Positions 1 through 64,000 of a DNA stretch of 64,000 nucleotides are shown here, piece by piece. Position 1 is the stretch's first letter. Every line of letters begins with the position of its first letter. Origin of the DNA: Niabella soli DSM 19437 (lineage in GTDB: Bacteria > Bacteroidota > Bacteroidia > Chitinophagales > Chitinophagaceae); contig NZ_CP007035.1 in assembly GCF_000243115.2 (NCBI RefSeq), positions 1,922,001-1,986,000 on the forward strand, written 5' to 3'. The notes below the pieces were generated by a model. It was not told the DNA's origin, did no database searches, and saw nothing but the letters and a program-made list of their open reading frames with translations. A program made the position numbers and the translations under genes.

Positions 1-71
1 TCAAGCATACCGGTGCGGCAATAGTTGGCCAGCGCCGATTGGTATTGTTGTGTGGTGTTACGCAATTGCAT
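1..71 (-). CDS. HvfC/BufC-like partner protein of the MNIO enzyme (N-terminal fragment)
   Basis: Only the first 23 codons lie in the window (MQLRNTTQQYQSALANYCRT and on), and the gene runs off the left edge. The ATG (complement of 69–71) overlaps the stop of the upstream MNIO gene by 14 nt, which suggests translational coupling. In hvf/buf-type clusters the gene straight after the DUF692 enzyme encodes a DUF2063-type partner that delivers the precursor peptide to the enzyme. The visible N-terminus, a short amphipathic start with Q-x-x-LANYCRTG, fits such a protein, but the call rests mainly on position. Frame and start are clear; the family is inferred. Confidence 0.55.
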   Translation of the reverse strand, partial: MQLRNTTQQYQSALANYCRTGML

Positions 72-897
72 AATTTTTGGTCTGCAAAGCAGCCTGTTTA
101 ATCCTGTTTAACCGCTCCATTTCCGCCTGCAGTTCGTTCAACTGCGGAAAATTAAAATCCCGTTCCAGCAGCACCGGAACATCCCGTTGCAATAATTGCA
201 TGGCAAAAGCATACAGATCGTATACCGGGTCAACAATAGCTTCCCCGTGTGTATCGATGATCAGGGTGTCGGATACCTGCTCATGACCGGCCATGTGGAT
301 ATAGGCCACGCGATCCATCGGCAACTCTTTTAAAAAGGCTTTGGGATCATACTGATGATTAAATCCGTTTACATAAACATTATTCACGTCCAGCAGCAGA
401 TCACAATCTGCTTCTTCAAGAATAGCGTTTATAAAATCGATCTCTTTCATTTCCGGGGCTACCGGTGTGTAGTAGCTCACAATTTCAATAGCGATCCTTC
501 GTTCCAGCAGCTCCTGGATGGTCCGGATCCTGGCAGCAACATGTTTCACTGCATCATTTGTAAAGGGTATGGGCAGCAGATCGTATAAATGCGCATTATC
601 GCATTTCGCGTAACTCAGGTGTTCGGAATAGATCCGGGCATTGGTTTCTTTCAGAAATATTTTTACTTTCTTCAAAAATTCAAAATCCAGCTCGTCGGGG
701 CTGCCAATAGACAACGACAGCCCATGGGTAAAAAGCGGGTAGCGCTCCAATACTTTATTGAATTGTTTTCGCCAGTAGCCCCCTACCCCGACCCAGTTCT
801 CCGGAGCCACCTCCACAAATGCCGGTTTTAAGACATCACTGGTTAAGAATGCTTCGCCAAAATCTTTCCGATACCCTATCCCTACCATTAATGACAA
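58..897 (-). CDS. MNIO (DUF692) family multinuclear iron-dependent peptide-modifying enzyme
   Basis: A 279-aa protein of DUF692, the TIM-barrel family now called multinuclear non-heme iron oxidative enzymes (HvfB/BufB, MbnB relatives). Likely metal ligands are in place: H58 in FTHGLSLSIGS, E92-H93 in SEHLSY, E139, D170 and N173 in DVNNVYVN, H181, H201 and H205 in HMAGH, D215 and H217 in DTHGEA, and E245 in LLERDFNFP. Length is normal for the family. Characterised members convert Cys residues of a ribosomal peptide into copper-binding groups (oxazolone/thioamide or thiooxazole), usually with a partner protein. Here a Cys-rich precursor lies 59 bp upstream and a probable partner gene overlaps the stop. 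The cognate substrate is therefore probably the 957–1292 product. Enzyme family is near certain; the chemistry is inferred. Confidence 0.9.
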   Translation of the reverse strand: MSLMVGIGYRKDFGEAFLTSDVLKPAFVEVAPENWVGVGGYWRKQFNKVLERYPLFTHGLSLSIGSPDELDFEFLKKVKIFLKETNARIYSEHLSYAKCDNAHLYDLLPIPFTNDAVKHVAARIRTIQELLERRIAIEIVSYYTPVAPEMKEIDFINAILEEADCDLLLDVNNVYVNGFNHQYDPKAFLKELPMDRVAYIHMAGHEQVSDTLIIDTHGEAIVDPVYDLYAFAMQLLQRDVPVLLERDFNFPQLNELQAEMERLNRIKQAALQTKNYAIA

Positions 898-956
898 ATT
901 TTAAAATAACGGCAGGTGCCTAAAAATCGACCGTTAAACACCCGCCGGTTAAAAAT

Positions 957-1292
957 CTATTGCCCGTCTTTGGGTTTTGTTGTCGTATCTTTCTTCTTCA
1001 TTGATTTCTTTCCTGTTTTTGAACCACATTTACCATCCCCGCACTTACCATCACCACACTTTCCTTCTTTTCCTTTTTTCATAGTGCTATCGCTCTTGGC
1101 TTTATCTCCGCCGCACTTCAGTTCAAAATTTTTTGCAGCTCCCTTTTTTTCCAGGAGGTTGGTACGCATCTCTGCCCCCGTACCCAGCGAACTGTAATTA
1201 AATAATCCATTAGCATTTGCAGAAAATCCGGCCGCAGCAATAATCGCTCCGGTAAGTAAGGAACCTTTTACGATACTTTTTTTCTTTTCCAT
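957..1292 (-). CDS. HvfA/BufA-like Cys-repeat precursor peptide
   Basis: A 111-aa exported protein with a signal-like hydrophobic segment at residues 8–27 (KGSLLTGAIIAAAGFSANA). It has a linker and then a low-complexity C-terminus with one KCGG and three near-identical repeats, EGKCG-DGKCG-DGKCG, followed by a Lys/Thr-rich tail. EGKCG-type repeats in a DUF2282-like secreted peptide are the known substrate signature of HvfB-type MNIO enzymes, whose products bind copper. It lies directly upstream of the MNIO gene on the same strand. Four Cys are available for modification. It is longer and more lysine-rich after the repeats than a minimal precursor. The role as copper buffer or metallophore is inferred from the family; the repeats are directly visible. 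Confidence 0.8.
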   Translation of the reverse strand: MEKKKSIVKGSLLTGAIIAAAGFSANANGLFNYSSLGTGAEMRTNLLEKKGAAKNFELKCGGDKAKSDSTMKKGKEGKCGDGKCGDGKCGSKTGKKSMKKKDTTTKPKDGQ

Positions 1293-1592
1293 TTTTTAAG
1301 TTTTATTGTGTTAGAAATGTTTACAGGTGAATAAACAAAGGGCCATAGGCATAACAATGCATTTCTATAAAATTAGAGAAATATCAGGCAAAAAATAAAA
1401 ATCCTGTTTGTTAAATTATTTTTTCACAGGCATGGAGTTATCCCATTACACAATCAGCACATCGGAATATCAAAAGTAGCGCCAGGCCCCGGGGAGGGTG
1501 AGAAGATAACAAACCGCGCCCGAAAAACTAGACATCCCCGAATTTCCGGTTTCCCGGCTATCGATCCGGTCCGCTTTAATACGGCCGTCCGG
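1293..1592. other. Intergenic spacer upstream of the precursor gene
   Basis: A 300-bp gap between the DoxX gene and the Cys-repeat precursor, both read leftward. It is AT-rich near the precursor start. I see no ORF of credible composition, no clear terminator and no confident promoter box. The gap suggests the precursor may have its own promoter rather than relying on readthrough from the DoxX gene. Confidence 0.4.
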
Positions 1593-2036
1593 TTATTTTT
1601 CCACTTCCCCCGCATGGATCGCGTCCATAGACCAGGCGCCATTACCGGCGATCAAAAAATAGATCAGCAGCAACAGTACCACAATTGCCAGTAAAAGATT
1701 GGAAAAGGGTTCCATTACGTTGCCGAAAAAAGGTGCGAAGAAGACCGCGCCGAGCAGCACCGGGAGTTGCATTATGCAGGCAGCCCGGGTCAACCACCCG
1801 AAAGTAAGCAAGATACCGCCCAGGATATGCGCTCCCACTACATAATGGCCCACCAGCAGCTCTGAAAAGGAGCCGAACGACATCCACCCTGGCATCAGGC
1901 TCATAAGGCTGGTATAATTCTGCGCAAACTGGACACCTTTGTAAATCAGGAATAATCCCAGACTGATCCGCACAAGATCCATCCATTTTGGATGGTGTGT
2001 TTCACCCCAGTACTCAATACGTTGTAGTGTTGTCAT
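1593..2036 (-). CDS. DoxX-family membrane protein, HvfD-like
   Basis: A 147-aa integral membrane protein with about four hydrophobic segments: residues 18–36 (VRISLGLFLIYKGVQFA), around 60–80 (VVGAHILGGILLTFGWL), 87–102 and 112–129. The N-terminal segment with the KGVQF turn, and the G-x-x-LTFGWLTR loop, are typical of DoxX/DoxD-like quinone-associated proteins. DoxX proteins are the fourth component (HvfD) of many hvf clusters. That context and the shared strand suggest this protein belongs with the MNIO and precursor genes 300 bp downstream. Its exact role in those systems is unsettled. The family call is good; linkage to the RiPP pathway is inference. Confidence 0.75.
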   Translation of the reverse strand: MTTLQRIEYWGETHHPKWMDLVRISLGLFLIYKGVQFAQNYTSLMSLMPGWMSFGSFSELLVGHYVVGAHILGGILLTFGWLTRAACIMQLPVLLGAVFFAPFFGNVMEPFSNLLLAIVVLLLLIYFLIAGNGAWSMDAIHAGEVEK

Positions 2037-2351
2037 ACTAAAATAATTTAGGTGAAAAAACGCAGTAAAGAACTGATATAAAGGTACATTCCAATTGATG
2101 TCGTCCCAAAATAATTGATAACAACAGGATGTTAAAATCTGCTTATTTCACACTTGTTTTCAACTGGAATTCCCAAAGGCATAGATAATATGCTTTAAAT
2201 CAGCGTTATATACCTGTTTTGAAGCGATAATCACCTTTTAAGGCTGACGCTGGCGCTGAATGGATCGTGAAGCGCAAGCGATAAATGTCAGAGTTCACGT
2301 TTATCCTTTCCTGTCTTACAATATTACAAGCAGCCATACCGCCAAATAACG
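2037..2351. other. Intergenic region without a recognisable gene
   Basis: About 315 bp between the 3' end of the EEP hydrolase gene and the 5' end of the DoxX gene. It is AT-rich near the DoxX start, with a somewhat GC-richer stretch around 2240–2275 that repeats GCGCT-like words. No ORF, tRNA or convincing terminator is seen. It should hold the promoter of the DoxX gene. Confidence 0.35.
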
Positions 2352-3305
2352 CTAATTTGCTATGCGATACACCGAAGACACCGGGTAATGATCCGAAGCA
2401 CTATTAGAGGTATAATCAGGAACTACAGCCGTCACATCTGTGCGTATTTTAGCAGAATGGGGCATGTACCATCGTTTTAATGCTCCGGACACGATCTGCT
2501 GATCGATCACCGAGTTTGCATAATTAATTGTAGACTGGTTACCGGCGGTGTTTAAAGGTAATGTTACCGCTAAATAATGCCCGTTGTCGTCCAGGAAGTT
2601 TTGATAAGGCGAACGCTGCCGGGTGCTGATGCTGGTATCCAGGTTGTCGTTATAATCGCCCAGGATCATACAATTTTCGTTGTTAAAATAAGTATCCATA
2701 CTATCTTTTAATTCAATGGCACCATTTAGCCGCTTGGCATACGCATTCAGATCTTTGTCTGCTTTTGCATGGACCAAAATAAAGAATATATTTTTCCGCG
2801 CATCATTAACCGTTGCTTCTGCCTTAAGCAGCAACGGAAATCTACCTGATGCAAAATTGGAGTAAGCGGTAGCGCTCAGCGCCATAAATGGCCTTACCTG
2901 TACCTTTCTGAAAATATTCCTATTATAAACAAAAGCAAGCTGCTGATCAATTGCCGGGTAAGCGCTGATCACATATTTAAAATCGGTTCCCAGATTTTGC
3001 CGGATCATTCTGCCAAACCGGGCCGTATCCACTACTTCGCAGATCCCGAAGAGGTCTGCATTCAGATACTTTAGGATCTTTCCGACATTCGTTTCCTGCT
3101 GATCAGGATTTCCTTTAAATTCAACAGCGCCGAACCATTCGATATTCCAGTTTACAATCGTAAGGTCTTTATGATAATGGATCAGTTGCGTGGTATCTTC
3201 TTCAGGAACCGGCGCGCCGGTTTTTTGCGGTATTTGTTTTTTGCAGGACCAGCAAATAAATAATACCAGGGCAGGTATCAGGTGTTTCATAGTGTTGTTT
3301 TTCAA
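2352..3305 (-). CDS. Secreted endonuclease/exonuclease/phosphatase-fold protein
   Basis: A 317-aa protein of the EEP superfamily (Mg-dependent phosphodiesterases such as DNase I-like nucleases). The N-terminus is a signal sequence ending FICWSCKK, a plausible though non-ideal lipobox, so the protein is probably lipid-anchored. EEP motifs appear in order: IVNWNIEWFG (about residue 50), GICEVV (about 91–96), ILVHAKADKD, MILGDYNDN and the C-terminal SASDHYPV with the catalytic Asp-His. Substrate cannot be told; bacterial secreted EEP proteins include nucleases and lipid phosphodiesterases. It stands alone, with its own upstream gap. Confidence 0.8.
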   Translation of the reverse strand: MKNNTMKHLIPALVLFICWSCKKQIPQKTGAPVPEEDTTQLIHYHKDLTIVNWNIEWFGAVEFKGNPDQQETNVGKILKYLNADLFGICEVVDTARFGRMIRQNLGTDFKYVISAYPAIDQQLAFVYNRNIFRKVQVRPFMALSATAYSNFASGRFPLLLKAEATVNDARKNIFFILVHAKADKDLNAYAKRLNGAIELKDSMDTYFNNENCMILGDYNDNLDTSISTRQRSPYQNFLDDNGHYLAVTLPLNTAGNQSTINYANSVIDQQIVSGALKRWYMPHSAKIRTDVTAVVPDYTSNSASDHYPVSSVYRIAN

Positions 3306-3496
3306 GTCCCAATTTAATTCTTTTTTTCAAAAAAGGGAAACATTTTATTTGCTCGCAGGTACCACAAATTTGCACAAATTTATCATTGACTATGCGTAAA
3401 AGCTGCAGCGCAGCGCTATCCTATATAGTATCGGGAGTAAGAAAAGTTGAAGGTGCAGCGCACCGGAAATATAAAATATTACTGCCACGGCAAACC

Positions 3497-4177
3497 TCAG
3501 ATTCGTGCACCAAACAGCAAGCTCCCCACCCGGATCATAGTGCTGCCATATTCCAGCGCCAGTTCATAATCGCTGCTCATGCCCATGGATAAGGTTTCAA
3601 GTTTCAAGTTTGAGGTTTCAGGTTTTGCTTGCTGTTGAAAAAGCGCTTTCATGACAGCAAATTCCTGTTTTAATTTTTCCATATCATCCGTAAAACTGGC
3701 CATAGCCATCAGTCCCTTTATCCATACATTTTTTAATTTTTCCAAAGCCTGATATTTTGGGAATGTCTCCAGGAATAATTTCAGTTCATTTTCGTCAAAC
3801 CCAAATTTGGTTTCCTCCTGCGCAATATGCACCTGCAGCAGACAATCGATCGTACGGTTATTTTTTGCGCCCTGTTTGTCTATTTCAAAAAGCAGTTTTT
3901 CGCTATCCACACCATGAATAAGGTGCACAAAGGGCGCGATATATTTTACTTTGTTCGATTGTAAATGCCCGATAAAATGCCAGCGGATATCTTTAGGCAA
4001 TACCGCTTCTTTTTCCACCAGCTCCTGCACATAATTTTCACCAAAATCGCGCTGTCCCAACTCATATAATGCCTGTATATCGCTGACAGGTTTTGTTTTG
4101 GAAACCGCTACCAGCGTGGCATGGGCCGCATTTGTTTTTTCCAGTACCTCTTTGTAGTTTTCTTCATTTACCGCCAT
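3497..4177 (-). CDS. YggS-family pyridoxal phosphate homeostasis protein
   Basis: A 226-aa alanine-racemase-fold protein. It binds PLP without known catalysis and buffers B6 and amino-acid pools in the cytosol. The PLP lysine is K27 in LVAVSKTKPV. Other signatures are FGENYVQE, WHFIGHLQSNK, and the C-terminal SMGMSSDYELALEYGSTM and VRVGSLLFG-like end (IRVGSLLFGARI). Just before SMGMSSD, around residues 184–195, the chain reads KPETSNLKLETL, encoded by five 7-nt repeats (3594–3628). That stretch is not part of the family core and looks like an in-frame repeat insertion in a surface loop. The ATG is followed by a normal start (MAVNEENYKEVLEK). Confidence 0.9.
   Translation of the reverse strand: MAVNEENYKEVLEKTNAAHATLVAVSKTKPVSDIQALYELGQRDFGENYVQELVEKEAVLPKDIRWHFIGHLQSNKVKYIAPFVHLIHGVDSEKLLFEIDKQGAKNNRTIDCLLQVHIAQEETKFGFDENELKLFLETFPKYQALEKLKNVWIKGLMAMASFTDDMEKLKQEFAVMKALFQQQAKPETSNLKLETLSMGMSSDYELALEYGSTMIRVGSLLFGARI
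3594..3628. repeat. Heptanucleotide tandem repeat inside yggS
   Basis: Five consecutive 7-mers on the plus strand: GTTTCAA, GTTTCAA, GTTTGAG, GTTTCAG, GTTTTGC. The array is in frame in the minus-strand yggS and encodes the TSNLKLET-like insertion. It has the same period and style as the arrays near 7090–7151, 27204, 29336 and 43757. Confidence 0.85.
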
Positions 4178-4425
4178 GAGGTAAAAATACAGGAAAAAGA
4201 CTCACAGAAAGCGCAGATTACCATAGAACCTTTATTGGATCGATGGCTCTTTCTGTAAAGTGCAATCCGAATCCCTGCTACCAACATTTAAAGAGAGCAG
4301 ACTAGCGAACCGATAAAAAATTCAAAAAACTTCTGTACAAATCTGCCGAATCCCCGCTTGAATGACGCCGTCGGGCAGATGTGAGCAATAAAAATTTAAA
4401 TTGCGCTCGTATTCGAAACCAACTA

Positions 4426-5649
4426 CTATTTATATTGAAAAACATTATAAGGTAATGCCCTGCCTTTTATTTTTAACACCACCACCCCGTGACCGGGCAC
4501 TTCAAACGACTGTGCGGATTTATCGGACCTTGAAAAATCTTTTTTATTCCACACATCATGCATCAGGTACCCCTTTTTTGAATCGATGCTCACCGAATCC
4601 AGATCAAAATGAATGGTTGTTTTATTTTTCGACCGGTTTAATAAGGCAACGGCTACCTCACCGCTCATCGTGTGATGCAGCGGCCGGGCCCATACTTCCT
4701 GGTCGCCATAATCCTTCAGCCTCCTGGCCTGGTACACGAGGGGGTCCTGGTTAATGGAGATCATTTCAGGGTTGGTCAGGATAGACAATGTTTCTTTGCT
4801 CATTTTGGTAAGGTCATTGCCTGCCAGCAGTGGCGAATTAAGCATACACCACATAGAAAAATGTGCTTTGTCCTCTTCATAACTCATCCCCCGCCCTACC
4901 TGCAGCATATCCATATCATTTACATGCCCCGGACCCGCATAAGGCCACAGGTCCGCATCTAGGTCAACTATTTTCATGATCGATTCAAAACTGGCCCTGA
5001 TATCGCCGGAAATGCGCCAGGAATCCGCCACATTTACCACCCATTTGCCCGGAAATTTCCAGCGACACACGTTATAAAGGGCTGCCGGTTTTATTGAATG
5101 GATCAATCTTCCAATTTCGGTGTACCGTGTTTGTTCATCCAGTCCCAGCCATTCACCACCGCACCAGTCTACTTTTATAAAATCAAATCCCCAATCTATC
5201 AGCATTCTTTGGAGATCAGTTTGTTCATGGCCATACAAGCCCATGCCAATGCCAATGCTGTCTTTATCCCAGTAAGACCCGCAGGTATTAATTCCTGCAT
5301 CGCTGTACGTGCCGGCCTTTAATCCTTTGGAGTGAATATAAGTCACCAGCGATCGCATGCCATTAGGAAACCGGGCGGGATGCGTCTTTATAGTACCATT
5401 AATATCCCTTCCACCGAAAAAACCGTCATCTATATTAATAAACTGATACCTGGCAGCTTTCATTCCGGTAGCAACCAGAGCATCTGCCTGGGCTTTTATT
5501 ATTTTTTCATTGATATGTACATGATAATTGTTCCAGCTTGCCCAGCCCATCATGGGGGTTTGCTTTCCCTGAACAGGGGATGCTGTAATATTCTGGGCAT
5601 GGATACTGTTTACCAAAAGCAACAAAATTGCAGGCAATAGCTTTTTCAT
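4426..5649 (-). CDS. Glycoside hydrolase family 27 alpha-galactosidase, secreted
   Basis: A 407-aa enzyme with a signal peptide (residues 1–19, MKKLLPAILLLLVNSIHAQ), so probably periplasmic or exported. GH27 features are PMMGWASWNNYH at about 32–43, NIDDGF at 72–77, and LKAGTYSDAG. The nucleophile is D161 in FIKVDWCGG and the acid/base is D216 in WRISGDIR. A beta-sandwich C-terminal domain follows. The family hydrolyses terminal alpha-galactosides (or beta-L-arabinopyranosides in some members) by a retaining mechanism. The gene is not in an obvious polysaccharide-utilisation operon, since no SusC/SusD pair is visible. Alpha-galactosidase is the most likely activity. Confidence 0.88.
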   Translation of the reverse strand: MKKLLPAILLLLVNSIHAQNITASPVQGKQTPMMGWASWNNYHVHINEKIIKAQADALVATGMKAARYQFINIDDGFFGGRDINGTIKTHPARFPNGMRSLVTYIHSKGLKAGTYSDAGINTCGSYWDKDSIGIGMGLYGHEQTDLQRMLIDWGFDFIKVDWCGGEWLGLDEQTRYTEIGRLIHSIKPAALYNVCRWKFPGKWVVNVADSWRISGDIRASFESIMKIVDLDADLWPYAGPGHVNDMDMLQVGRGMSYEEDKAHFSMWCMLNSPLLAGNDLTKMSKETLSILTNPEMISINQDPLVYQARRLKDYGDQEVWARPLHHTMSGEVAVALLNRSKNKTTIHFDLDSVSIDSKKGYLMHDVWNKKDFSRSDKSAQSFEVPGHGVVVLKIKGRALPYNVFQYK

Positions 5650-5823
5650 AAAAACAATTGTAGGCTGCTAAGATAGACAGGAATGTTTTATGAAAATCAG
5701 AAACCAGGTTAGAAACCATTAAGGAGTTAAGATGCATTAAGTCCATAAGCTTCTTAATATCTAAATGGTTTTAAAAAATTAACAGCAGGTGCTTCAGGAG
5801 CGTCTGTATATCCAATAAACTAC

Positions 5824-6978
5824 TCATTTCAACACCCCCCGGCTGATCACGATCCGTTGTACCTCACTGGTACCCTCATAGATCTGGGTGATCTTCGCAT
5901 CGCGCATCAGGCGCTCCACATGATACTCCTTTACAAATCCATACCCCCCGTGTACCTGTACGGCTTCAACGGAGACCCACATGGCCGTTTCAGAGGCATA
6001 TAATTTGGCCATAGAAGAACTGATGTCATAGTTCAGGTGCTGATCCTTTTCCCAGGCCGCTTTTAAACATAAAAGTCGTGCCACTTCTATCTTCAGCGCC
6101 ATATCCGCCAGCTTAAAGGCAATAACCTGGTGATTCATAATTTCAGTGCCAAACGACTTCCTTGTTTTGGCGTAATCCCGCGCCCGCTCAAAAGCGCCGC
6201 CGGCAATGCCCAGCGCCTGTGATGCAATGCCTATGCGGCCTCCGGCCAATGTTTTCATCGCAAATTTAAATCCGAAGCCCTCTTCGCCGATCCGGTTTTC
6301 TTTAGGCACTTTTACATCTGTTAACAGGATCGTATGGGTATCGCTGCCACGGATGCCCAGTTTATTTTCCTTGGCAGCCACGGTTACGCCCGGCCAGTTT
6401 TTCTCCACTATAAATGCATTGATGCCTTTGGATCCCTTTAACCGGTCGGTTTGCGCAATCACCAAATACACAGAGGCGCTGCTGCCGTTAGTGATCCAGT
6501 TCTTGGTACCATTGATCAGGTAATGATCACCTTTATCTTCGGCGGTGGTATGTTGGGAAGTGGCGTCACTGCCGGCTTCCGGCTCACTCAATAAAAAGGC
6601 TCCAATGTATAACTCCCCGTTTTTTTTACCCTGCGCCAGGGGCACCAGGTATTGTTGTTTTTGCTCTTCGGAACCAAATTCCTGCAGCCCATAACATACC
6701 AGGCTATTGTTAACACTCATGCAAACGCTTACGCTGGCGTCCACTTTCGATATTTCTTCCATTGCCAGCACATAACTGATCGTATCCAGCCCGGCCCCTC
6801 CATATTCAGGTTTTACCATCATGCCCATAAATCCAAGATCCGCCAATTTTTCAATCTGTTCCTTCGGAAATTTTTGCTTTTCATCCCGTTCAATAACCCC
6901 CGGCAGGCATTCCTGAATGGCAAAATCCCGCGCCGCCTGCTGAATCATTTTTTGTTCATCGGACAATTGGAAATCCAT
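5824..6978 (-). CDS. Acyl-CoA dehydrogenase
   Basis: A flavoprotein that oxidises acyl-CoA to 2-enoyl-CoA, passing electrons to ETF. I start it at the ATG giving MDFQLSDEQKMIQQAARDF (384 aa), the usual family start; the open frame extends 33 codons upstream with an atypical sequence. Visible signatures are MVKPEYGGAGLD, LLSEPEAGSDA, the FAD-binding region AMKTLAGGRIGIASQALG, and the C-terminal QVHGGYGF and QIYEGTSEVQ, where the Glu of YEGT is the usual catalytic base of short/medium-chain members. It is divergent to the acyl-CoA mutase gene at 7163, suggesting a shared branched-chain or short-chain acyl-CoA pathway. Chain-length preference is not visible. Confidence 0.92.
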   Translation of the reverse strand: MDFQLSDEQKMIQQAARDFAIQECLPGVIERDEKQKFPKEQIEKLADLGFMGMMVKPEYGGAGLDTISYVLAMEEISKVDASVSVCMSVNNSLVCYGLQEFGSEEQKQQYLVPLAQGKKNGELYIGAFLLSEPEAGSDATSQHTTAEDKGDHYLINGTKNWITNGSSASVYLVIAQTDRLKGSKGINAFIVEKNWPGVTVAAKENKLGIRGSDTHTILLTDVKVPKENRIGEEGFGFKFAMKTLAGGRIGIASQALGIAGGAFERARDYAKTRKSFGTEIMNHQVIAFKLADMALKIEVARLLCLKAAWEKDQHLNYDISSSMAKLYASETAMWVSVEAVQVHGGYGFVKEYHVERLMRDAKITQIYEGTSEVQRIVISRGVLK

Positions 6979-7089
6979 AGTGAATCGTTTTATTTTTGCA
7001 AATATATAAGATACGAACAACTGTTCATATATTTGCCATCCGCCGGGAAAGAAATTGACGGGAAACAATTTTGACAAACAGCCTGTAGT

Positions 7090-7151
7090 TCATAGTCAAT
7101 GGTTCATAGTCCGTTCAGGAAAAACTATGAACTATAAACTATGAGCCATGA
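7090..7151. repeat. Inverted pair of heptanucleotide repeat arrays
   Basis: The left arm (7090–7110) reads TCATAGT, CAATGGT, TCATAGT. The right arm (7124–7151) reads ACTATGA, ACTATAA, ACTATGA, GCCATGA. The arms are reverse complements of one 7-nt unit and can form a long imperfect hairpin across a 13-nt centre. The structure fills the divergent spacer between the acyl-CoA dehydrogenase and the mutase gene, and ends 11 nt before the mutase start codon. Confidence 0.8.
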
Positions 7152-7162
7152 ACTAAGAAAAA

Positions 7163-8719
7163 ATGAACGAAAAACAAATAGTCACCGACAGCGATATCAC
7201 CGTTAAAAAATTATATACGCCCGAAGATGTTCCGGTACCGGATAACGAACAACCCGGCCAATTCCCCTACACGCGCGGTATACAGCCGGATATGTACCGC
7301 GGACGCTTATGGACCATGCGGCAATACGCGGGCTTTAGCACGGCAGAAGAAAGTAATAAGCGGTATCATTATTTGTTATCGCAGGGGGTAATGGGCTTAA
7401 GTGTGGCCTTTGATTTGCCCACACAGATTGGGTACGATAGTGATCATCCCCTGGCGCAGGGCGAAGTAGGAAAAGTGGGCGTGGCAATCGACAGCATTGA
7501 AGATATGACGGACCTGTTTAAAGGTATTCAGTTAGAAAACGTATCCACCAGTATGACCATCAACGCTACTGCTTTTATATTGCTGGCTTTATACGTGGCA
7601 CAGGCCAAAACACAGGGCGCCGATCTTTCAAAAATTTCCGGCACCATCCAGAATGATATCTTAAAAGAATATGCCGCCCGGGGCACCTATCGCTATCCGC
7701 CCAAACCCAGTATGCGGATCATCACCGATATTTTTGAATGGTGCTCGAATGAATTGCCCAAGTGGAATACCATTTCCATTAGCGGTTATCATATCCGCGA
7801 AGCGGGCAGCACGGCTGCACAAGAAATTGCTTTCACTTTAAGTAATGGCAAAGCCTATGTGAAAGCCGCTCTGGAAAAGGGTTTGGACATAAATGTATTC
7901 GGCAGGCGCCTGTCTTTTTTCTTCAACGCCCATAATAATCTTTTTGAGGAAGTGGCCAAGTTCCGCGCCGCAAGAAAAATGTGGGCCTACATTATGAAAG
8001 ATTTAGGTGCCACAGACCCGAAGGCCCTGATGCTGCGTTTTCATACACAAACCGGCGGCAGCACCTTAACCGCGCAACAACCACAGAACAATATTTCAAG
8101 AGTTACCGTTCAAACGCTGGCTGCGGTACTGGGGGGCACCCAATCCCTGCATACCAATGGTTTTGACGAAGCGCTGAGTTTGCCTACCGAAGAAGCGGCG
8201 CGCATCGCCCTGCGCACCCAACAGATCGTTGCCTTTGAAAGCGGTGTTCCGGACACGGTTGATCCCCTGGCGGGCTCTTATTTTGTAGAAGCACTGACCT
8301 ATGAAATGCAACAAAAAGCACAGGATCTCATCAACCGGATCGATGCCATGGGCGGCAGCATCCCGGCTATTGAAGAAGGCTTTATCCAGGACGAGATTGC
8401 GCGGAGCGCCTACGACTATCAACGCAGGATAGAAACCCAGGAAAAGATAATTGTCGGTGTCAACAAATTCCAGGTCAACGAAACAGGCACTATTCCGATC
8501 CTTAAAGTAGATGACGTCATCGGCGAATTGCAAAAACAAAAATTGCAGGCATTGCGTAATAACCGCAACCAGAGCAATTGTGACCGCATCCTTTCAGACT
8601 TAAGATCCAGGGCTACCGGTACGGAGAATCTTATGCCCGTTGTAATTGAGGCGGTAGAAGCCAAATGTACCCTGGGTGAAATTGCCGGCACCCTTGCAGA
8701 CGTGTTTGGAGAATACTAA
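7163..8719 (+). CDS. Acyl-CoA mutase large subunit (methylmalonyl-CoA mutase family), no B12 domain
   Basis: A 518-aa protein matching the substrate-binding TIM-barrel part of adenosylcobalamin-dependent acyl-CoA mutases. Motifs are [83 protein letters not shown] and [17 protein letters not shown]. It ends at about residue 518 with no DxHxxG cobalamin-binding domain, so it must work with a separate small subunit, as in isobutyryl-CoA mutase or two-part methylmalonyl-CoA mutases. No small subunit is seen in the window. Substrate (methylmalonyl-, isobutyryl- or another acyl-CoA) is not settled here. Confidence 0.88.
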
Positions 8720-8881
8720 AAATACCCATAAATAGCGATGGTTTTTTACTGTTGATCGTAATAGCTTTATTGGCAAATGAAGGAGATTAATCGCTGGCAC
8801 AATATTGTCTTTGATTAATTACAAAGCAACGCGTTGTTGGTGAAGACGTGAAACGCCAGACGTATGTTTTCTCCACTTCAC

Positions 8882-8899
8882 TCCCGATAGTTATCGGGA
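8882..8899. repeat. TCCCGATA/TATCGGGA palindrome
   Basis: A perfect 8-bp stem with a 2-nt loop in the gap between the mutase and the lipoprotein gene. The same core recurs at 30809–30824, with related forms near 30873 and in the tRNA-Pro relic near 23010–23050. It lacks a following T-run, so it is more likely a dispersed repeat than a terminator. Confidence 0.6.
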
Positions 8900-8958
8900 T
8901 GACATTTCACTATTGACTTTATAATAGTATCTCTAAACAGATTTATTCAATAAGAATA

Positions 8959-9789
8959 ATGAAAAACCGGTGGGCCATAGCATCGTTGCTTTTTATCTTC
9001 GCAATTCTAACTTCCTGCGGAAATAATCCTCATGACGCTAATCAAACCGGCACGGATTCAGCGGCGGCTGTAGTTCCCCAAACAGGAGCTACTGATAGCG
9101 CCAACAGCAAGACTGACACAGAGCACATCCGCGAAAAATATAAAGACCTTACACGGCCGCATCGACCGGGATTTGCACTGGATAGTGCCAAAATAGCCCC
9201 CGTACCATCTTCTAAAAATGATACAGTCGCCACAGGCCATGCCCTCGTGTATTGCCCATCCAAAATGATCAAGAGCACCGAAAACATCGTTACAGCAACC
9301 ATCACAAGAGACGATATTCAAAAGGCCCTTGCCGATTTTACGGCAGACATCAGCAAACAAGAAAATAAAAAAAGCAGCGCTGTTCAGAGCGATATTTACC
9401 AAAAAGCTTTGCCGGTTTATAACAAAATGGAAGTGGTATTAAACTGCGATTCCGATATCTTTAAGGTCGCCTCCATCGACAACCAACCTATTAAAACCTT
9501 CGCCCCGGGCGAAAAACAACTGGAGTGGAACTGGGAGCTGAAACCTGGCACTACAACGAACCGCACGGTCATCACCTTTTTATTCAACGGCATTGATGCG
9601 CAAAACCAGCCTATCCGCCTGGGTGAAAAAATGATGTACATCACTGTAAAAGTAGATGCGCGCTCTTTTTTCGACAAATGGCTTGAATTTCTTTCCGATG
9701 ATCCGAAGTACACGATAACGGCCATTGTAGTGCCGTTCCTTACTTTTTTGGGCGGGTATTTCCTAAAACGTAAACCCGCTAAATCCTGA
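8959..9789 (+). CDS. Lipoprotein of unknown function with C-terminal membrane anchor
   Basis: A 276-aa protein with a clear lipoprotein signal (FIFAILTSCGNN; lipobox LTSC, Cys20). A low-complexity Asp/Thr/Ser-rich linker follows to about residue 55. The middle domain (about 90–235) has alternating beta-type sequence such as YNKMEVVLNCDSDIF and EKQLEWNWELKPGT. A hydrophobic stretch near the end (TAIVVPFLTFLGGYFL) precedes basic KRKPAKS. The domain resembles small Ig-like sensor or adaptor domains next to a membrane helix, but I do not recognise a named family. It stands alone on the plus strand. Confidence 0.7.
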   Translation: MKNRWAIASLLFIFAILTSCGNNPHDANQTGTDSAAAVVPQTGATDSANSKTDTEHIREKYKDLTRPHRPGFALDSAKIAPVPSSKNDTVATGHALVYCPSKMIKSTENIVTATITRDDIQKALADFTADISKQENKKSSAVQSDIYQKALPVYNKMEVVLNCDSDIFKVASIDNQPIKTFAPGEKQLEWNWELKPGTTTNRTVITFLFNGIDAQNQPIRLGEKMMYITVKVDARSFFDKWLEFLSDDPKYTITAIVVPFLTFLGGYFLKRKPAKS

Positions 9790-10014
9790 ATTTACCCTGG
9801 TTTCCGTACCGCCTGCACTTCAATTAAGAAAAACAATGTGGGAGCGTAGGGCTTTTAAGAAAAGAAAAAAATAAATTTGTTTTCTCCGTTGTTGGTGTTG
9901 TGCCTTGGCGCCGGCGTTTTTGCACCCCTCAAACCCCAGCGCAACACCGGCACCGGCGCAACGTTACCCAAAAAAAACTTCGCCACCGGTCCTAAAAAGG
10001 ATGCTGATGAGCAA

Positions 10015-10974
10015 TCATTGCAAGCTAAACAAGCTATCCACAAACTCATGTTTATCAAAAACCAGCAGGTCTTCCATTTTCTCCCCCACGCCAATAAATT
10101 TAACCGGGATCTTAAACTGATCAGCTATCGCCAACACTACGCCGCCCTTTGCCGTGCCGTCCAGCTTGGTGATAGCCAAAGCCGTTACGTCCGTTGCGGC
10201 GGTAAAATGTTTGGCCTGTTCCAGTGCATTTTGCCCGGTAGAGCCATCCAGCACCAGCAGCACTTCCTGCGGAGCAGAGGGAATAAATTTCTGGATCACC
10301 CGCTTGATCTTATTGAGCTCATCCATTAAATGCGCCTTATTGTGCAAACGTCCGGCTGTATCAATAATGACCACATCGCTTTGGCGGCTTACGGCGCTTT
10401 GTGCCGTATCAAAGGCCACGGCAGCCGGGTCGCTCCCCATTTCCTGTTTTACAATGGGCACCCCCACCCGGTCGCTCCAGATGGTAAGTTGGTCCACTGC
10501 CGCTGCGCGAAAGGTATCGGCAGCGCCCAACAATACGCTCTTACCGGCTTTTTTAAAATTATACGCCAGTTTACCGATGGTGGTGGTTTTACCCACGCCA
10601 TTTACGCCCACCACTAAAATAATATAGGGTTTGGCGGGCATCGGGCTATCGAAAGTATAGCTGCCTACGGAGGGAGCGTCCACCAAAACATTTTCAATCT
10701 CTTCCTGCAGGATCCGGTTCAGCTCCCCGGTGCCCACATATTTATCTTTGGCTACTCTTTGTTCAATACGGTCAATGATGCGCACCGTTGTATCCACCCC
10801 AACGTCTGCACTTACCAGGGCCTCTTCCAGGTTGTCCAGCACTTCTTCATCCACGGTGCTTTTCCCTGCAATGGCCTTGCTTATTTTTGAGAGAAACCCT
10901 TCCTTTGTTTTCTGCAATCCCTCATCCAGGGATTCCTTTTCTTTCTTACCAAATAATTTTCCAAAAAAACTCAT
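10015..10974 (-). CDS. ftsY: Signal recognition particle receptor FtsY
   Basis: A 319-aa SRP-type GTPase that docks ribosome–SRP complexes at the inner membrane for co-translational insertion. An N domain (about 1–95) is followed by the G domain: P-loop GVNGVGKTTT, DTFRAAA, DTAGRLHNK and the TKLDGTAKGG guanine-specificity region, ending GVGEKMEDLLVFD. The acidic A domain of proteobacterial FtsY is absent, as in many Bacteroidetes. It lies downstream of the L28/L33/DUF4295 genes on the same strand, the usual Bacteroidetes order. Confidence 0.96.
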   Translation of the reverse strand: MSFFGKLFGKKEKESLDEGLQKTKEGFLSKISKAIAGKSTVDEEVLDNLEEALVSADVGVDTTVRIIDRIEQRVAKDKYVGTGELNRILQEEIENVLVDAPSVGSYTFDSPMPAKPYIILVVGVNGVGKTTTIGKLAYNFKKAGKSVLLGAADTFRAAAVDQLTIWSDRVGVPIVKQEMGSDPAAVAFDTAQSAVSRQSDVVIIDTAGRLHNKAHLMDELNKIKRVIQKFIPSAPQEVLLVLDGSTGQNALEQAKHFTAATDVTALAITKLDGTAKGGVVLAIADQFKIPVKFIGVGEKMEDLLVFDKHEFVDSLFSLQ

Positions 10975-11141
10975 GGTCTGTGTTTATGGTTTGAAGCCCG
11001 CCCGGATAACCACCGGTCGGTCGGGTTTATTGTTTGAGGTTATTTTTCCGGCAAAGATGCAACATCAGGAAAGAAACATCAAACAAAAAAAGCCATCCGT
11101 TTAAAACGAACAGCTTACAATATTTTTAAATAAAGGCAGGA

Positions 11142-11315
11142 TTATTTCTGGGCTAAAAAGTCCTTTACTTTCTCCTTGTGCACAATTTGCTCTTTGAAAG
11201 CATATGCACCTGTTTTAGGGCTACGTACCGCACGGATCACTTTCGTCCAGTTTTTAGATTCTGCCGCTGCCTTGGCATCTTTTACTTTCGCGTTCTTTGA
11301 AGCTGCTTTTGCCAT
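11142..11315 (-). CDS. DUF4295 small basic protein
   Basis: A 57-aa Lys/Ala-rich protein, MAKAASKNAKVKDAKAAAES and on, ending VHKEKVKDFLAQK. Small basic proteins of this type (DUF4295) occur almost only in Bacteroidetes, between rpmG and ftsY, exactly as here. The composition (RAVRSPKTGAYAFKE core) suggests a ribosome- or RNA-associated protein, but function is unproven. Start is ATG at 11315; stop TAA at 11142. Confidence 0.9.
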   Translation of the reverse strand: MAKAASKNAKVKDAKAAAESKNWTKVIRAVRSPKTGAYAFKEQIVHKEKVKDFLAQK

Positions 11316-11328
11316 CTTATATTAATTT

Positions 11329-11428
11329 GAAAATGTGGGAAATGTGAAAAATGTGAAAAATGTAGGAAATGCGAAAATCTAAAACATCAATTATTTACAC
11401 ATTTTCACATCTACACATTTGCACATTT
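11329..11428. repeat. Five 9-nt repeats and an inverted companion between DUF4295 and rpmG
   Basis: Positions 11329–11373 are five 9-mers (GAAAATGTG, GGAAATGTG, AAAAATGTG, AAAAATGTA, GGAAATGCG). Positions about 11399–11428 hold the reverse complement theme (ACATTTTCACATCTACACAT and on) with a spacing near 8 nt. The two arms can pair into a long AT-rich hairpin inside an otherwise conserved ribosomal-protein operon. Confidence 0.75.
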
Positions 11429-11431
11429 AAA

Positions 11432-11620
11432 TTATTTAATTTCTTTGTGAACGGTTACTTTCTTCAGAATAGGGTTGTATTTCTTCAACTCTAAACGTTC
11501 CGGGTTGTTCTTTTTGTTCTTGATGGTAATATACCGGCTGGTACCTGGCTGACCGCTGGTCTTATGCTCGGTGCACTCTAATATTACCTGAACCCTGTTT
11601 CCTTTTGCTTTCTTAGCCAT
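11432..11620 (-). CDS. rpmG: 50S ribosomal protein L33
   Basis: A 62-aa protein starting [20 protein letters not shown] and ending [18 protein letters not shown], the standard L33 fold. It has only one Cys (in LECTEHK), so it is the zinc-free (C-minus) form. Length is typical. It lies 25 bp downstream of rpmB on the same strand. Component of the large ribosomal subunit near the E site. Confidence 0.96.
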
Positions 11621-11645
11621 TTTATAATGCTTTTAACTGCTTTAG

Positions 11646-11882
11646 TTATAATTTTTCGCCCTTAGCACGCAATTCCTTAACTACAGAATACAAGCCATTT
11701 TTATTGATGGTACGGATCGCATCAGTAGATAGCTTTAAGGTAATCCATTTATCTTCCTCGGCCAGGTAAAATCTCTTTTTTTGCAGATTCGGCAAAAAAC
11801 GGCGCTTTGTCTTAATATTGGAGTGAGAAACCTTGTGGCCTCCAATGGGGGTTTTACCTGTAACCTGACATACTCTTGCCAT
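11646..11882 (-). CDS. rpmB: 50S ribosomal protein L28
   Basis: A 78-aa large-subunit protein. I start it at the ATG giving [20 protein letters not shown], the conserved N-terminus; the 18 upstream in-frame codons are spurious. The remainder, including [12 protein letters not shown] and a C-terminal LRAKGEKL, fits L28. It is the first gene of the leftward rpmB–rpmG–DUF4295–ftsY block, so the promoter should lie in 11883–12299. Confidence 0.96.
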
Positions 11883-12299
11883 AGTGAATAAAAATTTAGG
11901 AGTGCAAAGGTAGGGATTTAATACGGCATTTAGCAAAAAAGACTAAATATTTTTTCAAAAATCAAATCAACCCTAGCTAAAATTGTTTCCAACACAAAAA
12001 TACAGCTCCGCAAAATTACGCTTTTGATCTTTGGTAACGGGAGCATCGGAATCATTTTTTTCTTACATACTAATTATCAACCATTTAAAATATAGCGTCG
12101 CTGCCTTTTTTCAAAACAAGCAGCACTATTCCCTCCGGGTGTTTCAAAAGTAATCCGGGCATCCGTCCAAACGGGGAAGGTTGCGGGAGCGTCTTAACCA
12201 TTTGTATTTGTGCCGGTTGATGGCGCAAACCGCATTTTGCCTGTTGCCCTATTTCAACTAAATTCGCACAAATCTTTTAATTTTTAAATCGTACATTTT
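11883..12299. other. Divergent promoter region between rpmB and lpdA
   Basis: A 417-bp non-coding stretch between leftward ribosomal genes and rightward lpdA. It is AT-rich next to both genes, with a GC-richer centre (about 12120–12240). Promoters for both directions must be here, but I cannot assign a box with confidence. No ORF, tRNA or terminator is seen. Confidence 0.4.
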
Positions 12300-13703
12300 A
12301 TGGCATATGACGTAATAGTTGTAGGAAGTGGCCCGGGCGGATATGTAGCCGCGATACGCGCATCACAATTGGGGTTAAAAACTGCAATTATTGAAAAAGA
12401 GAGCCTGGGAGGTATTTGCTTAAACTGGGGATGCATCCCCACAAAAGCTTTATTAAAAAGCGCACAGGTGTTTAATGACATCCAGCATTCGCAGGAATAT
12501 GGTATTGAGGCCTCCGGCAAGCCCAACTTTGATGCCATCGTAAAGCGCAGCCGCGGGGCAGCCGACAAAATGAGCAAGGGCGTTCAGTTCCTGATGAAGA
12601 AAAACAAGATCGACGTGATCATGGGCTTCGGAACGTTGAAAGCCAAAGGCCAGGTAGAAGTAAAAGGTGCCGACGGAAAAACAACACTGGTAGAAGGAAA
12701 GCATATTATACTTGCCACCGGGGGAAGAAGCCGTGAGTTGCCGGCCCTGAAGCAGGATGGCAAAAAGATCATCGGCTATCGTGAAGCGATGGTACTGCCC
12801 CAACAGCCCAAAAGCATGATCATTGTGGGCAGTGGTGCCATAGGGGTGGAGTTCGGCTATTTTTATAATAGCCTCGGCACAAAAGTTACTATTGTGGAAT
12901 TTTTACCCCGGATCGTACCGGTGGAAGACGAAGATATTTCGAAAGAACTGGAGAAAAACCTGAAGAAGCAAGGCATCGGGATAATGACCGGCAGCGAGGT
13001 TACAGCGGTTGACACCTCCGGAAGTGGCGTTAAAGCGAAAGTAAAAACCCAAAGCGGAGAAGCCGTGCTGGAAGCAGATATTTTGTTAAGTGCCGTAGGC
13101 GTTGCTGCAAATATTGAAGGCATCGGATTGGAAACAGTGGGCGTAAAGACCGAAAAAGGAAAAATTGCAGTAGATAAATTCTACAAAACCAATGTTGATG
13201 GTATTTATGCGATCGGCGATTGCGTTCCGGGCCAGGCTTTAGCGCATGTGGCATCCAAAGAAGCGATTACCTGTGTGGAACAAATCGCGTTTGGAGAAAA
13301 GAAATACAATCACCAACCGCAGCCATTAGACTACAATAATGTGCCGGGTTGTACCTATTGCTTCCCTGAAATTGCGAGCGTTGGCTTTACCGAAAAGCAA
13401 GCCAAAGACGCCGGCTATGAAGTAAAAGTTGGGAAGTTTCCATTAACTGCCAGCGGTAAGGCAACAGCCGTAGGACATACCGAAGGTTTTGTAAAAGTGA
13501 TCTTTGATGCCAAATACGGTGAATGGCTGGGTACGCATATGATCGGTTATAACGTAACCGAAATGATCGCGGAAACCGTGGTGGGGCGTACTCTGGAGAC
13601 CACTTATCATGAAGTGCTCAACAGTATTCACCCGCATCCCACCATCAGCGAAAGCGTGAAAGACGCGATAGAAGCCGCCTACGGCGAAGCGATTCATTTA
13701 TAA
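12300..13703 (+). CDS. lpdA: Dihydrolipoyl dehydrogenase (E3)
   Basis: A 467-aa FAD flavoenzyme that reoxidises dihydrolipoamide of 2-oxoacid dehydrogenase complexes with NAD+. It has the FAD-binding GSGPGGYVAAIRASQLG, the redox disulfide C40/C45 in GGICLNWGCIPTKA, the NAD-binding IIVGSGAIGVEFGYFY, the FAD motif YAIGDCVPGQALAHVA, and the C-terminal active-site HPHPTISES. Length is standard. No E1 or E2 genes are adjacent. A strong terminator follows within 25 bp, so it is probably monocistronic. Confidence 0.96.
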   Translation: MAYDVIVVGSGPGGYVAAIRASQLGLKTAIIEKESLGGICLNWGCIPTKALLKSAQVFNDIQHSQEYGIEASGKPNFDAIVKRSRGAADKMSKGVQFLMKKNKIDVIMGFGTLKAKGQVEVKGADGKTTLVEGKHIILATGGRSRELPALKQDGKKIIGYREAMVLPQQPKSMIIVGSGAIGVEFGYFYNSLGTKVTIVEFLPRIVPVEDEDISKELEKNLKKQGIGIMTGSEVTAVDTSGSGVKAKVKTQSGEAVLEADILLSAVGVAANIEGIGLETVGVKTEKGKIAVDKFYKTNVDGIYAIGDCVPGQALAHVASKEAITCVEQIAFGEKKYNHQPQPLDYNNVPGCTYCFPEIASVGFTEKQAKDAGYEVKVGKFPLTASGKATAVGHTEGFVKVIFDAKYGEWLGTHMIGYNVTEMIAETVVGRTLETTYHEVLNSIHPHPTISESVKDAIEAAYGEAIHL

Positions 13704-13724
13704 TATATTTAAGATGGGTTTTGC

Positions 13725-13752
13725 AATCCCGCCCGAAGGCGGGATTTTTTTA
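13725..13752 (+). terminator. Rho-independent terminator of lpdA
   Basis: Perfect 9-bp stem AATCCCGCC/GGCGGGATT with a CGAA tetraloop (13734–13737), followed by a T-run. It sits 22 bp after the lpdA stop. Confidence 0.92.
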
Positions 13753-13950
13753 TAGGCCCGGCGGCAGCATTGCTATCGGCGGGCTTGCCCCTGTCCGCTG
13801 TGGTGGATCGCGCTCTTGTGCTGTAGTGTAATACCCGGCAAACGCAATCAGCCGCTTCGCAGCTTCGGGGGGCAGGGAGGCTTGGGCGACTCTTTCCCAA
13901 AAGCACCTGTCCCTCAAGTCCCCATGTCCCACCAACGCCTCCAATAAAAC
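13753..13950. other. GC-rich spacer of unknown nature between two terminators
   Basis: About 200 bp enclosed by the lpdA terminator and the terminator of the leftward outer-membrane gene. It is clearly GC-richer than the flanks. It holds an open minus-strand frame of about 65 codons with no recognisable product. It may be a dispersed repeat or a gene remnant; nothing more can be supported. Confidence 0.35.
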
Positions 13951-13953
13951 AAT

Positions 13954-13986
13954 AAAAAAGCAGGCGGAATAATCGCCTGCTTTTTC
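13954..13986 (-). terminator. Terminator of the outer-membrane protein gene
   Basis: Stem GCAGGCG/CGCCTGC (13960–13966 and 13974–13980) extended by A5/T5 on the two sides, 20 bp beyond the stop of the 14007–14588 gene. It has T-tracts in both directions and could act on both strands. Confidence 0.88.
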
Positions 13987-14006
13987 AAAATGAGTAGCAA
14001 ATCAAT

Positions 14007-14588
14007 TTATCTTCCCAAACCAATATTATAGGCTACTCCAATGCCTACGGAGCCCACATTATATTTCTGGGTAGCGGTGCCAACAGGAATAGCGCCTTCA
14101 TCGCCCGAAGTAAATACTTTGGTATAATTCGCAAAGATGTTCCAGTTGCGGTTATGCCAGCCCAGCTCCGGTTTCAGATAAAAGCCGCCGTTTGGGCGAT
14201 TTACATCAGTATTAGCAGCCACTTTCTGATCACCGGTTAAGAAACCGTATCCCAGATCAGTACCAACATAAATTCCCTTCGCCTGTGGATAATAATGGAT
14301 AAGGGCAGCCACGGGTACCAGCCCTACATTATTATTTTCAAGGGTGGTGCCCTCAAGTGTATTCTTCTTGCCAAAGAATTGATTATATCCTGTGGCAATA
14401 CCAATTCCCACATGCGGCGTTACCAGATTTTGATACGCTACATCTATGCCTGCATTTGCTGCAGTATTTTCACTGGGAACTGCCACACCGCCTAATACAC
14501 CTACTTTCAGTGTATTCTTCATGCTTTGCGCCTGGATACAACCAACAGATAAAATACCTGCTGCCATTGCTAAAACTAACTTTTTCAT
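14007..14588 (-). CDS. Outer-membrane beta-barrel protein
   Basis: A 193-aa exported protein starting MKKLVLAMAAGILSVGCIQA, a signal peptide cleaved near AQS. I choose the ATG at 14588; the frame is open 55 codons further upstream with non-protein-like sequence. The mature chain alternates short amphipathic strands (VGVLGGVAVPSEN, GIGIATGYNQFFG, GIYVGTDLGYGFLTG, GFYLKPELGWHN, VGSVGIGVAYNIGLGR) and ends in an aromatic-poor glycine-rich strand, typical of 8-stranded OmpA/OmpW-like barrels. Specific function is unknown. Confidence 0.78.
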   Translation of the reverse strand: MKKLVLAMAAGILSVGCIQAQSMKNTLKVGVLGGVAVPSENTAANAGIDVAYQNLVTPHVGIGIATGYNQFFGKKNTLEGTTLENNNVGLVPVAALIHYYPQAKGIYVGTDLGYGFLTGDQKVAANTDVNRPNGGFYLKPELGWHNRNWNIFANYTKVFTSGDEGAIPVGTATQKYNVGSVGIGVAYNIGLGR

Positions 14589-14822
14589 AATTAAGAGGTT
14601 TAATATACTTTCAAATAACACCCACCGCATTAAAGGCGGTATTCCTTTTAACAGGGTTACGGATTTCCCTAGCAAATAAGAAAAAACAATACCAAACTTA
14701 TCGTTCCCTGCATCGTATTTGTTAAAATGACAATATCTTATCCGGTTGCGCACCTTATCATGCCCGAACTTTATTTATAAAATCGTTTGTTTTTTTTAAC
14801 TTGTATTTTTAAAATTATCAGA

Positions 14823-16124
14823 ATGATTGTTGCCCATCCTTCCGGATCAGCGCCTGTGAAAAAGAAAAAGCTGTACCGGGTATTATACTTCCAGGTCATT
14901 ATTGCAATAATCGTGGGCATCCTGCTGGGTCATTTTTTTCCTGAAATGGGAAAAAAAATGAAGCCCCTGGGCGATGCTTTTATCCTGCTTATAAAAATGA
15001 TCATTGCCCCGGTTATCTTTCTTACGGTAAGCACCGGTATCGCCGCAATGAATGATCTCAAAAAAGTGGGGAAAGTTGCGGGGAAAGCATTTGTTTACTT
15101 TATCACCTTTTCCACGCTGGCGCTGATCATCGGCCTGATCGTTAGCAACACCGTAAGGCCCGGCGCCGGCATGAATATAAACCCCGATACGCTGGATACC
15201 GGAGCCATATCAAAATATGTTTCCCAGGCAAAAGAAAATACACTGGAACATTTTCTCTTTGATATACTCCCGCAAACGCTGGTAAGCCCGCTTTCAGGAA
15301 ATAATATTTTGCAGGTACTGTTTACGGCCATTTTATTTGGCATCGGCCTCGCTTTAACATCCGAAAAAAGTAAAATAGTTATTGATTTTTTACAGGCACT
15401 CACCTACCCCGTTTTTAAAATAGTGGCCATCTTAATGAAAGCCGCTCCTATTGGCGCTTTTGGAGCAATGGCATTTACCATTGGGGCCTATGGAATTCAA
15501 TCGGTGGTCAACCTGGGGATGCTGGTAGTCACTTTTTATGCCACTTCCTTTTTATTTATTGTGCTGGTGCTGGGAGCTGTTGCCCGCTATAATGGTTTCT
15601 CTATTTTCAAGTTCATCGCCTATATCAAAGACGAGCTGTTGCTGGTGCTGGGAACCAGCTCCTCGGAGGCAGCACTCCCCAGCCTGATGCAGAAAATGGA
15701 GCAGGCTGGCTGCGCGAAATCGGTTGTCGGACTTGTGGTGCCTACGGGCTACTCTTTTAATCTTGACGGAACCAATATTTATATGACACTGGCAGCTTTG
15801 TTTATTGCCCAGGCCTGTAATATTCATTTAACGTTCGAGCACCAGGTATTACTGCTGCTGGTTGCCATGCTTAGTTCAAAAGGAGCCGCGGGCGTATCCG
15901 GAGCCGGATTTATAACCCTTGCCGCCACACTTGCCATTGTACCGGAAGTGCCTATAGCCGGGATGACGCTGATATTGGGTGTTGACCGTTTTATGTCGGA
16001 GTGCAGGGCGCTGACCAACCTGGTAGGCAACGGCGTGGCCACCATAGTGGTTGCCAAATGGGAAAAACAACTGGATGGCGGGCAATTGCGCGCAGCGTTG
16101 AACGGTCCGGACCGGGAGCTGTAA
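14823..16124 (+). CDS. Dicarboxylate/amino acid:cation symporter (DAACS family)
   Basis: A 433-aa inner-membrane transporter of the GltP/DctA family, importing C4-dicarboxylates or acidic amino acids with H+ or Na+. I start at the ATG giving [16 protein letters not shown]. It has about eight membrane helices, the hairpin signature [20 protein letters not shown], the substrate-site [15 protein letters not shown] and the C-terminal [20 protein letters not shown], where the Arg residue contributes to substrate carboxylate binding. The DctA-like wording of these motifs slightly favours dicarboxylates. It has an upstream leader of about 230 bp. Confidence 0.92.
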
Positions 16125-16144
16125 CTTCATCAAATTTTCATAAT

Positions 16145-16216
16145 CTGTTATGATGTTTGCTACGGAAGCAACGCTGTTAGCATTTGAGAGAATAGTGTAC
16201 AGCCGATCATAACAGC
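16145..16216. repeat. Inverted repeat downstream of the symporter gene
   Basis: CTGTTATGAT at 16145–16154 is matched by ATCATAACAG at 16207–16216, with 52 bp between. It could be a 3'-UTR hairpin or a small-element end. GTTTGCT/AGCAAAC words next to each arm extend the symmetry but in a permuted order. Confidence 0.5.
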
Positions 16217-16255
16217 AAACAGTCCTTTTTTATTTTTAATCTGTACCTTTATCAC

Positions 16256-16285
16256 GGAAGCCTTGATGAGGCATCCGGTTTTTTT
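16256..16285 (+). terminator. Terminator-like hairpin just upstream of an exported-protein gene
   Basis: GGAAGCCT (16256–16263) pairs with AGGCATCC (16269–16276) with one mismatch and a TGATG loop, followed by GG and a 7-T run. The hairpin ends 5 bp before the ATG at 16291, so it either closes the symporter transcript or acts as an attenuator in the leader of the next gene. Confidence 0.65.
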
Positions 16286-16290
16286 GTATC

Positions 16291-16599
16291 ATGAAAACCT
16301 TTTTTGTTTTGTTGTTGCTAAGCGCGCTGCCTACCGTTAACGTGGAGGCTAAAGGGTTTGGCACCTATAACAGGACAGAAGAAGTTCCTATAACAGATAC
16401 TATTCCGCAGCAACAAAAAGTGGTTCAGGATGTGCGGGACAAAGTACAGGAGCAAACTGGTCAAAAGGTAAAAGCAATTAAAGAGGTGCCCAGGGCCAAG
16501 AACCTCGAAAAGCCAAAAGCCATTAAAATGCCTTCTGTTAAAATAAAGCCCGTAAAACTCATTAAACCAAAAATCAAAGGGATAGGATTGGGCAAGTAA
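16291..16599 (+). CDS. Small exported lysine-rich protein
   Basis: A 102-aa protein with a signal peptide (MKTFFVLLLLSALPTVNVEA, cleaved near residue 20). The rest is low-complexity and basic, with repeated KP/KI/KA motifs (KAIKEVPRAKNLEKPKAIK, VKIKPVKLIKPKIKG). No domain is recognised. It is 15 bp upstream of the next exported-protein gene and likely co-transcribed with it and the two-component system. A periplasmic binding or structural role is possible but unsupported. Confidence 0.65.
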   Translation: MKTFFVLLLLSALPTVNVEAKGFGTYNRTEEVPITDTIPQQQKVVQDVRDKVQEQTGQKVKAIKEVPRAKNLEKPKAIKMPSVKIKPVKLIKPKIKGIGLGK

Positions 16600-16614
16600 A
16601 CTAATAAGGGTATT

Positions 16615-17475
16615 GTGAAAAAAATAGTATTTATTTTTCTGCTTAGCATGAGCACAGGTTATGCATTTGCCCAAAACGAAACTGTTTCAAAAGACTCTGT
16701 AACTATTTCAGAAGACTCTGTAAAAGAAAAAACGACACTAACGCTTGCCACACTTTATGGATCAAATGTTGATTATTATGGGCAGATAAGCGAACAAAGA
16801 CTACCCTATCTGGCATTAAACGCAACGGTTCGCACGCGGCCGGGTATTTATTTCTCTGCCACCGGTTTTCATTTATTCTCGGATAGCCTGTTTGTTTCCG
16901 CCACCTCGCTGGGAGTGGGCTACGAGTTTAAGATCACCCCTAAATTTACAGGCGATCTTAGTTTTAATCATACCTTTTTCCCATCCGGCTCTCCCTTCTT
17001 ACAAGCCGGCCGGCCTAACCAGGCAGGTCTCGATCTTGCATACCAGCACCTGTTCAAGACAGAACTGGGCGGCGACCTTTCTTTTGGGACCGACCTGGAT
17101 TATTTTACCACCCTTACCAACTCAAAAGCCTTCAATTTTTCCGTATCCAAAAACAAGGCCATCTTAAGCTTTACGCCCGAACTGGCCGTTATAGCGGGCA
17201 CACAACAGTTTTACCAGGAATACCTGATCCGGGAAGAAAAAAATAACAAAGGGAAAGGGAAAGGAAGCACTGGAATACTTCCCGTTGAAATCCTGACTAC
17301 CGTTAACTACAAACAATTCGGGCTGTTGTCCTACAACCTAAAATTGCCACTTGCTTACAACCGGGCCTCTTACCTGGTTGAAGCCGCGGTTAAGTTTGCA
17401 TTGCTGGGCAACAATGCCGTTAACAAAGGAGATTTAAATACTTTCTTTACCTTGGGATTTTATTACCAGTTTTAA
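16615..17475 (+). CDS. Exported beta-rich outer-membrane-type protein, unknown function
   Basis: A 286-aa protein from a GTG start (KKIVFIFLLSMSTGYAFAQ signal). After a short Ser/Asp-rich linker the chain is full of amphipathic strands (LATLYGSNVDYYGQ, GIYFSATGFHLFSD, TSLGVGYEFKITPKFTGDLSF, YNLKLPLAYNRASYLVEAAV) and ends TFFTLGFYYQF with a terminal Phe, the mark of an outer-membrane barrel. It is followed after 9 bp by a response regulator, so barrel and regulators likely form one operon. No named family. Confidence 0.7.
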   Translation: MKKIVFIFLLSMSTGYAFAQNETVSKDSVTISEDSVKEKTTLTLATLYGSNVDYYGQISEQRLPYLALNATVRTRPGIYFSATGFHLFSDSLFVSATSLGVGYEFKITPKFTGDLSFNHTFFPSGSPFLQAGRPNQAGLDLAYQHLFKTELGGDLSFGTDLDYFTTLTNSKAFNFSVSKNKAILSFTPELAVIAGTQQFYQEYLIREEKNNKGKGKGSTGILPVEILTTVNYKQFGLLSYNLKLPLAYNRASYLVEAAVKFALLGNNAVNKGDLNTFFTLGFYYQF

Positions 17476-17484
17476 CAGGAGTCT

Positions 17485-18162
17485 ATGCGCGTATTGATCG
17501 TAGAAGATGAAAGTTCCCTGGCGGGCGAAATAGTTACTGCGCTGAATAAAAATTATTTTTATTCCGAGATAGCCGGATCGGCAAAGGAGGCATTAGAAAA
17601 AACGGATACCGGCAGTTTTGATTTTATTTTGCTGGACATCGGCCTGCCGGATAAGGACGGGTTTTGGCTGCTGCAGGAAATAAGAAAAGACCATCCGGAT
17701 GTAGCCGTGATCATACTTACAGCCCGCGGACAGGTGGAAGACCGGATCAAAGGCTTGGATATGGGCGCAGACGATTACCTTGCAAAACCTTTTTCATTGT
17801 TAGAGCTGCAATCAAGAATGCAGGCGATCATCCGCAGAAAATTTAAACTGAACGACCCGATAGTGGAACTAGGCGGTTTTACCATCAATATTAAAAACAG
17901 GACCATATTGTATGACAACAGGGAAGTAGGCCTTTCCCGCAAGGAATTTGACCTGCTTAATTATTTGTTGCTCCATAAAAACCGTCCCTTATCAAGAATG
18001 CAGTTAAGCGACCACCTTTGGGGAGACAATGCCGATGACGAATACGATTCAAATTATATCGACGTTCATATTAAGAATATCCGGAAAAAGATGAATGCAT
18101 TTGCTGCTACCGATTGGTTGGAAACCGTCCGGGGAATCGGATACAAGATAAAAATGAGCTAA
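17485..18162 (+). CDS. OmpR/PhoB-family response regulator
   Basis: A 225-aa DNA-binding regulator. The receiver domain (1–118) carries the phosphoacceptor D51 in FILLDIGLPDKDG, the acidic pair E8/D9, T in ILTARG and the Lys in DDYLAKPF. The C-terminal winged helix (about 128–225) includes GLSRKEFDLLNYLLLHKNRP, NYIDVHIKNIRKKM and VRGIGYKI. It overlaps the downstream kinase gene by one base (TAATG), a strong sign of co-translation. Confidence 0.95.
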   Translation: MRVLIVEDESSLAGEIVTALNKNYFYSEIAGSAKEALEKTDTGSFDFILLDIGLPDKDGFWLLQEIRKDHPDVAVIILTARGQVEDRIKGLDMGADDYLAKPFSLLELQSRMQAIIRRKFKLNDPIVELGGFTINIKNRTILYDNREVGLSRKEFDLLNYLLLHKNRPLSRMQLSDHLWGDNADDEYDSNYIDVHIKNIRKKMNAFAATDWLETVRGIGYKIKMS

Positions 18163-19484
18163 TGAGGCTGCAGACTAAATTGGGTTTATTTGCTGCCGCG
18201 GTTACCGTAGGAATATTAGCGCTATTCGTATGGCTGCTCCCCTACCTGATGCAGCAGATCGCTTTCAAAAACACCAATAAAACCTTGTTACAACAAAGAG
18301 GCAAAGTGCTGTCTGCCATAAAAAAAAACGGGATCGACTTTTATTTGGACGGGGATTCGGTATATGGCAGTTACTCTATGCTGAAGGACGAATATATATC
18401 GTTGGAACCCTACCGCCAGGAAGCTATTTCAGCCCGGTTGCAGACAGACCGGCGCGTCATTGAGAAAGACACCATCAGCTATAGGATCCTTTCAGACACT
18501 TTTACTGTTGGCCGGCAACCGTACCTGCTGGAAATTGGCAAGAAAGTAACCAGCATTACCGAAGAAGATATTGCACTTCAAAAAGCCACTTCCTATATAT
18601 TAATCCTCCTGGCCATATTAATAATCTTTATTCAGCTTTTTTATACCCGTTATTTATTAAGCCCCCTGGATTATATAGTACGAACAAGGCTTACAAAAAA
18701 TACGTTTCCCTTCAAAGCCCCTGAACATCCGCTGCAAACCTCCACCAATGACTTTAAATTTTTGGATGCCTCTATCAGCGCTTTAATGGAACAGGTGAAT
18801 CATGCGTTTGAAAAAGAGAAAGAGTTTACATCGAATGCCTCGCACGAGTTGATGACACCCATCAGCATCATGCAAAGCAAGGTTGAAAATATGCTGACAA
18901 CCGATGATCTGCCGGACCATGTAGTAACAAAACTGGAAGACACGATGCGGATCATGAAGCGGCTGAAAAAGATCGTCAATTCGCTTTTGTTGATCTCCCG
19001 TATTGAAAATGAGCAATATGAATTTAATGACAACATTCCCGTTAAAAGAATGGTGCGGGAAGTAATTGAAGAATTGCAGCACCGGGTGAATGAAAAAGAA
19101 CTGATCATCAACGAAGGCCTGTCTAACACCCGTATATTGCAATATGTGAACAAGGATCTGCTCTTTCAGCTTTTTTACAATCTCATCCACAATGCGATAA
19201 AATTCAGTAAGCCGCGGGGCTCCATCACCATAAAGGACTACGTCGATGACGAAACCTATTATATCGCCATCACCGACACCGGTGTAGGCATGAATCCCGA
19301 TCAGATAGAAAAGATCTTTGATCGTTTTAAAAAAGGCTTGTACCAGCGGGAAGGGTTTGGCCTCGGCCTTTCTATTGTAAAATCAATTGCGGGTTATCTT
19401 GGCATTACCATAACGGTTGTTTCATCGCCAAACAAGGGTGCCGTTTTTACCCTGCAATTTTCGCAAAAACACGTAAAAGAGTAA
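18162..19484 (+). CDS. Membrane sensor histidine kinase
   Basis: A 440-aa kinase, partner of the preceding regulator. I place the start at the ATG overlapping the regulator stop (MRLQTKLGLFAAAVTVGIL). Two membrane helices (about 7–28 and 143–161) enclose a periplasmic sensor. The H-box is FTSNASHELMTPISIMQSK, the N-box FYNLIHNAIKFSKPRG, then ITDTGVGMNPDQIEKIFDRF and GFGLGLSIVKSIAG. Signal unknown; the co-transcribed exported proteins suggest an envelope cue. A terminator follows at 19579. Confidence 0.94.
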   Translation: MRLQTKLGLFAAAVTVGILALFVWLLPYLMQQIAFKNTNKTLLQQRGKVLSAIKKNGIDFYLDGDSVYGSYSMLKDEYISLEPYRQEAISARLQTDRRVIEKDTISYRILSDTFTVGRQPYLLEIGKKVTSITEEDIALQKATSYILILLAILIIFIQLFYTRYLLSPLDYIVRTRLTKNTFPFKAPEHPLQTSTNDFKFLDASISALMEQVNHAFEKEKEFTSNASHELMTPISIMQSKVENMLTTDDLPDHVVTKLEDTMRIMKRLKKIVNSLLLISRIENEQYEFNDNIPVKRMVREVIEELQHRVNEKELIINEGLSNTRILQYVNKDLLFQLFYNLIHNAIKFSKPRGSITIKDYVDDETYYIAITDTGVGMNPDQIEKIFDRFKKGLYQREGFGLGLSIVKSIAGYLGITITVVSSPNKGAVFTLQFSQKHVKE

Positions 19485-19578
19485 AATTTCATCCTTTCTT
19501 CATTTTCGGATGCTAGATTCGTCCTAACCTGACCATTACGCAGGCAAAAGCCCGATTTTTCATTCGTATCAAACCCCT

Positions 19579-19610
19579 GCCATCTCGTTTCCGCGGGATG
19601 GCTTTTTGTT
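19579..19610 (+). terminator. Terminator of the two-component operon
   Basis: GCCATC (19579–19584) pairs with GATGGC (19597–19602), with further pairing inside, followed by CTTTTTGTTTTTC. It lies about 95 bp after the kinase stop. Confidence 0.75.
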
Positions 19611-19667
19611 TTTCTTTTGTATATTTACCGCCAACGATTGTTAAATCTTAATTTATCTGGTTTTAAA

Positions 19668-21020
<1,353 letters not shown>

Positions 21021-21040
21021 ACAGCACCCTGGCCCCCGGA

Positions 21041-21112
21041 CTATTTTTTTTTAGCCATTGAATAGCCTGCCAATACCAATATAACGATGACAATTAATAA
21101 AAACTCGAACAT
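21041..21112 (-). CDS. Possible 23-aa single-helix membrane microprotein
   Basis: A minus-strand frame from ATG at 21112 to TAG at 21041 encodes MFEFLLIVIVILVLAGYSMA plus three Lys. It is one strongly hydrophobic helix with a short basic tail, an arrangement unlikely by chance but common in AT-rich DNA too. No clear ribosome-binding site is seen, which is normal in this phylum. It lies in the gap between the fucosidase and a Crp-like regulator. Confidence 0.35.
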   Translation of the reverse strand: MFEFLLIVIVILVLAGYSMAKKK

Positions 21113-21197
21113 TTTATAAAAATAGGGCAAAAGCAGGAACCGGTAAAACAGGATTTCCAGCTCCGGCTCAACAATAAAAAAACTCTAACAATAACAG

Positions 21198-21785
21198 ATG
21201 TACGAAGCTGTTATAAAAAACATACGCCGGCACATTGAACCAACCAGGGAGGAAGCAGAAATCTTTTTATCCCTTGCCGTTGCTAAAACCGTTAAAAGGA
21301 AAGCGTTTTTGCTGACGGAGGGCGAGCGGGCGAGGTATCAGTTTTTTGTGCTCGATGGCTGCCTGCGCACCTATACTATTGACTCAGATGGAAAAGAGCA
21401 CGTTTTGATGTTTGCACCGGAAGATTGGTGGTGCAGCGGCGATTTGTACAGCTTTTTGTCAGGGCAAAAGAGTGTCAATATGCTGGAAGCATTAATGCCC
21501 TCCACCCTGTTACAAATCAACAAAGACAATCTGGATATTTTGTTCCGGCAAGCGCCAAAATTTGAACGATTTTTCAGGATATTATTTCAAAACGCTTTTG
21601 TTTTTCATCAAAACAGAATAAACGCTAATCTTTCGCAACCCGCGGAAGGAAGATATGAGCTGTTCATGAAAACATACCCGGGTCTTGACAACCGGATCCC
21701 GCAAAAATATATAGCCTCTTATATCGGCGTTACGCCAGAGTTTTTTAGCCAGGTGAAAACAAATATGTTCCGCAAAAAATCTTAA
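21198..21785 (+). CDS. Crp/Fnr-family transcriptional regulator
   Basis: A 195-aa protein with an N-terminal cyclic-nucleotide-binding-type beta-roll (about 25–115: FFVLDGCLRTYTIDSDGKEH, FAPEDWWCSGDLYSF) and a short C-terminal helix-turn-helix (IPQKYIASYIGVTPEFFSQV). The cNMP-binding residues of true CAP are not conserved, as in most Bacteroidetes members. It is upstream of, and co-directional with, the haloalkane dehalogenase gene and may control it. Confidence 0.85.
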   Translation: MYEAVIKNIRRHIEPTREEAEIFLSLAVAKTVKRKAFLLTEGERARYQFFVLDGCLRTYTIDSDGKEHVLMFAPEDWWCSGDLYSFLSGQKSVNMLEALMPSTLLQINKDNLDILFRQAPKFERFFRILFQNAFVFHQNRINANLSQPAEGRYELFMKTYPGLDNRIPQKYIASYIGVTPEFFSQVKTNMFRKKS

Positions 21786-21846
21786 AGTACTTTATTTTCC
21801 GGAACACGATGCGGTCGTTGCTTTGTTGCATTAAATCATTAAAAAT

Positions 21847-22767
21847 ATGGAACGCAAAGCAAACACACAGACTCTTTTCAGCGAAAAACCTTTCGCCGAA
21901 AAAAAATTTATCGAAATAAAAGGCCACCGTATGGCTTATATTGATGAAGGGGAAGGTGACCCCATTGTATTTCAGCACGGTAATCCTACCTCCTCCTATC
22001 TCTGGAGAAATATAATGCCCTGCTGCCGTGGTCTTGGACGCCTTATTGCCTGCGATCTGATTGGTATGGGCGACTCGGAAAAACTATCCGGCTCCGGGCC
22101 GGAACGATATTCTTATTCGGAGCAGCGTAGTTTTCTTTTTGCGCTTTGGGAAGAATTGAAACTGGAGAGAAACGTAACACTTGTGCTTCATGACTGGGGT
22201 TCTGTATTGGGTTTTGATTGGGCCAATCAAAACCGTTCCCGCGTCCGGGGCATCGTTTACATGGAAGCATTGGCGATCCCTTTTAAATGGGATGAATTCG
22301 AACCTAAAGTACGCGACTTATTCAAGGCATTGCGCTCGCCCGCCGGCGAGGAGTTGATTTTAAAAAACAATGTATTTATTGAAAAAGTATTGCCAGGAGG
22401 AATTTTCAGGGAGCTCAGCGATGTGGAAATGGCGGAGTACCGGAGGCCCTATCTTAACGAAGGGGAGAGCCGCCGGCCAACATTATCCTTTTCACGTCAG
22501 ATTGCTTTGGATGGAGCGCCAAAAGAAGTAGCTGAAATTGTGACCGGATATGGAAATTGGCTTCAACAAAGTCCGGTTCCTAAGCTTTGGATTCACGGTA
22601 TTCCCGGCGCGGTGGAAAATGACAACATGCGGGAATTTTGCAGTACATGGCCCAATCAAACAGAACTATCCGTAAAAGGAAAACATTTTTTACAGGAAGA
22701 CAGCCCGGGGGAAATAGGCACAGCCATTGCTGAATTTGTACAAAAATTGAGCGAACAGGACGCTTAA
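21847..22767 (+). CDS. Haloalkane dehalogenase
   Basis: A 306-aa alpha/beta-hydrolase of haloalkane dehalogenase subfamily II (LinB/DhaA-like). Catalytic features are all visible: halide-binding N46 in [14 protein letters not shown], nucleophile D116 followed by halide-binding W117 in [11 protein letters not shown], catalytic acid E140 in [10 protein letters not shown], and the His in [13 protein letters not shown] near residue 280. It hydrolyses carbon–halogen bonds to alcohols. The complete pentad argues for true dehalogenase activity rather than a generic epoxide hydrolase. The natural substrate is unknown. Confidence 0.9.
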
Positions 22768-22812
22768 AATGCTGACTTTGCAATCAGGGTCGGGGTTGAA
22801 TAATAAATACCA

Positions 22813-22843
22813 TAAATAAAAAGCCTCTGAAAAACTCAGAGGC
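22813..22843 (-). terminator. Terminator downstream of tRNA-Pro
   Basis: Stem GCCTCTGA (22823–22830) with TCAGAGGC (22836–22843), loop AAAAC, followed on the minus strand by a T-rich run. It lies 12 bp beyond the tRNA 3' end. Confidence 0.85.
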
Positions 22844-22854
22844 CTGTTTGTAGG

Positions 22855-22928
22855 TCGGGACGACTAGATTCGAACTAGCGACCCCTTGCACCCCATGCAA
22901 GTGCGCTACCGGGCTGCGCTACGTCCCG
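22855..22928 (-). tRNA. tRNA-Pro(GGG)
   Basis: A 74-nt cloverleaf on the minus strand. The acceptor stem is CGGGACG/CGTCCCG, D arm GCGC…GCGC with GGTAG-type loop, anticodon stem CTTGC/GCAAG with loop ATGGGGT (anticodon GGG), T arm CTAG-TTCGAAT-CTAG, discriminator A. CCA is not encoded. Confidence 0.95.
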
Positions 22929-22991
22929 AACTGGAAATTGTTCTGATTACTCAAAACGGGGTAAAATATTTATTTCTAAAGAACTGTTTGC

Positions 22992-23062
22992 TTCACTAGC
23001 TTGGCGACCCTCCCGCCTTAACGGGATGCGCTACTCCCGCTCTGACGGGACGCTACGTCCCG
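22992..23062 (-). pseudogene. Degenerate tandem copy of tRNA-Pro
   Basis: The 5' acceptor half and D-arm start (GGGACGTAGCG) are identical to the intact tRNA, and GTAGCGCA and GGGTCGC reappear. The D arm is expanded by TCCCG…CGGGA-type palindromes, the anticodon arm is replaced, and the 3' acceptor half is missing. The upstream flank (GAACNGGNAATTGTTCTGAT and on) is also duplicated, so the relic arose by tandem duplication. Confidence 0.65.
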
Positions 23063-23185
23063 AACGGGGAATTGTTCTGATTACTCAAAACGGAGTAAGA
23101 AATCTATTGTTGATAAGAACTTTAAATTTCGGGGGGCAAATATAGGATAATTCGCCCGCTTTTTCACTGTTTTGAAATTTTAAGT

Positions 23186-23677
23186 TCAGATTTTCCGAAT
23201 ACCATTATTATAATCCGGGCGCTTATCATTTGCAGCAAGCAATTCCCTCCAGGTTAAAAACGCCCCTTCATGAATGCCCGGGCCTTTCGCCAGTATGGCA
23301 GGAACCTTGCCCGCTGCGGCATTTATATTAATGAATGAGGTACCCGCCACGGAGTCCTTGTCCGCAATTACATCAATATTCATATCCGGCAGGTACACAT
23401 GCACCCCGCTGATAGCCGCCGGGCTTTTACTGCGGAGAAATTTGATATACCCCGCTCCGCCATACCCCTCGATACTAAAACTATCAACCTTTTCCCGCAC
23501 CAATGGCGCCGTTCCTTTGTCGCCACTGATGGTCAGTTTTCCTGACTCAATATAGACGGAGATCTTGCTGCCATCTTTCACCGTATATTTTCCGGTATAG
23601 ATCGCATCGGAAGTATCTTTTTGGGCACAAACAGCAAGCGACAGAAAGGCAAAGCAAGCCAAACAGAAAATTTTCAT
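23186..23677 (-). CDS. Exported protein of unknown function
   Basis: A 163-aa protein with a signal peptide (MKIFCLACFAFLSLAVCAQ). Residues 25–75 (YTGKYTVKDGSKISVYIESG, KLTISGDKGTAPL) resemble the beta-strand DUF3471-type or lipocalin-like domains that follow secreted hydrolases in this phylum. The second half (DMNIDVIADKDSVAGTSFIN) is unfamiliar. It is followed by no partner on its strand. Secretion is clear; function is not. Confidence 0.65.
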   Translation of the reverse strand: MKIFCLACFAFLSLAVCAQKDTSDAIYTGKYTVKDGSKISVYIESGKLTISGDKGTAPLVREKVDSFSIEGYGGAGYIKFLRSKSPAAISGVHVYLPDMNIDVIADKDSVAGTSFININAAAGKVPAILAKGPGIHEGAFLTWRELLAANDKRPDYNNGIRKI

Positions 23678-23767
23678 TGACAGTAATTTATACGTTAGAA
23701 AAAAGGTTTCTTAAAGATACATAACCTCTTTGACACTATAGCATTACGATAGTATTAAAATTGCCAT

Positions 23768-23775
23768 TATCTTTG
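23768..23775 (+). promoter_or_regulatory. TAnnTTTG promoter box before the dihydroorotase-like gene
   Basis: TATCTTTG matches the Bacteroidetes -7 consensus and lies 7 bp upstream of the ATG at 23783, which implies a very short or absent leader. No good -33 box is seen at standard spacing. Confidence 0.45.
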
Positions 23776-23782
23776 CGCCTTA

Positions 23783-25054
23783 ATGAATATCCTCATTAAG
23801 CAATCCAAGATCATCGACCCCAACTCGCCATTCAACGGGCGTACGGCAGACATCCTTATTGTAAACGGAGTTATTCAATCCATCAGCAAGCACATTACGT
23901 ACAAAAATGCCAAAGTAGTGAGCGGTCGGGGATTGCACGTGAGCCCGGGCTGGGTGGATCTTTTCGCTGATTTTGCCGATCCGGGCTATGAATACAGGGA
24001 GACATTGGCCTCCGGCGCCAAAGCCGCCGCAGCCGGCGGTTTCACCGATGTTTGTATTGTGCCGAATACGAAACCGGCGCTCGATCAAAAATCCGTAGTA
24101 GAATATATCCTGGCAAAAGCTGCCGGTTTGCCGGTAACGATCCATCCCCTGGGCGCGGTTACTAAAAATACCGACGGGAAGGAACTGGCGGAGATCTACG
24201 ACATGCGGCAGTCTGGCGCGGCCGCGTTTACGGATGGAAAAAATGCCATCCAGTCCGCTGATATTATGGTAAAGGCCCTGCTGTACATCAAACCCTTTAA
24301 CGGGGTTTTGATCCAGGTGCCGGACAATAAGGATATGCAGCCCCATGGTTTGGCCAACGAAGGCATTACGGCCACCCGGCTGGGATTACAGGCCAAACCC
24401 GCTATTGCCGAGGAATTATTGGTGGCGCGCGATATAAAACTGGCCGAATATGCGGTATCCCGCCTGCATCTTACGGGCATCACCACGGCCGCCGCTTTAA
24501 AACTGGTGACAGCAGCCAAACAAAAGAAAACAGCAGTTACCGTTTCGGTAACGCCTGCGCATTTATTTTTTACGGAAGAGGATCTGGTAAGCTATGATAC
24601 CAATTTAAAATTAAACCCGCCCCTGCGCACGGTTGCCGATCAAAAAGCGCTTCGCAAGGGCGTTACAGACGGTTCGGTGGATTGCATCGCCACCCATCAC
24701 ATTCCCTATGACGCCGATCATAAAGTAGTGGAATTTGAATATGCCAGGAACGGGATGATCGGTTTACAAACCGCCTATGCCATTTTAAATACGGTATTGC
24801 CCGAAGTGCCGCAGGAACGCTGGGTGGAGGTGTTGTCCGTTAATCCCCGGAAAATATTAGGACTGCCGGCGGCTGCAATAGTAGAAGGAGCTCCGGCATC
24901 CCTGACAGTGTTTAATCCGGGCGAAAAATGGCAATTGAATGCGGACGCGATCCTTTCGCAAAGCAAAAATTCTGCATTCATTGGAAAACCGTTAACCGGG
25001 AAGCCGTTGGGAATTATTCACAAGAACCAGACGAATCTTACATTTCAGCAATAA
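23783..25054 (+). CDS. Dihydroorotase-like amidohydrolase lacking the HxH metal motif
   Basis: A 423-aa amidohydrolase-fold protein of the class I dihydroorotase group (pyrimidine synthesis): SPGWVDLFADFADPGYEYRE, AAAGGFTDVCIVPNTKPALD, and late DCIATHHIPYDADHK and ARNGMIGLQTA. The metal signature D-x-H-x-H-x-R-x-P-G reads DLFADFADPG here, so both His (F61, D63) and the substrate Arg (A65) are gone. Zinc-dependent catalysis by the usual mechanism is therefore doubtful. Non-catalytic dihydroorotase homologues are known as assembly partners of aspartate carbamoyltransferase (PyrC' type), a plausible role. It heads a tight operon (3-bp gap) with DUF4199 and a glycosyltransferase. Confidence 0.85.
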   Translation: MNILIKQSKIIDPNSPFNGRTADILIVNGVIQSISKHITYKNAKVVSGRGLHVSPGWVDLFADFADPGYEYRETLASGAKAAAAGGFTDVCIVPNTKPALDQKSVVEYILAKAAGLPVTIHPLGAVTKNTDGKELAEIYDMRQSGAAAFTDGKNAIQSADIMVKALLYIKPFNGVLIQVPDNKDMQPHGLANEGITATRLGLQAKPAIAEELLVARDIKLAEYAVSRLHLTGITTAAALKLVTAAKQKKTAVTVSVTPAHLFFTEEDLVSYDTNLKLNPPLRTVADQKALRKGVTDGSVDCIATHHIPYDADHKVVEFEYARNGMIGLQTAYAILNTVLPEVPQERWVEVLSVNPRKILGLPAAAIVEGAPASLTVFNPGEKWQLNADAILSQSKNSAFIGKPLTGKPLGIIHKNQTNLTFQQ

Positions 25055-25057
25055 CAC

Positions 25058-25540
25058 ATGATACTGAACGCAACAAGAAAAGGATTGATCACCGGGGTAC
25101 TGATGGTAGCATTGGGATTATTATTGCTCCAATTGAAAGTATCGAATAACTCAGGATTACAATACCTGGTATTTCTCCTGTACGGCGCAGGCATTGTATG
25201 GGCAATCACTGGTGCGCGCAAAAATACACTGGTATTTAAAGAGCTGTTCGGACAAGGGTTTCGTTGCTTCGTCATTGTGACCCTGATCATGGCTGTTTAT
25301 ACTTTTGCTTTTTTTCAGTTTAATAAAGCAACGATCGATAAAGACATCGAAATAGCGAAACAGGAACGGCTAAAGACCGCCAAAGACCGCACGCCGACTG
25401 AAATTGAACAGGAAGCACAAACCACGCGGAAGTTTTACGTACCTATTATGATATCTCAAACCGTCTTCCAATATTTATTAATTGGAGTGGTGGTTACCAC
25501 TGTCGCGGCCGGAACCTTATCTTTGTCGCGGAAAAATTAA
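25058..25540 (+). CDS. DUF4199 membrane protein
   Basis: A 160-aa protein with four predicted membrane helices (about 10–25, 33–50, 68–90 and 131–155) and a charged loop at 95–128 (DIEIAKQERLKTAKDRTPTE). It fits DUF4199, found in Bacteroidetes typically next to a GT2 glycosyltransferase and dihydroorotase, exactly as here. Gaps to both neighbours are 2–3 bp, so it is operonic. Function unknown. Confidence 0.85.
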   Translation: MILNATRKGLITGVLMVALGLLLLQLKVSNNSGLQYLVFLLYGAGIVWAITGARKNTLVFKELFGQGFRCFVIVTLIMAVYTFAFFQFNKATIDKDIEIAKQERLKTAKDRTPTEIEQEAQTTRKFYVPIMISQTVFQYLLIGVVVTTVAAGTLSLSRKN

Positions 25541-25542
25541 AA

Positions 25543-26487
25543 ATGGATATTTCTGTAGTCATACCCCTGTTGAACGAAGAAGAGTCGTTACCCGAGTTGA
25601 CCGAATGGATCGAAAAGGTAATGCAGGAACACCAGTACAGTTATGAGATCATTTTTGTAGACGATGGAAGCACCGATAGTTCCTGGCAGGTGATCTGCGA
25701 TTTGCGTGAAAAAAATGACAGCATCAAAGGCATTAAATTTCAGCGCAATTATGGAAAATCGGCTGCGCTCTACGAAGCCTTCCGGGCGGCACAGGGCAAC
25801 GTGGTGATCACGATGGATGCCGATCTGCAGGACAGTCCGGATGAAATTCCCGAGCTGTACCGTATGATCATTGAAGATAAATACGACCTGGTAAGTGGCT
25901 GGAAAAAGAAACGTTACGATAATACGCTTACCAAAAATATCCCTTCCAAGATCTATAACGCGGCTACCCGCCGCATGAGTGGCATTCAACTGCACGATAT
26001 GAACTGCGGGTTAAAATCGTACAACAGGAAAGTGATCAAAAGCATTGAAGTATATGGCGAAATGCACCGCTATATACCGGTACTGGCCAAATGGGCCGGG
26101 TTTAAAAAAGTGGGCGAAAAAGTAGTAGAGCACCGCAAACGCAAATACGGGGTAAGTAAATTTGGCTGGGATCGCTTTATCAAAGGCTTCCTGGATCTTT
26201 TATCCATCACTTTTGTGGGAAAGTTCTCCAAACGCCCGATGCACTTTTTTGGCGTATGGGGTATGATCTTTTTTTTGATCGGATTTATAACGTCGTTATA
26301 CCTGGTGGTTTCAAAGATCATCCATCCGGATTTCTCCCTCACCAACCGTCCGGGTTTTTACATCGCATTAACGGCTGTGATCATTGGGGTACAGCTTTTT
26401 ATGGCGGGTTTTGTAGGGGAACTCATTTCGCGTAATGCCCCCGGACGCAATGCGTATCTGGTTGAAGAAAAAAGGGGGATAAACTAA
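25543..26487 (+). CDS. GT2 glycosyltransferase, polyprenyl-phosphate sugar synthase type
   Basis: A 314-aa enzyme with an N-terminal GT-A domain (SVVIPLLNEEESLPEL, FVDDGSTDSSWQ, MDADLQDSPDEIPELYR) and two C-terminal membrane helices (about 235–258 and 268–290). This is the DPM1/GtrB/ArnC layout that transfers a sugar from a nucleotide donor to a polyprenyl phosphate at the inner membrane. It belongs to the dihydroorotase–DUF4199 operon. Donor sugar unknown. Confidence 0.9.
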   Translation: MDISVVIPLLNEEESLPELTEWIEKVMQEHQYSYEIIFVDDGSTDSSWQVICDLREKNDSIKGIKFQRNYGKSAALYEAFRAAQGNVVITMDADLQDSPDEIPELYRMIIEDKYDLVSGWKKKRYDNTLTKNIPSKIYNAATRRMSGIQLHDMNCGLKSYNRKVIKSIEVYGEMHRYIPVLAKWAGFKKVGEKVVEHRKRKYGVSKFGWDRFIKGFLDLLSITFVGKFSKRPMHFFGVWGMIFFLIGFITSLYLVVSKIIHPDFSLTNRPGFYIALTAVIIGVQLFMAGFVGELISRNAPGRNAYLVEEKRGIN

Positions 26488-26513
26488 CGCCGCGCTTATC
26501 TTTGCGGCTAAGC

Positions 26514-27725
26514 ATGGCAAAAATCAGTATTATAGGACCGGCACACCCCCTTCGCGGAGGACTGGCAACATTTGATCACCGGCTGGCGAAAGCCTTCCAG
26601 GAAATGGGGCATACCTGTGCTATCTGGTCGTTTGCCCTGCAATACCCTTCGTTCCTCTTTCCTGGCAAATCGCAGTTCACGGATGAACCGGCGCCAGAAA
26701 ATATTCTCATTCACACAAAGATCAATTCGGTTAACCCACTTAACTGGATCAGAACCGGCAATACCCTTGCAAAAGAAGCTCCGGATATTGTAGTAGTTCG
26801 TTACTGGTTGCCTTTTATGGGACCCGCATTGGGCACCATTCTCCGTCTTGTCCGCAAAAACAAAAAAACAAAGATCATTTGCATTGCAGACAATATACTC
26901 CCGCACGAAAAAAGACCCGGCGACAAGCCTTTTACCCGCTATTTCATAAAAGCCTGTGATGCTTTTATTACAATGAGCGAAAAGGTACTGACCGATCTGC
27001 GGATTTTCACGAGCAAGCCCGCGGTGCTGGTGCACCATCCGCTTTATGATACTTTTGGAACGCCGGTATCAAAAGAAGTGGCACGTGAGCATTTGAACCT
27101 GCCAACGGAGGAAAAGATCATTTTATTTTTTGGTTTCATCCGAAAATATAAAGGACTGGACCTATTACTAAAAGCATTTTCTGACCTAATGCAGGATGCA
27201 CAACGCATAACGCATAACGCGGAACGCATAGAGCGTGAAACGGCAGACGGCAGCGATCAGAAATTAGAAATTAAATTGTTGATCGCCGGTGAATTTTATG
27301 AAGATGCTACAGCGTACCAGGAATTGATCGGCCAACTGAACATCCGCGACCAGGTGATCTTAAAAACGGATTTTATTCCGGACAGTGAAGTGCGTTATTA
27401 TTTATGCGCGGCCGATCTGCTGGTGCAACCCTATAAAAATGCCACCCAGAGCGGCGTTACACCGCTGGCGTATTATTTTGAAAAGCCGATGGTGGTTACG
27501 AATGTGGGGGGCCTCCCCTCTTTAGTACCCCATGGCAAAAGCGGCCTGGTGGCGGAACCGGAGCCGGCGGCCATTGCAACCGCAATTAAAGAATTTTTCC
27601 AATTGGGGGCTGATCATTTCATTCCCCATCTTCGAACAGAAAAACAAAAATACAGTTGGGACCGCCTGGTAACTGCCATTACGGACCTGGCCGATAAAAT
27701 ACACAATAATGATCCACAGAAGTAA
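26514..27725 (+). CDS. GT4-like glycosyltransferase
   Basis: A 403-aa GT-B fold protein. I start at the ATG giving MAKISIIGPAHPLRGGLATF. The N-domain donor-loop PAHPLRGGLATFDHRL and the C-domain FGFIRKYKGLDLLLKAF, AADLLVQPYKNATQSGVTPL and VVTNVGGLPSLV are typical of GT4 enzymes. About residues 224–240 (QDAQRITHNAERIERET) are encoded by a 7-nt repeat array and look like an in-frame insertion. The stop overlaps the next gene by 17 nt. It likely acts in the heptose-containing glycan pathway that follows. Confidence 0.88.
   Translation: MAKISIIGPAHPLRGGLATFDHRLAKAFQEMGHTCAIWSFALQYPSFLFPGKSQFTDEPAPENILIHTKINSVNPLNWIRTGNTLAKEAPDIVVVRYWLPFMGPALGTILRLVRKNKKTKIICIADNILPHEKRPGDKPFTRYFIKACDAFITMSEKVLTDLRIFTSKPAVLVHHPLYDTFGTPVSKEVAREHLNLPTEEKIILFFGFIRKYKGLDLLLKAFSDLMQDAQRITHNAERIERETADGSDQKLEIKLLIAGEFYEDATAYQELIGQLNIRDQVILKTDFIPDSEVRYYLCAADLLVQPYKNATQSGVTPLAYYFEKPMVVTNVGGLPSLVPHGKSGLVAEPEPAAIATAIKEFFQLGADHFIPHLRTEKQKYSWDRLVTAITDLADKIHNNDPQK
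27204..27231. repeat. Heptanucleotide tandem repeat inside a glycosyltransferase gene
   Basis: Four 7-mers: CGCATAA, CGCATAA, CGCGGAA, CGCATAG. They keep the reading frame and encode part of the sequence QRITHNAERIER. The unit differs from those in yggS and the RHS gene, but the period is identical. Confidence 0.8.
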
Positions 27726-28731
27726 AGCGCCCTTGCGCATCGGTTTGGCGGGCGGCGGCACGGATGTTAGCCCTTATTGCGATGAATTTGGCGGCGCTAT
27801 TTTAAACGCCACTATTTCTTTAAATGCAAGCGCTACTATTGAACAAACCAATGATGGTAAAATAACGCTGGAAGCGATGGACCGGAGCGAAGCTGAAACG
27901 CACGACTGGAGCGAATCCCTGCCGCTGAACCATCACCTGGACTTGCTAAAAGGCGTTTATAACCGGATACAAAAAGATTATCCCTTCAAAAACGAAGGCT
28001 TCAAACTGACCACTTATGTAGATGCGCCGGCAGGCTCCGGCCTGGGCACCTCTTCCACGCTGGTGGTGGCCATTGTTGGCGCTTTTGTAGAAATGCTGCA
28101 ATTGCCTTTAGGCGAATATGATATTGCGCATTATGCATATGGCATCGAGCGCAGCGACCTGCAACTGGCGGGTGGCCGGCAGGATCAGTATGCTGCTACT
28201 TTTGGGGGGGTCAATTACATGGAGTTTTATGCAAATGACAAGGTGATCGTAAATCCATTGCGCATCCGTCAGCGTTACCTCGATGAGCTGGAGAATGACC
28301 TCCTGCTCTATTACACTTCTACCAGCAGGGAATCTGCAAAGATCATTGTGGAGCAGAGTAAGAATGTAACAGAAAAGAAAAGCCAGTCGATTGAAGCCAT
28401 GCACCAGTTAAAACAGCAGGCGCTCCTGATGAAGGAAGCCCTGTTAAAAGGCCAACTGGATGAAATCGGCAGGATATTGGATATAGGTTTTGAACAGAAA
28501 CGCCGTATGGCATCGGGCATCAATAACGAATTGATAGACGCGATCTATGACACGGCAAAAAAAAATGGAGCTTCGGGTGGAAAAATAAGCGGGGCCGGCG
28601 GCGGCGGTTTTATGATCTTTTATTGCCCCGGCACTACAAAATATAAAGTCCGGGAAAGCCTGGAACAATTTGGCGGCACCCACCGCAATTATCAGTTTGT
28701 AAAACACGGGTTAAAAACCTGGAGCGTATAA
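27709..28731 (+). CDS. hddA: D-glycero-alpha-D-manno-heptose 7-phosphate kinase
   Basis: A 340-aa GHMP kinase that phosphorylates heptose 7-phosphate to the 1,7-bisphosphate. Motifs are SKAPLRIGLAGGGTDVSPYC (substrate-binding N-terminus), the P-loop-like AGSGLGTSSTLVVAIVG and the C-terminal KISGAGGGGFMIFY. GGGTDV with a DE-F-GG pattern is characteristic of the heptose/fucose-type subfamily. Its neighbours gmhA and the hddC–gmhB fusion confirm the heptose pathway. It overlaps the preceding glycosyltransferase by 17 nt. Confidence 0.9.
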   Translation: MIHRSKAPLRIGLAGGGTDVSPYCDEFGGAILNATISLNASATIEQTNDGKITLEAMDRSEAETHDWSESLPLNHHLDLLKGVYNRIQKDYPFKNEGFKLTTYVDAPAGSGLGTSSTLVVAIVGAFVEMLQLPLGEYDIAHYAYGIERSDLQLAGGRQDQYAATFGGVNYMEFYANDKVIVNPLRIRQRYLDELENDLLLYYTSTSRESAKIIVEQSKNVTEKKSQSIEAMHQLKQQALLMKEALLKGQLDEIGRILDIGFEQKRRMASGINNELIDAIYDTAKKNGASGGKISGAGGGGFMIFYCPGTTKYKVRESLEQFGGTHRNYQFVKHGLKTWSV

Positions 28732-28748
28732 ATTATAAAAGTGTTCAG

Positions 28749-29324
28749 ATGACGGATCAGATAAAATCTTTAGTACAAGCATCCATTGACGTAAAAAAAC
28801 AAGTATTCAATAATGACGCCTTGCTGCAAACGGTTGAACAGGTAGTAGCTGTTATTGTTGACGCTTTCAGAAACGGCAACAGCGTTTACTTCTGTGGCAA
28901 CGGCGGCAGCGCTGCTGATGCGCAACACCTGGCAGCAGAATTCAGCGGCCGGTTTTATAAAGACCGTAAAGCCCTGCCCGCAGAAGCATTGCATTGCAAC
29001 ACTTCTTACCTCACGGCAGTAGCAAATGATTACAGTTTTGACGTTATTTATTCCCGCATCATCGAGGGCATTGGTAAAAAGGGGGATGTATTGATGGGAC
29101 TGAGCACTTCCGGCAATTCCGCCAATATTGTAAAAGCCTTTGAAATGGCTCAGTCCAAAGGCCTGGTTACCGTTGGTTTTACCGGAGCAACGGGCGGCAT
29201 TTTAAAAACAACCAGCGACTATCTGGTCAATATTCCCTCAGGGGATACGCCCCGCATACAGGAATGTCATATGTTGCTGGGCCATAGCATCTGCCAGTTG
29301 GTAGAAGAACAATATTTCGGTTAA
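28749..29324 (+). CDS. gmhA: Sedoheptulose 7-phosphate isomerase
   Basis: A 191-aa SIS-domain enzyme converting sedoheptulose 7-phosphate to D-glycero-D-manno-heptose 7-phosphate, the first step of nucleotide-heptose synthesis. It has FCGNGGSAADAQHLAAEFSG, SYLTAVANDYSF, GLSTSGNSANIVKA and the C-terminal ECHMLLGHSICQLVEE. Length is standard for GmhA. It lies 17 bp after hddA. Confidence 0.95.
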   Translation: MTDQIKSLVQASIDVKKQVFNNDALLQTVEQVVAVIVDAFRNGNSVYFCGNGGSAADAQHLAAEFSGRFYKDRKALPAEALHCNTSYLTAVANDYSFDVIYSRIIEGIGKKGDVLMGLSTSGNSANIVKAFEMAQSKGLVTVGFTGATGGILKTTSDYLVNIPSGDTPRIQECHMLLGHSICQLVEEQYFG

Positions 29325-29335
29325 TTAAGCTTGAC

Positions 29336-29363
29336 GTCAAACGTCAAACGATAAACGTCAAAC
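29336..29363. repeat. Heptanucleotide repeat before the hddC–gmhB fusion
   Basis: Four 7-mers GTCAAAC, GTCAAAC, GATAAAC, GTCAAAC, ending 6 bp before the ATG at 29370, where a ribosome-binding site would normally lie. The same unit (TCAAACG phase) recurs in the RHS gene at 43757–43791. Confidence 0.8.
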
Positions 29364-29369
29364 GCGCTC

Positions 29370-30662
29370 ATGCTTCAAAAACGTCTGGAAGGGAATTGGG
29401 AAAATGCACAGGAAGTGATCGTATTGGCAGGTGGGTTGGGTACGCGCCTGCGTGAGGCAGTTCCCGATCTGCCCAAATGTATGGCTCCTGTGGCAGGAAA
29501 GCCCTTTTTATATTACGTGATCAACCACCTGCGGAAGAACGGCATACAGCGTTTTGTTTTCAGTCTGGGCTACAAACACGAGTATATCGAATCCTGGCTT
29601 GAAAAAGAATTTGCTGCCTTGCAATACGAATGTTGTATCGAAGAAGAACCGCTGGGCACCGGGGGGGCGATCCGGCTGGCACTTGAAAAAGCAACCGGTT
29701 CAACCATTTTTGTGGTAAACGGCGATAGCTTTTTCTCATTCGACGTACCGCAACTCCTGTCGGTGCATAACCAACTCGATGCTGCTTGCACGCTTGCTTT
29801 AAAGCCGATGGAGCAATTCGACCGGTATGGAGTGGTCACTATTAATGAGGCGCACCAGGTGGAAAGCTTCAGGGAAAAACAGTTTTATGAAACCGGGCTC
29901 ATCAATGCAGGTGTTTACCTGATCAATAAAACAAAGTTTTATCAGAAACAATTTCCGTTGAAATTTTCATTTGAAAAAGATTTCCTGGAGCGGTACGTTG
30001 GGGAAGGTACATTTGCAGGCATTCCCATGAATGGCTATTTTATTGATATCGGCATCCCCGAAGATTATGCACGGGCTCAAACTGATTTTTCCTCATCCCC
30101 ATTTGATCTTGCCGGCCTGAATAAAGAATGGACGCTTTTCCTTGACCGGGACGGTGTGATCAATGAAGAACGCCCCGGCAACTATGTGCTGCATACCGGT
30201 GAATTTGAATTTTATGATGGGGTACCTGAAGCCATCAATAAATTTGCACGCTATTTCAAACATGTAATTATTGTAACCAACCAGCGCGGCATCGGCCGGG
30301 GGCTGATGGATGAAAAAGCGCTCCACAGCATTCATGACCTTTTAAGCAGTACGGTTAAAAATGCCGGCGGCCATATCCCGGCGATCTATTACGCTACTGC
30401 TGTTGATGCAAAAGATTTTTTCCGCAAGCCCAATCCGGGCATGGCTTTGCAGGCCATAAAAGATTTCCCGGATATTGATCTCCGCCGGTCCATTATGGTG
30501 GGTAATAATCTGTCGGATATGCGGTTTGGTAAAAACGCCGGCATGCGCACTATTTATCTTACTACTACCAATCAGCCGGAAACATTACCGCATACACTTA
30601 TCGATTTGCAGTTGCCCGGCCTGAAAGCGTTGGCGGACAAGCTTCCGGAAGTTCGCCAATAA
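29370..30662 (+). CDS. Fused heptose-1-phosphate nucleotidyltransferase and heptose bisphosphate phosphatase
   Basis: A 430-aa two-domain protein. Residues 15–235 form a sugar nucleotidyltransferase (VLAGGLGTRLREAVPDLPKC, MAPVAGKPFL, VVNGDSFFSFD, GLINAGVYLI), the HddC-like step. Residues 250–420 form a HAD phosphatase (FLDRDGVINEERPGNYV, IIVTNQRGIGRG, FRKPNPGMAL, VGNNLSDMRFGKNAGM), the GmhB step. The zinc-loop Cys residues of E. coli GmhB are absent. With hddA and gmhA beside it, this completes GDP-D-glycero-alpha-D-manno-heptose synthesis from sedoheptulose 7-phosphate; the nucleotide (GDP) is inferred from the HddA/HddC route. The fusion avoids release of the 1-phosphate. Confidence 0.88.
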   Translation: MLQKRLEGNWENAQEVIVLAGGLGTRLREAVPDLPKCMAPVAGKPFLYYVINHLRKNGIQRFVFSLGYKHEYIESWLEKEFAALQYECCIEEEPLGTGGAIRLALEKATGSTIFVVNGDSFFSFDVPQLLSVHNQLDAACTLALKPMEQFDRYGVVTINEAHQVESFREKQFYETGLINAGVYLINKTKFYQKQFPLKFSFEKDFLERYVGEGTFAGIPMNGYFIDIGIPEDYARAQTDFSSSPFDLAGLNKEWTLFLDRDGVINEERPGNYVLHTGEFEFYDGVPEAINKFARYFKHVIIVTNQRGIGRGLMDEKALHSIHDLLSSTVKNAGGHIPAIYYATAVDAKDFFRKPNPGMALQAIKDFPDIDLRRSIMVGNNLSDMRFGKNAGMRTIYLTTTNQPETLPHTLIDLQLPGLKALADKLPEVRQ

Positions 30663-31021
30663 ATCTAAAAGTTGCCACTAATTCACGAATGAATCATCTG
30701 GTGCTTTTTTAAAATAAAACACGAATGCAAATGTGCCGTTGGCGCACATTCGTGTATTCTGTACAACATAACCGTTCAAACTAATTTTATTGGCCCGCAG
30801 ATTACGCATCCCGATAAATCGGGAGCCATCGGCGCGGCGCGGATTACACTTCATTTTTCTGCGAAAGTCTGCTTCCGATAAATCGGAATGCGGGAGATCT
30901 TTGGTCGCTGATCTGTGGGAATCATTTTCGTTGTATCCTTAAATCATGCTGCAACGCAGAACGACGGAACGGTGTCCGCCTCTGGAGGATTTGTAGCATT
31001 GAGCAATAGCCTTATATTAAT
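30663..31021. repeat. Intergenic composite of palindromic repeats
   Basis: A 359-bp gap between converging genes filled with repeats. CACGAATG at 30721 pairs with CATTCGTG at 30747, with an inner TGTGCC/GGCGCA-type stem. A second block (30794–30929) starts CCCGCAGATTACGC and ends CTGATCTGTGGGA in inverted form. It holds two nested TCCCGAT..ATCGGGA-type boxes (30809–30824 and about 30873–30887). It resembles degenerate dispersed palindromes common in this phylum. Confidence 0.6.
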
Positions 31022-31732
31022 TTAAAGATGCAGATAATACGGTCGCAGCAATTCAATGAATGCACCGGAATAGTTACCCCTTTCGCGAATGATAATTTCT
31101 TGTTTTTGTACTTCTTTTTTCGAGGCCCCCGCTTCTATCATAATGCGAAACGGGTGATGCTTTTCCGTTTGTTTTACATAACAAAGCGAATGGATGCAGT
31201 AGCCCGTTTGCGCTATTTCCTGCAACAATGCTGCTGCGCGCTTTGCGGGAAATAAAAGATAAAAACTACCCGCCAGGCTGAGTTGTTTTTTTATAAGGCC
31301 GAGCAAATCGGGCAATAACAGCCCTTCATCATGATGTGCAATATTTTTGCCACTGACGTTCCCCTTCAGGTCCGATTCATAAAAGGGAGGGTTGCTTACA
31401 ATAACATTATACATCAGGTTAAAAGGATGCACGCGCACATCAGCATTGATCAGCCGGATCTGATGTTCCCATTTGCTACCCTTCACATTTTCGACCGCCT
31501 GACGATAGTCGGGCTCCTGTATTTCAATAGCGTCAATTGCGTCACACCCAGCCTGCGCCAGCATCAGGCTTAGCAAACCCGTACCCGCGCCAATATCCAG
31601 CACCGTTCCCTTTTTCATCCGCGCAGCCACCCAGGCGCCAAAAAGACAGGCATCGGTTGTCACCTTCATGGCACAATGCTCCTGGTGAACTACAAACTCT
31701 TTAAACCGGAAATAGGAATTAGACATAGACAA
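31022..31732 (-). CDS. tRNA1(Val) (adenine37-N6)-methyltransferase
   Basis: A 236-aa class I SAM methyltransferase of the TrmN6/YfiC type, which makes m6A37 in tRNA-Val. The N-terminal FRFKEFVVHQEHCAMKVTTD, ACLFGAW is characteristic. The SAM motif is VLDIGAGTGLLSLMLAQ and the catalytic motif is VSNPPFYES (NPPF), followed by AHHDEGLLLPDLL. Length is normal. It converges with the heptose operon. Confidence 0.9.
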   Translation of the reverse strand: MSMSNSYFRFKEFVVHQEHCAMKVTTDACLFGAWVAARMKKGTVLDIGAGTGLLSLMLAQAGCDAIDAIEIQEPDYRQAVENVKGSKWEHQIRLINADVRVHPFNLMYNVIVSNPPFYESDLKGNVSGKNIAHHDEGLLLPDLLGLIKKQLSLAGSFYLLFPAKRAAALLQEIAQTGYCIHSLCYVKQTEKHHPFRIMIEAGASKKEVQKQEIIIRERGNYSGAFIELLRPYYLHL

Positions 31733-31790
31733 GAATCACAAATGTAAAATAAGAAATAATAAATAAGGAATCTAAAAGTGTCACTTAAAC

Positions 31791-31798
31791 TATATTTG
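31791..31798 (+). promoter_or_regulatory. TAnnTTTG promoter box before the DinB gene
   Basis: TATATTTG matches the Bacteroidetes -7 consensus, 31 bp upstream of the ATG at 31830. A -33 TTTG is not obvious. Confidence 0.45.
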
Positions 31799-31829
31799 CG
31801 TTAGTATTGAAGCTTTCAATCCAAACAAA

Positions 31830-32357
31830 ATGAATAAATCAGCAATCAATCCCATGCCGGCTTATTTTGACCGGTATATCAACCAGGTACCGGATGACCT
31901 GGACATTGTTCCCGCTATTCAGAAAAGCATACTGGACGTATACCAACTGGATAAAGACAAAATCAATGCGCTGGGCGACAGGGTTTATGAACCTGGGAAA
32001 TGGACGATTAAAGAAATATTGCTGCACATTGCCGATTGCGAGCGCGTGTTTCTTTACCGGGCCCTTCGGTTTGCAAGAAAAGATGCCACCGTACTGCCGG
32101 GCTTTGACGAAAACCTCTTTACAGAAAACTCCGGCGCCAACGACCGGTCCCTGGAATCACTGCTGGAAGAGCTTGTTGCTGTGCGGCAGGGCACGCTGGC
32201 TTTTTACAAGAATCTCACAGACGGTCAATTATTATCAACAGGACATACGTTCAATACAGAACTATCCGTATTATCTGTTGGCTTTACAATAGTTGGACAT
32301 CAGATCCATCACTTCAGGATTATTGAAGAACGTTATTTCCCTTTGCTGAGCGCATAA
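31830..32357 (+). CDS. DinB-family metal-dependent hydrolase-like protein
   Basis: A 175-aa four-helix DinB/YfiT-like protein. The metal-binding His triad is expected in ILLHIADCERVF (about residue 67) and GHQIHHFRIIEERY (about 157–161). It has the usual W-T-I-K-E motif (GKWTIKEILLHIAD). Family members include bacillithiol transferases and damage-inducible proteins; Bacteroidetes lack a settled role for them. It stands alone after its own promoter. Confidence 0.87.
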   Translation: MNKSAINPMPAYFDRYINQVPDDLDIVPAIQKSILDVYQLDKDKINALGDRVYEPGKWTIKEILLHIADCERVFLYRALRFARKDATVLPGFDENLFTENSGANDRSLESLLEELVAVRQGTLAFYKNLTDGQLLSTGHTFNTELSVLSVGFTIVGHQIHHFRIIEERYFPLLSA

Positions 32358-32699
32358 TGATCTATGCTTCTTTCCGGCCCGGCTTCGATTGATGAACCGG
32401 CACATCAAAGATTTAAGACTATCACCGTTATGGGGCTGGATAACAGGTACCGCCGCTTTCATCCCCGGATCGACATCCTATGGGTAAAACGCTGTTGATC
32501 TCCCCGCATAGCTTTCAACCTTTCGGGATACCTGTGACGCAATTTATTTACTACAGCAGGGCAGCTCACTAAAAAAAGTATTGAAACAGGATTTTAAACT
32601 GCTGGAGCAGGAAAAGAAACAGGTATCGATCGGCAATAAAATAGAACAATTGGGATTTAAGTAGGATTTCTCTTTTTTGCCCGGCCCATTCTCTAACCC
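32358..32699. pseudogene. Probable gene remnant after the DinB gene
   Basis: No intact gene. From 32510 to 32664 a plus-strand frame without stops ends in a protein-like C-terminus (LKKVLKQDFKLLEQEKKQVS, then IGNKIEQLGFK and TAG at 32662–32664). Upstream of it the frame is broken by a stop and no start is found. It looks like the tail of a decayed gene; the family is not recognised. Confidence 0.35.
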
Positions 32700-32994
32700 A
32701 TGTTAATTTTTTCAATCGTTTTTTTTTGCAATCTTCGCATCATAATTTATAGCCTATCAAAAACAACCCGGGAGTGTTTCTACAAACACTCTTTTTGTTT
32801 TTATCAATTCCGGCGCACCCCAATCTCCATTAACCGGCTCTTAGTATTTATTTTTATAGATTCGTTTTTGTTGACAGGTTTACAGGGGCTTTCCCTTATC
32901 AACTTGTAAACTTTTAAACTTGTCAGCCTTTAGCAAGATTCGTATTGTATCCGCCACAAATTGTCTCCATCTTTGTGTTATAAAACGTAAGACA

Positions 32995-33858
32995 ATGAAC
33001 ACACAGGCACAGATCAATTTTAATAAAATAGCTGCAGCAATCGAATACATTCACCGGAATTTTAAAGAACAGCCCGGTTTGGAGGAAATAGCAAAGGCCG
33101 TGCATACCAGTTCCTTTCATTTTCAACGCCTCTTTTCTGAGTGGGCCGGCACCAGTCCTAAAAAATTTTTACAATACATAAGCGTGGAACACGCAAAGGG
33201 GCTGCTTAAAAACAATAACGCGTCTGTTGCAGATGCAGCTTATGATACAGGACTTTCGGGCACCAGCCGCCTTCATGATCTTTTTACCACTATAGAAGGG
33301 ATGACACCCGCCGAATACAAGAACGGGGGGAAAAACCTGCATATCAATTTCAGTTTTGCAGAAAGCCCTTTTGGCAACCTGATCGTAGCGGCTACAACAA
33401 AAGGCATTTGTTATATGGCTTTCTATGACGAGGAGAAAAAGGCGTTCGAAAACCTCCGGCAAAAATTTCCGGAAGCGCAGTTTCAGCAAAAACTGGATCT
33501 GCTGCAACAGAATGCTTTGTTCCTTTTTCAAAACCAATGGAAAGAACCTAAGGAAATAAAATTACATCTGAAGGGAACCGACTTCCAGCTAAAAGTATGG
33601 GAAGCCCTGTTAAAGATCCCCATGGGCCGGGTAACTTCCTACGGATCATTAGCGGCACAAATCGGGCAGCCCACGGCTTCGCGTGCAGTAGGAACAGCCA
33701 TCGGCAGTAACCCCGTTGCGTATCTGATCCCGTGCCACCGGGTAATACAGGCCACCGGTGAAACCGGCGGTTATATGTGGGGACCTTCCCGCAAAAGGGC
33801 CATATTCGGCTGGGAACAGTCAAGGGCAGAAATGATGAGTAATAAATTAAAAATGTAA
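32995..33858 (+). CDS. AraC-HTH plus O6-methylguanine-DNA methyltransferase (Ada-like, no zinc domain)
   Basis: A 287-aa two-domain protein. I start at MNTQAQINFNKIAAAIEYIH; the frame is open upstream but atypical. Residues 1–105 are an AraC-type DNA-binding domain (LEEIAKAVHTSSFHFQRLFS, GMTPAEYKNGG). Residues 110–285 are a methyltransferase with the acceptor Cys in YLIPCHRVIQATGETGGY and the helix GRVTSYGSLAAQIGQP. The N-terminal methylphosphotriester-sensing zinc domain of E. coli Ada is missing, so it may repair DNA and regulate by another route. The AlkB gene follows after 66 bp, giving an alkylation-repair pair. Confidence 0.92.
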   Translation: MNTQAQINFNKIAAAIEYIHRNFKEQPGLEEIAKAVHTSSFHFQRLFSEWAGTSPKKFLQYISVEHAKGLLKNNNASVADAAYDTGLSGTSRLHDLFTTIEGMTPAEYKNGGKNLHINFSFAESPFGNLIVAATTKGICYMAFYDEEKKAFENLRQKFPEAQFQQKLDLLQQNALFLFQNQWKEPKEIKLHLKGTDFQLKVWEALLKIPMGRVTSYGSLAAQIGQPTASRAVGTAIGSNPVAYLIPCHRVIQATGETGGYMWGPSRKRAIFGWEQSRAEMMSNKLKM

Positions 33859-33924
33859 AATATAAAACTCTTTAATGCCTCATTTTTCATTTATTATTTA
33901 ATATTCTACATTTTACATTACCTC

Positions 33925-34539
33925 ATGCTTAATCTTTTACCTTACGACGGCACCGTAAATTATTACGGTAAACTGCTTGATCCCAGGGAGGCAGACCACT
34001 ATTTTCAAAGGCTGTTGACAACTATCGATTGGCGCAACGACGAAGCGGTCATCTTTGGCAAACGGATCATTACCAAAAGAAAAGCGGCCTGGTATGGAGA
34101 TATCCCCTTTGAATATACTTACTCCAATGCAACTAAAACCGCCCTACCCTGGACCCGTGAATTACTGGCATTAAAAAAAATATGCGAAGCACAAACGGGT
34201 GAAACATTCAACTCCTGCCTGCTCAATCTTTACCACGACGGAAATGAAGGGATGGCCTGGCATTGCGACGAAGAGCGGGAACTAAAAAAGAACGGCGCTA
34301 TCGCCTCTTTAAGCTTCGGAGCGGAACGCCGGTTTTTATTTAAACATAAAACATCAGAGGAAAAAATTGAATGCCTGTTAGAAAACGGAAGCTTGCTGGT
34401 AATGAAGGGAACCACGCAAACCCACTGGCTGCACCGGCTGCCGCCATCCAAAAAAATTCATACCGCAAGAATTAATCTTACTTTTCGTACGATTAATAAT
34501 TCAAATCAAGCATTGAATCCAACACCATTGAGGCATTAA
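33925..34539 (+). CDS. AlkB-like alkylated-DNA repair dioxygenase
   Basis: A 204-aa Fe(II)/2-oxoglutarate dioxygenase of the AlkB/ALKBH2 type that removes methyl groups from 1-meA and 3-meC. Iron ligands are H and D in MAWHCDEERELKKNG and the distal His in TQTHWLHRLPPS. The 2-OG-binding Arg pair is in ARINLTFR. CLLNLYHDGNEGMAWH is the classic lead-in. It likely shares a transcript with the Ada-like gene; the 66-bp gap contains an AATGTAAAAT/ATTTTACATT inverted repeat. Confidence 0.92.
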   Translation: MLNLLPYDGTVNYYGKLLDPREADHYFQRLLTTIDWRNDEAVIFGKRIITKRKAAWYGDIPFEYTYSNATKTALPWTRELLALKKICEAQTGETFNSCLLNLYHDGNEGMAWHCDEERELKKNGAIASLSFGAERRFLFKHKTSEEKIECLLENGSLLVMKGTTQTHWLHRLPPSKKIHTARINLTFRTINNSNQALNPTPLRH

Positions 34540-34580
34540 GAAACATTATAATAAACCGTTATCAAAATTATTTTTCTTCT

Positions 34581-34636
34581 CGGTCAGTGATGACACTGAC
34601 CGAGGCGCTGGCCATGGTTTGTGTCATCACAAACCA
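34581..34636. repeat. Twin perfect hairpins with complementary cores
   Basis: Hairpin 1 (34581–34602) is CGGTCAGTG-ATGA-CACTGACCG. Hairpin 2 (34615–34636) is TGGTTTGTG-TCAT-CACAAACCA. Each has a 9-bp stem and a 4-nt loop. The central 10-mers (GTGATGACAC and GTGTCATCAC) are reverse complements, so the loops ATGA and TCAT could pair. No T-run follows. Confidence 0.8.
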
Positions 34637-34723
34637 CTTGAGATGCGACATTTTAATAAAAGTGCTGCCCGCTCATTATTAAGCTTATTCCTCAATGAAC
34701 CTTAACTCTTAATGGTCGAAAAC

Positions 34724-34761
34724 AAAAAAGGTTGCCCGGGTTTACTGCGGCAACCTTTTTA
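34724..34761 (-). terminator. Terminator of the M13 peptidase gene (bidirectional)
   Basis: GGTTGCC (34730–34736) pairs with GGCAACC (34749–34755), extended by A-run/T-run on both sides. It ends about 17 bp before the peptidase stop codon and can also serve the AlkB transcript. Confidence 0.88.
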
Positions 34762-34777
34762 ATAAATCACCTAGAAA

Positions 34778-36832
34778 TTACCAGATCTTAGCCCTTTCAT
34801 TTTCAGGCTTATACATTTTATCACCCGGCTGCACATTAAAAGCTTTGTACCAGGGTTCAAAGTTGGTTAACGGTCCGTTAGCTCTCCATTCATCCGGGGA
34901 GTGCGGGTCTATTTTTATCAGTTGCTTGGCGCGTTCCGGCGTGCGCTTGCCCCGCCATACCTGTGCCCAGCTCATGAAAAACCGCTGATCAGGCGTAAAT
35001 CCATCAATTAATTCATGGCTTTGACCTTCTTTTGTTTTCTTAAAGGCATCATAGGCAATGGTCAAACCACCCAGGTCTGCTATATTCTCACCCAGCGTCA
35101 GCGATCCGTTCACATGAACAGAATCCAGGATGGTGTATTTATTAAACTGATCTTCTACCATTTTAGTTTTTGCTTTAAATTTTTTCTCATCTTCCGGGGT
35201 CCACCAGTTTTTCAAATTGCCGTCGGCTGCGTACTGCGAACCCTGATCATCGAAACCATGGGTCATTTCATGACCAATCACCGCGCCAATGCCGCCATAG
35301 TTCACCGCATCATCCGCCCCAAAGGCGAAGAAAGGGAACTGCAGGATCGCGGCGGGGAAAACGATCTCGTTAAAAGCAGGGTTATAATAGGCGTTTACCG
35401 TATTGGGGGTCATTCCCCATTCGGTACGGTCCACCGGTTTCCCTAATTTATTCAGATCATATTTGTAATTGAACGCCCCCGCATTCAATACATTTTGTGC
35501 ATAATTATCGGATGTCAGCGTCAGGCCCGTATAATCTTTCCATTTATCAGGATAGGCTATTTTCTTCATAAAGGCACTGAGTTTCGCCTGTGCTTTTTCC
35601 TTGGTAGCCGCACTCATCCAATCCAGGTTTTTGATCCGGTTGCTAAAGGCATCCTGCAGGTTTTGCACCAGCTCTACCATCTTGGCCTTGGCTTCCGGTT
35701 TAAAGTATTTATCCACGTAAAGCTTACCCAGTTGTTGGCCGATCGCGCCATTAATAACCTGCATTACCCGCTCCCAACGGGGTTTTTGAATTTTCTGACC
35801 GGTTAAGGTTTTACTGTAAAATTCAAACCGGGCTTCTTCAAAATCTTTCCCCAGGTATGGCGCCATATCTGATAACGTATTATACGTAAGGTATTCTTTC
35901 CACACCTCAACAGGAACGGAAGTCAGCAGTCCTGATACTGCTTTATAATATTGCGGAACGGATACCAGCATACTGTCCTGCCCTGTTATGCCCATTTTGG
36001 CAAACACCTCCTTCCAGTTAATATTGGGAGTTTGTTTGGAGAAAGCTTCCAGGCTGAACTTATTGTACATCTTTTGCGGATCGCGCATTTCTTTAGGGTA
36101 CAGTGAGGCTGCCGCCATCTTATTTTCCAGATCGAAAATGGCAAGTGCGTTTTTATGCGCATTGGCGGTATCTTCCCCACCCAATGTTAAAATTTTGGCA
36201 ACGTAGGCTTTGTAAGCTTCCCTGTTTTTTTCAGCAGAAGAATCTTTATCGGTATAATAATCTTTTGAAGGAAGCCCCAGCCCGCCCTGTGAAAACTGAA
36301 CAATATTCTGGGTTACATGCCGGTCATCAGGGCCTACATAGTTGGGCAGGATCGTTTGCAGCCCTTTTTTGCCGTTCTCGATAACTACGTCCAGCAATTG
36401 CTGGGGAGTGGTGATCGCTTTTATGGCGTCCAGTTCACTTTTGATAGCGTTGGTACCCGCCTTATCAATAGCCACAGTATCCATTCCGCTTTTATAAAAA
36501 GAAGCCACATTATACTGCGGGGTACCCGTTGCCGCATTTTCCCTGGCTACATCTTCCAGGAGCGTATGAACGGATTTATTGGTATTGTCGGCCAGTTCAT
36601 AAAAACTGCCCCAGCCGGTTTTATCTCCCGGGATCGGCGTCTTTTTCAGCCAGGCCCCGTTCGCATAGAGAAAAAAATTATCTCCGGGCTTAACGGTAGT
36701 GTCCATATTGGCCCGGTCCAGGTAAGCGGTGCTGTCTTTCGGCGTTTCCCCGGGATGGTTCGTGGCCACACCGCAACCGGCTACTGCCGCGGTTGCTACA
36801 GCAGCTATACATAGCATGTTTTTGTTAATCAT
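34778..36832 (-). CDS. M13-family (neprilysin-like) zinc metallopeptidase lipoprotein
   Basis: A 684-aa peptidase. I start at MINKNMLCIAAVATAAVAGC, which gives a good lipobox (AVAGC). A Gly/Asn-rich tether and the M13 N-domain (DNFFLYANGAWLKKTPIPGD) follow. The catalytic core has AVIGHEMTHGFDDQG (HExxH, zinc) and the third ligand plus DGGE-like motif in LGENIADLGGL. The C-terminus ends PENERAKIW, close to the family's CxxW end but without Cys. It degrades small peptides at the cell surface or in the periplasm. Full length for the family. Confidence 0.94.
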   Translation of the reverse strand: MINKNMLCIAAVATAAVAGCGVATNHPGETPKDSTAYLDRANMDTTVKPGDNFFLYANGAWLKKTPIPGDKTGWGSFYELADNTNKSVHTLLEDVARENAATGTPQYNVASFYKSGMDTVAIDKAGTNAIKSELDAIKAITTPQQLLDVVIENGKKGLQTILPNYVGPDDRHVTQNIVQFSQGGLGLPSKDYYTDKDSSAEKNREAYKAYVAKILTLGGEDTANAHKNALAIFDLENKMAAASLYPKEMRDPQKMYNKFSLEAFSKQTPNINWKEVFAKMGITGQDSMLVSVPQYYKAVSGLLTSVPVEVWKEYLTYNTLSDMAPYLGKDFEEARFEFYSKTLTGQKIQKPRWERVMQVINGAIGQQLGKLYVDKYFKPEAKAKMVELVQNLQDAFSNRIKNLDWMSAATKEKAQAKLSAFMKKIAYPDKWKDYTGLTLTSDNYAQNVLNAGAFNYKYDLNKLGKPVDRTEWGMTPNTVNAYYNPAFNEIVFPAAILQFPFFAFGADDAVNYGGIGAVIGHEMTHGFDDQGSQYAADGNLKNWWTPEDEKKFKAKTKMVEDQFNKYTILDSVHVNGSLTLGENIADLGGLTIAYDAFKKTKEGQSHELIDGFTPDQRFFMSWAQVWRGKRTPERAKQLIKIDPHSPDEWRANGPLTNFEPWYKAFNVQPGDKMYKPENERAKIW

Positions 36833-36972
36833 GTAATTAAATTTAAGGATCAAATATAATTTGCGCACGCCGTATTTATTACAAAATTCTATAAATGGTA
36901 ACTATATAAAACAAGTAGGCCTTGCTCAAACGGCACAGATATTGCATCTTTTAAATACCTAAAAAATAAACT

Positions 36973-37524
36973 ATGAACACAAACCGTCTTTCAAAAGCGC
37001 TGTTTTCCGCGCTAAATACGCAAATGACCCGGGAGGGCAATGCCGCCCAAATATATCTGGCGCTGGGTGTGTGGGCCGATGATCAGGGATACGGCGGCAT
37101 CGCCAATTTCCTCTATCGCCACTCTAACGAAGAGCGCAATCATATGATCAAGTTTATGGAGTACATCCAGGAACGTGGCGCCAAACCAAAGATTGAGGCC
37201 CTGGCGGCCCCGCCTGCCGACCCAAAATCGTTGACGGATTGTTTTGACAGGGTATATAAACATGAAATTGACAATACCAACGGCATTTACGCTATTGCAG
37301 AACTTTCTATGAAGGAAAAGGACTGGGCTACCTGGAATTTTATGCAATGGTTTGTGCGGGAACAAAGAGAGGAAGAAAAACTGGCTACCGATTTAATTGA
37401 TCAGTTAAAAATTGCCGGCGGCGACAGGGCCACGGATGAATCCCTATTTGAACTGGACAAATCGCTTCGTAAGGCACCCGATGATGCGAAACTGGCTACA
37501 GAAGCTACCGCAGCACGCCCCTGA
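36973..37524 (+). CDS. Ferritin
   Basis: A 183-aa iron-storage protein of the bacterial non-heme ferritin family, forming cytosolic 24-mers. The N-terminus (LSKALFSALNTQMTREGNAA) and ferroxidase residues in YRHSNEERNHMIKFMEYI, HEIDNTNGIYAIAELSMKEKD and QWFVREQREEEKLATDL are visible. The C-terminal extension (TEATAARP) is slightly longer than usual. It stands alone between the peptidase and the VgrG locus. Confidence 0.93.
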   Translation: MNTNRLSKALFSALNTQMTREGNAAQIYLALGVWADDQGYGGIANFLYRHSNEERNHMIKFMEYIQERGAKPKIEALAAPPADPKSLTDCFDRVYKHEIDNTNGIYAIAELSMKEKDWATWNFMQWFVREQREEEKLATDLIDQLKIAGGDRATDESLFELDKSLRKAPDDAKLATEATAARP

Positions 37525-37779
37525 CTTTCCCATAAATGGTTAAAGCTATTGATTGATGGTTGAACATTAATTAATCCAAATTAACATTTGATGAAACTGT
37601 GGATTAAAATCTTCAGTTAATTCAGTATGGTATAAACTTTGCGACAAATGAAATGATTTCTATTATTTCCAAAAAATTGCTCTTTTTTGAAATAATAAGA
37701 CAATAACCGGATGATTTTCAGAACAGCCTCTATAATTCAATAACAGTTAGACACTTTCCATAATCGACAAACACTTTTT

Positions 37780-39621
37780 ATGGCACAACTCACGCAACCT
37801 GTATTTAGTATCAATGGCAAATCTTTAGCCCAATTTACCTCCTTCTCCTTACATCAAAGCATTTTCGATCATCATCAGTTCACCCTTGTTTGCCCCGCAC
37901 AATCAGTGGATGGCAACAGCGGTATTTTCACTTCCTCAAAAGAGATGATCGGAGCAACTTTTGGCGCGCGGATCTCCGGTGTGGGCGCCGGGGGAACCGT
38001 TTTATTTAATGGGGTAGTCACCGGCGTTGAAACGGCCCGTTTTACCGGGCATCACGGAGATGTAATTATTACCGGTTACAGTCCTACTATTGTTTTGGAC
38101 AGCGGGCCGCACTGCAAAAGCTGGGAAAAAAAAGCCGTGAAGAATATTGCGCAGGATGTGCTGAAATTCTTTCCCCAGAACCTGCTGGAGCCCAAAGTGC
38201 AGCCCCAATACGGCGAAACACTGGCTTACACCGTTCAGTATAAAGAAACGGCCTGGCAATTTTTACAGCGACTGACCTCCACTTACGGCGAGTGGTTGTT
38301 TTGGGACGGCAGGAACCTTATTGTGGGGCAGCCCGGCAATGGGAAAAGCACCCCGCTTGCGTATGGCAGCAATCTCAGCAAGTTCAATATTTCCTTGCAG
38401 GCGCGGCCTACGCAAATGCAGATGATGGCCTGGGATTATATGAACAGCCAACTGTACACGAGCCAGCCCAGCAACGTGGCCCAAAAAGCCGGCTTAAACC
38501 CCTGGGGAGAGCAGGTCTACAAAGCAGGTCAGGCCGTTTATGGAACACAACCCAAGATCTGGAACAACCAGTTCCTGACCAATAAAAAACAGCAGGATGA
38601 CATTATCAATATGCGCAGCGCGATGGAAAGCAGCCGCATGGTAAATTTCAGTGGGCAAAGCGGGCACCCGGGTGTTGCTGTAGGCAGTAAAATAGAAGTA
38701 AAAGGAAATAATGTTTTCAGCAGCCAGAACGAGGGTTATGGCGATTATTTGGTTATAGCTGTCCATCATTTTGTTGATGCACAGGGGCAGTATGAAAATG
38801 AATTTTCGGCCGTCCCTGCCAGCATCAAAGTGCCACCGATTGCCCAATACAGAGAACCCAATTGCGAAACACAAAGCGCTATTGTTACGGACAATAACGA
38901 TTTTAACGGCCTGGGCCGCGTCCGCGTTAAGTTCCATTGGATGAACGGAGCCGAAAAAAGCCCCTGGATCCGCGTTACCACTCCACATGCCGGCGGCGGC
39001 AAGGGTATGTTCCTGATACCCGAAGTAGGGGAAGAAGTGATCGTAGGTTTTGAGGGCGATAGCGCTACCAAGCCCTATGTAGTGGGTGCCGTATACCACA
39101 GCCAGGCAAAGAACAGTTTTGGGAATGCAGGTAACGATGTAAAAGCCTTGCAAAGCCGGAGCGGTAACAAAATGATCCTGAACGACCAGGACGGCAGTGT
39201 GTTGATGCAGGATAAAAACGGTACCAGCATGACGATGGACGGGGCCGGTAAAATGGCGCACCAAAGCAGCCAGGAAATTTCCCTTACCTGCGGGCAAAGT
39301 TCTATTGTATTAAAACAGGATGGCACGATACTTATTAATGGAAAAGACATTACTACTACTGCCACGAACAATATCGCCAGCACCGCCACAAATAATATCT
39401 CCCATGACGCCATCAATATCGGGCTCACCGCTACCAGCAATTTCAGCGGAACGGCGCAAACGGTTAATATGACCGGGGTGCAGATGATGCAGTTGCTGGC
39501 CGCAGCGCTTACAGCACATGGCGCCAGTGAAAGCAATTTTACCGGTGGAAAAGTAAATATGTCATCGGAAGCCGGGGATGTTAACGTTTCCAGCTCCAGC
39601 CTTCTTAAATTGAATGCCTAA
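37780..39621 (+). CDS. vgrG: Type VI secretion spike protein VgrG
   Basis: A 613-aa T6SS spike. The N-terminal gp27-like part (about 1–355, including TSTYGEWLFWDGRNLIVGQP) is followed by the gp5 OB-fold (about 365–450: DFNGLGRVRVKFHWMNG, TPHAGGGKGMFLIPEVGEEV). A beta-helix with repeats such as TTTATNNIASTATNNIS and SSEAGDVNVSSSSL forms the needle. The style is that of the Bacteroidetes T6SS(iii). No sheath or baseplate genes are in the window, so this is an effector-delivery outpost. It overlaps the downstream gene by 8 nt. Confidence 0.93.
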   Translation: MAQLTQPVFSINGKSLAQFTSFSLHQSIFDHHQFTLVCPAQSVDGNSGIFTSSKEMIGATFGARISGVGAGGTVLFNGVVTGVETARFTGHHGDVIITGYSPTIVLDSGPHCKSWEKKAVKNIAQDVLKFFPQNLLEPKVQPQYGETLAYTVQYKETAWQFLQRLTSTYGEWLFWDGRNLIVGQPGNGKSTPLAYGSNLSKFNISLQARPTQMQMMAWDYMNSQLYTSQPSNVAQKAGLNPWGEQVYKAGQAVYGTQPKIWNNQFLTNKKQQDDIINMRSAMESSRMVNFSGQSGHPGVAVGSKIEVKGNNVFSSQNEGYGDYLVIAVHHFVDAQGQYENEFSAVPASIKVPPIAQYREPNCETQSAIVTDNNDFNGLGRVRVKFHWMNGAEKSPWIRVTTPHAGGGKGMFLIPEVGEEVIVGFEGDSATKPYVVGAVYHSQAKNSFGNAGNDVKALQSRSGNKMILNDQDGSVLMQDKNGTSMTMDGAGKMAHQSSQEISLTCGQSSIVLKQDGTILINGKDITTTATNNIASTATNNISHDAINIGLTATSNFSGTAQTVNMTGVQMMQLLAAALTAHGASESNFTGGKVNMSSEAGDVNVSSSSLLKLNA

Positions 39622-41008
39622 CGCTTTTATGAATATAGTTACGACCTCCATTGCGCAGGAGTTTTACAAACTGAGGGAAGAATGGGCCCGTGTTGACCGG
39701 CTGAAAAGCTGGAAGCTGGCCATTTGGGTAGCCCAATATGCCGACATTGAGATCATCAACCATTTCATGGAAACGGAGCGCCTGGCCGTCGGCGTTTTTG
39801 AAGACATTTTCTTTCGCTTTGATACGCCTTATACCGAAGACCGGGAATTATATGAGCGGGAATTATGGCTGGAATACCAGGAATGGTTCGCGCCCTGCCC
39901 CGACCCCACTTTTGATATCTACAACGCACTAAAGCAGGACGGCATCCTGCCCAAAGATTTTAAGCCGCAGATTCAGCCACTTTCAGGGTTTGAAAATCTT
40001 TTGAAAGAAATGCTGCGCTTCCGCTCCAGTTTAAAAGGGCACTCCACTAAAAACTTCCTGCTCTATTTCCCGTCGGCCGGCCCGGAAGCGCCTGGCAGAA
40101 AAAACTGGCTGATCGAAAAAATAAAAAAAGGAGTGCCCGAGGGCATTCGTCTGGCTACGATGGATTACGGGCCGGCACGAAAAATTCACATCCCCGATCC
40201 AGCCCTGCGTCCTTTTATTGTGGAATTGATCCCACAACTGGACATGCGCGCCGCCATCAATAACGATATGGATAAAGCGGATGGCTCCAGCGATACCGTT
40301 GGCATTGAAAACCGGCTGCGCAAGCAAATACGCAGGGTAATGGAAACCACCGCCGGGCATTCCGTTTCAGCAACCGGCCGGGAGGTAAAAAAAATGATCG
40401 CGCTGGCAAAAGAGTCAAACAACAACACCGCTTATATAACCTCCCTGCTTATTGCGGCACAGGCCCACTACGCTATAAAAGATACAGAAGTAAGCGAAGC
40501 CTATTCTGATGAAGCGATAACCAGGGCCCGCACTGCGATGGATGAAGAGGATCCGGCCGGCTATCCTGTATGGCGTTCCTGTATGATGTTAAAGGGGGGG
40601 CTGCTGGCCTCCAAAAGAAAATGGGAAGCCGCCATTGTTATTTATGATGAACTAGCCGAAGAAGCCACCAAACGGGGCGACGCCTTTTTTATAATGGAAG
40701 GCCACCGGATCAGCGGGCACCTGTACTTTATACGCGGGCGGCACCAGCAGGCTTTTGAAAAATCATTATTGGCATTGGTGGGCGGCAGTTACCTTGATAA
40801 AGCGGCCCTACGGCAATCCACTTTTGTGCACGCCGCATTCCTGGCGGTGCACCTCGGGAAAAAAATGAAAGCGCCCGACGAAATGGAAGTCCTGTATGCC
40901 TCTCTGAGCGAATGGCTGGGGGAAGATTGGCCGGAGCTGCTGGAAGGCATGAGCATTGATGATATCCTGGTAAAACCCAAAGGAAGGTTTTCCATTCCCA
41001 TTGGCTAA
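39614..41008 (+). CDS. Putative T6SS effector adaptor/chaperone with TPR-like C-terminus
   Basis: A 464-aa cytosolic protein between VgrG and the RHS effector. The N-terminal region (ARVDRLKSWKLAIWVAQYAD, YERELWLEYQEWFAPCPDPT) is acidic and aromatic. The C-terminal part, from about residue 270, is helical with TPR-like pairs (AYITSLLIAAQAHYAIKDTE, GGLLASKRKWEAAIVIYDEL, ISGHLYFIRGRHQQAFEKSL). No family name is certain. Position and helical repeats suggest loading of the RHS toxin onto VgrG. The ATG at 39614 overlaps the vgrG stop; a second ATG at 39629 is possible. Confidence 0.7.
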   Translation: MPNAFMNIVTTSIAQEFYKLREEWARVDRLKSWKLAIWVAQYADIEIINHFMETERLAVGVFEDIFFRFDTPYTEDRELYERELWLEYQEWFAPCPDPTFDIYNALKQDGILPKDFKPQIQPLSGFENLLKEMLRFRSSLKGHSTKNFLLYFPSAGPEAPGRKNWLIEKIKKGVPEGIRLATMDYGPARKIHIPDPALRPFIVELIPQLDMRAAINNDMDKADGSSDTVGIENRLRKQIRRVMETTAGHSVSATGREVKKMIALAKESNNNTAYITSLLIAAQAHYAIKDTEVSEAYSDEAITRARTAMDEEDPAGYPVWRSCMMLKGGLLASKRKWEAAIVIYDELAEEATKRGDAFFIMEGHRISGHLYFIRGRHQQAFEKSLLALVGGSYLDKAALRQSTFVHAAFLAVHLGKKMKAPDEMEVLYASLSEWLGEDWPELLEGMSIDDILVKPKGRFSIPIG

Positions 41009-41023
41009 TCTAAAATAAATAAT

Positions 41024-44000
41024 ATGAGCAATGCAGTAAACAGTCTTGAAAAAGGTTTTGGAGAAGTCTCCAACGGCATTCAGCATATCCAGGGAGCCAT
41101 GGCCAGCATCCTGCCCTCTTTCCCGGGAGTCTCTGCCGGAAAGATCCTGGACCTGGCCATCGGGCTGGATTTTGAGCCAACCATTATGCCCCCCTGCCCC
41201 GTATTCCCGGTACCGCATTGCGGATTGGTATTTGATCCCTTTGCCCTTATCATGGGGGCCATTGCATCCGCTATGCCAGCCAACCCTGATTCGCCTTTAG
41301 GAAAGGTAGCCGCCGCGATTGTTAATTTTTTGAAACCGTCCGTACAGGCAAATAGTTTCTGGATCTGCAATGCCGGCACTTCTGTTTATCATCTTCCCGC
41401 ATTTTTAATTCACCTGATTCCATTAGCCAAACCCTTCTCCTCCTCAGAATTATGGATGGGGAGCAGTACCGTGCTGGCCAACGGGGGACCTTTTTCCACC
41501 CAGTTTCACCCTACCCTGTCCTGTAACCTGGTGGGCTTCCCCTCGCTGCCGCGGAAAAATAAAACACCCCGGCTGAAATACCCGTTAATGCTGCCCACCT
41601 CCATTCTGATCTGTATCTTTTCCGGGAATGGCAAAATATTAGCCGGCGGCCCGCCTACCATCGATCTGTTTGCCCTGGCTCTGAAGATGGGATTAAAAGG
41701 TGTGGGCAAACTCAGCCAAAAAGGCATTGATAAGATCCCCACAAAATATTCCAAACTGGCAGATAAATTACAGGCCGTTCAATGTAAAGTTTTTGGAGAG
41801 CCGGTAGATACCGTTACAGGGAGTGTGGTTGCAACCAACACCGATTTTGAACTACCCGGCCCCCTGCCCTTTCAATGGACCCGGCACTACTACAGCGATG
41901 CCGAAGTAGAAGGCCCGCTGGGTTGTAACTGGCATCATAGTTATAACATGGGGCTTTATGATATGAACAACGGCTATGTGACGTTGCGGATGGCCGATGG
42001 ACGCGAAACGGCATTCCCTAAAGTGCATATGGGTGAAGTATTTTACAACCGCGAGGAGCAACTCTTTTTTGAGCAGGATGAAAAAGGGTTTTTTGTTACA
42101 GACGCCGCAAAGCGGGTCTTTCGTTTTGAAGGGCACAGGAATAAAGAAGGTTATGAAATGCTTTCTTCTATTACCAATACTTCGGGCTTTCAAATCCGGT
42201 TCCATTATAACCTGAAGGGGCAATTGCAACAGATCATCGACAGCCGCGGTCGGGTATTGCAGGTATCAACTGATCAGTTAGGGCGCATTATAAGGATCTT
42301 TACCTCGCTGGAAGACCGGGAGGTCACCTTCATCCAATACGATTATGATGCCGCGGGCAATATGGTAAAGACATTGGATGTTATGGGTGCGGAAAAACAG
42401 TTCCGCTACCAGGGGCATTTACTGGTACAACTGACCAACCAAAGCGGGATGAATTTTTACTGGGAGTATGAGGGCAAAGGCGATGATGCCCGCTGCATCC
42501 ATACCTGGGGGGATGAAGGCATACTGGAATATTGGGCAGAATACAAAGAAGGGGTAACCGTAACAAGAAATAGTTTGGGCTACACCGCCGAATATCATTA
42601 CGACGGCCGCCGCCTTATTTATAAAATAGTTGATGAGAACGGCGGCATTACCCGGCAGATCTGGAATAAATTTAAAGAACTGGAATTAAGCATAAATCCG
42701 GAAGGCGGCGTTGCCAAATATGATTATAACGCTTATGGGAAACTAACAGCCATTACCAATGAAAACCGGCAAAACAATAATTACCAGTACGACGACCAGC
42801 AGAACCTGAAATATGCAAGCAGTTTTGGCAATGATTCCGAACTTTATTTTTACGACCGGCAAAACCGGCTGACCAGCCGCAGAAAAACAGATGGCCGTGC
42901 GGTTCATTATGTTTACGAAGGAGCGTTGTTGAAACAGATAAAAGATCATCGCGGGCGCACCGTAGCGCTTACTTATAACGAACAGAACGACATCATTAAA
43001 ACGGCTTATTTCAACGGGCTGGAAGAACATTGGAGTTATGATGCGCTGGGCTATGTAGCCCGCTATACCGATGTGCGGGGAAATACTATCGAATACAGGA
43101 ATGACGATGCCGGCAATATCATTTACCTGAAAGAAGCTGACGGCAACGAGCATCATTTTAACTATGACACCAGCTACAACCTGCTGACTGCAAAGGACCG
43201 CCGGCATCGCGTGCAATTCGAATATGGTCCGCTGGGCATCTTAAGAAAACGAACGCAAAACAACCACAGCGTACAATTCAATTACGATACGGAACTGCAA
43301 TTAAAAAGCATTGCTAACGAAGGCGGTGAATTATACAAATTTGGGTTAGACGGAACGGGCAACGTGGTGAACGAATGGGGCTTTGACGGACTGCACCGCC
43401 GTTATATGCGGGATGGCAATGGCCGGGTAACCAAAGTGCTGCGCCCCGGTGAACGGTGGACCCAGTACAGTTATGACGGTGTGGGCAATATTGTACAGGA
43501 AGCGCACAGCGATGGCACCATGGCTGCCTATAAATACAATGCAGACAGTTTGCTGGTTGAGGCTTTTAACAACGACAGTCATATTGAACTAACCAGAACC
43601 CGCGACGGGCGTATCATAAAAGAAACGCAGGGCGCTTATACGGTTACCCGGAAATATGATATTGATGGCAACTGTTTGCAGATAGAAAGTAATCTGGGGG
43701 CGGACATTCATCTGGAATACGACAAGAATGATCTTGTAAAAAAGATGGAGGCAACATCAAACGTTAAACGTCAAACCTCAAACGACAAATGGAATGCCGT
43801 TTTTCAACGCGATAATACCGGTCTGGAACTGCACCGGGAACTAACCGGCAATGTATCCGTAAAAACAGAGCTTGATCGCTTAGGCCGTGTAACCCGCCGC
43901 AGTATTGGCGCGCAGAACGCAGAGCAGAGCCGTACCCGGTACGATTGGGGCATGGGCCACAAGCTCAATCGTATGGTAAATGAACTCAGCAAGACCAGTA

Positions 44001-45364
44001 CTTTATTTGACTACGATGCGTTTGACAACCTGATCAGCGCCACTTATGAAAGCAAAAGCGGTACTGCCGAAACCCTTTACCGGGTGCCGGACAAGATAGG
44101 CAACCTGTTTAAGACCCGCGACCGCAGCGACCGCAACTACAGCAAGGGCGGCCGTTTACAGGAAGATGATAAATACTGTTATCATTACGACGGCGAAGGC
44201 AATATCATTTTTAAGGAGTTTAAAAGAAATGAAAATGCCGCTGCAATCGTGCATACGGCCGCCGCCAAAGAATGGGGCATTGAGTTTAAACGCAGCGGTA
44301 CCGGCTGGATCTATGAATGGTCCGGCAACGGCATGCTCAAAAAAGTGATCAATCCCGGCGGCCGGGAAATTGAATTTTATTACGACCCCCTGGGCCGGAG
44401 GATCGCAAAAATTGTAAGGGAACGCATCTCCTCCCCCTCTCCAGGAGGGGGCCGGGGGGAGGCCGTTACCCGATGGGTATGGGATGGGAATGTTCCATTG
44501 CATGAGTGGAAATATGAAGGCGCCTATCCACCCAAAAAATCAGTTGATGAAGAAGGGATAAAAGAAGAAAAAGAGCCGGTTGAAAATTTGATCACCTGGT
44601 TGTATGAATCCGATAGTTTTGTACCTTGCGCCAAGCTCATTGATAGTGAACAATACAGTATTATAACCGATTATCTCGGCACCCCCACACATGCTTATAA
44701 CAATACAGGCGAAAAAGTATGGGAACGGGAACTGGATATTTATGGGGCTGTTAAAAAAGAAACAGGAATAAAAGGATTGATCCCTCAATTATACCAGGGG
44801 CAATATGTAGATGAGGATACGGGATTGGCCTATAACCGGTTCCGGTATTATGATAGTGAGAGCGGGAGATTTTTGAGCCAGGACCCTCTGACGTTATCTG
44901 GAGGGATACGCCTATATGGATATGTATTTGACCTAAACATTGCAACCGATCCTTTTGGGCTGCATACTGTAATAGGATCTCTTAATGGAACCCCAGTAAA
45001 AACCAATAGTGGAAGCCCCTATTGGAATAATGTCGAAGGTTCTGGATCTAACTCAATGGCGCAAAGCGGATTTGGCCGCCAGGGAGATAGTGAAAATTTA
45101 CTAATGGAAGAGTTACAAGGAAGACACAATAGAGGAGAAATTGATTTAACCGGCGGGTTCCTTGAAATTGAATCAATTCCCTCAGCTAAAGGATCTTCTC
45201 TCCCCCCTTGCCCACATTGCCATGAAGGAATGCAAGCATTTGCAAACGAACATAAAATGACAATAGTTTATACCAGATCAAAAGGAAAGGGGGGGCGTCC
45301 TATTGTTGGAGATAGCAAAAGAAGTCCAGTTGGAGACCCGGAAGTTTTCAATGGTCATCACTAA
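41024..45364 (+). CDS. PAAR-like/RHS T6SS effector with deaminase-like toxin tip
   Basis: A 1446-aa polymorphic toxin. Residues 1–240 form a PAAR-like N-terminus (NSFWICNAGTSVYHL, SSTVLANGGPFSTQFHPT) that would cap the VgrG spike. GEPVDTVTGSVVATNTDFEL at about 265 opens the DUF6531/RHS shell, with many YD-repeats (YDYDAAGN, YRNDDAGNI, YSYDGVGNI), and the core ends RFRYYDSESGRFLSQDPL. The autocleavage-type DPFGL ends at 44962. The 133-aa tip (44963–45364) carries SENLLMEEL and PPCPHCHEGM, the E and PCxxC marks of deaminase-fold toxins. Repeat-encoded insertions TSNVKRQTSND (43757) and SSPSPGGGRGE (44433) interrupt the shell in frame. Activity is inferred. Confidence 0.9.
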   Translation: MSNAVNSLEKGFGEVSNGIQHIQGAMASILPSFPGVSAGKILDLAIGLDFEPTIMPPCPVFPVPHCGLVFDPFALIMGAIASAMPANPDSPLGKVAAAIVNFLKPSVQANSFWICNAGTSVYHLPAFLIHLIPLAKPFSSSELWMGSSTVLANGGPFSTQFHPTLSCNLVGFPSLPRKNKTPRLKYPLMLPTSILICIFSGNGKILAGGPPTIDLFALALKMGLKGVGKLSQKGIDKIPTKYSKLADKLQAVQCKVFGEPVDTVTGSVVATNTDFELPGPLPFQWTRHYYSDAEVEGPLGCNWHHSYNMGLYDMNNGYVTLRMADGRETAFPKVHMGEVFYNREEQLFFEQDEKGFFVTDAAKRVFRFEGHRNKEGYEMLSSITNTSGFQIRFHYNLKGQLQQIIDSRGRVLQVSTDQLGRIIRIFTSLEDREVTFIQYDYDAAGNMVKTLDVMGAEKQFRYQGHLLVQLTNQSGMNFYWEYEGKGDDARCIHTWGDEGILEYWAEYKEGVTVTRNSLGYTAEYHYDGRRLIYKIVDENGGITRQIWNKFKELELSINPEGGVAKYDYNAYGKLTAITNENRQNNNYQYDDQQNLKYASSFGNDSELYFYDRQNRLTSRRKTDGRAVHYVYEGALLKQIKDHRGRTVALTYNEQNDIIKTAYFNGLEEHWSYDALGYVARYTDVRGNTIEYRNDDAGNIIYLKEADGNEHHFNYDTSYNLLTAKDRRHRVQFEYGPLGILRKRTQNNHSVQFNYDTELQLKSIANEGGELYKFGLDGTGNVVNEWGFDGLHRRYMRDGNGRVTKVLRPGERWTQYSYDGVGNIVQEAHSDGTMAAYKYNADSLLVEAFNNDSHIELTRTRDGRIIKETQGAYTVTRKYDIDGNCLQIESNLGADIHLEYDKNDLVKKMEATSNVKRQTSNDKWNAVFQRDNTGLELHRELTGNVSVKTELDRLGRVTRRSIGAQNAEQSRTRYDWGMGHKLNRMVNELSKTSTLFDYDAFDNLISATYESKSGTAETLYRVPDKIGNLFKTRDRSDRNYSKGGRLQEDDKYCYHYDGEGNIIFKEFKRNENAAAIVHTAAAKEWGIEFKRSGTGWIYEWSGNGMLKKVINPGGREIEFYYDPLGRRIAKIVRERISSPSPGGGRGEAVTRWVWDGNVPLHEWKYEGAYPPKKSVDEEGIKEEKEPVENLITWLYESDSFVPCAKLIDSEQYSIITDYLGTPTHAYNNTGEKVWERELDIYGAVKKETGIKGLIPQLYQGQYVDEDTGLAYNRFRYYDSESGRFLSQDPLTLSGGIRLYGYVFDLNIATDPFGLHTVIGSLNGTPVKTNSGSPYWNNVEGSGSNSMAQSGFGRQGDSENLLMEELQGRHNRGEIDLTGGFLEIESIPSAKGSSLPPCPHCHEGMQAFANEHKMTIVYTRSKGKGGRPIVGDSKRSPVGDPEVFNGHH
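43757..43791. repeat. Heptanucleotide repeat inside the RHS gene
   Basis: Five 7-mers: TCAAACG, TTAAACG, TCAAACC, TCAAACG, ACAAATG. They are read in frame as part of TSNVKRQTSNDKW, which breaks the YD-repeat pattern of the shell. The unit matches the intergenic array at 29336–29363. Confidence 0.85.
44433..44451. repeat. GC-rich palindrome inside the RHS gene
   Basis: CCCCCTC (44433–44439) pairs with GAGGGGG (44445–44451), loop TCCAG, and is followed by CCGGGGGGAGG, which can pair with the same arm. It encodes the in-frame peptide SSPSPGGGRGE in the RHS shell, unlike the surrounding sequence. Confidence 0.7.
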
Positions 45365-45374
45365 ATATTAGAAA

Positions 45375-46505
45375 ATGGATTGGAGTACACAAACACATGC
45401 ATATGGCGTTGCACAGGATGTGCCAATTTTACTTGATGAGATCAAGATCAGTCAAACAACTGCTTCTGAAAATGCAGCAAGAGAGCTTTTCGAGAAAATT
45501 AGTCATCAAGATAAAATTGAGCCCATTTCAATCTACCTAATTGACCCGTTATTAAATATATTAATTCAGCGAAAAGATGATAAATCAAAATGGGTTATTG
45601 TCAACGGGCTAATAAATTTGATCCGACTTACTTCAAGTTTCAAACTCAACACATTAGGGTTTTCACCAACAAGAAAACCTGCTAAGGATATATTTAACTT
45701 AAAGGAAAGTTCTTTAATAGATGCATATGCCAGGGATTTGTCTGAACTTCAATCAGGAATAATTCAAAAATCTAAAAAATGGGGAAAACAATTGCTACAG
45801 CAGTTAGAATGCACTAAGGATCTAAAATACCAGGCACAACTTACACAGTTTTTATGCATAATTGGTGCAGATATTGAATTAACTTTCCCTTCTCTGATTT
45901 CAGCGCCAAATTTAGATACCGAATGGTCGATTGCAAATAAAATGGTATCATGTTTATTCTTTAATTCTAATAAAGTAGTTCCCAAACCAATTGACTCAAA
46001 TTCTTCTTTGCTGAATATTTTAATGCTATTAACTGAAAATAATGCGATCATCCCTGAACAAATAGAATTATTGTTTTCAAGTGCGACAATTCGCCGATTT
46101 GAGTTTGGCGTATTTCCATGGTGCGACGGGTCACTCGCTCAACTTGTGGCACAAGCTATCAGCTATAAATATCAAAATCGCTCCTTACCCCTTTTAAAAG
46201 GAATGCTTTCGAAGAGTCTTGAAAAATTCCCGCCAAACTCTAATTTATTTCTTACTGAATATGAAAAATATGAATCTGACAATGATGAATATATGGACTG
46301 GGGTTGGCTTGCACCAATGTTAATCGCTAATGAAATAATAAAACTCATTTCATCAAATATTCGGGCGCAAATTCATCAACAACATCAGAATATTGAAGGG
46401 GTCCTTACGACAGATGAACGACAGGCTCTTGACTATATCAAGGAAAATAAAATAGAAACACCAAATGCCATATATTACGGACTAGGCAGCTTTTTTTCTA
46501 ACTGA
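45375..46505 (+). CDS. Candidate immunity protein for the deaminase-like toxin
   Basis: A 376-aa, mostly helical protein 10 bp after the RHS gene. Its AT-rich composition is unlike the RHS shell but like the toxin tip. Helical pairs (SENAARELFEKISHQDKIEP, ISIYLIDPLLNILIQRKDDK, GKQLLQQLECTKDLKYQAQL) suggest HEAT/ARM-like repeats, a common immunity scaffold. No signal peptide is seen, so it acts in the cytosol. Genes directly after a polymorphic toxin tip normally encode the cognate immunity protein. The family is not recognised; the role comes from position. Confidence 0.65.
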   Translation: MDWSTQTHAYGVAQDVPILLDEIKISQTTASENAARELFEKISHQDKIEPISIYLIDPLLNILIQRKDDKSKWVIVNGLINLIRLTSSFKLNTLGFSPTRKPAKDIFNLKESSLIDAYARDLSELQSGIIQKSKKWGKQLLQQLECTKDLKYQAQLTQFLCIIGADIELTFPSLISAPNLDTEWSIANKMVSCLFFNSNKVVPKPIDSNSSLLNILMLLTENNAIIPEQIELLFSSATIRRFEFGVFPWCDGSLAQLVAQAISYKYQNRSLPLLKGMLSKSLEKFPPNSNLFLTEYEKYESDNDEYMDWGWLAPMLIANEIIKLISSNIRAQIHQQHQNIEGVLTTDERQALDYIKENKIETPNAIYYGLGSFFSN

Positions 46506-46766
46506 AACCGGGACCATAAATATAGCTCAGGCATTTTGAAAAAATGACCGTTCCGAATGTTGTATTGGTGTTACAAAACCAATATAAAAGAAAAACATGG
46601 CAATGGTTTAGGAGGAAAAACGCGGGAGATAAAACCAGAAAGAACCAGTAATCGGAGAAGGCATTTCTGCTACTCTGGTAGCAGGGCATTCAATAAAGAA
46701 TGCGAAAAGGCAAAGCCAGCACACATAATACACATCACTAAATTTTTTAAAATAAAAAAGTAAGGA
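46506..46766 (+). pseudogene. Remnant of a displaced RHS toxin tip
   Basis: No intact gene. A plus-strand frame ending near 46718 reads EPVIGEGISATLVAGHSIKN then AKRQSQHT and stop, which has the look of a toxin C-terminus. Upstream the frame is closed by stops. Its place between two immunity-type genes fits a worn-down toxin tip whose immunity gene (46767) survives. Confidence 0.4.
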
Positions 46767-47276
46767 ATGAAAAGGTTGGTTGAATTGAAAGAGGGTGACA
46801 TTTTGGCTATTCCTCTTTTTACATCGGATGCGCCGAGTAATACGTCTTTTAAAAAAAATGATTTAGAAAACAAGGGAAAAGAATTTGCATTTTGCCGGGT
46901 AGTTTCGGACGAACAAGGGGCGGGATACATTATTGAGATATTTGACCTGATTGGGTCAATCAATGAGCCCTTACCAAACATTATTGCAGCCCATCGCCTT
47001 TTTGAGCCAGTAGCAATTTCCGGACTTGGCGTTTATAAAAAGCGCTGGAGGAAAATACACCATCAGGAATCATACGATAAATCTAAAGACTCCGGCTTCG
47101 ATGATGTAAAATTAGTTTTGGGAACGGAAGACGACTTAAGATTATGGCAAAATGGAAAGGAAACTCCAATAACGATGATCAAAGCACAGCAATTTGAATT
47201 CTGGTCTATTTGGCAACCTGCCAAATTAGAAAAACGAATCATTAAGGCTCTTTTTTGGATAGGTTCAAAAATATAA
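46767..47276 (+). CDS. Imm26-like immunity protein
   Basis: A 169-aa cytosolic protein whose start (VELKEGDILAIPLFTSDAPS) and FCRVVSDEQGAGYIIEIFDL resemble Imm26-type immunity proteins, which open with G-D-x-F-x-I-P-L and a strand carrying R-V. The C-terminal half (LWQNGKETPITMIKAQQFEF) is less typical. It is an orphan: the matching toxin is probably the remnant just upstream. Assignment is moderate. Confidence 0.5.
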   Translation: MKRLVELKEGDILAIPLFTSDAPSNTSFKKNDLENKGKEFAFCRVVSDEQGAGYIIEIFDLIGSINEPLPNIIAAHRLFEPVAISGLGVYKKRWRKIHHQESYDKSKDSGFDDVKLVLGTEDDLRLWQNGKETPITMIKAQQFEFWSIWQPAKLEKRIIKALFWIGSKI

Positions 47277-47899
47277 TGGGAAGGCGCCAAAAATCTTATC
47301 CCCTATTTTTACCCAGGGCAGTATGTGGATGAGGATACCGCGTTAGCTTATAACCGCTTCAGGTATTATGATAATGAGAGCGGGAGTTATATAAACCAGG
47401 ACCCGATTGGATTGTGGGGTGGGCGCCAGCTTTATAACTATGTATGGAACCCCAATAATTACATTGATGAATGGGGACTTGAAGGCCAGAGATGGCCGGG
47501 ACAAGTGAATAGAGACGGATCACCCCGGCAAAAACCTGGCCCAAAAACAGATCCAAATGCCGGACAGAATCCGACAATAAGAGAATGGGGCGATGACGTC
47601 GAAAAAAACGGAGGGACCGTAATTGCAGGGGAGGTCGCGAGCCCGAAAGGGAGTTTATGACACCCGGAGGTGATAAATCAAGCCGAAGACCCGATATTAT
47701 TTGGAGAGATGCTGATGGAAAGACTCATTGGGGCAACGTAGGCCAAAGTGGCGTAAAAGGAAAACCCGTCCCCAGGGAAATAAAAGCCATGCAAGACCTG
47801 AATAAAATAAGGAGCCAATATGGCGTTTCCGGAAGGGTTCAATTTAGATCTTATAATCATCCCGAACAAAACGCAAAATCGGGAGGAACACATCATTAA
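47277..47899 (+). pseudogene. Orphan RHS C-terminal tip with nuclease-like toxin, frameshifted
   Basis: No start codon or shell precedes it. The first frame (open to 47660) begins with RHS-core end sequence (QYVDEDTALAYNRFRYYDNE, then SGSYINQDPIGLWGGRQLY) and a DEWGL junction, about 47467–47481, in place of DPxGL. The toxin then reads IREWGDDVEKNGGTVIAGEV up to SPKGSL and stop. A second frame, whose own ATG is at 47657, carries on with TPGGDKSSRRPDIIWRDADG, HWGNVGQSGVKGKPVPREIK and GRVQFRSYNHPEQN. Joined, these give one RHS tip of the R-R-P-D/NVG/P-x-x-RE nuclease-like type. A one-base shift near 47640–47656 separates them. It is a silent cassette unless recombined into the active RHS gene. 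Confidence 0.75.
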
Positions 47900-47905
47900 A
47901 AGCAT

Positions 47906-48430
47906 ATGCAGTTAAATATTGTTTTTGACAAAACATCCCTTATAAAATATCTAAATAAATTTTTAGAAGAAGAGACCCTAATATTTTTCTACGAGCTTAA
48001 AAGTAGAGAGCAAAGGGTTTTATGCCATAGAATGGAAAGCAAAATCATTGATATGGGGCGCGATACAATTATCCATATCGGCGATGAAGCCATCTTTAAT
48101 GCTCATATACAAAATATAAATGGCAGATTAACAAAAGAAGATAAGGTCGATTTCATTTACATGCACCATGAAGCATATCCGAATGAAGAAAAAATAACCG
48201 ATACTACTTTTATCTGGAACACTTCCAATCCTGTGGCAAAAAAAAACGGCGATAAATTAAAAAAATTCATCGCTAAACATTTCAAAAAGGGAATGAAAGT
48301 AATAGATGATAATTATATTTCTTTAAATAAATCCTTAGCAAACTTTTACTGGCCCGAAGAAATTTTGCATAACAAAAATAAGTTATTCAACACGGGCGGC
48401 GTTGTGCAGATAACAACACTTATCTCATAG
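47906..48430 (+). CDS. Candidate immunity protein of the orphan RHS tip
   Basis: A 174-aa protein starting 6 bp after the orphan toxin. It is AT-rich, without signal peptide, and mixed alpha/beta (IVFDKTSLIKYLNKFLEEET, RDTIIHIGDEAIFNAHIQNI, KLKKFIAKHFKKGMKVIDDN). No known family is recognised. Position directly after a toxin tip is the only basis for the immunity call. It remains intact although its toxin is frameshifted, as expected if it protects against sister cells. Confidence 0.55.
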   Translation: MQLNIVFDKTSLIKYLNKFLEEETLIFFYELKSREQRVLCHRMESKIIDMGRDTIIHIGDEAIFNAHIQNINGRLTKEDKVDFIYMHHEAYPNEEKITDTTFIWNTSNPVAKKNGDKLKKFIAKHFKKGMKVIDDNYISLNKSLANFYWPEEILHNKNKLFNTGGVVQITTLIS

Positions 48431-48516
48431 TTGCCGATAGGAGTGCCAGCGCTGAAGAGTGCGACGCAACCAAAGCTGATAGCAGTGCAAAAGCCGGATT
48501 ACAAAATATACTCACT

Positions 48517-49725
48517 TTAAGCGCTCCCCGCATATTCTTTCAGATAACTATAGAAAGGCGTCAATACACCCTTTTCCACAATGGTGGCGCGTTTCAGCGT
48601 GGCGCTTCCTTCCCCCAGCAAATCATCCAGCACGTATTTGATCAACTGTTCTCCAAAATAGCGGCTGGCATCCCGGGGCAATTCATTGGGAAGATTACCA
48701 ACCGCCATTATATCAACGGAACCTTTTAAATACGGCGCTGTAATGGCAAGCGTATTCCGGTCTATACCGTACACGGGATCTTCGATGGTTTGTGTTCTTT
48801 GATTGATAGGCACCGAACCCATCTCATCATCCGACACATCGGCAATCGTTTCAATAATAAATTGTTCATCGCGTATTGCCTCCGGTTCAAACAGACGGGG
48901 CACACCGGGGTACCAGTACACGCCATTAAGTAAAATGTCCGTTTGACTGGTGTACAAAGGAAATTTATTTTGATACCGCTCCGGGTGGTGATGAAAATCG
49001 AGCCGTTCGTATCCGCCATTATCTTTACGTGCATACAACTGCGCGCTTTTTAACTGCGTGTAAACGGGATAATTGAACCGGCGCCCAAGGTATTCCTCCG
49101 GTTCTACTTCATGCACGCCCACCAGGTTCATCACTTCCGATAGCCCCTGCGCCACGCGGCCACTTCCAGTGACGGCAATTTTCAGATTGGGGAGCCTGAG
49201 CCCAAAATAAGTATGGATCAGCTCTTTAAAACTGCGCTGTTTATAAACCCGGTCCAGTGTAAATAGCCCGGTCCGGTTGCCATAAGCCATCAGGCCATTA
49301 TGCGCCCCTACGATCCCGGCAAAAAAGCCAAAGCCTATGATCCGCTGTCCGTCTTCATGCTCCAGGCATTCGTAATCGATGAGCGTAATATTCTTTTGCA
49401 GGATTGCCCGGAGCAATTGCCGGTTATGCGGTTGTTGCTTTTTTGTATGCGAGAAGAATAAATAGGTTTTACCGTCCAAAAGATCGGCAACGGGAACTTC
49501 CTTTATGCCCAGCAGTATGGTGCAGCCCGTAAGATCTTCAGAGAGTGTTATTCCTGCCCGCTCATATTCCTCATCCTTATAGCAGCGCGTTGCAGATGGT
49601 TGCACTATAAACTGCACGCCGGGACGCCGCGCCTGGATCCATTTGCATTGATCCGGCGTAAGGGCCACCCTGCTATCCTGCGGAATTTTCCTTTCCCGGA
49701 TCAATCCGATGTTAGTTACCCTCAT
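48517..49725 (-). CDS. AlaDH/PNT-family dehydrogenase, saccharopine dehydrogenase-like
   Basis: A 402-aa protein with the alanine dehydrogenase/transhydrogenase N-terminal fold (IGLIRERKIPQDSRVALTPD, LGIKEVPVADLLDGKTYLFF, SHTKKQQPHN) and a Rossmann domain (LKIAVTGSGRVAQGLSEVMN). SHTKKQ in place of the usual FxHCYK-type motif, and DYECLEHEDGQRIIGFGFFA, resemble lysine-forming saccharopine dehydrogenase (LYS1-like) more than true alanine dehydrogenase. It could act in lysine or another amino-acid reductive step. Standalone, leftward. Confidence 0.78.
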   Translation of the reverse strand: MRVTNIGLIRERKIPQDSRVALTPDQCKWIQARRPGVQFIVQPSATRCYKDEEYERAGITLSEDLTGCTILLGIKEVPVADLLDGKTYLFFSHTKKQQPHNRQLLRAILQKNITLIDYECLEHEDGQRIIGFGFFAGIVGAHNGLMAYGNRTGLFTLDRVYKQRSFKELIHTYFGLRLPNLKIAVTGSGRVAQGLSEVMNLVGVHEVEPEEYLGRRFNYPVYTQLKSAQLYARKDNGGYERLDFHHHPERYQNKFPLYTSQTDILLNGVYWYPGVPRLFEPEAIRDEQFIIETIADVSDDEMGSVPINQRTQTIEDPVYGIDRNTLAITAPYLKGSVDIMAVGNLPNELPRDASRYFGEQLIKYVLDDLLGEGSATLKRATIVEKGVLTPFYSYLKEYAGSA

Positions 49726-49940
49726 ACAAAGGCATTTTCAACAAAATAGCTATTTAATTGTAATTTTGTATATATAAGCAGTGAAAATATTACGTAAAAT
49801 AGCCGCAATTCTTAAAGCGATTTTTATTCCCAAAAAAAATTGCTGTAAATAATTACGTAAATCCCATTTACCCTGTAGCTGGAAATCAGGACAAAAAAGC
49901 TGTGCGGAGCAGTAAGGCCTTCCCGTTTATTTAATCAGTT

Positions 49941-50417
49941 TTATTCTAAAGTAATAGCGCTGGCATTTGCCTTAGATATATCGATCAGTGCTGCAGGCGA
50001 TAATTCAATTTCAACGGCAGCCTCTCCGGAGCCCACCAAAACAGTGGGAAATGCGGCCAGTGGCTTATCAATAAAAACCTGGATATCAGGAGATAATCCA
50101 ATTGAGCACACCCCGTTAACGGGATACCCGATTTTATCTGCAAGCTCTTGTTTTTCCGCTACTTCTAATTTAGCCACGCCTGCCAGTGCGGCCAAACCTC
50201 CAAAATCCAGCTTTTTGCCCATTGAGCAAACCGCCATAACATATTTATCTTTTTGTTTGGAGCGCAAAAAAACCGACTTGGTAATTCTGCCCAGTTCGTA
50301 GTTTAAGGCTTTAGCGAAATCAACCGGGGAATGGATCGGGAAACTAAAAGAATCATGTCTTATCTCCTGATAGGGAATATTGTTGTCGTGTAAAACTTTA
50401 TAAACGTTCGGATGCAT
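49941..50417 (-). CDS. YbaK/EbsC-family aminoacyl-tRNA deacylase-like protein
   Basis: A 158-aa single-domain protein started at MHPNVYKVLHDNNIPYQEIR; the frame runs upstream through the neighbouring gene but there it is not coding. The YbaK/ProX fold is seen in ELGRITKSVFLRSKQKDKYV, MAVCSMGKKLDF, IGYPVNGVCSIGLSPDIQVF and VLVGSGEAAVEIELSPAAL. Such proteins hydrolyse mischarged tRNAs (Cys- or Ala-tRNA-Pro). It starts 4 bp after the stop of the DUF6875-like gene, so they are one unit, perhaps serving the divergent NRPS. Confidence 0.85.
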   Translation of the reverse strand: MHPNVYKVLHDNNIPYQEIRHDSFSFPIHSPVDFAKALNYELGRITKSVFLRSKQKDKYVMAVCSMGKKLDFGGLAALAGVAKLEVAEKQELADKIGYPVNGVCSIGLSPDIQVFIDKPLAAFPTVLVGSGEAAVEIELSPAALIDISKANASAITLE

Positions 50418-50421
50418 AATT

Positions 50422-51012
50422 TTAATCCAGGGCTTCTTTTTTCTTGCCAAAATTAATGGATCCGAAGTTTTTGTAGTAGGCTTTCTCCAATACCGGGTCA
50501 CCGGCAAGGAAGAGCCAGTCTGTTTCAACCATAAACCGGATGGCCAGCAGCGGCACGGGCGCCTGTAAGGGTCTGAAATGAACATTCCGGAGCCCGGGTT
50601 GCGCACAATTTTCGTGGAATTGCCCGATCATTAATCCAAGGTCTACAAACTCGGGTTTCAATTTTAGCTGAACCTCATCAATAATGTGCCTGATCTCTTC
50701 TCCCTGCAGGTTCGGAAAAAGGACGGTTATGGCCTTAAAACGCTTATCCTTATTATTGGTAGGGTGCATTTCATTAAACAACTCCTTCATTTCCCTCATA
50801 AGACCAATAATGTGTTCTTGTGAAGGATTCAGTTCTGTATAGATCCCTACTTTAAAGAATTTCTGCTCTTTTGAGTACTGGATATAGGGACAAACCGCGC
50901 CCGTCCGCCCTAAACCGGGATTAGGCTTAATTAAAAAATTGTTCACCCAACCCGAAAATCCCTCGAGTTGTTTCCCGTAGGGAGCATATACGGTGGGGAT
51001 ATTATTAAACAT
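50422..51012 (-). CDS. DUF6875-like protein, divergent to an NRPS
   Basis: A 196-aa protein from ATG at 51012 (MFNNIPTVYAPYGKQLEGFS); an in-frame TTG at 51069 would add 19 residues. Visible elements are LIKPNPGLGRTGAVCPYIQY, FKAITVLFPNLQGEEIRHII, DLGLMIGQFHENCAQPGLRN and VPLLAIRFMVETDWLFLAGD. I associate this pattern with DUF6875, a family found near biosynthetic genes, but the name is from memory and moderate. It is co-transcribed with the YbaK gene and divergent from the NRPS. Function unknown. Confidence 0.6.
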   Translation of the reverse strand: MFNNIPTVYAPYGKQLEGFSGWVNNFLIKPNPGLGRTGAVCPYIQYSKEQKFFKVGIYTELNPSQEHIIGLMREMKELFNEMHPTNNKDKRFKAITVLFPNLQGEEIRHIIDEVQLKLKPEFVDLGLMIGQFHENCAQPGLRNVHFRPLQAPVPLLAIRFMVETDWLFLAGDPVLEKAYYKNFGSINFGKKKEALD

Positions 51013-51194
51013 AATATCACCAATATCAAACAATGAAATCCCAGCAGTAGCGTTTTTGGCCAAAGTCAAAATGTTTTAAATACTTGTTAGTATAATCTGC
51101 AACAAATATAAAAAAATATTCCTGTATCAGTTAAACCGCTCGATAAGTTAAAAAAAATTATACATTTGAATGGTCTTAACCAACAAATTGCAAC

Positions 51195-53774
51195 GTGTAC
51201 AGTCCTGAATTTTATAACAGTATTCATGAGCTAATTACCAAACAATCACAAACCTTACCAAATGCTATTGCGATAAAGCACAAAAAAGAAAGCATCACTT
51301 ATCAGGATCTTGAAATAAGCACCAATCAAATAAATGCCTTTCTGCACAACAAGCATATTACTAAAGGGGATGTTATTGCGGTTGTTATGGACCGGTCCAT
51401 ACCGATGGCGGTATGCCTGTTGGCCATACTAAAGGCCGGAGCCACCTATTTAGCTATTGATCCCAGTTTGCCGATCGATCGTATAAGGTATCTATTGGCA
51501 GATTCCTCTGCGAAATACGTGATCTCCTCAAAAAAATATGAAGCACTTTCTACCGGTTATACGGATAAGATCCTGTTTGAGGATGCATGGCTAAACAGGG
51601 GCAACTACCCGGAAGACTTCTTACCCGTGGCCAGGGGTTGCGACGACCTGATCTATATTATTTACACTTCCGGGTCAACCGGGCAGCCTAAAGGTGTTGG
51701 GGTATCCCATAAAGGATTGATCAATTTATTGTTGTACAGACTTAAAGCACCTGGCGTGTGTAAGGATGATAATATGCTGGGCCTTAGTTCTATGTCTTTC
51801 GACATTGCCCAGGAAGAGCTCTACCTTCCCCTTATCAGTGGCGCTTTATTAACCATAGTCGACCGCGAAATAACAAGAGACGGCAGTGCCTTACTGGAAA
51901 TTGTCCGGGCAGAAGGCATTACCCTAATGCAGGCAACTCCATATATCTGGCAGATGATGCTTGAAGCTGGTTGGGATACTCCCCTACCCCTCACGATATT
52001 TTGCGGTGGCGAAGCGATGACTAATGAGCTGGCCGGAAAATTATCAGATCGTTGCAAAGAGGTTTGGAATATGTATGGCCCAACAGAAGCCACCATCTGT
52101 ACTACTGTTAAAAAGATTACGGACAAAAATGAACCCATAACGATAGGCAAACCTATTGAAAATGCGCGGGTATATATTTTAGATGAGCATTTAACTGAAG
52201 TAGTACCAGGGGCAGAGGGTGAACTTTATATAGGTGGTGCAGGCGTAACAAAGGGTTATATTAATCGGCCGGAGTTAACTGCTGAGAAGTTTATTGATGA
52301 TCAATTTTCAACTATTCCTGGCGAAAAGATGTACAGGACCGGAGATCTTGGCCGGAGGCTTAAAAATGGGGATATCCAGTTTTTAGGCCGGAAAGACAAC
52401 CAGATAAAGCTTAGAGGGAATCGCATTGAAAAGGAGGAAATAGAGTACCAGCTAAAATTGCAGAAAAACATTAAGGATGCAATCGTTACGGTATACGAAG
52501 ATGGGGTGAAAAATGCACGCCTTATGGCCTATCTCACGCTGAAAGAACCATTAAAGCATGATGGCATTGCAGCATTGACGAGCTATTGTAAAGGGGAATT
52601 AAAAAAGATCCTCCCGGAACATATGGTTCCGTCAAACTATGAGGTTATAGATGCAATACCGTTGCTTCCGAGTGGGAAGATTAATTTAAAAGCATTGCCC
52701 AGGCCTAATATACAAGATGCTGTAGCGGAATACGCGGCCCCTGATACTGAACTTGAAAAAATGCTTATAGCAATATGGATCAAACATATCGGCATCCATA
52801 ACATTGGGATTCATGATAATTTTTTCGATTTGGGTGGCACTTCATTAATTGCGCTTAAAACCAAAATCCAGATAGAAAAACTTACGAACAGGAGATTATC
52901 TCCATCTGTTTTGTTTAAGTATCCAACCATTCAACAACTGGCGGCGGCCATTAATAGCGTTACGGAAGAGCCCTACAAATCTTTGGTACCTATTCAACCT
53001 GACGGAACAAGAATACCCCTGTATATTGTGCACGGTATTGGTTTGAATGTACTTAGATTCAGGAACCTTGCGCTGGACCTGGGAGCCGATCAGCCCATGT
53101 ATGGGCTACAGGCGGTTACAGACCAAACGGAATCGCTGGATACCATTGAAGCAATAGCGTCGTTTTACGTTGAGGAGATAGTGCGTCAAAATCCAACGGG
53201 TCCCTATATTATCGGAGGGTATTCTATTGGCGGGGTAATTGCCTATGAAATGACCAGGCAATTAAAAAAGGCCGGCAAAGCGGTAAAAGGATTGGTAATT
53301 TTCGATGCGGCGATACAGATTCCTACGCATCAATATCCGCTGCTCAAAAAAATCCTTGTAAAAACATACAGACAGTTCCCAAAATTAAAATTCAGGGTAA
53401 CCTCTTTCATTAATAAACCAAAAGAAAATATAGCCTATATCAAAGCGCTCTATAGTAAGAAATTCACAAAAGGTTTTTACGGTATACATGATACATATGG
53501 TTTGCCTGATTATATGCAGCACGTTATCATTAAATTTAAAAATGCCTTTAATAAATATGTGATAGTGCCTTATGATGTTACAATCGATCTGTTTTCCAGT
53601 GAAAAAGTATATTACCTGGATGATCCCAAATTTTTGGGCTGGAAAAAATATGCGCGGCATGGCGTAAACGTTTATCCCGTTTCCAGTAGTCATGATACTA
53701 TGTTCGATACTCCTCATCACCTGGAAATAGCCAGGGTATTACAGCAGCGGCTTGATGAGCTCAATAATCAATAA
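51195..53774 (+). CDS. Single-module nonribosomal peptide synthetase, A–PCP–TE
   Basis: An 859-aa enzyme from a GTG start. The adenylation domain (1–500) has IYTSGSTGQPKGVGVSHKG, MYGPTEATIC, YRTGDLGRRLKNGDIQFLGR and the Lys in LPSGKINLKAL. The carrier domain (about 520–590) has the phosphopantetheine Ser in DNFFDLGGTSLIALK. The thioesterase (about 600–855) has GGYSIGGVIAYEM and a late SSHDTMFDTPHH. There is no condensation domain, so it cannot make a peptide bond by the standard route. By alignment to GrsA the pocket begins with Asp (SFDIAQEE), which favours an alpha-amino acid. It may release an amino acid as an ester or amide, or dimerise it. The product is unknown. Confidence 0.9.
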   Translation: MYSPEFYNSIHELITKQSQTLPNAIAIKHKKESITYQDLEISTNQINAFLHNKHITKGDVIAVVMDRSIPMAVCLLAILKAGATYLAIDPSLPIDRIRYLLADSSAKYVISSKKYEALSTGYTDKILFEDAWLNRGNYPEDFLPVARGCDDLIYIIYTSGSTGQPKGVGVSHKGLINLLLYRLKAPGVCKDDNMLGLSSMSFDIAQEELYLPLISGALLTIVDREITRDGSALLEIVRAEGITLMQATPYIWQMMLEAGWDTPLPLTIFCGGEAMTNELAGKLSDRCKEVWNMYGPTEATICTTVKKITDKNEPITIGKPIENARVYILDEHLTEVVPGAEGELYIGGAGVTKGYINRPELTAEKFIDDQFSTIPGEKMYRTGDLGRRLKNGDIQFLGRKDNQIKLRGNRIEKEEIEYQLKLQKNIKDAIVTVYEDGVKNARLMAYLTLKEPLKHDGIAALTSYCKGELKKILPEHMVPSNYEVIDAIPLLPSGKINLKALPRPNIQDAVAEYAAPDTELEKMLIAIWIKHIGIHNIGIHDNFFDLGGTSLIALKTKIQIEKLTNRRLSPSVLFKYPTIQQLAAAINSVTEEPYKSLVPIQPDGTRIPLYIVHGIGLNVLRFRNLALDLGADQPMYGLQAVTDQTESLDTIEAIASFYVEEIVRQNPTGPYIIGGYSIGGVIAYEMTRQLKKAGKAVKGLVIFDAAIQIPTHQYPLLKKILVKTYRQFPKLKFRVTSFINKPKENIAYIKALYSKKFTKGFYGIHDTYGLPDYMQHVIIKFKNAFNKYVIVPYDVTIDLFSSEKVYYLDDPKFLGWKKYARHGVNVYPVSSSHDTMFDTPHHLEIARVLQQRLDELNNQ

Positions 53775-53792
53775 ATTTAAAAAGGCTATTTA

Positions 53793-54791
53793 ATGAGTAA
53801 CATTAATGTTTATTTTTTTAAATATCCTGTTGGTTACAAATGGATACCCGGCGACCGGCATATTATTCGTTTTTTTAAGCGGCTTTTAAATATAAAAAAT
53901 GTAACGGGCGCCGAAAAAGTATTTCTAAATCTGTGTAAAGGGTTCGATCTGCTAAAGGTCAAATACACAAAGAACCCCTCCTTTAAAAGTATAAAGCCCA
54001 ATGAACCCGTTATTATACTGGGCGATGAACTGTATAATAGTAAGTCTTTTTTGGCAGGTTACGATCAGCCCAACCCTATTATTGCGGGAATTGGTTTAAT
54101 GACCCATCCTGCTGAATGGCCCAATTTGCTGCAGCAATATCCTGTTGTAAAATACCTCCAGCACTGCGCCTGGGCCAACGATCTTTTTTTACCCTACTAT
54201 GGAAAAGCAGTGTGCGAAGAATGGCCGGCCGGAGTTGATACGCAAAAATGGTCCCCTAACAACAGAATCGAGAAGAAATTTGACATCCTGCTTTATAATA
54301 AAATCAGATGGCACAAAACTGAGCGATACCAGTCTTTAAGAGCTCCGGTCATTCAGAAATTAAATGAATTTGGCCTCTCCTACATCGAAATTGTTTATGG
54401 GAATTATCAGGAGAAAGATTATTTTAAACTGGTGCAGCAAAGCCGTGCCATGCTGTTTATGTGCGAGCATGAAACACAGGGCTTCGCCTTATGCGAGGCC
54501 TTATCTGCAGATGTTCCGGTTCTGGCATGGGATCCGGGCTACTGCCAGGATCCTGCCCGGTTTAAATGGAACGCCCCGGTTATTAAAACCACGACAATCC
54601 CTTTTTTTGATGAACGCTGCGGTATGTCATTTACCGACACTAATGCCTTTTTAAATACCATTGAGCATTTTTGGGAAAAAGTACAAAAGAGAAATTTTAA
54701 TCCCAGGGAATATGTAGCAGAGAACCTGTCTTTAAAAGTAAGTGCCCAAAAAATGTTGGCGATAATAAACAAAGTGTACACAAGCAGTTGA
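53793..54791 (+). CDS. GT4-type glycosyltransferase linked to the NRPS
   Basis: A 332-aa GT-B-like protein 18 bp downstream of the NRPS gene. The C-terminal half has the GT4 signature around AMLFMCEHETQGFALCEALS and DVPVLAWDPGY, with two Glu at the expected nucleotide-sugar site. The N-terminal half (GDELYNSKSFLAGYDQPNPI, YLQHCAWANDLFLPYYGKAV) is divergent. It probably glycosylates either the NRPS product or a surface glycan. Co-transcription with the NRPS is likely. Confidence 0.8.
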   Translation: MSNINVYFFKYPVGYKWIPGDRHIIRFFKRLLNIKNVTGAEKVFLNLCKGFDLLKVKYTKNPSFKSIKPNEPVIILGDELYNSKSFLAGYDQPNPIIAGIGLMTHPAEWPNLLQQYPVVKYLQHCAWANDLFLPYYGKAVCEEWPAGVDTQKWSPNNRIEKKFDILLYNKIRWHKTERYQSLRAPVIQKLNEFGLSYIEIVYGNYQEKDYFKLVQQSRAMLFMCEHETQGFALCEALSADVPVLAWDPGYCQDPARFKWNAPVIKTTTIPFFDERCGMSFTDTNAFLNTIEHFWEKVQKRNFNPREYVAENLSLKVSAQKMLAIINKVYTSS

Positions 54792-54802
54792 CAGATGAGG
54801 CG

Positions 54803-54976
54803 CTACCAGCCTGTTACTGCCGATATTGAATACAAACCGGTCATTCTCCGCAGCATCCGCGCGGTTTTTATATCTACCCCAAATGATTGCAAATAAGAAG
54901 GAGGAAAATCTTTTATATTATTTGTAACTATAACATTGGTATCCAAAACCGCAGTAAATCGCACACTATGAATCAT
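54803..54976 (-). pseudogene. PIN-domain toxin with internal deletion
   Basis: A 57-codon minus-strand frame starts MIHSVRFTAVLDTNVI, the N-terminus of PIN toxins (with the first catalytic Asp), and jumps directly to VTNNIKDFPPSYLQSFGVDI, which is the C-terminal part of the same family. About 100 residues in between, with the other catalytic acids, are missing. It overlaps the antitoxin stop by 11 nt, as in intact PIN/HTH pairs. The toxin is almost surely dead. Confidence 0.75.
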
Positions 54977-55413
54977 ACAATCCTGTTCCCTCGTCGAAGT
55001 TCATGATGTCTATAATATGTTTTTTCTGCGCTTCTTTTATTTGCTTTTTATAGTTTAAGACATCTTCATATCTAAGCCTTCTGTGCTTGCCAACTTTGGT
55101 GTAACTTATTTTACCTTCCTCTAGTAATTTTACCAGGTGAGGCCTGGAGCAGCCTAACAATTCGGCGGCGCTTTTGGTGGTTACTTCTGTTGCAACGGGG
55201 TACAAGAGAAATAAATTTTCCCTTACTCATCGCTTTTAGCATTTCTCCCAAAAACTTTAGGGCTTTGATAGGTATTTTTATTTTCTCTCCGGTTTCTTCT
55301 ATTTCGATTTCAGAGTCGTTCGATTTTAATTGCTCAATCACTGAAGCTAAAGCATCATAGGATTCAATAGCTATTTTCTGTTCAGCCTTGCTGATTTTTT
55401 CTACTGCCTCCAT
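54966..55413 (-). pseudogene. HTH (excisionase-type) antitoxin, frameshifted
   Basis: Two frames together give a full antitoxin of about 148 residues. The N-terminal part from 55413 (MEAVEKISKAEQKIAIESYD, LGEMLKAMSKGKFISLVP) runs into the C-terminal part (VATEVTTKSAAELLGCSRPH, LLEEGKISYTKVGKHRRLRY) if one base is removed from the four-G run at 55197–55200. The helix-turn-helix is intact in the downstream frame. The shift is in a homopolymer, so a sequencing error is possible. Its partner toxin is also broken, which supports real decay. Confidence 0.75.
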
Positions 55414-55833
55414 GTGTATAATATATTTAAGTTTAATGCAAAAAAACGAAATAAACGAAACGAAGAAACTGCCCTCTCTTTAATTTTCTATCAAAATACG
55501 ATTGCTGATAATCAAAGACTTAGAGTAATTCACCGGTCTGTATACTTAAAGTTGGCCTCCGCTTCGGCGAGGTTTTTTGTTTAAGGTTTCAATTCTTAAG
55601 GGCCCCCAAATTAAAGAGACAAATAATTACTAAAGCGGGATTTCCAGAGCCTAATTTTCTATCCGAAAAAGCGCTATTAGTCCCCATCTATAATGAAACA
55701 AAGGCGCTATTCTCACATTTGGTAGCAACAAAACTGGCGACGACCTGATTTTCTTTTCAAAACCGCTTTCTTTGTCGAGACAGATAATCTCTGCTAAATT
55801 TATCAAAAGCTATTTTTTCTTGTCGTTGTTTTA
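55414..55833. other. Spacer with a terminator-like hairpin and a gene tail
   Basis: A 420-bp region. At 55551–55580 CCTCCGC…GCGAGG with a TTCG loop and a T-run forms a rightward terminator-like hairpin. From 55602 to 55748 a plus frame ends in protein-like sequence (KAGFPEPNFLSEKALLVPIY, NETKALFSHLVATKLATT, stop TGA). No start is found, so it looks like the tail of a lost gene. Confidence 0.4.
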
Positions 55834-56565
55834 CTATTTCTGCTGCTTATCTTTTTCTTTCTGTTCCTTAACAAATGCTGAAAAAACGTCTAAATCACCG
55901 CCATACTTTTTTATAAAATCTTCTTTTTTTATTTGTCGGCCTTTTCCGAACCCCGTTCCCATTCCGTCTTTCACCCAAAATAAATTTCCATCACCAAAAT
56001 CAATAAAAACGTTTCGTTGAACATCATTCCATGAACTTCGTGGATATTCCCAAAAGAATCTATCATCTTTTTTTGGAAGGGACTTTTGATCTATTACTTC
56101 GCCAGTTGTTTTATCAACAAATCCATATTCAGTAGGGCTATAATTTTCGCCCGGAAAAGGCTCTGGATGAATTCTAAAGTTGTCTTTGAACCCCATTCCG
56201 TTAATAATCCAAATCATTTTTTCACCATAAAAATTTTCCCGCCTGCGAATGATTGGTTTTTGAAGAGGTGAGTTTTGAAGCTCAATAATAACATTATCTT
56301 TTGTCTGAATGTCTGCTCTGTGTTTAATTCCATCTTTGGTAATAGTAATTTCAGAATATTCTTTGCCGAAAATATATTTCCAGTTTTTATGCCACTCTGT
56401 TTCCGGTTCATACCAATTATCGCAATTTTCGCCTTTTTTATGCGCCCAATGCCAAAGCTTAATCTCACCACATTTTGAAAACACCTCCTTTTGACATAAA
56501 GGGCATTTGCCTTTTGTATTAGGTAGTGCCCCCATTTTCTCACTATTAATTATTGCGTATAACAT
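55834..56565 (-). CDS. CoiA-like nuclease-fold protein
   Basis: A 243-aa cytosolic protein. The N-terminus has a zinc-finger-like CPLCQKEVFSKCGEIKLWHW followed by AHKKGENCDNWYEPETEWH, and then a nuclease-like core (GIKHRADIQTKDNVIIELQN, with D…E-x-Q spacing of PD-(D/E)xK enzymes). This matches competence CoiA-like proteins (DUF/CoiA nuclease). In Gram-positives CoiA aids recombination during transformation; in Bacteroidetes the homologues are uncharacterised and often accessory. AT-rich, next to a decayed toxin–antitoxin pair. Confidence 0.8.
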   Translation of the reverse strand: MLYAIINSEKMGALPNTKGKCPLCQKEVFSKCGEIKLWHWAHKKGENCDNWYEPETEWHKNWKYIFGKEYSEITITKDGIKHRADIQTKDNVIIELQNSPLQKPIIRRRENFYGEKMIWIINGMGFKDNFRIHPEPFPGENYSPTEYGFVDKTTGEVIDQKSLPKKDDRFFWEYPRSSWNDVQRNVFIDFGDGNLFWVKDGMGTGFGKGRQIKKEDFIKKYGGDLDVFSAFVKEQKEKDKQQK

Positions 56566-56784
56566 TGTCTGGATATCCTCACTAAGTTAATTTATCCCCT
56601 TCATCCAAAGAAAAAATAAACCCACCGTCATTCAATATCTGCTCAGAGGCTGCCCCATCCTTCCAAGACAACTTTTTTAGAACCGAACTTTCGCCATTAG
56701 CGGGATCCGACCCCGATTATCATTCGTGCCTGTGCCGCAACCAATCGGTCATTCCAATGAAAGTTCCAATAAATGAATCTTTAA

Positions 56785-56806
56785 TAACTTATTGATAATC
56801 AAGCAC
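56785..56806 (+). repeat. Left att-like direct repeat
   Basis: A 22-bp sequence with 19 of 22 bases identical to 61329–61350, sharing the uninterrupted core ATTGATAATCAAG. The two copies flank the AraC–aldehyde dehydrogenase–SDR–membrane protein block. No integrase gene is present. Confidence 0.5.
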
Positions 56807-57038
56807 ATAAAACATGGGTTTTATTCTATCTCAGTATCAATTTATCGTAAATAATGCGTATCGTTTGTGTATCAACAAACTACTTGGTGAACAAATTTTG
56901 TTCATTTCCCCTACTTCTTTTCACTATCAACATACAGGTACAAAATAGTTGAACCATTATTCCCAAAAACAAGCTGGCATTAAGCAATTGGTGTTATTCA
57001 TCCTGCAATTTGTGCAACTCTTTAACATCGGAGAATTT

Positions 57039-57046
57039 TAATTTTG
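57039..57046 (+). promoter_or_regulatory. TAnnTTTG promoter box before the AraC gene
   Basis: TAATTTTG matches the Bacteroidetes -7 consensus and lies 17 bp upstream of the ATG at 57064. Confidence 0.45.
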
Positions 57047-57063
57047 CGTATTAAAGTTCGGTT

Positions 57064-57972
57064 ATGAAGGATCAAATTATCAATATAAATTCTGTTAGTG
57101 AGCTATGCCGGGTCTTTGGGTTCGACAAACCCAAGCATCCCCTGATTACATTAATAGATACTGAAAAAATAAATGTTCCCGCATCTTACATCGGTTCTAA
57201 AGTTGTGTTGAATCTTTATATGATTGCCTTAAAAGACAGAGACTGCGGGATCGAATACGGCAGGAATCATTTTGATTTTGCCGAAGGTGTAATGGCATTT
57301 GCCGCACCCAAACAAGTGAGCACTATTGAAAAGGAAATGAAGCCAGGCGAGATAAAAGGATGGATGCTTTATTTTCACCCGGACCTGCTACGGGGAACGC
57401 ATTTAGGCAATATTATTTCGGAATATTCATTTTTTGATTACAAAGTTGTTGAAGCGCTGCACCTGTCGGAAGATGAAGAAACTCTTATTACAACTACAAT
57501 TACAAATATTACCAACGAATTTTCTCAGCGAATAGACAGTCATAGCCAAAGGGTAATAGTCTCCAATATTGAACTACTGCTAAACTATTGTTTACGTTTT
57601 TATGACCGGCAGTTCTATACACGAACAACCCAAAACAAAGACATTCTTTCCCGGTTTGAAAAAGAATTAAAAGCGTATTTTGAAAGAGAAGAACAACTGG
57701 AAAATAATTTGCCTACGATTAATTACTTCGCAGAAAAATTTCACTTATCACCTCATTATTTTAGCGACTTATTGAAAAAGGAAACAGGGCGTGCCGCCAA
57801 AGACCATATCAATGACCATGTGATAGAGTTGGCTAAAAACTATCTGCTGGGGACAAACCAGTCAGTTAATGAAATTGCCTATTCATTGGGCTTTAATTAT
57901 CCGCATTATTTTACAAGGCTGTTTAAATCTAAAACCGGCCTTACCCCTTTAGCGTATAAACAATTGAATTAG
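57064..57972 (+). CDS. AraC-family transcriptional regulator
   Basis: A 302-aa regulator. The N-terminal cupin-like sensing half (ITLIDTEKINVPASYIGSKV, EGVMAFAAPKQVSTIEKEMK, GWMLYFHPDLLRGTHLGNII) is typical of Bacteroidetes AraC proteins. The C-terminal double helix-turn-helix is in LPTINYFAEKFHLSPHYFSD and VNEIAYSLGFNYPHYFTRLF, ending KTGLTPLAYKQLN. It is followed by a terminator and an aldehyde dehydrogenase–SDR pair that it probably controls. Confidence 0.93.
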   Translation: MKDQIININSVSELCRVFGFDKPKHPLITLIDTEKINVPASYIGSKVVLNLYMIALKDRDCGIEYGRNHFDFAEGVMAFAAPKQVSTIEKEMKPGEIKGWMLYFHPDLLRGTHLGNIISEYSFFDYKVVEALHLSEDEETLITTTITNITNEFSQRIDSHSQRVIVSNIELLLNYCLRFYDRQFYTRTTQNKDILSRFEKELKAYFEREEQLENNLPTINYFAEKFHLSPHYFSDLLKKETGRAAKDHINDHVIELAKNYLLGTNQSVNEIAYSLGFNYPHYFTRLFKSKTGLTPLAYKQLN

Positions 57973-57995
57973 CCCGTCTCCGTAGCAGCCATAAT

Positions 57996-58032
57996 AAAAA
58001 AGCGATCCGTATTATCTTGGATCGCTTTTTTA
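57996..58032 (+). terminator. Terminator of the AraC gene
   Basis: AGCGATCC (58001–58008) pairs with GGATCGCT (58019–58026), with A-run and T-run on the two sides. It lies 24 bp after the AraC stop and separates it from the next operon. Confidence 0.92.
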
Positions 58033-58102
58033 TTTTCTCAGGCATCTGCAAAAAGTGTTTTACAATCATTGAAAAGTGTTAATCTGCCCAAAGCCGGCAG
58101 TT

Positions 58103-58110
58103 TAGCTTTG
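58103..58110 (+). promoter_or_regulatory. TAnnTTTG promoter box before the aldehyde dehydrogenase gene
   Basis: TAGCTTTG matches the -7 consensus, 43 bp upstream of the ATG at 58154 and downstream of the AraC terminator, so it is a sensible operon promoter. Confidence 0.5.
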
Positions 58111-58153
58111 TGTTGTTAATGAAACAATCAATCAACATTAAAAACATAAAGTC

Positions 58154-59755
58154 ATGACAGCACAAGAAGCCTTTAACTATTTAGACCCGCAAGCCTGGGC
58201 AGCTACCTCAGCAGTTGAAAAATTAACCTTGTTAGAGGAAGTTCAAAGAAATTTAGGTAAGTATGCCGACCAGCTTGCACTGGCAGATCTGAAAATGAAA
58301 AACGATTTTATTGGTGCAGACATCTACACCAAAGGTTTTGGCCTGGCAGGAACAGCAGGGCCTGTTGCAGGAATGCTGATGGGTAGCCATCATTTATATG
58401 AAAAATTGGTGAACGGAGAGCTGCTGGAACCCGTTAGCGTAGAAAAGCTTGATAACGGAAATACAGCCATTCAGACCTGGCCCATTTTTCCAAAAGACAA
58501 AATGGTGGCAGGAAAACAAAAAGGTTACCTGCACGTAAAGGGTGAACCGAAACAAATAAACCCATTAGACAAACCTGCCGGTATTATTGCTATTTCGGGA
58601 GCCGGGAACTATAGTTCTTCGGTAGAAATGGTGAAAGCGCTATTTTATGAAAACAAGGCCGTCATTCATAAACCACATCAAAACAATGTGGAAACGGATA
58701 AGATATGGGCAAAAATATTCCAACCACTTATAGATCGTAGGGCCCTGGCCTTTATTGAGCCGGAAGAATCGAGAGCCATGACTGGTTTAGATGGGTTATA
58801 TGCCATTTATTTCACCGGCTCAACAAGCGTAGCCCATGCCATTCAAAAAAATGCCAAAGCGCCATTGATTTCAGAATGTGGCGGGAATAATCCGTTATTG
58901 ATTGTGCCAGGCGACAGGCCCTGGACAGATAAGGAAATAAAGCACCAGGCCCTGCAGGTGGTTTCTGTTGGGAAAATGAACGGTGGCGCTGTTTGTGGCA
59001 GGGTCCAGACCATTGTTACTTCAAAAAACTGGCCCCAAAGAACGCAGTTTTTAGATGCGGTTCGTAAAGCCATTGCTGAAGACACTTATGCCGTTGGCAC
59101 CTATTATCCGGGCGTTGAGGAGACTAAAAAAGCATTCCTGGAAAATCAACCTACAGCCGAGGCTTTGAAAGTAGAAAATGGGAAGCATCCCACCACCGAT
59201 TTCGTTTTTATTCCGGGTATACAAGAAGACGATTTTGCTGTAAAGAACGAAGCTTTTTGCCAGATCCTTTCAGAAATAGCACTGGACACCGAGAACAATG
59301 TAGATGACTTCCTGACAAAAGCTACAGCATTTTGCAATGACAAGCTGTTGGGCACGTTAGGGTGCATGATATTAGTAGATAACGATACGATGAAAAATCA
59401 TGAAACGCGCATCCACAAAGCCATAAATGAATTAAACTATGGAGGCATCGCAGTGAACACCATTCCGCCCAATGTTTTTATGAGCGCTTATCTAACCTGG
59501 GGTGGTTGTAATGAAAGCAAAGAAGATTTTGTTTCAGGTGTTGGGAATTTTGGCAATGCCCATAACTATAAAAATGTGATAAAATCAGTTTTAATTGATG
59601 ATTTCAATGCCCAGGGAATGTTAATGACCAATAAAACGTTGATGGAGCATTTGTTTACTAACGCAACCTACTTCGCCATTGATAACAGTTGGACACATTT
59701 TGCTAAAATGGCGAGTCAAATGGTGGTCGACGGTTTTAAGAACAAAGATTTTTAA
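58154..59755 (+). CDS. Aldehyde dehydrogenase family protein
   Basis: A 533-aa NAD(P)-dependent oxidoreductase. The Rossmann part includes GIIAISGAGNYSSSVEMVKA and HKPHQNNVETD, the cofactor-binding YAIYFTGSTSVAHAIQ, and the substrate-binding APLISECGGNNPLLIVPGD. The catalytic Cys is likely in MNGGAVCGRVQTIV. The usual Glu of the ALDH motif is at SECGGNNP. Length and divergence match the acyl-reductase/CoA-acylating side of the family rather than classic ALDH. It forms an operon with an SDR downstream; aldehyde/alcohol detoxification is a reasonable guess. Confidence 0.82.
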   Translation: MTAQEAFNYLDPQAWAATSAVEKLTLLEEVQRNLGKYADQLALADLKMKNDFIGADIYTKGFGLAGTAGPVAGMLMGSHHLYEKLVNGELLEPVSVEKLDNGNTAIQTWPIFPKDKMVAGKQKGYLHVKGEPKQINPLDKPAGIIAISGAGNYSSSVEMVKALFYENKAVIHKPHQNNVETDKIWAKIFQPLIDRRALAFIEPEESRAMTGLDGLYAIYFTGSTSVAHAIQKNAKAPLISECGGNNPLLIVPGDRPWTDKEIKHQALQVVSVGKMNGGAVCGRVQTIVTSKNWPQRTQFLDAVRKAIAEDTYAVGTYYPGVEETKKAFLENQPTAEALKVENGKHPTTDFVFIPGIQEDDFAVKNEAFCQILSEIALDTENNVDDFLTKATAFCNDKLLGTLGCMILVDNDTMKNHETRIHKAINELNYGGIAVNTIPPNVFMSAYLTWGGCNESKEDFVSGVGNFGNAHNYKNVIKSVLIDDFNAQGMLMTNKTLMEHLFTNATYFAIDNSWTHFAKMASQMVVDGFKNKDF

Positions 59756-59804
59756 TCATTTCAAACACAATATTCATTAATTAATTCTCTTAAAAACAAG
59801 TACA

Positions 59805-60620
59805 ATGAATAAGACAATTTTAATCACAGGATGCAGCAGTGGTATTGGCCGTATGACCGCCAAATATTTTCAGGAAAAAGGATGGAATGTAGTGGCAACC
59901 GTTCGTAAATTTTCTGATAGCGATGCAGAACTAACCAACCTTGGTAATGTATTGGTTACTGAGTTGGATGTAACCAAAGAAGATACTATAAAAAGTACAG
60001 TAGAACAAGCCGTAACTAAATTTGGCAAAATAGATGTGCTGCTGAACAATGCAGGATATGGATCTTATGGAATTCTGGAAGCTACCCCGGAGCAAAAGAT
60101 CCGCATGCAGTTTGAGGTAAATGTAATCGGGCTGTTATTGGTGACTAAAAACGTGATCCCCATCATGCGCAAACAAGGAAGCGGTATTATTATAAATATA
60201 TCTTCAATGGGAGGTAAAATAACGTTCCCGATGGGGACATTATATCATGGTTCTAAATTTGCCGTGGAAGGAATGAGCGAAGCATTATCCTATGAACTTT
60301 CAGCAATCGGCATCCAGGTAAAGATGATAGAGCCCGGTGTTATCAATACCAATTTTGCCACCAGTTCCTTCGACCTGAATATTGACCCCGCATTAACCGA
60401 ATACCAGGATTTCACGGACAGGGTGCTTAAAGCCTTTGAAGCAGGGGCAAATGGAAGTGAACCCGTTTTGGTAGCTGAAACCATTTATAAAGCGGCTACC
60501 GATGGTACCAACCAGCTACGCTATATTGCAGGCCCTGACGCGGAGCAGATCATTGCGGCCCGTAAGCAAATGGACGATCCGGAATATCTAGCACTCATTC
60601 GTTCACAATATGGTTTATAA
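59805..60620 (+). CDS. SDR-family oxidoreductase
   Basis: A 271-aa classical short-chain dehydrogenase. The cofactor motif is TGCSSGIGRMTAKYF, then NNAGYGSYG and the active-site Tyr/Lys in TLYHGSKFAVEGMSEAL, with the catalytic Ser in INISSMGG. The C-terminus ends PEYLALIRSQYGL. NADP preference is not clear. It lies 49 bp after the aldehyde dehydrogenase; the two enzymes together could interconvert alcohol, aldehyde and acid under AraC control. Confidence 0.92.
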   Translation: MNKTILITGCSSGIGRMTAKYFQEKGWNVVATVRKFSDSDAELTNLGNVLVTELDVTKEDTIKSTVEQAVTKFGKIDVLLNNAGYGSYGILEATPEQKIRMQFEVNVIGLLLVTKNVIPIMRKQGSGIIINISSMGGKITFPMGTLYHGSKFAVEGMSEALSYELSAIGIQVKMIEPGVINTNFATSSFDLNIDPALTEYQDFTDRVLKAFEAGANGSEPVLVAETIYKAATDGTNQLRYIAGPDAEQIIAARKQMDDPEYLALIRSQYGL

Positions 60621-60621
60621 T

Positions 60622-61149
60622 ATGGATTTTTTACAGCAATTAAATGTATGGGCAAAAGGTGATGCCCTGCAAGGCAAAATAATGGTGGGTACAGGGCTTC
60701 TCTTAGCCCTGGCCTTACCATTCTTATTCAAAAAAGAATACCCGCTTTTCAATGGAATGTTTATACCGATTTGTTTGTTAGTGCTTGTGAATCTGGGATA
60801 TGGCGGTTTCCTTTTATACTCAAGGCCAAAGCATGTAGAAAGTATCTCCAAACTATATCAGCAAAATCCCAGGGAAACGGTTAAAAAGGAGCTTCAAAAA
60901 GCGCGAACCGATAACAAAAACTATACACTTTTAAAGCCAATTTGGGCGATGCTAATTATTATTTCAGCACTTGCTTTTTTCTTTATAAACAATGAATACT
61001 TCAAAGGGGCATCCCTTGGTATGATTTGTTTGTCGGTCGGATTTTTACTGATCGATACATTCTTGCATTATCGGTTGATACCTTATCTTGAACTAACGAT
61101 GGATGCAGTCTTTAGCCTGAGCGGAGTTCAGATAATCTGCGATCGCTAA
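60622..61149 (+). CDS. Membrane protein of unknown function
   Basis: A 175-aa protein from ATG at 60622, 1 bp after the SDR stop (an ATG at 60610 overlaps it). Four hydrophobic segments are seen: about 20–40 (MVGTGLLLALALPFLF), 45–65 (FIPICLLVLVNLGYGGFLLY), 105–123 (IWAMLIIISALAFFFI) and 132–150. A basic linker (QQNPRETVKKELQKARTDNK) sits between helices 2 and 3. No family recognised. Operonic with the SDR. Confidence 0.75.
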   Translation: MDFLQQLNVWAKGDALQGKIMVGTGLLLALALPFLFKKEYPLFNGMFIPICLLVLVNLGYGGFLLYSRPKHVESISKLYQQNPRETVKKELQKARTDNKNYTLLKPIWAMLIIISALAFFFINNEYFKGASLGMICLSVGFLLIDTFLHYRLIPYLELTMDAVFSLSGVQIICDR

Positions 61150-61302
61150 CAAGAAACAATTCTTAGTGGTGGCTCAAATGAATTAATATAACTTCTCCGA
61201 AATGAGGTTGACTATAACCACGGCTAAAAAAGACTTAACTTAGCTACTAATTAGTTCTTTTATACCTCTGAAAAAATTTGCTGGCAAATTGTGTGCAAAT
61301 AA

Positions 61303-61327
61303 AAAAGACCCACCAAGTGAGTCTTTT
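61303..61327 (-). terminator. Terminator downstream of tRNA-Leu
   Basis: AAAAGAC (61303–61309) pairs with GTCTTTT (61321–61327), with inner pairs, and A/T-runs on both sides. It lies about 20 bp beyond the 3' end of the minus-strand tRNA. Confidence 0.75.
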
Positions 61328-61328
61328 C

Positions 61329-61350
61329 TAACTGATTGATAATCAAGTGC
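61329..61350 (+). repeat. Right att-like direct repeat at the tRNA-Leu 3' end
   Basis: TAACTGATTGATAATCAAGT and on, 19 of 22 bases identical to 56785–56806. Its last three bases reach into the tRNA-Leu 3' end, a favoured integration point for tyrosine-recombinase elements. Confidence 0.5.
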
Positions 61351-61431
61351 CCAGAACAGGAATCGAACCTGCACTCCGTTGCCGAAACCAGATTTTGAGT
61401 CTAGCGCGTCTACCAATTCCGCCATCTGGGC
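61348..61431 (-). tRNA. tRNA-Leu(CAA)
   Basis: An 84-nt class II tRNA on the minus strand. Acceptor GCCCAGA/TCTGGGC, D arm GGCGGAATTGGTAGACGC, anticodon stem CTAGA/TCTGG with loop CTCAAAA (anticodon CAA), variable arm, T arm with GTTCGATTC, discriminator A. CCA is not encoded. Confidence 0.95.
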
Positions 61432-61666
61432 GAATGGGGTGCAATATTACAACCTTTCAGTGGAATATCATCTTTCCCGCCGATATTTTTTCGATCCGGG
61501 ACCATTTTGGTATTGACAGAGACTGCGCAATACAACAGCAGCTATACCAGGCTATCTTAGTGATCGCCGTCACAAGACAAATAAAAAGCAGCAACACGGC
61601 AATAACCTTCACCCTTCCCTGCTCATATAAATACCCGGAAACAGACCCAACTTCAGCAGCAAAATA

Positions 61667-61676
61667 ATAAAAGACA
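61667..61676 (+). promoter_or_regulatory. Shared 10-mer upstream of the Rrf2 regulator gene
   Basis: ATAAAAGACA, also present upstream of the Ric gene at 62176–62185. It starts 36 bp before the -7 box at 61703. A common activator or repressor site is possible. Confidence 0.4.
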
Positions 61677-61702
61677 TTTTTATCCTTTATTTAAATAATA
61701 GC

Positions 61703-61710
61703 TATCTTTG
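61703..61710 (+). promoter_or_regulatory. TAnnTTTG promoter box before the Rrf2 gene
   Basis: TATCTTTG matches the Bacteroidetes -7 consensus, 18 bp upstream of the ATG at 61729. Confidence 0.55.
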
Positions 61711-61728
61711 CTTTACAAACCCAGCCAA

Positions 61729-62160
61729 ATGTTTTCTAAAACATGTGAATATGCCATCCGGGCGATGATCTTTATCGCACAGCAAACCAGGAACGGGGAG
61801 CGCGTGAGTATTATCGAGATCGCCAATGGCATTGATTCTCCCGAGCACTTTATTGCAAAAATTTTGCAGGAATTAAGCAGAAAAAAAATAGTGCTTTCTT
61901 TAAAGGGACCTACTGGGGGCTTTTATCACGATGAGGCCACATTGGAGCATTCCCTCGCAGACATCGTAACCGCTGTGGATGGCAATGCTATTTTTACCGG
62001 GTGCGGACTTGGCTTGCGGGAGTGTTCGGAAACACAACCCTGCCCGCTGCATAATAAATTTAAAAAGATCAGGAAGGGAACACACCAAATGCTGACGCAG
62101 GCAAAGCTCAGCACATTTGTGGACCAACCCAAAACAGCCAGAACATTTTTAAAACGCTAA
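61729..62160 (+). CDS. Rrf2-family iron-sulfur regulator, NsrR/IscR-like
   Basis: A 143-aa regulator from ATG at 61729 (MFSKTCEYAIRAMIFIAQQT). The winged helix is at residues 5–70, including GERVSIIEIANGIDSPEHFI. Three cluster-ligand Cys lie in FTGCGLGLRECSETQPCPLH, spacing like NsrR/IscR, so it probably carries an Fe-S cluster sensing NO or iron-sulfur status. It precedes the Ric/YtfE gene and a Crp/Fnr gene, which are typical NsrR targets. Confidence 0.9.
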   Translation: MFSKTCEYAIRAMIFIAQQTRNGERVSIIEIANGIDSPEHFIAKILQELSRKKIVLSLKGPTGGFYHDEATLEHSLADIVTAVDGNAIFTGCGLGLRECSETQPCPLHNKFKKIRKGTHQMLTQAKLSTFVDQPKTARTFLKR

Positions 62161-62175
62161 CCTTTTTTTTAAAAC

Positions 62176-62185
62176 ATAAAAGACA
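62176..62185 (+). promoter_or_regulatory. Shared 10-mer upstream of the Ric gene
   Basis: ATAAAAGACA again, 36 bp before TATACTAC-like sequence at 62211, mirroring the layout at the Rrf2 gene. See the paired entry at 61667. Confidence 0.4.
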
Positions 62186-62231
62186 AAAAGGTATTTATTT
62201 ATTTTTTCTATATACTACAAAAAACAATATC

Positions 62232-62942
62232 ATGAATATTACCCCACAAACCATTATTGGAGCATTGGTAGCACAAGACTACCGTACCGCCCCGGTTTTT
62301 AAAAATTACGGAATTGATTTTTGCTGCAAGGGCAATCGCACCATCGCGGAGGCTTGTGAAAAAAAACGTATTGCTTTAGACCCGTTAATTGACACACTGA
62401 ACAATGCCGCACAAACCGTTAGTGCCTCCACACCAGATTTCAATGCGTGGCCACCGGATCTGCTGGCAGACTATATTGAAAAAAAACATCATCGCTATAT
62501 TTCCTCCCGTACCCCGGAAATTATACCTTTTCTGAATAAGCTCGCCCGTGTACATGGAGACCTGCATCCGGAACTTATTGAACTGGACCAGTTATTCAAC
62601 GAGTCTGCATGGGATCTTGCCGCGCACTTAAAAAACGAAGAACAGATCCTGTTCCCTTACATCCGGAAAATGGTGGAGAGCGGGCGCGCCACAGCTCCCT
62701 TCGGAACGGTTCAACACCCCATTGAAGTAATGCTTTACGAGCACAACAACGAAGGCGAGCGGTTCCGCAAAATGGCTGCACTTACAAATAATTATACGCC
62801 GCCTGAAGGCGCCTGTAATACTTATAAAGCAACTTTTTCCCTGTTAAAAGAATTCGAAGAGGACCTGCACCTCCATATTCATTTGGAAAATAATATCCTG
62901 TTCCCAAAAGCATTGTTGTTGGAACAAAGTCTTTGTAACTGA
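62232..62942 (+). CDS. ric: Iron-sulfur cluster repair di-iron protein (Ric/YtfE/ScdA)
   Basis: A 236-aa protein. The N-terminal ScdA domain (1–60) has the Cys motif YGIDFCCKGNRTIAEACEKK. The hemerythrin-like domain (about 80–230) supplies di-iron His/Glu ligands in KKHHRYISSRTPEIIPFLNK, LAAHLKNEEQILFPYIRKMV, YEHNNEGERFRKMA and LHLHIHLENNILFPKALLLE. It repairs NO- or peroxide-damaged Fe-S clusters. Located 71 bp after the Rrf2 gene and 21 bp before a Crp/Fnr gene. Confidence 0.93.
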   Translation: MNITPQTIIGALVAQDYRTAPVFKNYGIDFCCKGNRTIAEACEKKRIALDPLIDTLNNAAQTVSASTPDFNAWPPDLLADYIEKKHHRYISSRTPEIIPFLNKLARVHGDLHPELIELDQLFNESAWDLAAHLKNEEQILFPYIRKMVESGRATAPFGTVQHPIEVMLYEHNNEGERFRKMAALTNNYTPPEGACNTYKATFSLLKEFEEDLHLHIHLENNILFPKALLLEQSLCN

Positions 62943-62963
62943 TTTTAAAACTCATCCCCAATC

Positions 62964-63554
62964 ATGCAAATAGCGTATTCGATCCTGGCTGGTTATGGAG
63001 CAATAACTCAAAAGATCAACAAAGGTGAATTTGTTTTTTTAGAAGGCGCCCAACCCTTTTTCTTTTACCAGGTACTGGAAGGAGAAATAAGATTATACAG
63101 CAGCAGTTCAGAAGACCGGGAGTTGACACAGGGGATCTTCCGTGACGGCGAGACATTCGGGGAACCGCCCCTGTTGCTGGGCAAACGGTACCCAAGCACA
63201 GCCGAAGCCAGTAAGAACAGCACGATCATAAAAATCAGGAAAGAAAATTTTTTAGCCCTTTTAAAGGATCACCCGGGTTTATATGAACGGATGTTGTACC
63301 ATTTTGCAGGACGAATTTATAATAAGGCAACCACTGCGCAAATATGGGTGAACCAAAGACCGGAAGAAAAAATTCTTCGCCTGCTGAAAAAAATAAAAGG
63401 GAAGAGCTCCTGCCCACAACAATGGTGCGTTCCTTATACACGCCAACAAATAGCCGACCATACCGGCTTAGCCGTTGAAACGGTTATCCGAACACTGTCG
63501 CGCATGAATAAAGAAGGAAAGATCAAAATCTTTAAGCACAAACTTTATTATTGA
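62964..63554 (+). CDS. Crp/Fnr-family regulator of the nitrosative-stress cluster
   Basis: A 196-aa regulator with a cNMP-type beta-roll (residues 10–110: KGEFVFLEGAQPFFFYQVLE, GEIRLYSSSSEDREL, FGEPPLLLGKRYPSTAEA) and a C-terminal helix-turn-helix (VPYTRQQIADHTGLAVETVI, RTLSRMNKEGKIKI). No N-terminal Fe-S Cys set like that of true Fnr, so it resembles DNR/NarR-type NO or heme sensors. It is in an operon with Ric and the membrane protein that follows. Confidence 0.9.
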   Translation: MQIAYSILAGYGAITQKINKGEFVFLEGAQPFFFYQVLEGEIRLYSSSSEDRELTQGIFRDGETFGEPPLLLGKRYPSTAEASKNSTIIKIRKENFLALLKDHPGLYERMLYHFAGRIYNKATTAQIWVNQRPEEKILRLLKKIKGKSSCPQQWCVPYTRQQIADHTGLAVETVIRTLSRMNKEGKIKIFKHKLYY

Positions 63555-63560
63555 TTTTTT

Positions 63561-64000
63561 ATGATTCCCTTTACCTTAAAAAGCTGGTTCAGGACTGGCC
63601 TGGTAAGCCTGAGCCTTGTGGCGCTCTATGGAGCCCTGATGCGCTGCAAAATAGCATTTGCCCTTCCGTTGCTGCAGCAAAAGAACCTGTTGCATGCACA
63701 TTCGCATTTTGCCTTTACGGGATGGATAAGTCATTGCCTGTACTGCGGCCTGGCGCTGTTACTGGCCCCCTATTTGCCAGGCAATCAGCAAAAAAAATAC
63801 CGCCTGCTTATTTCTCTCAATATGCTATTTGGCATGGGCATGCTGGTGGCGTTCACCCTTGAGGGCTATAAAGCCATATCCATAGTATTTTCAACGCTGA
63901 CCATTTTTACAGCCATGGCATTTGCGGTTTGCTTTATAAAGGATGCCGGGAAATTGCCGCCGGAACATGCCGCAAAACCCTGGGCGATTACAGGGTTATT
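63561..64000 (+). CDS. Polytopic membrane protein, NO-stress associated (partial)
   Basis: ATG at 63561, 6 bp after the Crp/Fnr stop; the frame runs off the right edge (146 codons seen). The N-terminus begins MIPFTLKSWFRTGLVSLSLV. Hydrophobic helices follow, with LLHAHSHFAFTGWISHCLYC, a His-rich motif like those of heme-copper oxidase or NnrS-type membrane proteins, then LLISLNMLFGMGMLVAFTL. Such proteins accompany Ric in Bacteroidetes. The frame one base off that opens at 63551 is not coding. Confidence 0.75.
   Translation, partial: MIPFTLKSWFRTGLVSLSLVALYGALMRCKIAFALPLLQQKNLLHAHSHFAFTGWISHCLYCGLALLLAPYLPGNQQKKYRLLISLNMLFGMGMLVAFTLEGYKAISIVFSTLTIFTAMAFAVCFIKDAGKLPPEHAAKPWAITGL

Follow-up and report, generated by a model that had tools for sequence, protein, structure and literature searches.

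Copper-binding RiPPs with EGKCG-type cysteine sites are known mainly from Pseudomonadota (PMC12452194, section 15; papers are cited here by the accessible parts of their text). The same source reports about 2,000 Buf_EGKCG/oxazolin proteins, mostly from Pseudomonadota. In its accessible text, sigma and NrsF genes are named for Buf1, not for Buf2, molybdopterin-oxidoreductase genes occur in a few EGKCG clusters, and the main text contains no word beginning 'Bacteroid'. Fontiphorin (fon) and the other captophorins, which resemble the locus described here in having EGKCG sites and an MNIO with a DUF2063 partner, were described by their authors for Pseudomonadota, unlike our group; the tree in the accessible part of PMC13097082 is restricted to that phylum. 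The ChrH-type MNIOs of Bacteroidota described in PMC12636315 form a different family. A limited literature search found no account of a Bacteroidota EGKCG branch.

Three of the closest described systems are under ECF sigma control. In nontypeable Haemophilus influenzae, the hvf operon (HvfA, B, C, X; oxazolin) is under RpoE2 and a 67-aa anti-sigma factor, HrsE; in response to hypochlorite, these two regulators control the hvf-type operon together with msrAB (PMC7907618). The Neisseria SigE operon comprises the sigma factor, the anti-sigma factor MseR, three hypothetical genes, and a DoxX gene; SigE with MseR controls this DoxX operon and msrA/msrB (PMC3240639). Bufferin 1 of Caulobacter, under SigF-NrsF, is alike in its ECF control and its MNIO, DUF2063, and DoxX genes, and its regulon also includes a YedY-type gene (PMC3511200). 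It differs in having a DUF2282 precursor and an anti-sigma factor with six predicted membrane helices rather than the short zinc type.

The stretch analyzed here (the window, 64,000 nucleotides) covers bases 1922001-1986000 of the single-contig, 4,697,343-base genome of Niabella soli DSM 19437. We put the probability at roughly 85% that it carries an hvfABC-type operon from a Bacteroidota/Ignavibacteriota branch of the EGKCG (oxazolin, captophorin) RiPPs that works as proposed below. The locus resembles Haemophilus hvf in its HvfB and HvfC genes, its Sec-type precursor, and its EGKCG-like sites. Precursors of the Niabella group differ from that of hvf in their long linkers of Lys/Ser/Thr/Ala and in their leader motif, LGSGxEVR, and the window has neither HvfX nor the sigma pair that most of its relatives keep beside the cluster.

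Core genes of the Niabella locus

All four genes lie on the minus strand, in the transcription order DoxX-family gene (1593-2036), precursor gene (957-1292), MNIO gene (58-888), and a partner gene that crosses the left edge (5' end at 1-71). The original prediction of a Cys-repeat precursor, a complete DUF692/MNIO enzyme, and an overlapping partner on one strand is borne out by these open reading frames and by Pfam and NCBIfam matches. The MNIO frame, listed as 58-897 from a TTG with a likely ATG at 888, overlaps the partner by the 14 nt originally claimed. It matches the Pfam MNIO family (E 2.4e-98) and the NCBIfam HvfB model NF003818 (388.8 bits, cut-off 360). Its best solved relative is PDB 3bww (E 2.2e-74), a protein 72.4% identical to HvfB according to PMC13419390, which also reports N175, D242, and H244 of HvfB as essential. 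In numbering from the TTG, the window MNIO has D215 and H217, with the D-x-H spacing of HvfB, and N172/N173 in a DVNN motif. These residues are identical in at least 80 of 81 aligned MNIOs (the window plus the best 80 of 142 relatives) and, judged by numbering, appear to match the essential HvfB residues. Other MNIO systems were rejected. The window MNIO scores 265 bits against BufB (cut-off 310), and Pfam finds no DUF2282 match, which speaks against a bufferin; the ChrH score of 52.4 bits (cut-off 600) excludes chryseobasin, and the MbnB score of 46.3 bits (cut-off 325) excludes methanobactin. The NCBI cut-off of the ApyH model is not reached either.

The partner gene extends from window base 71 to genome base 1921322 (L002:6322-7071) and encodes 249 aa. 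It passes the Pfam thresholds for DUF2063 (66.7 bits, E 2.2e-18) and NGO1945_C (48 bits), as well as the HvfC model NF050145, the latter by a margin of 1.1 bits (143.1 versus 142). The key expectation, that leftward extension would reveal a DUF2063 partner, therefore holds.

The 111-aa precursor comprises a hydrophobic N-terminus, signal-like as judged by eye, followed by LFNYSSLGTGAEMRTNLL, ELKCG, EGKCG-DGKCG-DGKCG, and a Lys/Thr-rich tail; its leader motif reads LGTGAEMR. Each core cysteine (Cys60, 79, 84, and 89) sits in an (E/D)-x-K-C-G site. The repeats had been described as EGKCG units; one is, the others being two DGKCG and the upstream ELKCG. Compared with the gene in Niabella sp. BIN26, the precursor shows 31 synonymous and 5 non-synonymous differences in 111 codons (raw counts from one pair), a pattern that looks like that of a real gene. 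This strain also supplies the closest named relative of the MNIO, at 95% identity among the best 80 of 142. HvfB scores above cut-off occur in 6 of 147 genomes of the family and 7 of 395 of the phylum, the window's own being counted in each; the distribution across the genomes searched is patchy.

To place the locus among its relatives, named genomes were searched with the MNIO and the best 80 of 142 relatives were kept, giving 81 loci with the window (L047-L066 are left out of every count). Nearly all of the 80 are from Bacteroidota or Ignavibacteriota. Three rows titled Beijerinckiaceae, Patescibacteria, and Saccharibacteria fall among Bacteroidota rows in the MNIO tree and are probably mis-binned contigs. 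HvfC lies 3' of the MNIO gene and overlaps it in 80 of these 80 loci (81/81 with the window). A precursor frame with at least two KCG is found nearby in 75 of the 80 (76/81 with the window). Four further loci (L086, L090, L140, and L142) have precursors with changed sites (KCS, KCA, KCV), and in L113 the region is cut by the contig end, so that 79 of these best 80 have a similar precursor. In a scan of L002 and twelve HvfB loci, 11 of 13 had a frame with at least two KCG. One locus, L005 (G145), corresponds in place to L086, whose precursor has one KCG and one KCS. Gene identities, gene order, and conservation are plain in these comparisons, and few amino-acid changes separate the window from its nearest relative.

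Seventy-nine precursors from the window and the best 80 relatives were aligned; L113 has none, and L076 was dropped by the ORF selection. The alignment gives the leader consensus LGSGxEVR, and the initial Met and one Cys are invariant. Its 393 core cysteines, counted beyond residue 40, are preceded by an acidic residue at -3 in 378 cases and by Lys at -1 in 342, and are followed by Gly at +1 in 373. The NCBI KCGExKCG model matches 70 of the 79 and the NCBI HvfA model 67 of the 79 at E ≤0.1; the window precursor matches neither at that level. Pfam found no match for two related precursors. Comparison of the window precursor with HvfA/BufA families, proposed as a check, gave 11.8 bits (cut-off 95) and 10.5 bits (cut-off 19.5) with two HvfA models and no match to DUF2282. 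The window precursor is typical of related precursors, though it falls below the HvfA models. Its Lys/Thr-rich setting had been called unusual; such a setting is the rule among related precursors.

Sigma factors and a promoter motif in relatives

Neighbor genes were identified by clustering neighboring ORFs, with truncated contigs kept in the denominators. Counting neighbors no more than 3.5 kb away in the 81 loci (window plus best 80 of 142), an ECF sigma gene lies upstream on the same strand in 60, a short anti-sigma-like gene on one strand or the other in 61, and a DoxX gene, mostly directly after HvfC, in 54. Two scanned DoxX proteins of relatives pass the HvfX model (127.9 and 130.1 versus a cut-off of 80). 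In Pfam, the sigma factor passes for region 2 and scores 25.0 for region 4, just below the cut-off of 25.7. Thirty-eight aligned anti-sigma proteins share an invariant C and H-x3-C-x2-C (zinc type). Three of them score 31.6, 44.7, and 52.9 against the NCBI anti-sigma model (cut-off 50). Pfam assigns no family to two, and a third reaches 19.4 for zf-HC2, below the cut-off of 22.2. Foldseek returned no match at E ≤0.001 for an anti-sigma model. A further structure comparison ranked three sigma/anti-sigma complex chains first, at Z 6.7, 6.5, and 3.4; for a helical protein these values are weak.

A two-box motif, tTGTmAGGw and sCGwCTAt separated by 13 bases (TGTmAGG-N15-CGwCTA), precedes the precursor genes of relatives. 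With a fitted matrix, 49 of 59 loci with an adjacent sigma gene exceed the 99% point of shuffled sequence, versus 9 of 20 without. A held-out matrix, built from 11 sites of 30 loci, was applied to the other 49 against a background of 664 other upstream regions; the matrix alone was held out, the pattern having first been noticed on all loci. With it, the background 99% point is passed by 22 of the 30 loci that have sigma and by 6 of the 19 remaining, and the background maximum by 12 of the 30. Of the 28 hits, 25 are located 61-81 nt upstream of the listed start. The window's own upstream stretch (1293-1592, minus strand) scores 0.5 bits with the fitted and 3.7 bits with the held-out matrix, against a background 99% point of 13.3. 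A promoter upstream of the sigma genes themselves was rejected, with 1 of 60 above threshold (L087). The idea that motif-bearing loci without an adjacent same-strand sigma gene always keep the pair elsewhere was also rejected. There are nine loci of this kind, and in two, L084 and L089, a divergent pair flanks the precursor. The genomes of the other seven yield an anti-sigma match in 4 (one with stop codons), versus 3 of 9 without the motif, which is no clear difference; L067, where only 52 nt precede the precursor, was left out of this comparison.

A second copy of the motif lies inside the sigma gene, about 100 nt before its end, in codons for C-K/Q-E/D-L ... S-N. The first Met of the anti-sigma gene follows the second box of this copy at a median distance of 78.5 nt (40 loci measured). 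The inside copy scores at least 19.1 bits in 40 of 58 sigma genes. For 29 of these 40, 0 of 60 synonymous recodings reach the score, and for 11, one to three do. Fourteen of the other 18 score 11.7-18.7 bits, and in L075, L076, and L101, 12 to 14 of 60 recodings do at least as well. The copy is absent (4.4 bits or less) from four sigma genes (L087, L088, L098, and L112). The held-out matrix gives passing scores to 41 of the 58 sigma genes, compared with 4 of 247 other genes of similar length. Codon choice was analyzed in 51 sigma genes below 85% identity over 163 alignment columns. The four most biased codons, AAG (37/37, expected 9.8), TCG (20/25, expected 3.1), TCT (24/38, expected 6.6), and TGT (47/50, expected 25.5), with z from 10.5 to 6.2, are all motif codons; the fifth, AGG (z 5.9), lies outside the boxes. 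The two copies carry the same base at the variable fourth position in 44 of 45 loci (33 A/A, 11 C/C, 1 A/C), though much of this agreement is shared among related species. The motif precedes the sigma gene in L087 and in L182, a Pedobacter sigma/anti-sigma pair on a contig other than that of its cluster, and the inside copy is missing in both. Chitinophaga eiseniae (L143) is an example of an environmental Chitinophaga that has the complete module with the two motif copies.

That the motif occurs within the sigma gene and ahead of the precursor, and rarely ahead of the sigma gene, suggests that the sigma factor raises its own anti-sigma factor and the RiPP, not itself. A limited literature search turned up no sigma gene that contains the promoter of its own anti-sigma gene; the ECF gene sigV has a promoter inside the gene upstream of it (PMC13171946). 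The arrangement resembles the Neisseria SigE operon in gene content. The difference is that in the Bacteroidota-type loci the motif stands within the sigma gene and ahead of the precursor, and ahead of the sigma gene in just 1 of 60; the inside copy was examined in these loci.

The exact pattern occurs at 34 sites in 20 genomes (two pairs of which look like the same genome), versus 13 for a reversed control pattern, and single extra sites may therefore be chance. It is absent from the window genome and from one other. By coordinates, 20 of the 34 sites are at clusters; the other 14 fall in twelve regions. In six regions the next gene appears to encode a secreted MsrB, judged by Pfam in three of the six and by sequence in the others; four are from related Chitinophaga and two from Ignavibacteriota, so not all are independent. 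A seventh, L179, has a b561-type cytochrome, a molybdopterin oxidoreductase, and MsrB, and a second site there faces a Met-rich 99-aa protein and a redoxin. The remaining sites are at a redoxin (L181), the sigma/anti-sigma pair of L182, an inside copy in a second pair (L183), an ArsR-MerT-HMA operon (L184), and a position with no evident sense (L185). This module fits the Haemophilus RpoE2 and Neisseria SigE regulon pattern, by analogy. Like Haemophilus, the relatives have HvfX, an ECF sigma factor with a small anti-sigma factor, and methionine sulfoxide reductase as a likely co-target. Judged from the promoter sites, the ECF sigma factor and the zinc-type anti-sigma factor of most relatives seem to control the operon jointly with methionine sulfoxide reductase genes.

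The window genome shows no anti-sigma match at E ≤1 in a search with the anti-sigma alignment. Its best sigma match is 79 bits, with no close relative of the cluster sigma factor. The anti-sigma control, with matches in 11 of 12 genomes with HvfB-type loci, is partly circular because at least 7 of its genomes had supplied alignment rows. In the MNIO tree, midpoint-rooted solely for display, both Niabella rows belong to a clade of 24 rows, 16 of them with the sigma gene; loss of sigma control is accordingly likely, not proven. Sigma presence requires 16 changes on this tree versus a shuffled mean of 18.6, with 32 of 500 shuffles as low; this clustering is weak, and a simple loss story is therefore not established. 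The genome either lost sigma/anti-sigma control or never had it.

Readings of the Niabella operon

By analogy with the characterized homologues HvfBC and FonBC (PMC13419390, PMC13097082), from which we infer modification, export, and copper binding, the operon most likely yields a peptide that is chemically modified, secreted, and able to bind copper. HvfC would bind the precursor leader and enable the HvfB iron center, HvfB would convert the Cys of the (E/D)-x-K-C-G sites into 5-thiooxazoles, and the modified peptide would exit by Sec and bind copper outside the cytoplasm. Counted against this reading are the precursor scores below both HvfA models, the narrow HvfC margin, the failure to find HvfX, an anti-sigma factor, or a close sigma relative in the window genome, and site linkers longer than in HvfA (motifs as given in PMC13419390).

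A peptide with another product or fewer modified Cys, serving thiol or hypochlorite buffering more than copper binding, is an unlikely alternative on balance. MNIOs perform several chemistries (PMC13419390), and the motif sites of relatives before methionine sulfoxide reductase and redoxin genes point to oxidative stress. Set against this, the MNIO passes the HvfB equivalog cut-off, and characterized PME1-type MNIOs with EGKCG substrates yield 5-thiooxazole (PMC13097082).

The DoxX gene was originally taken as the fourth hvf gene, and the hvf/buf layout claimed for a Bacteroidota stands for the hvfABC-type genes with their DUF2063/HvfC partner, not for HvfX. The 147-aa membrane protein is encoded on the same strand, 300 nt upstream, and passes for the broad Pfam family that includes HvfX (DoxX, 34.4 versus 23.6). 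Against HvfX itself, it scores 10.9 bits (cut-off 80), and hhalign gives a probability of 39% to the HvfX alignment, which places it, by profile, in another DoxX group. Of the 146 other family genomes searched, 45 contain a homologue (E ≤1e-5); HvfB above cut-off is present in two of the 45, and the DoxX homologue is far from HvfB in both. The window gene is probably a neighbor outside the cluster, and we doubt strongly that it functionally replaces HvfX in the Niabella lineage. The best HvfX match anywhere in the window genome is 41.4 bits (cut-off 80). We treat HvfX as optional because the core genes are described as occurring 'in various combinations' (PMC12452194, section 15).

That the locus is a decaying remnant, its regulation and use gone with the sigma, anti-sigma, and HvfX genes, seems improbable: the genome has the gaps listed above and two other genomes of the genus searched gave no HvfB match above cut-off, but the three core genes are intact and synonymous differences from Niabella BIN26 exceed non-synonymous ones in A (31/5), B (72/15), and C (76/42). 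HvfC is the least constrained of the three in this comparison. The best reading remains a new branch of the oxazolin/captophorin copper-binding RiPPs that, in the window, is stripped of sigma control.

A probable second home for EGKCG RiPPs

Taken together, we consider it probable that the ECF sigma gene of the Bacteroidota/Ignavibacteriota loci holds its own promoter in the codons of its DNA-binding region. Sigma activity would then raise the anti-sigma factor and the copper RiPP, not the sigma factor, protein and promoter would coevolve, and the window Niabella would have shed the control module and kept the RiPP genes. The coevolution in question pairs the sigma change from CK to CQ with a change ahead of the precursor from TGTAAGG to TGTCAGG. 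Such an internal promoter offers a directly testable feedback design, and codon choice there seems constrained by gene regulation. Through its promoter sites, the cluster would be linked to the repair of methionine sulfoxide in a distant group, a link also present in Haemophilus and Neisseria. Bacteroidota and Ignavibacteriota appear as a large, coherent second home for EGKCG copper RiPPs. It brings its own leader motif and, from the best 80 of 142 relatives, about 80 natural variants of the substrate; in those of two Chitinophaga species, the Gly after Cys is replaced.

Further promoter motif sites in relatives

Exact copies of the two-box ECF promoter motif (TGTmAGG-N15-CGwCTA) also occur elsewhere in relatives' genomes. 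In Chitinophaga rupis, a site precedes the gene for a secreted-type, Met-/Lys-rich protein of 99 amino acids (fetched stretch L179:1693-1989), which adjoins a redoxin and is perhaps a sink for copper or hypochlorite. The exact site in Hydrotalea flava (L184) is followed by a run of ArsR, MerT/HMA and heavy-metal-transport-like genes. A second sigma/anti-sigma pair in Sediminibacterium magnilacihabitans (L183:2304-3154) carries the motif copy inside the sigma gene, and no RiPP cluster was found in the 4.5-kb stretch that holds this pair.

The HvfC neighbor and other MNIOs

In the window genome, a MiaE-type tRNA hydroxylase gene (L002:5664-6272; Pfam, 144 bits) is convergent with that of HvfC. 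The HvfB model (NF003818) also scores other MNIOs at ~60-270 bits in many Bacteroidota genomes (L009-L021, L029-L046).

Variant precursors

Two precursors at relatives' MNIO loci have some KCS sites instead of KCG (L086:7657-7944 and L090:7538-7927). In those of Chitinophaga varians (L140:7597-7926) and Chitinophaga fulva (L142:7478-7927), the Gly following Cys is replaced by Ala, Ser or Val, as in HKCAQGKCAEGKCVG, and the MNIOs of both species lie on a long branch. The C. varians and C. fulva precursors are natural variants that can be used to probe enzyme specificity.
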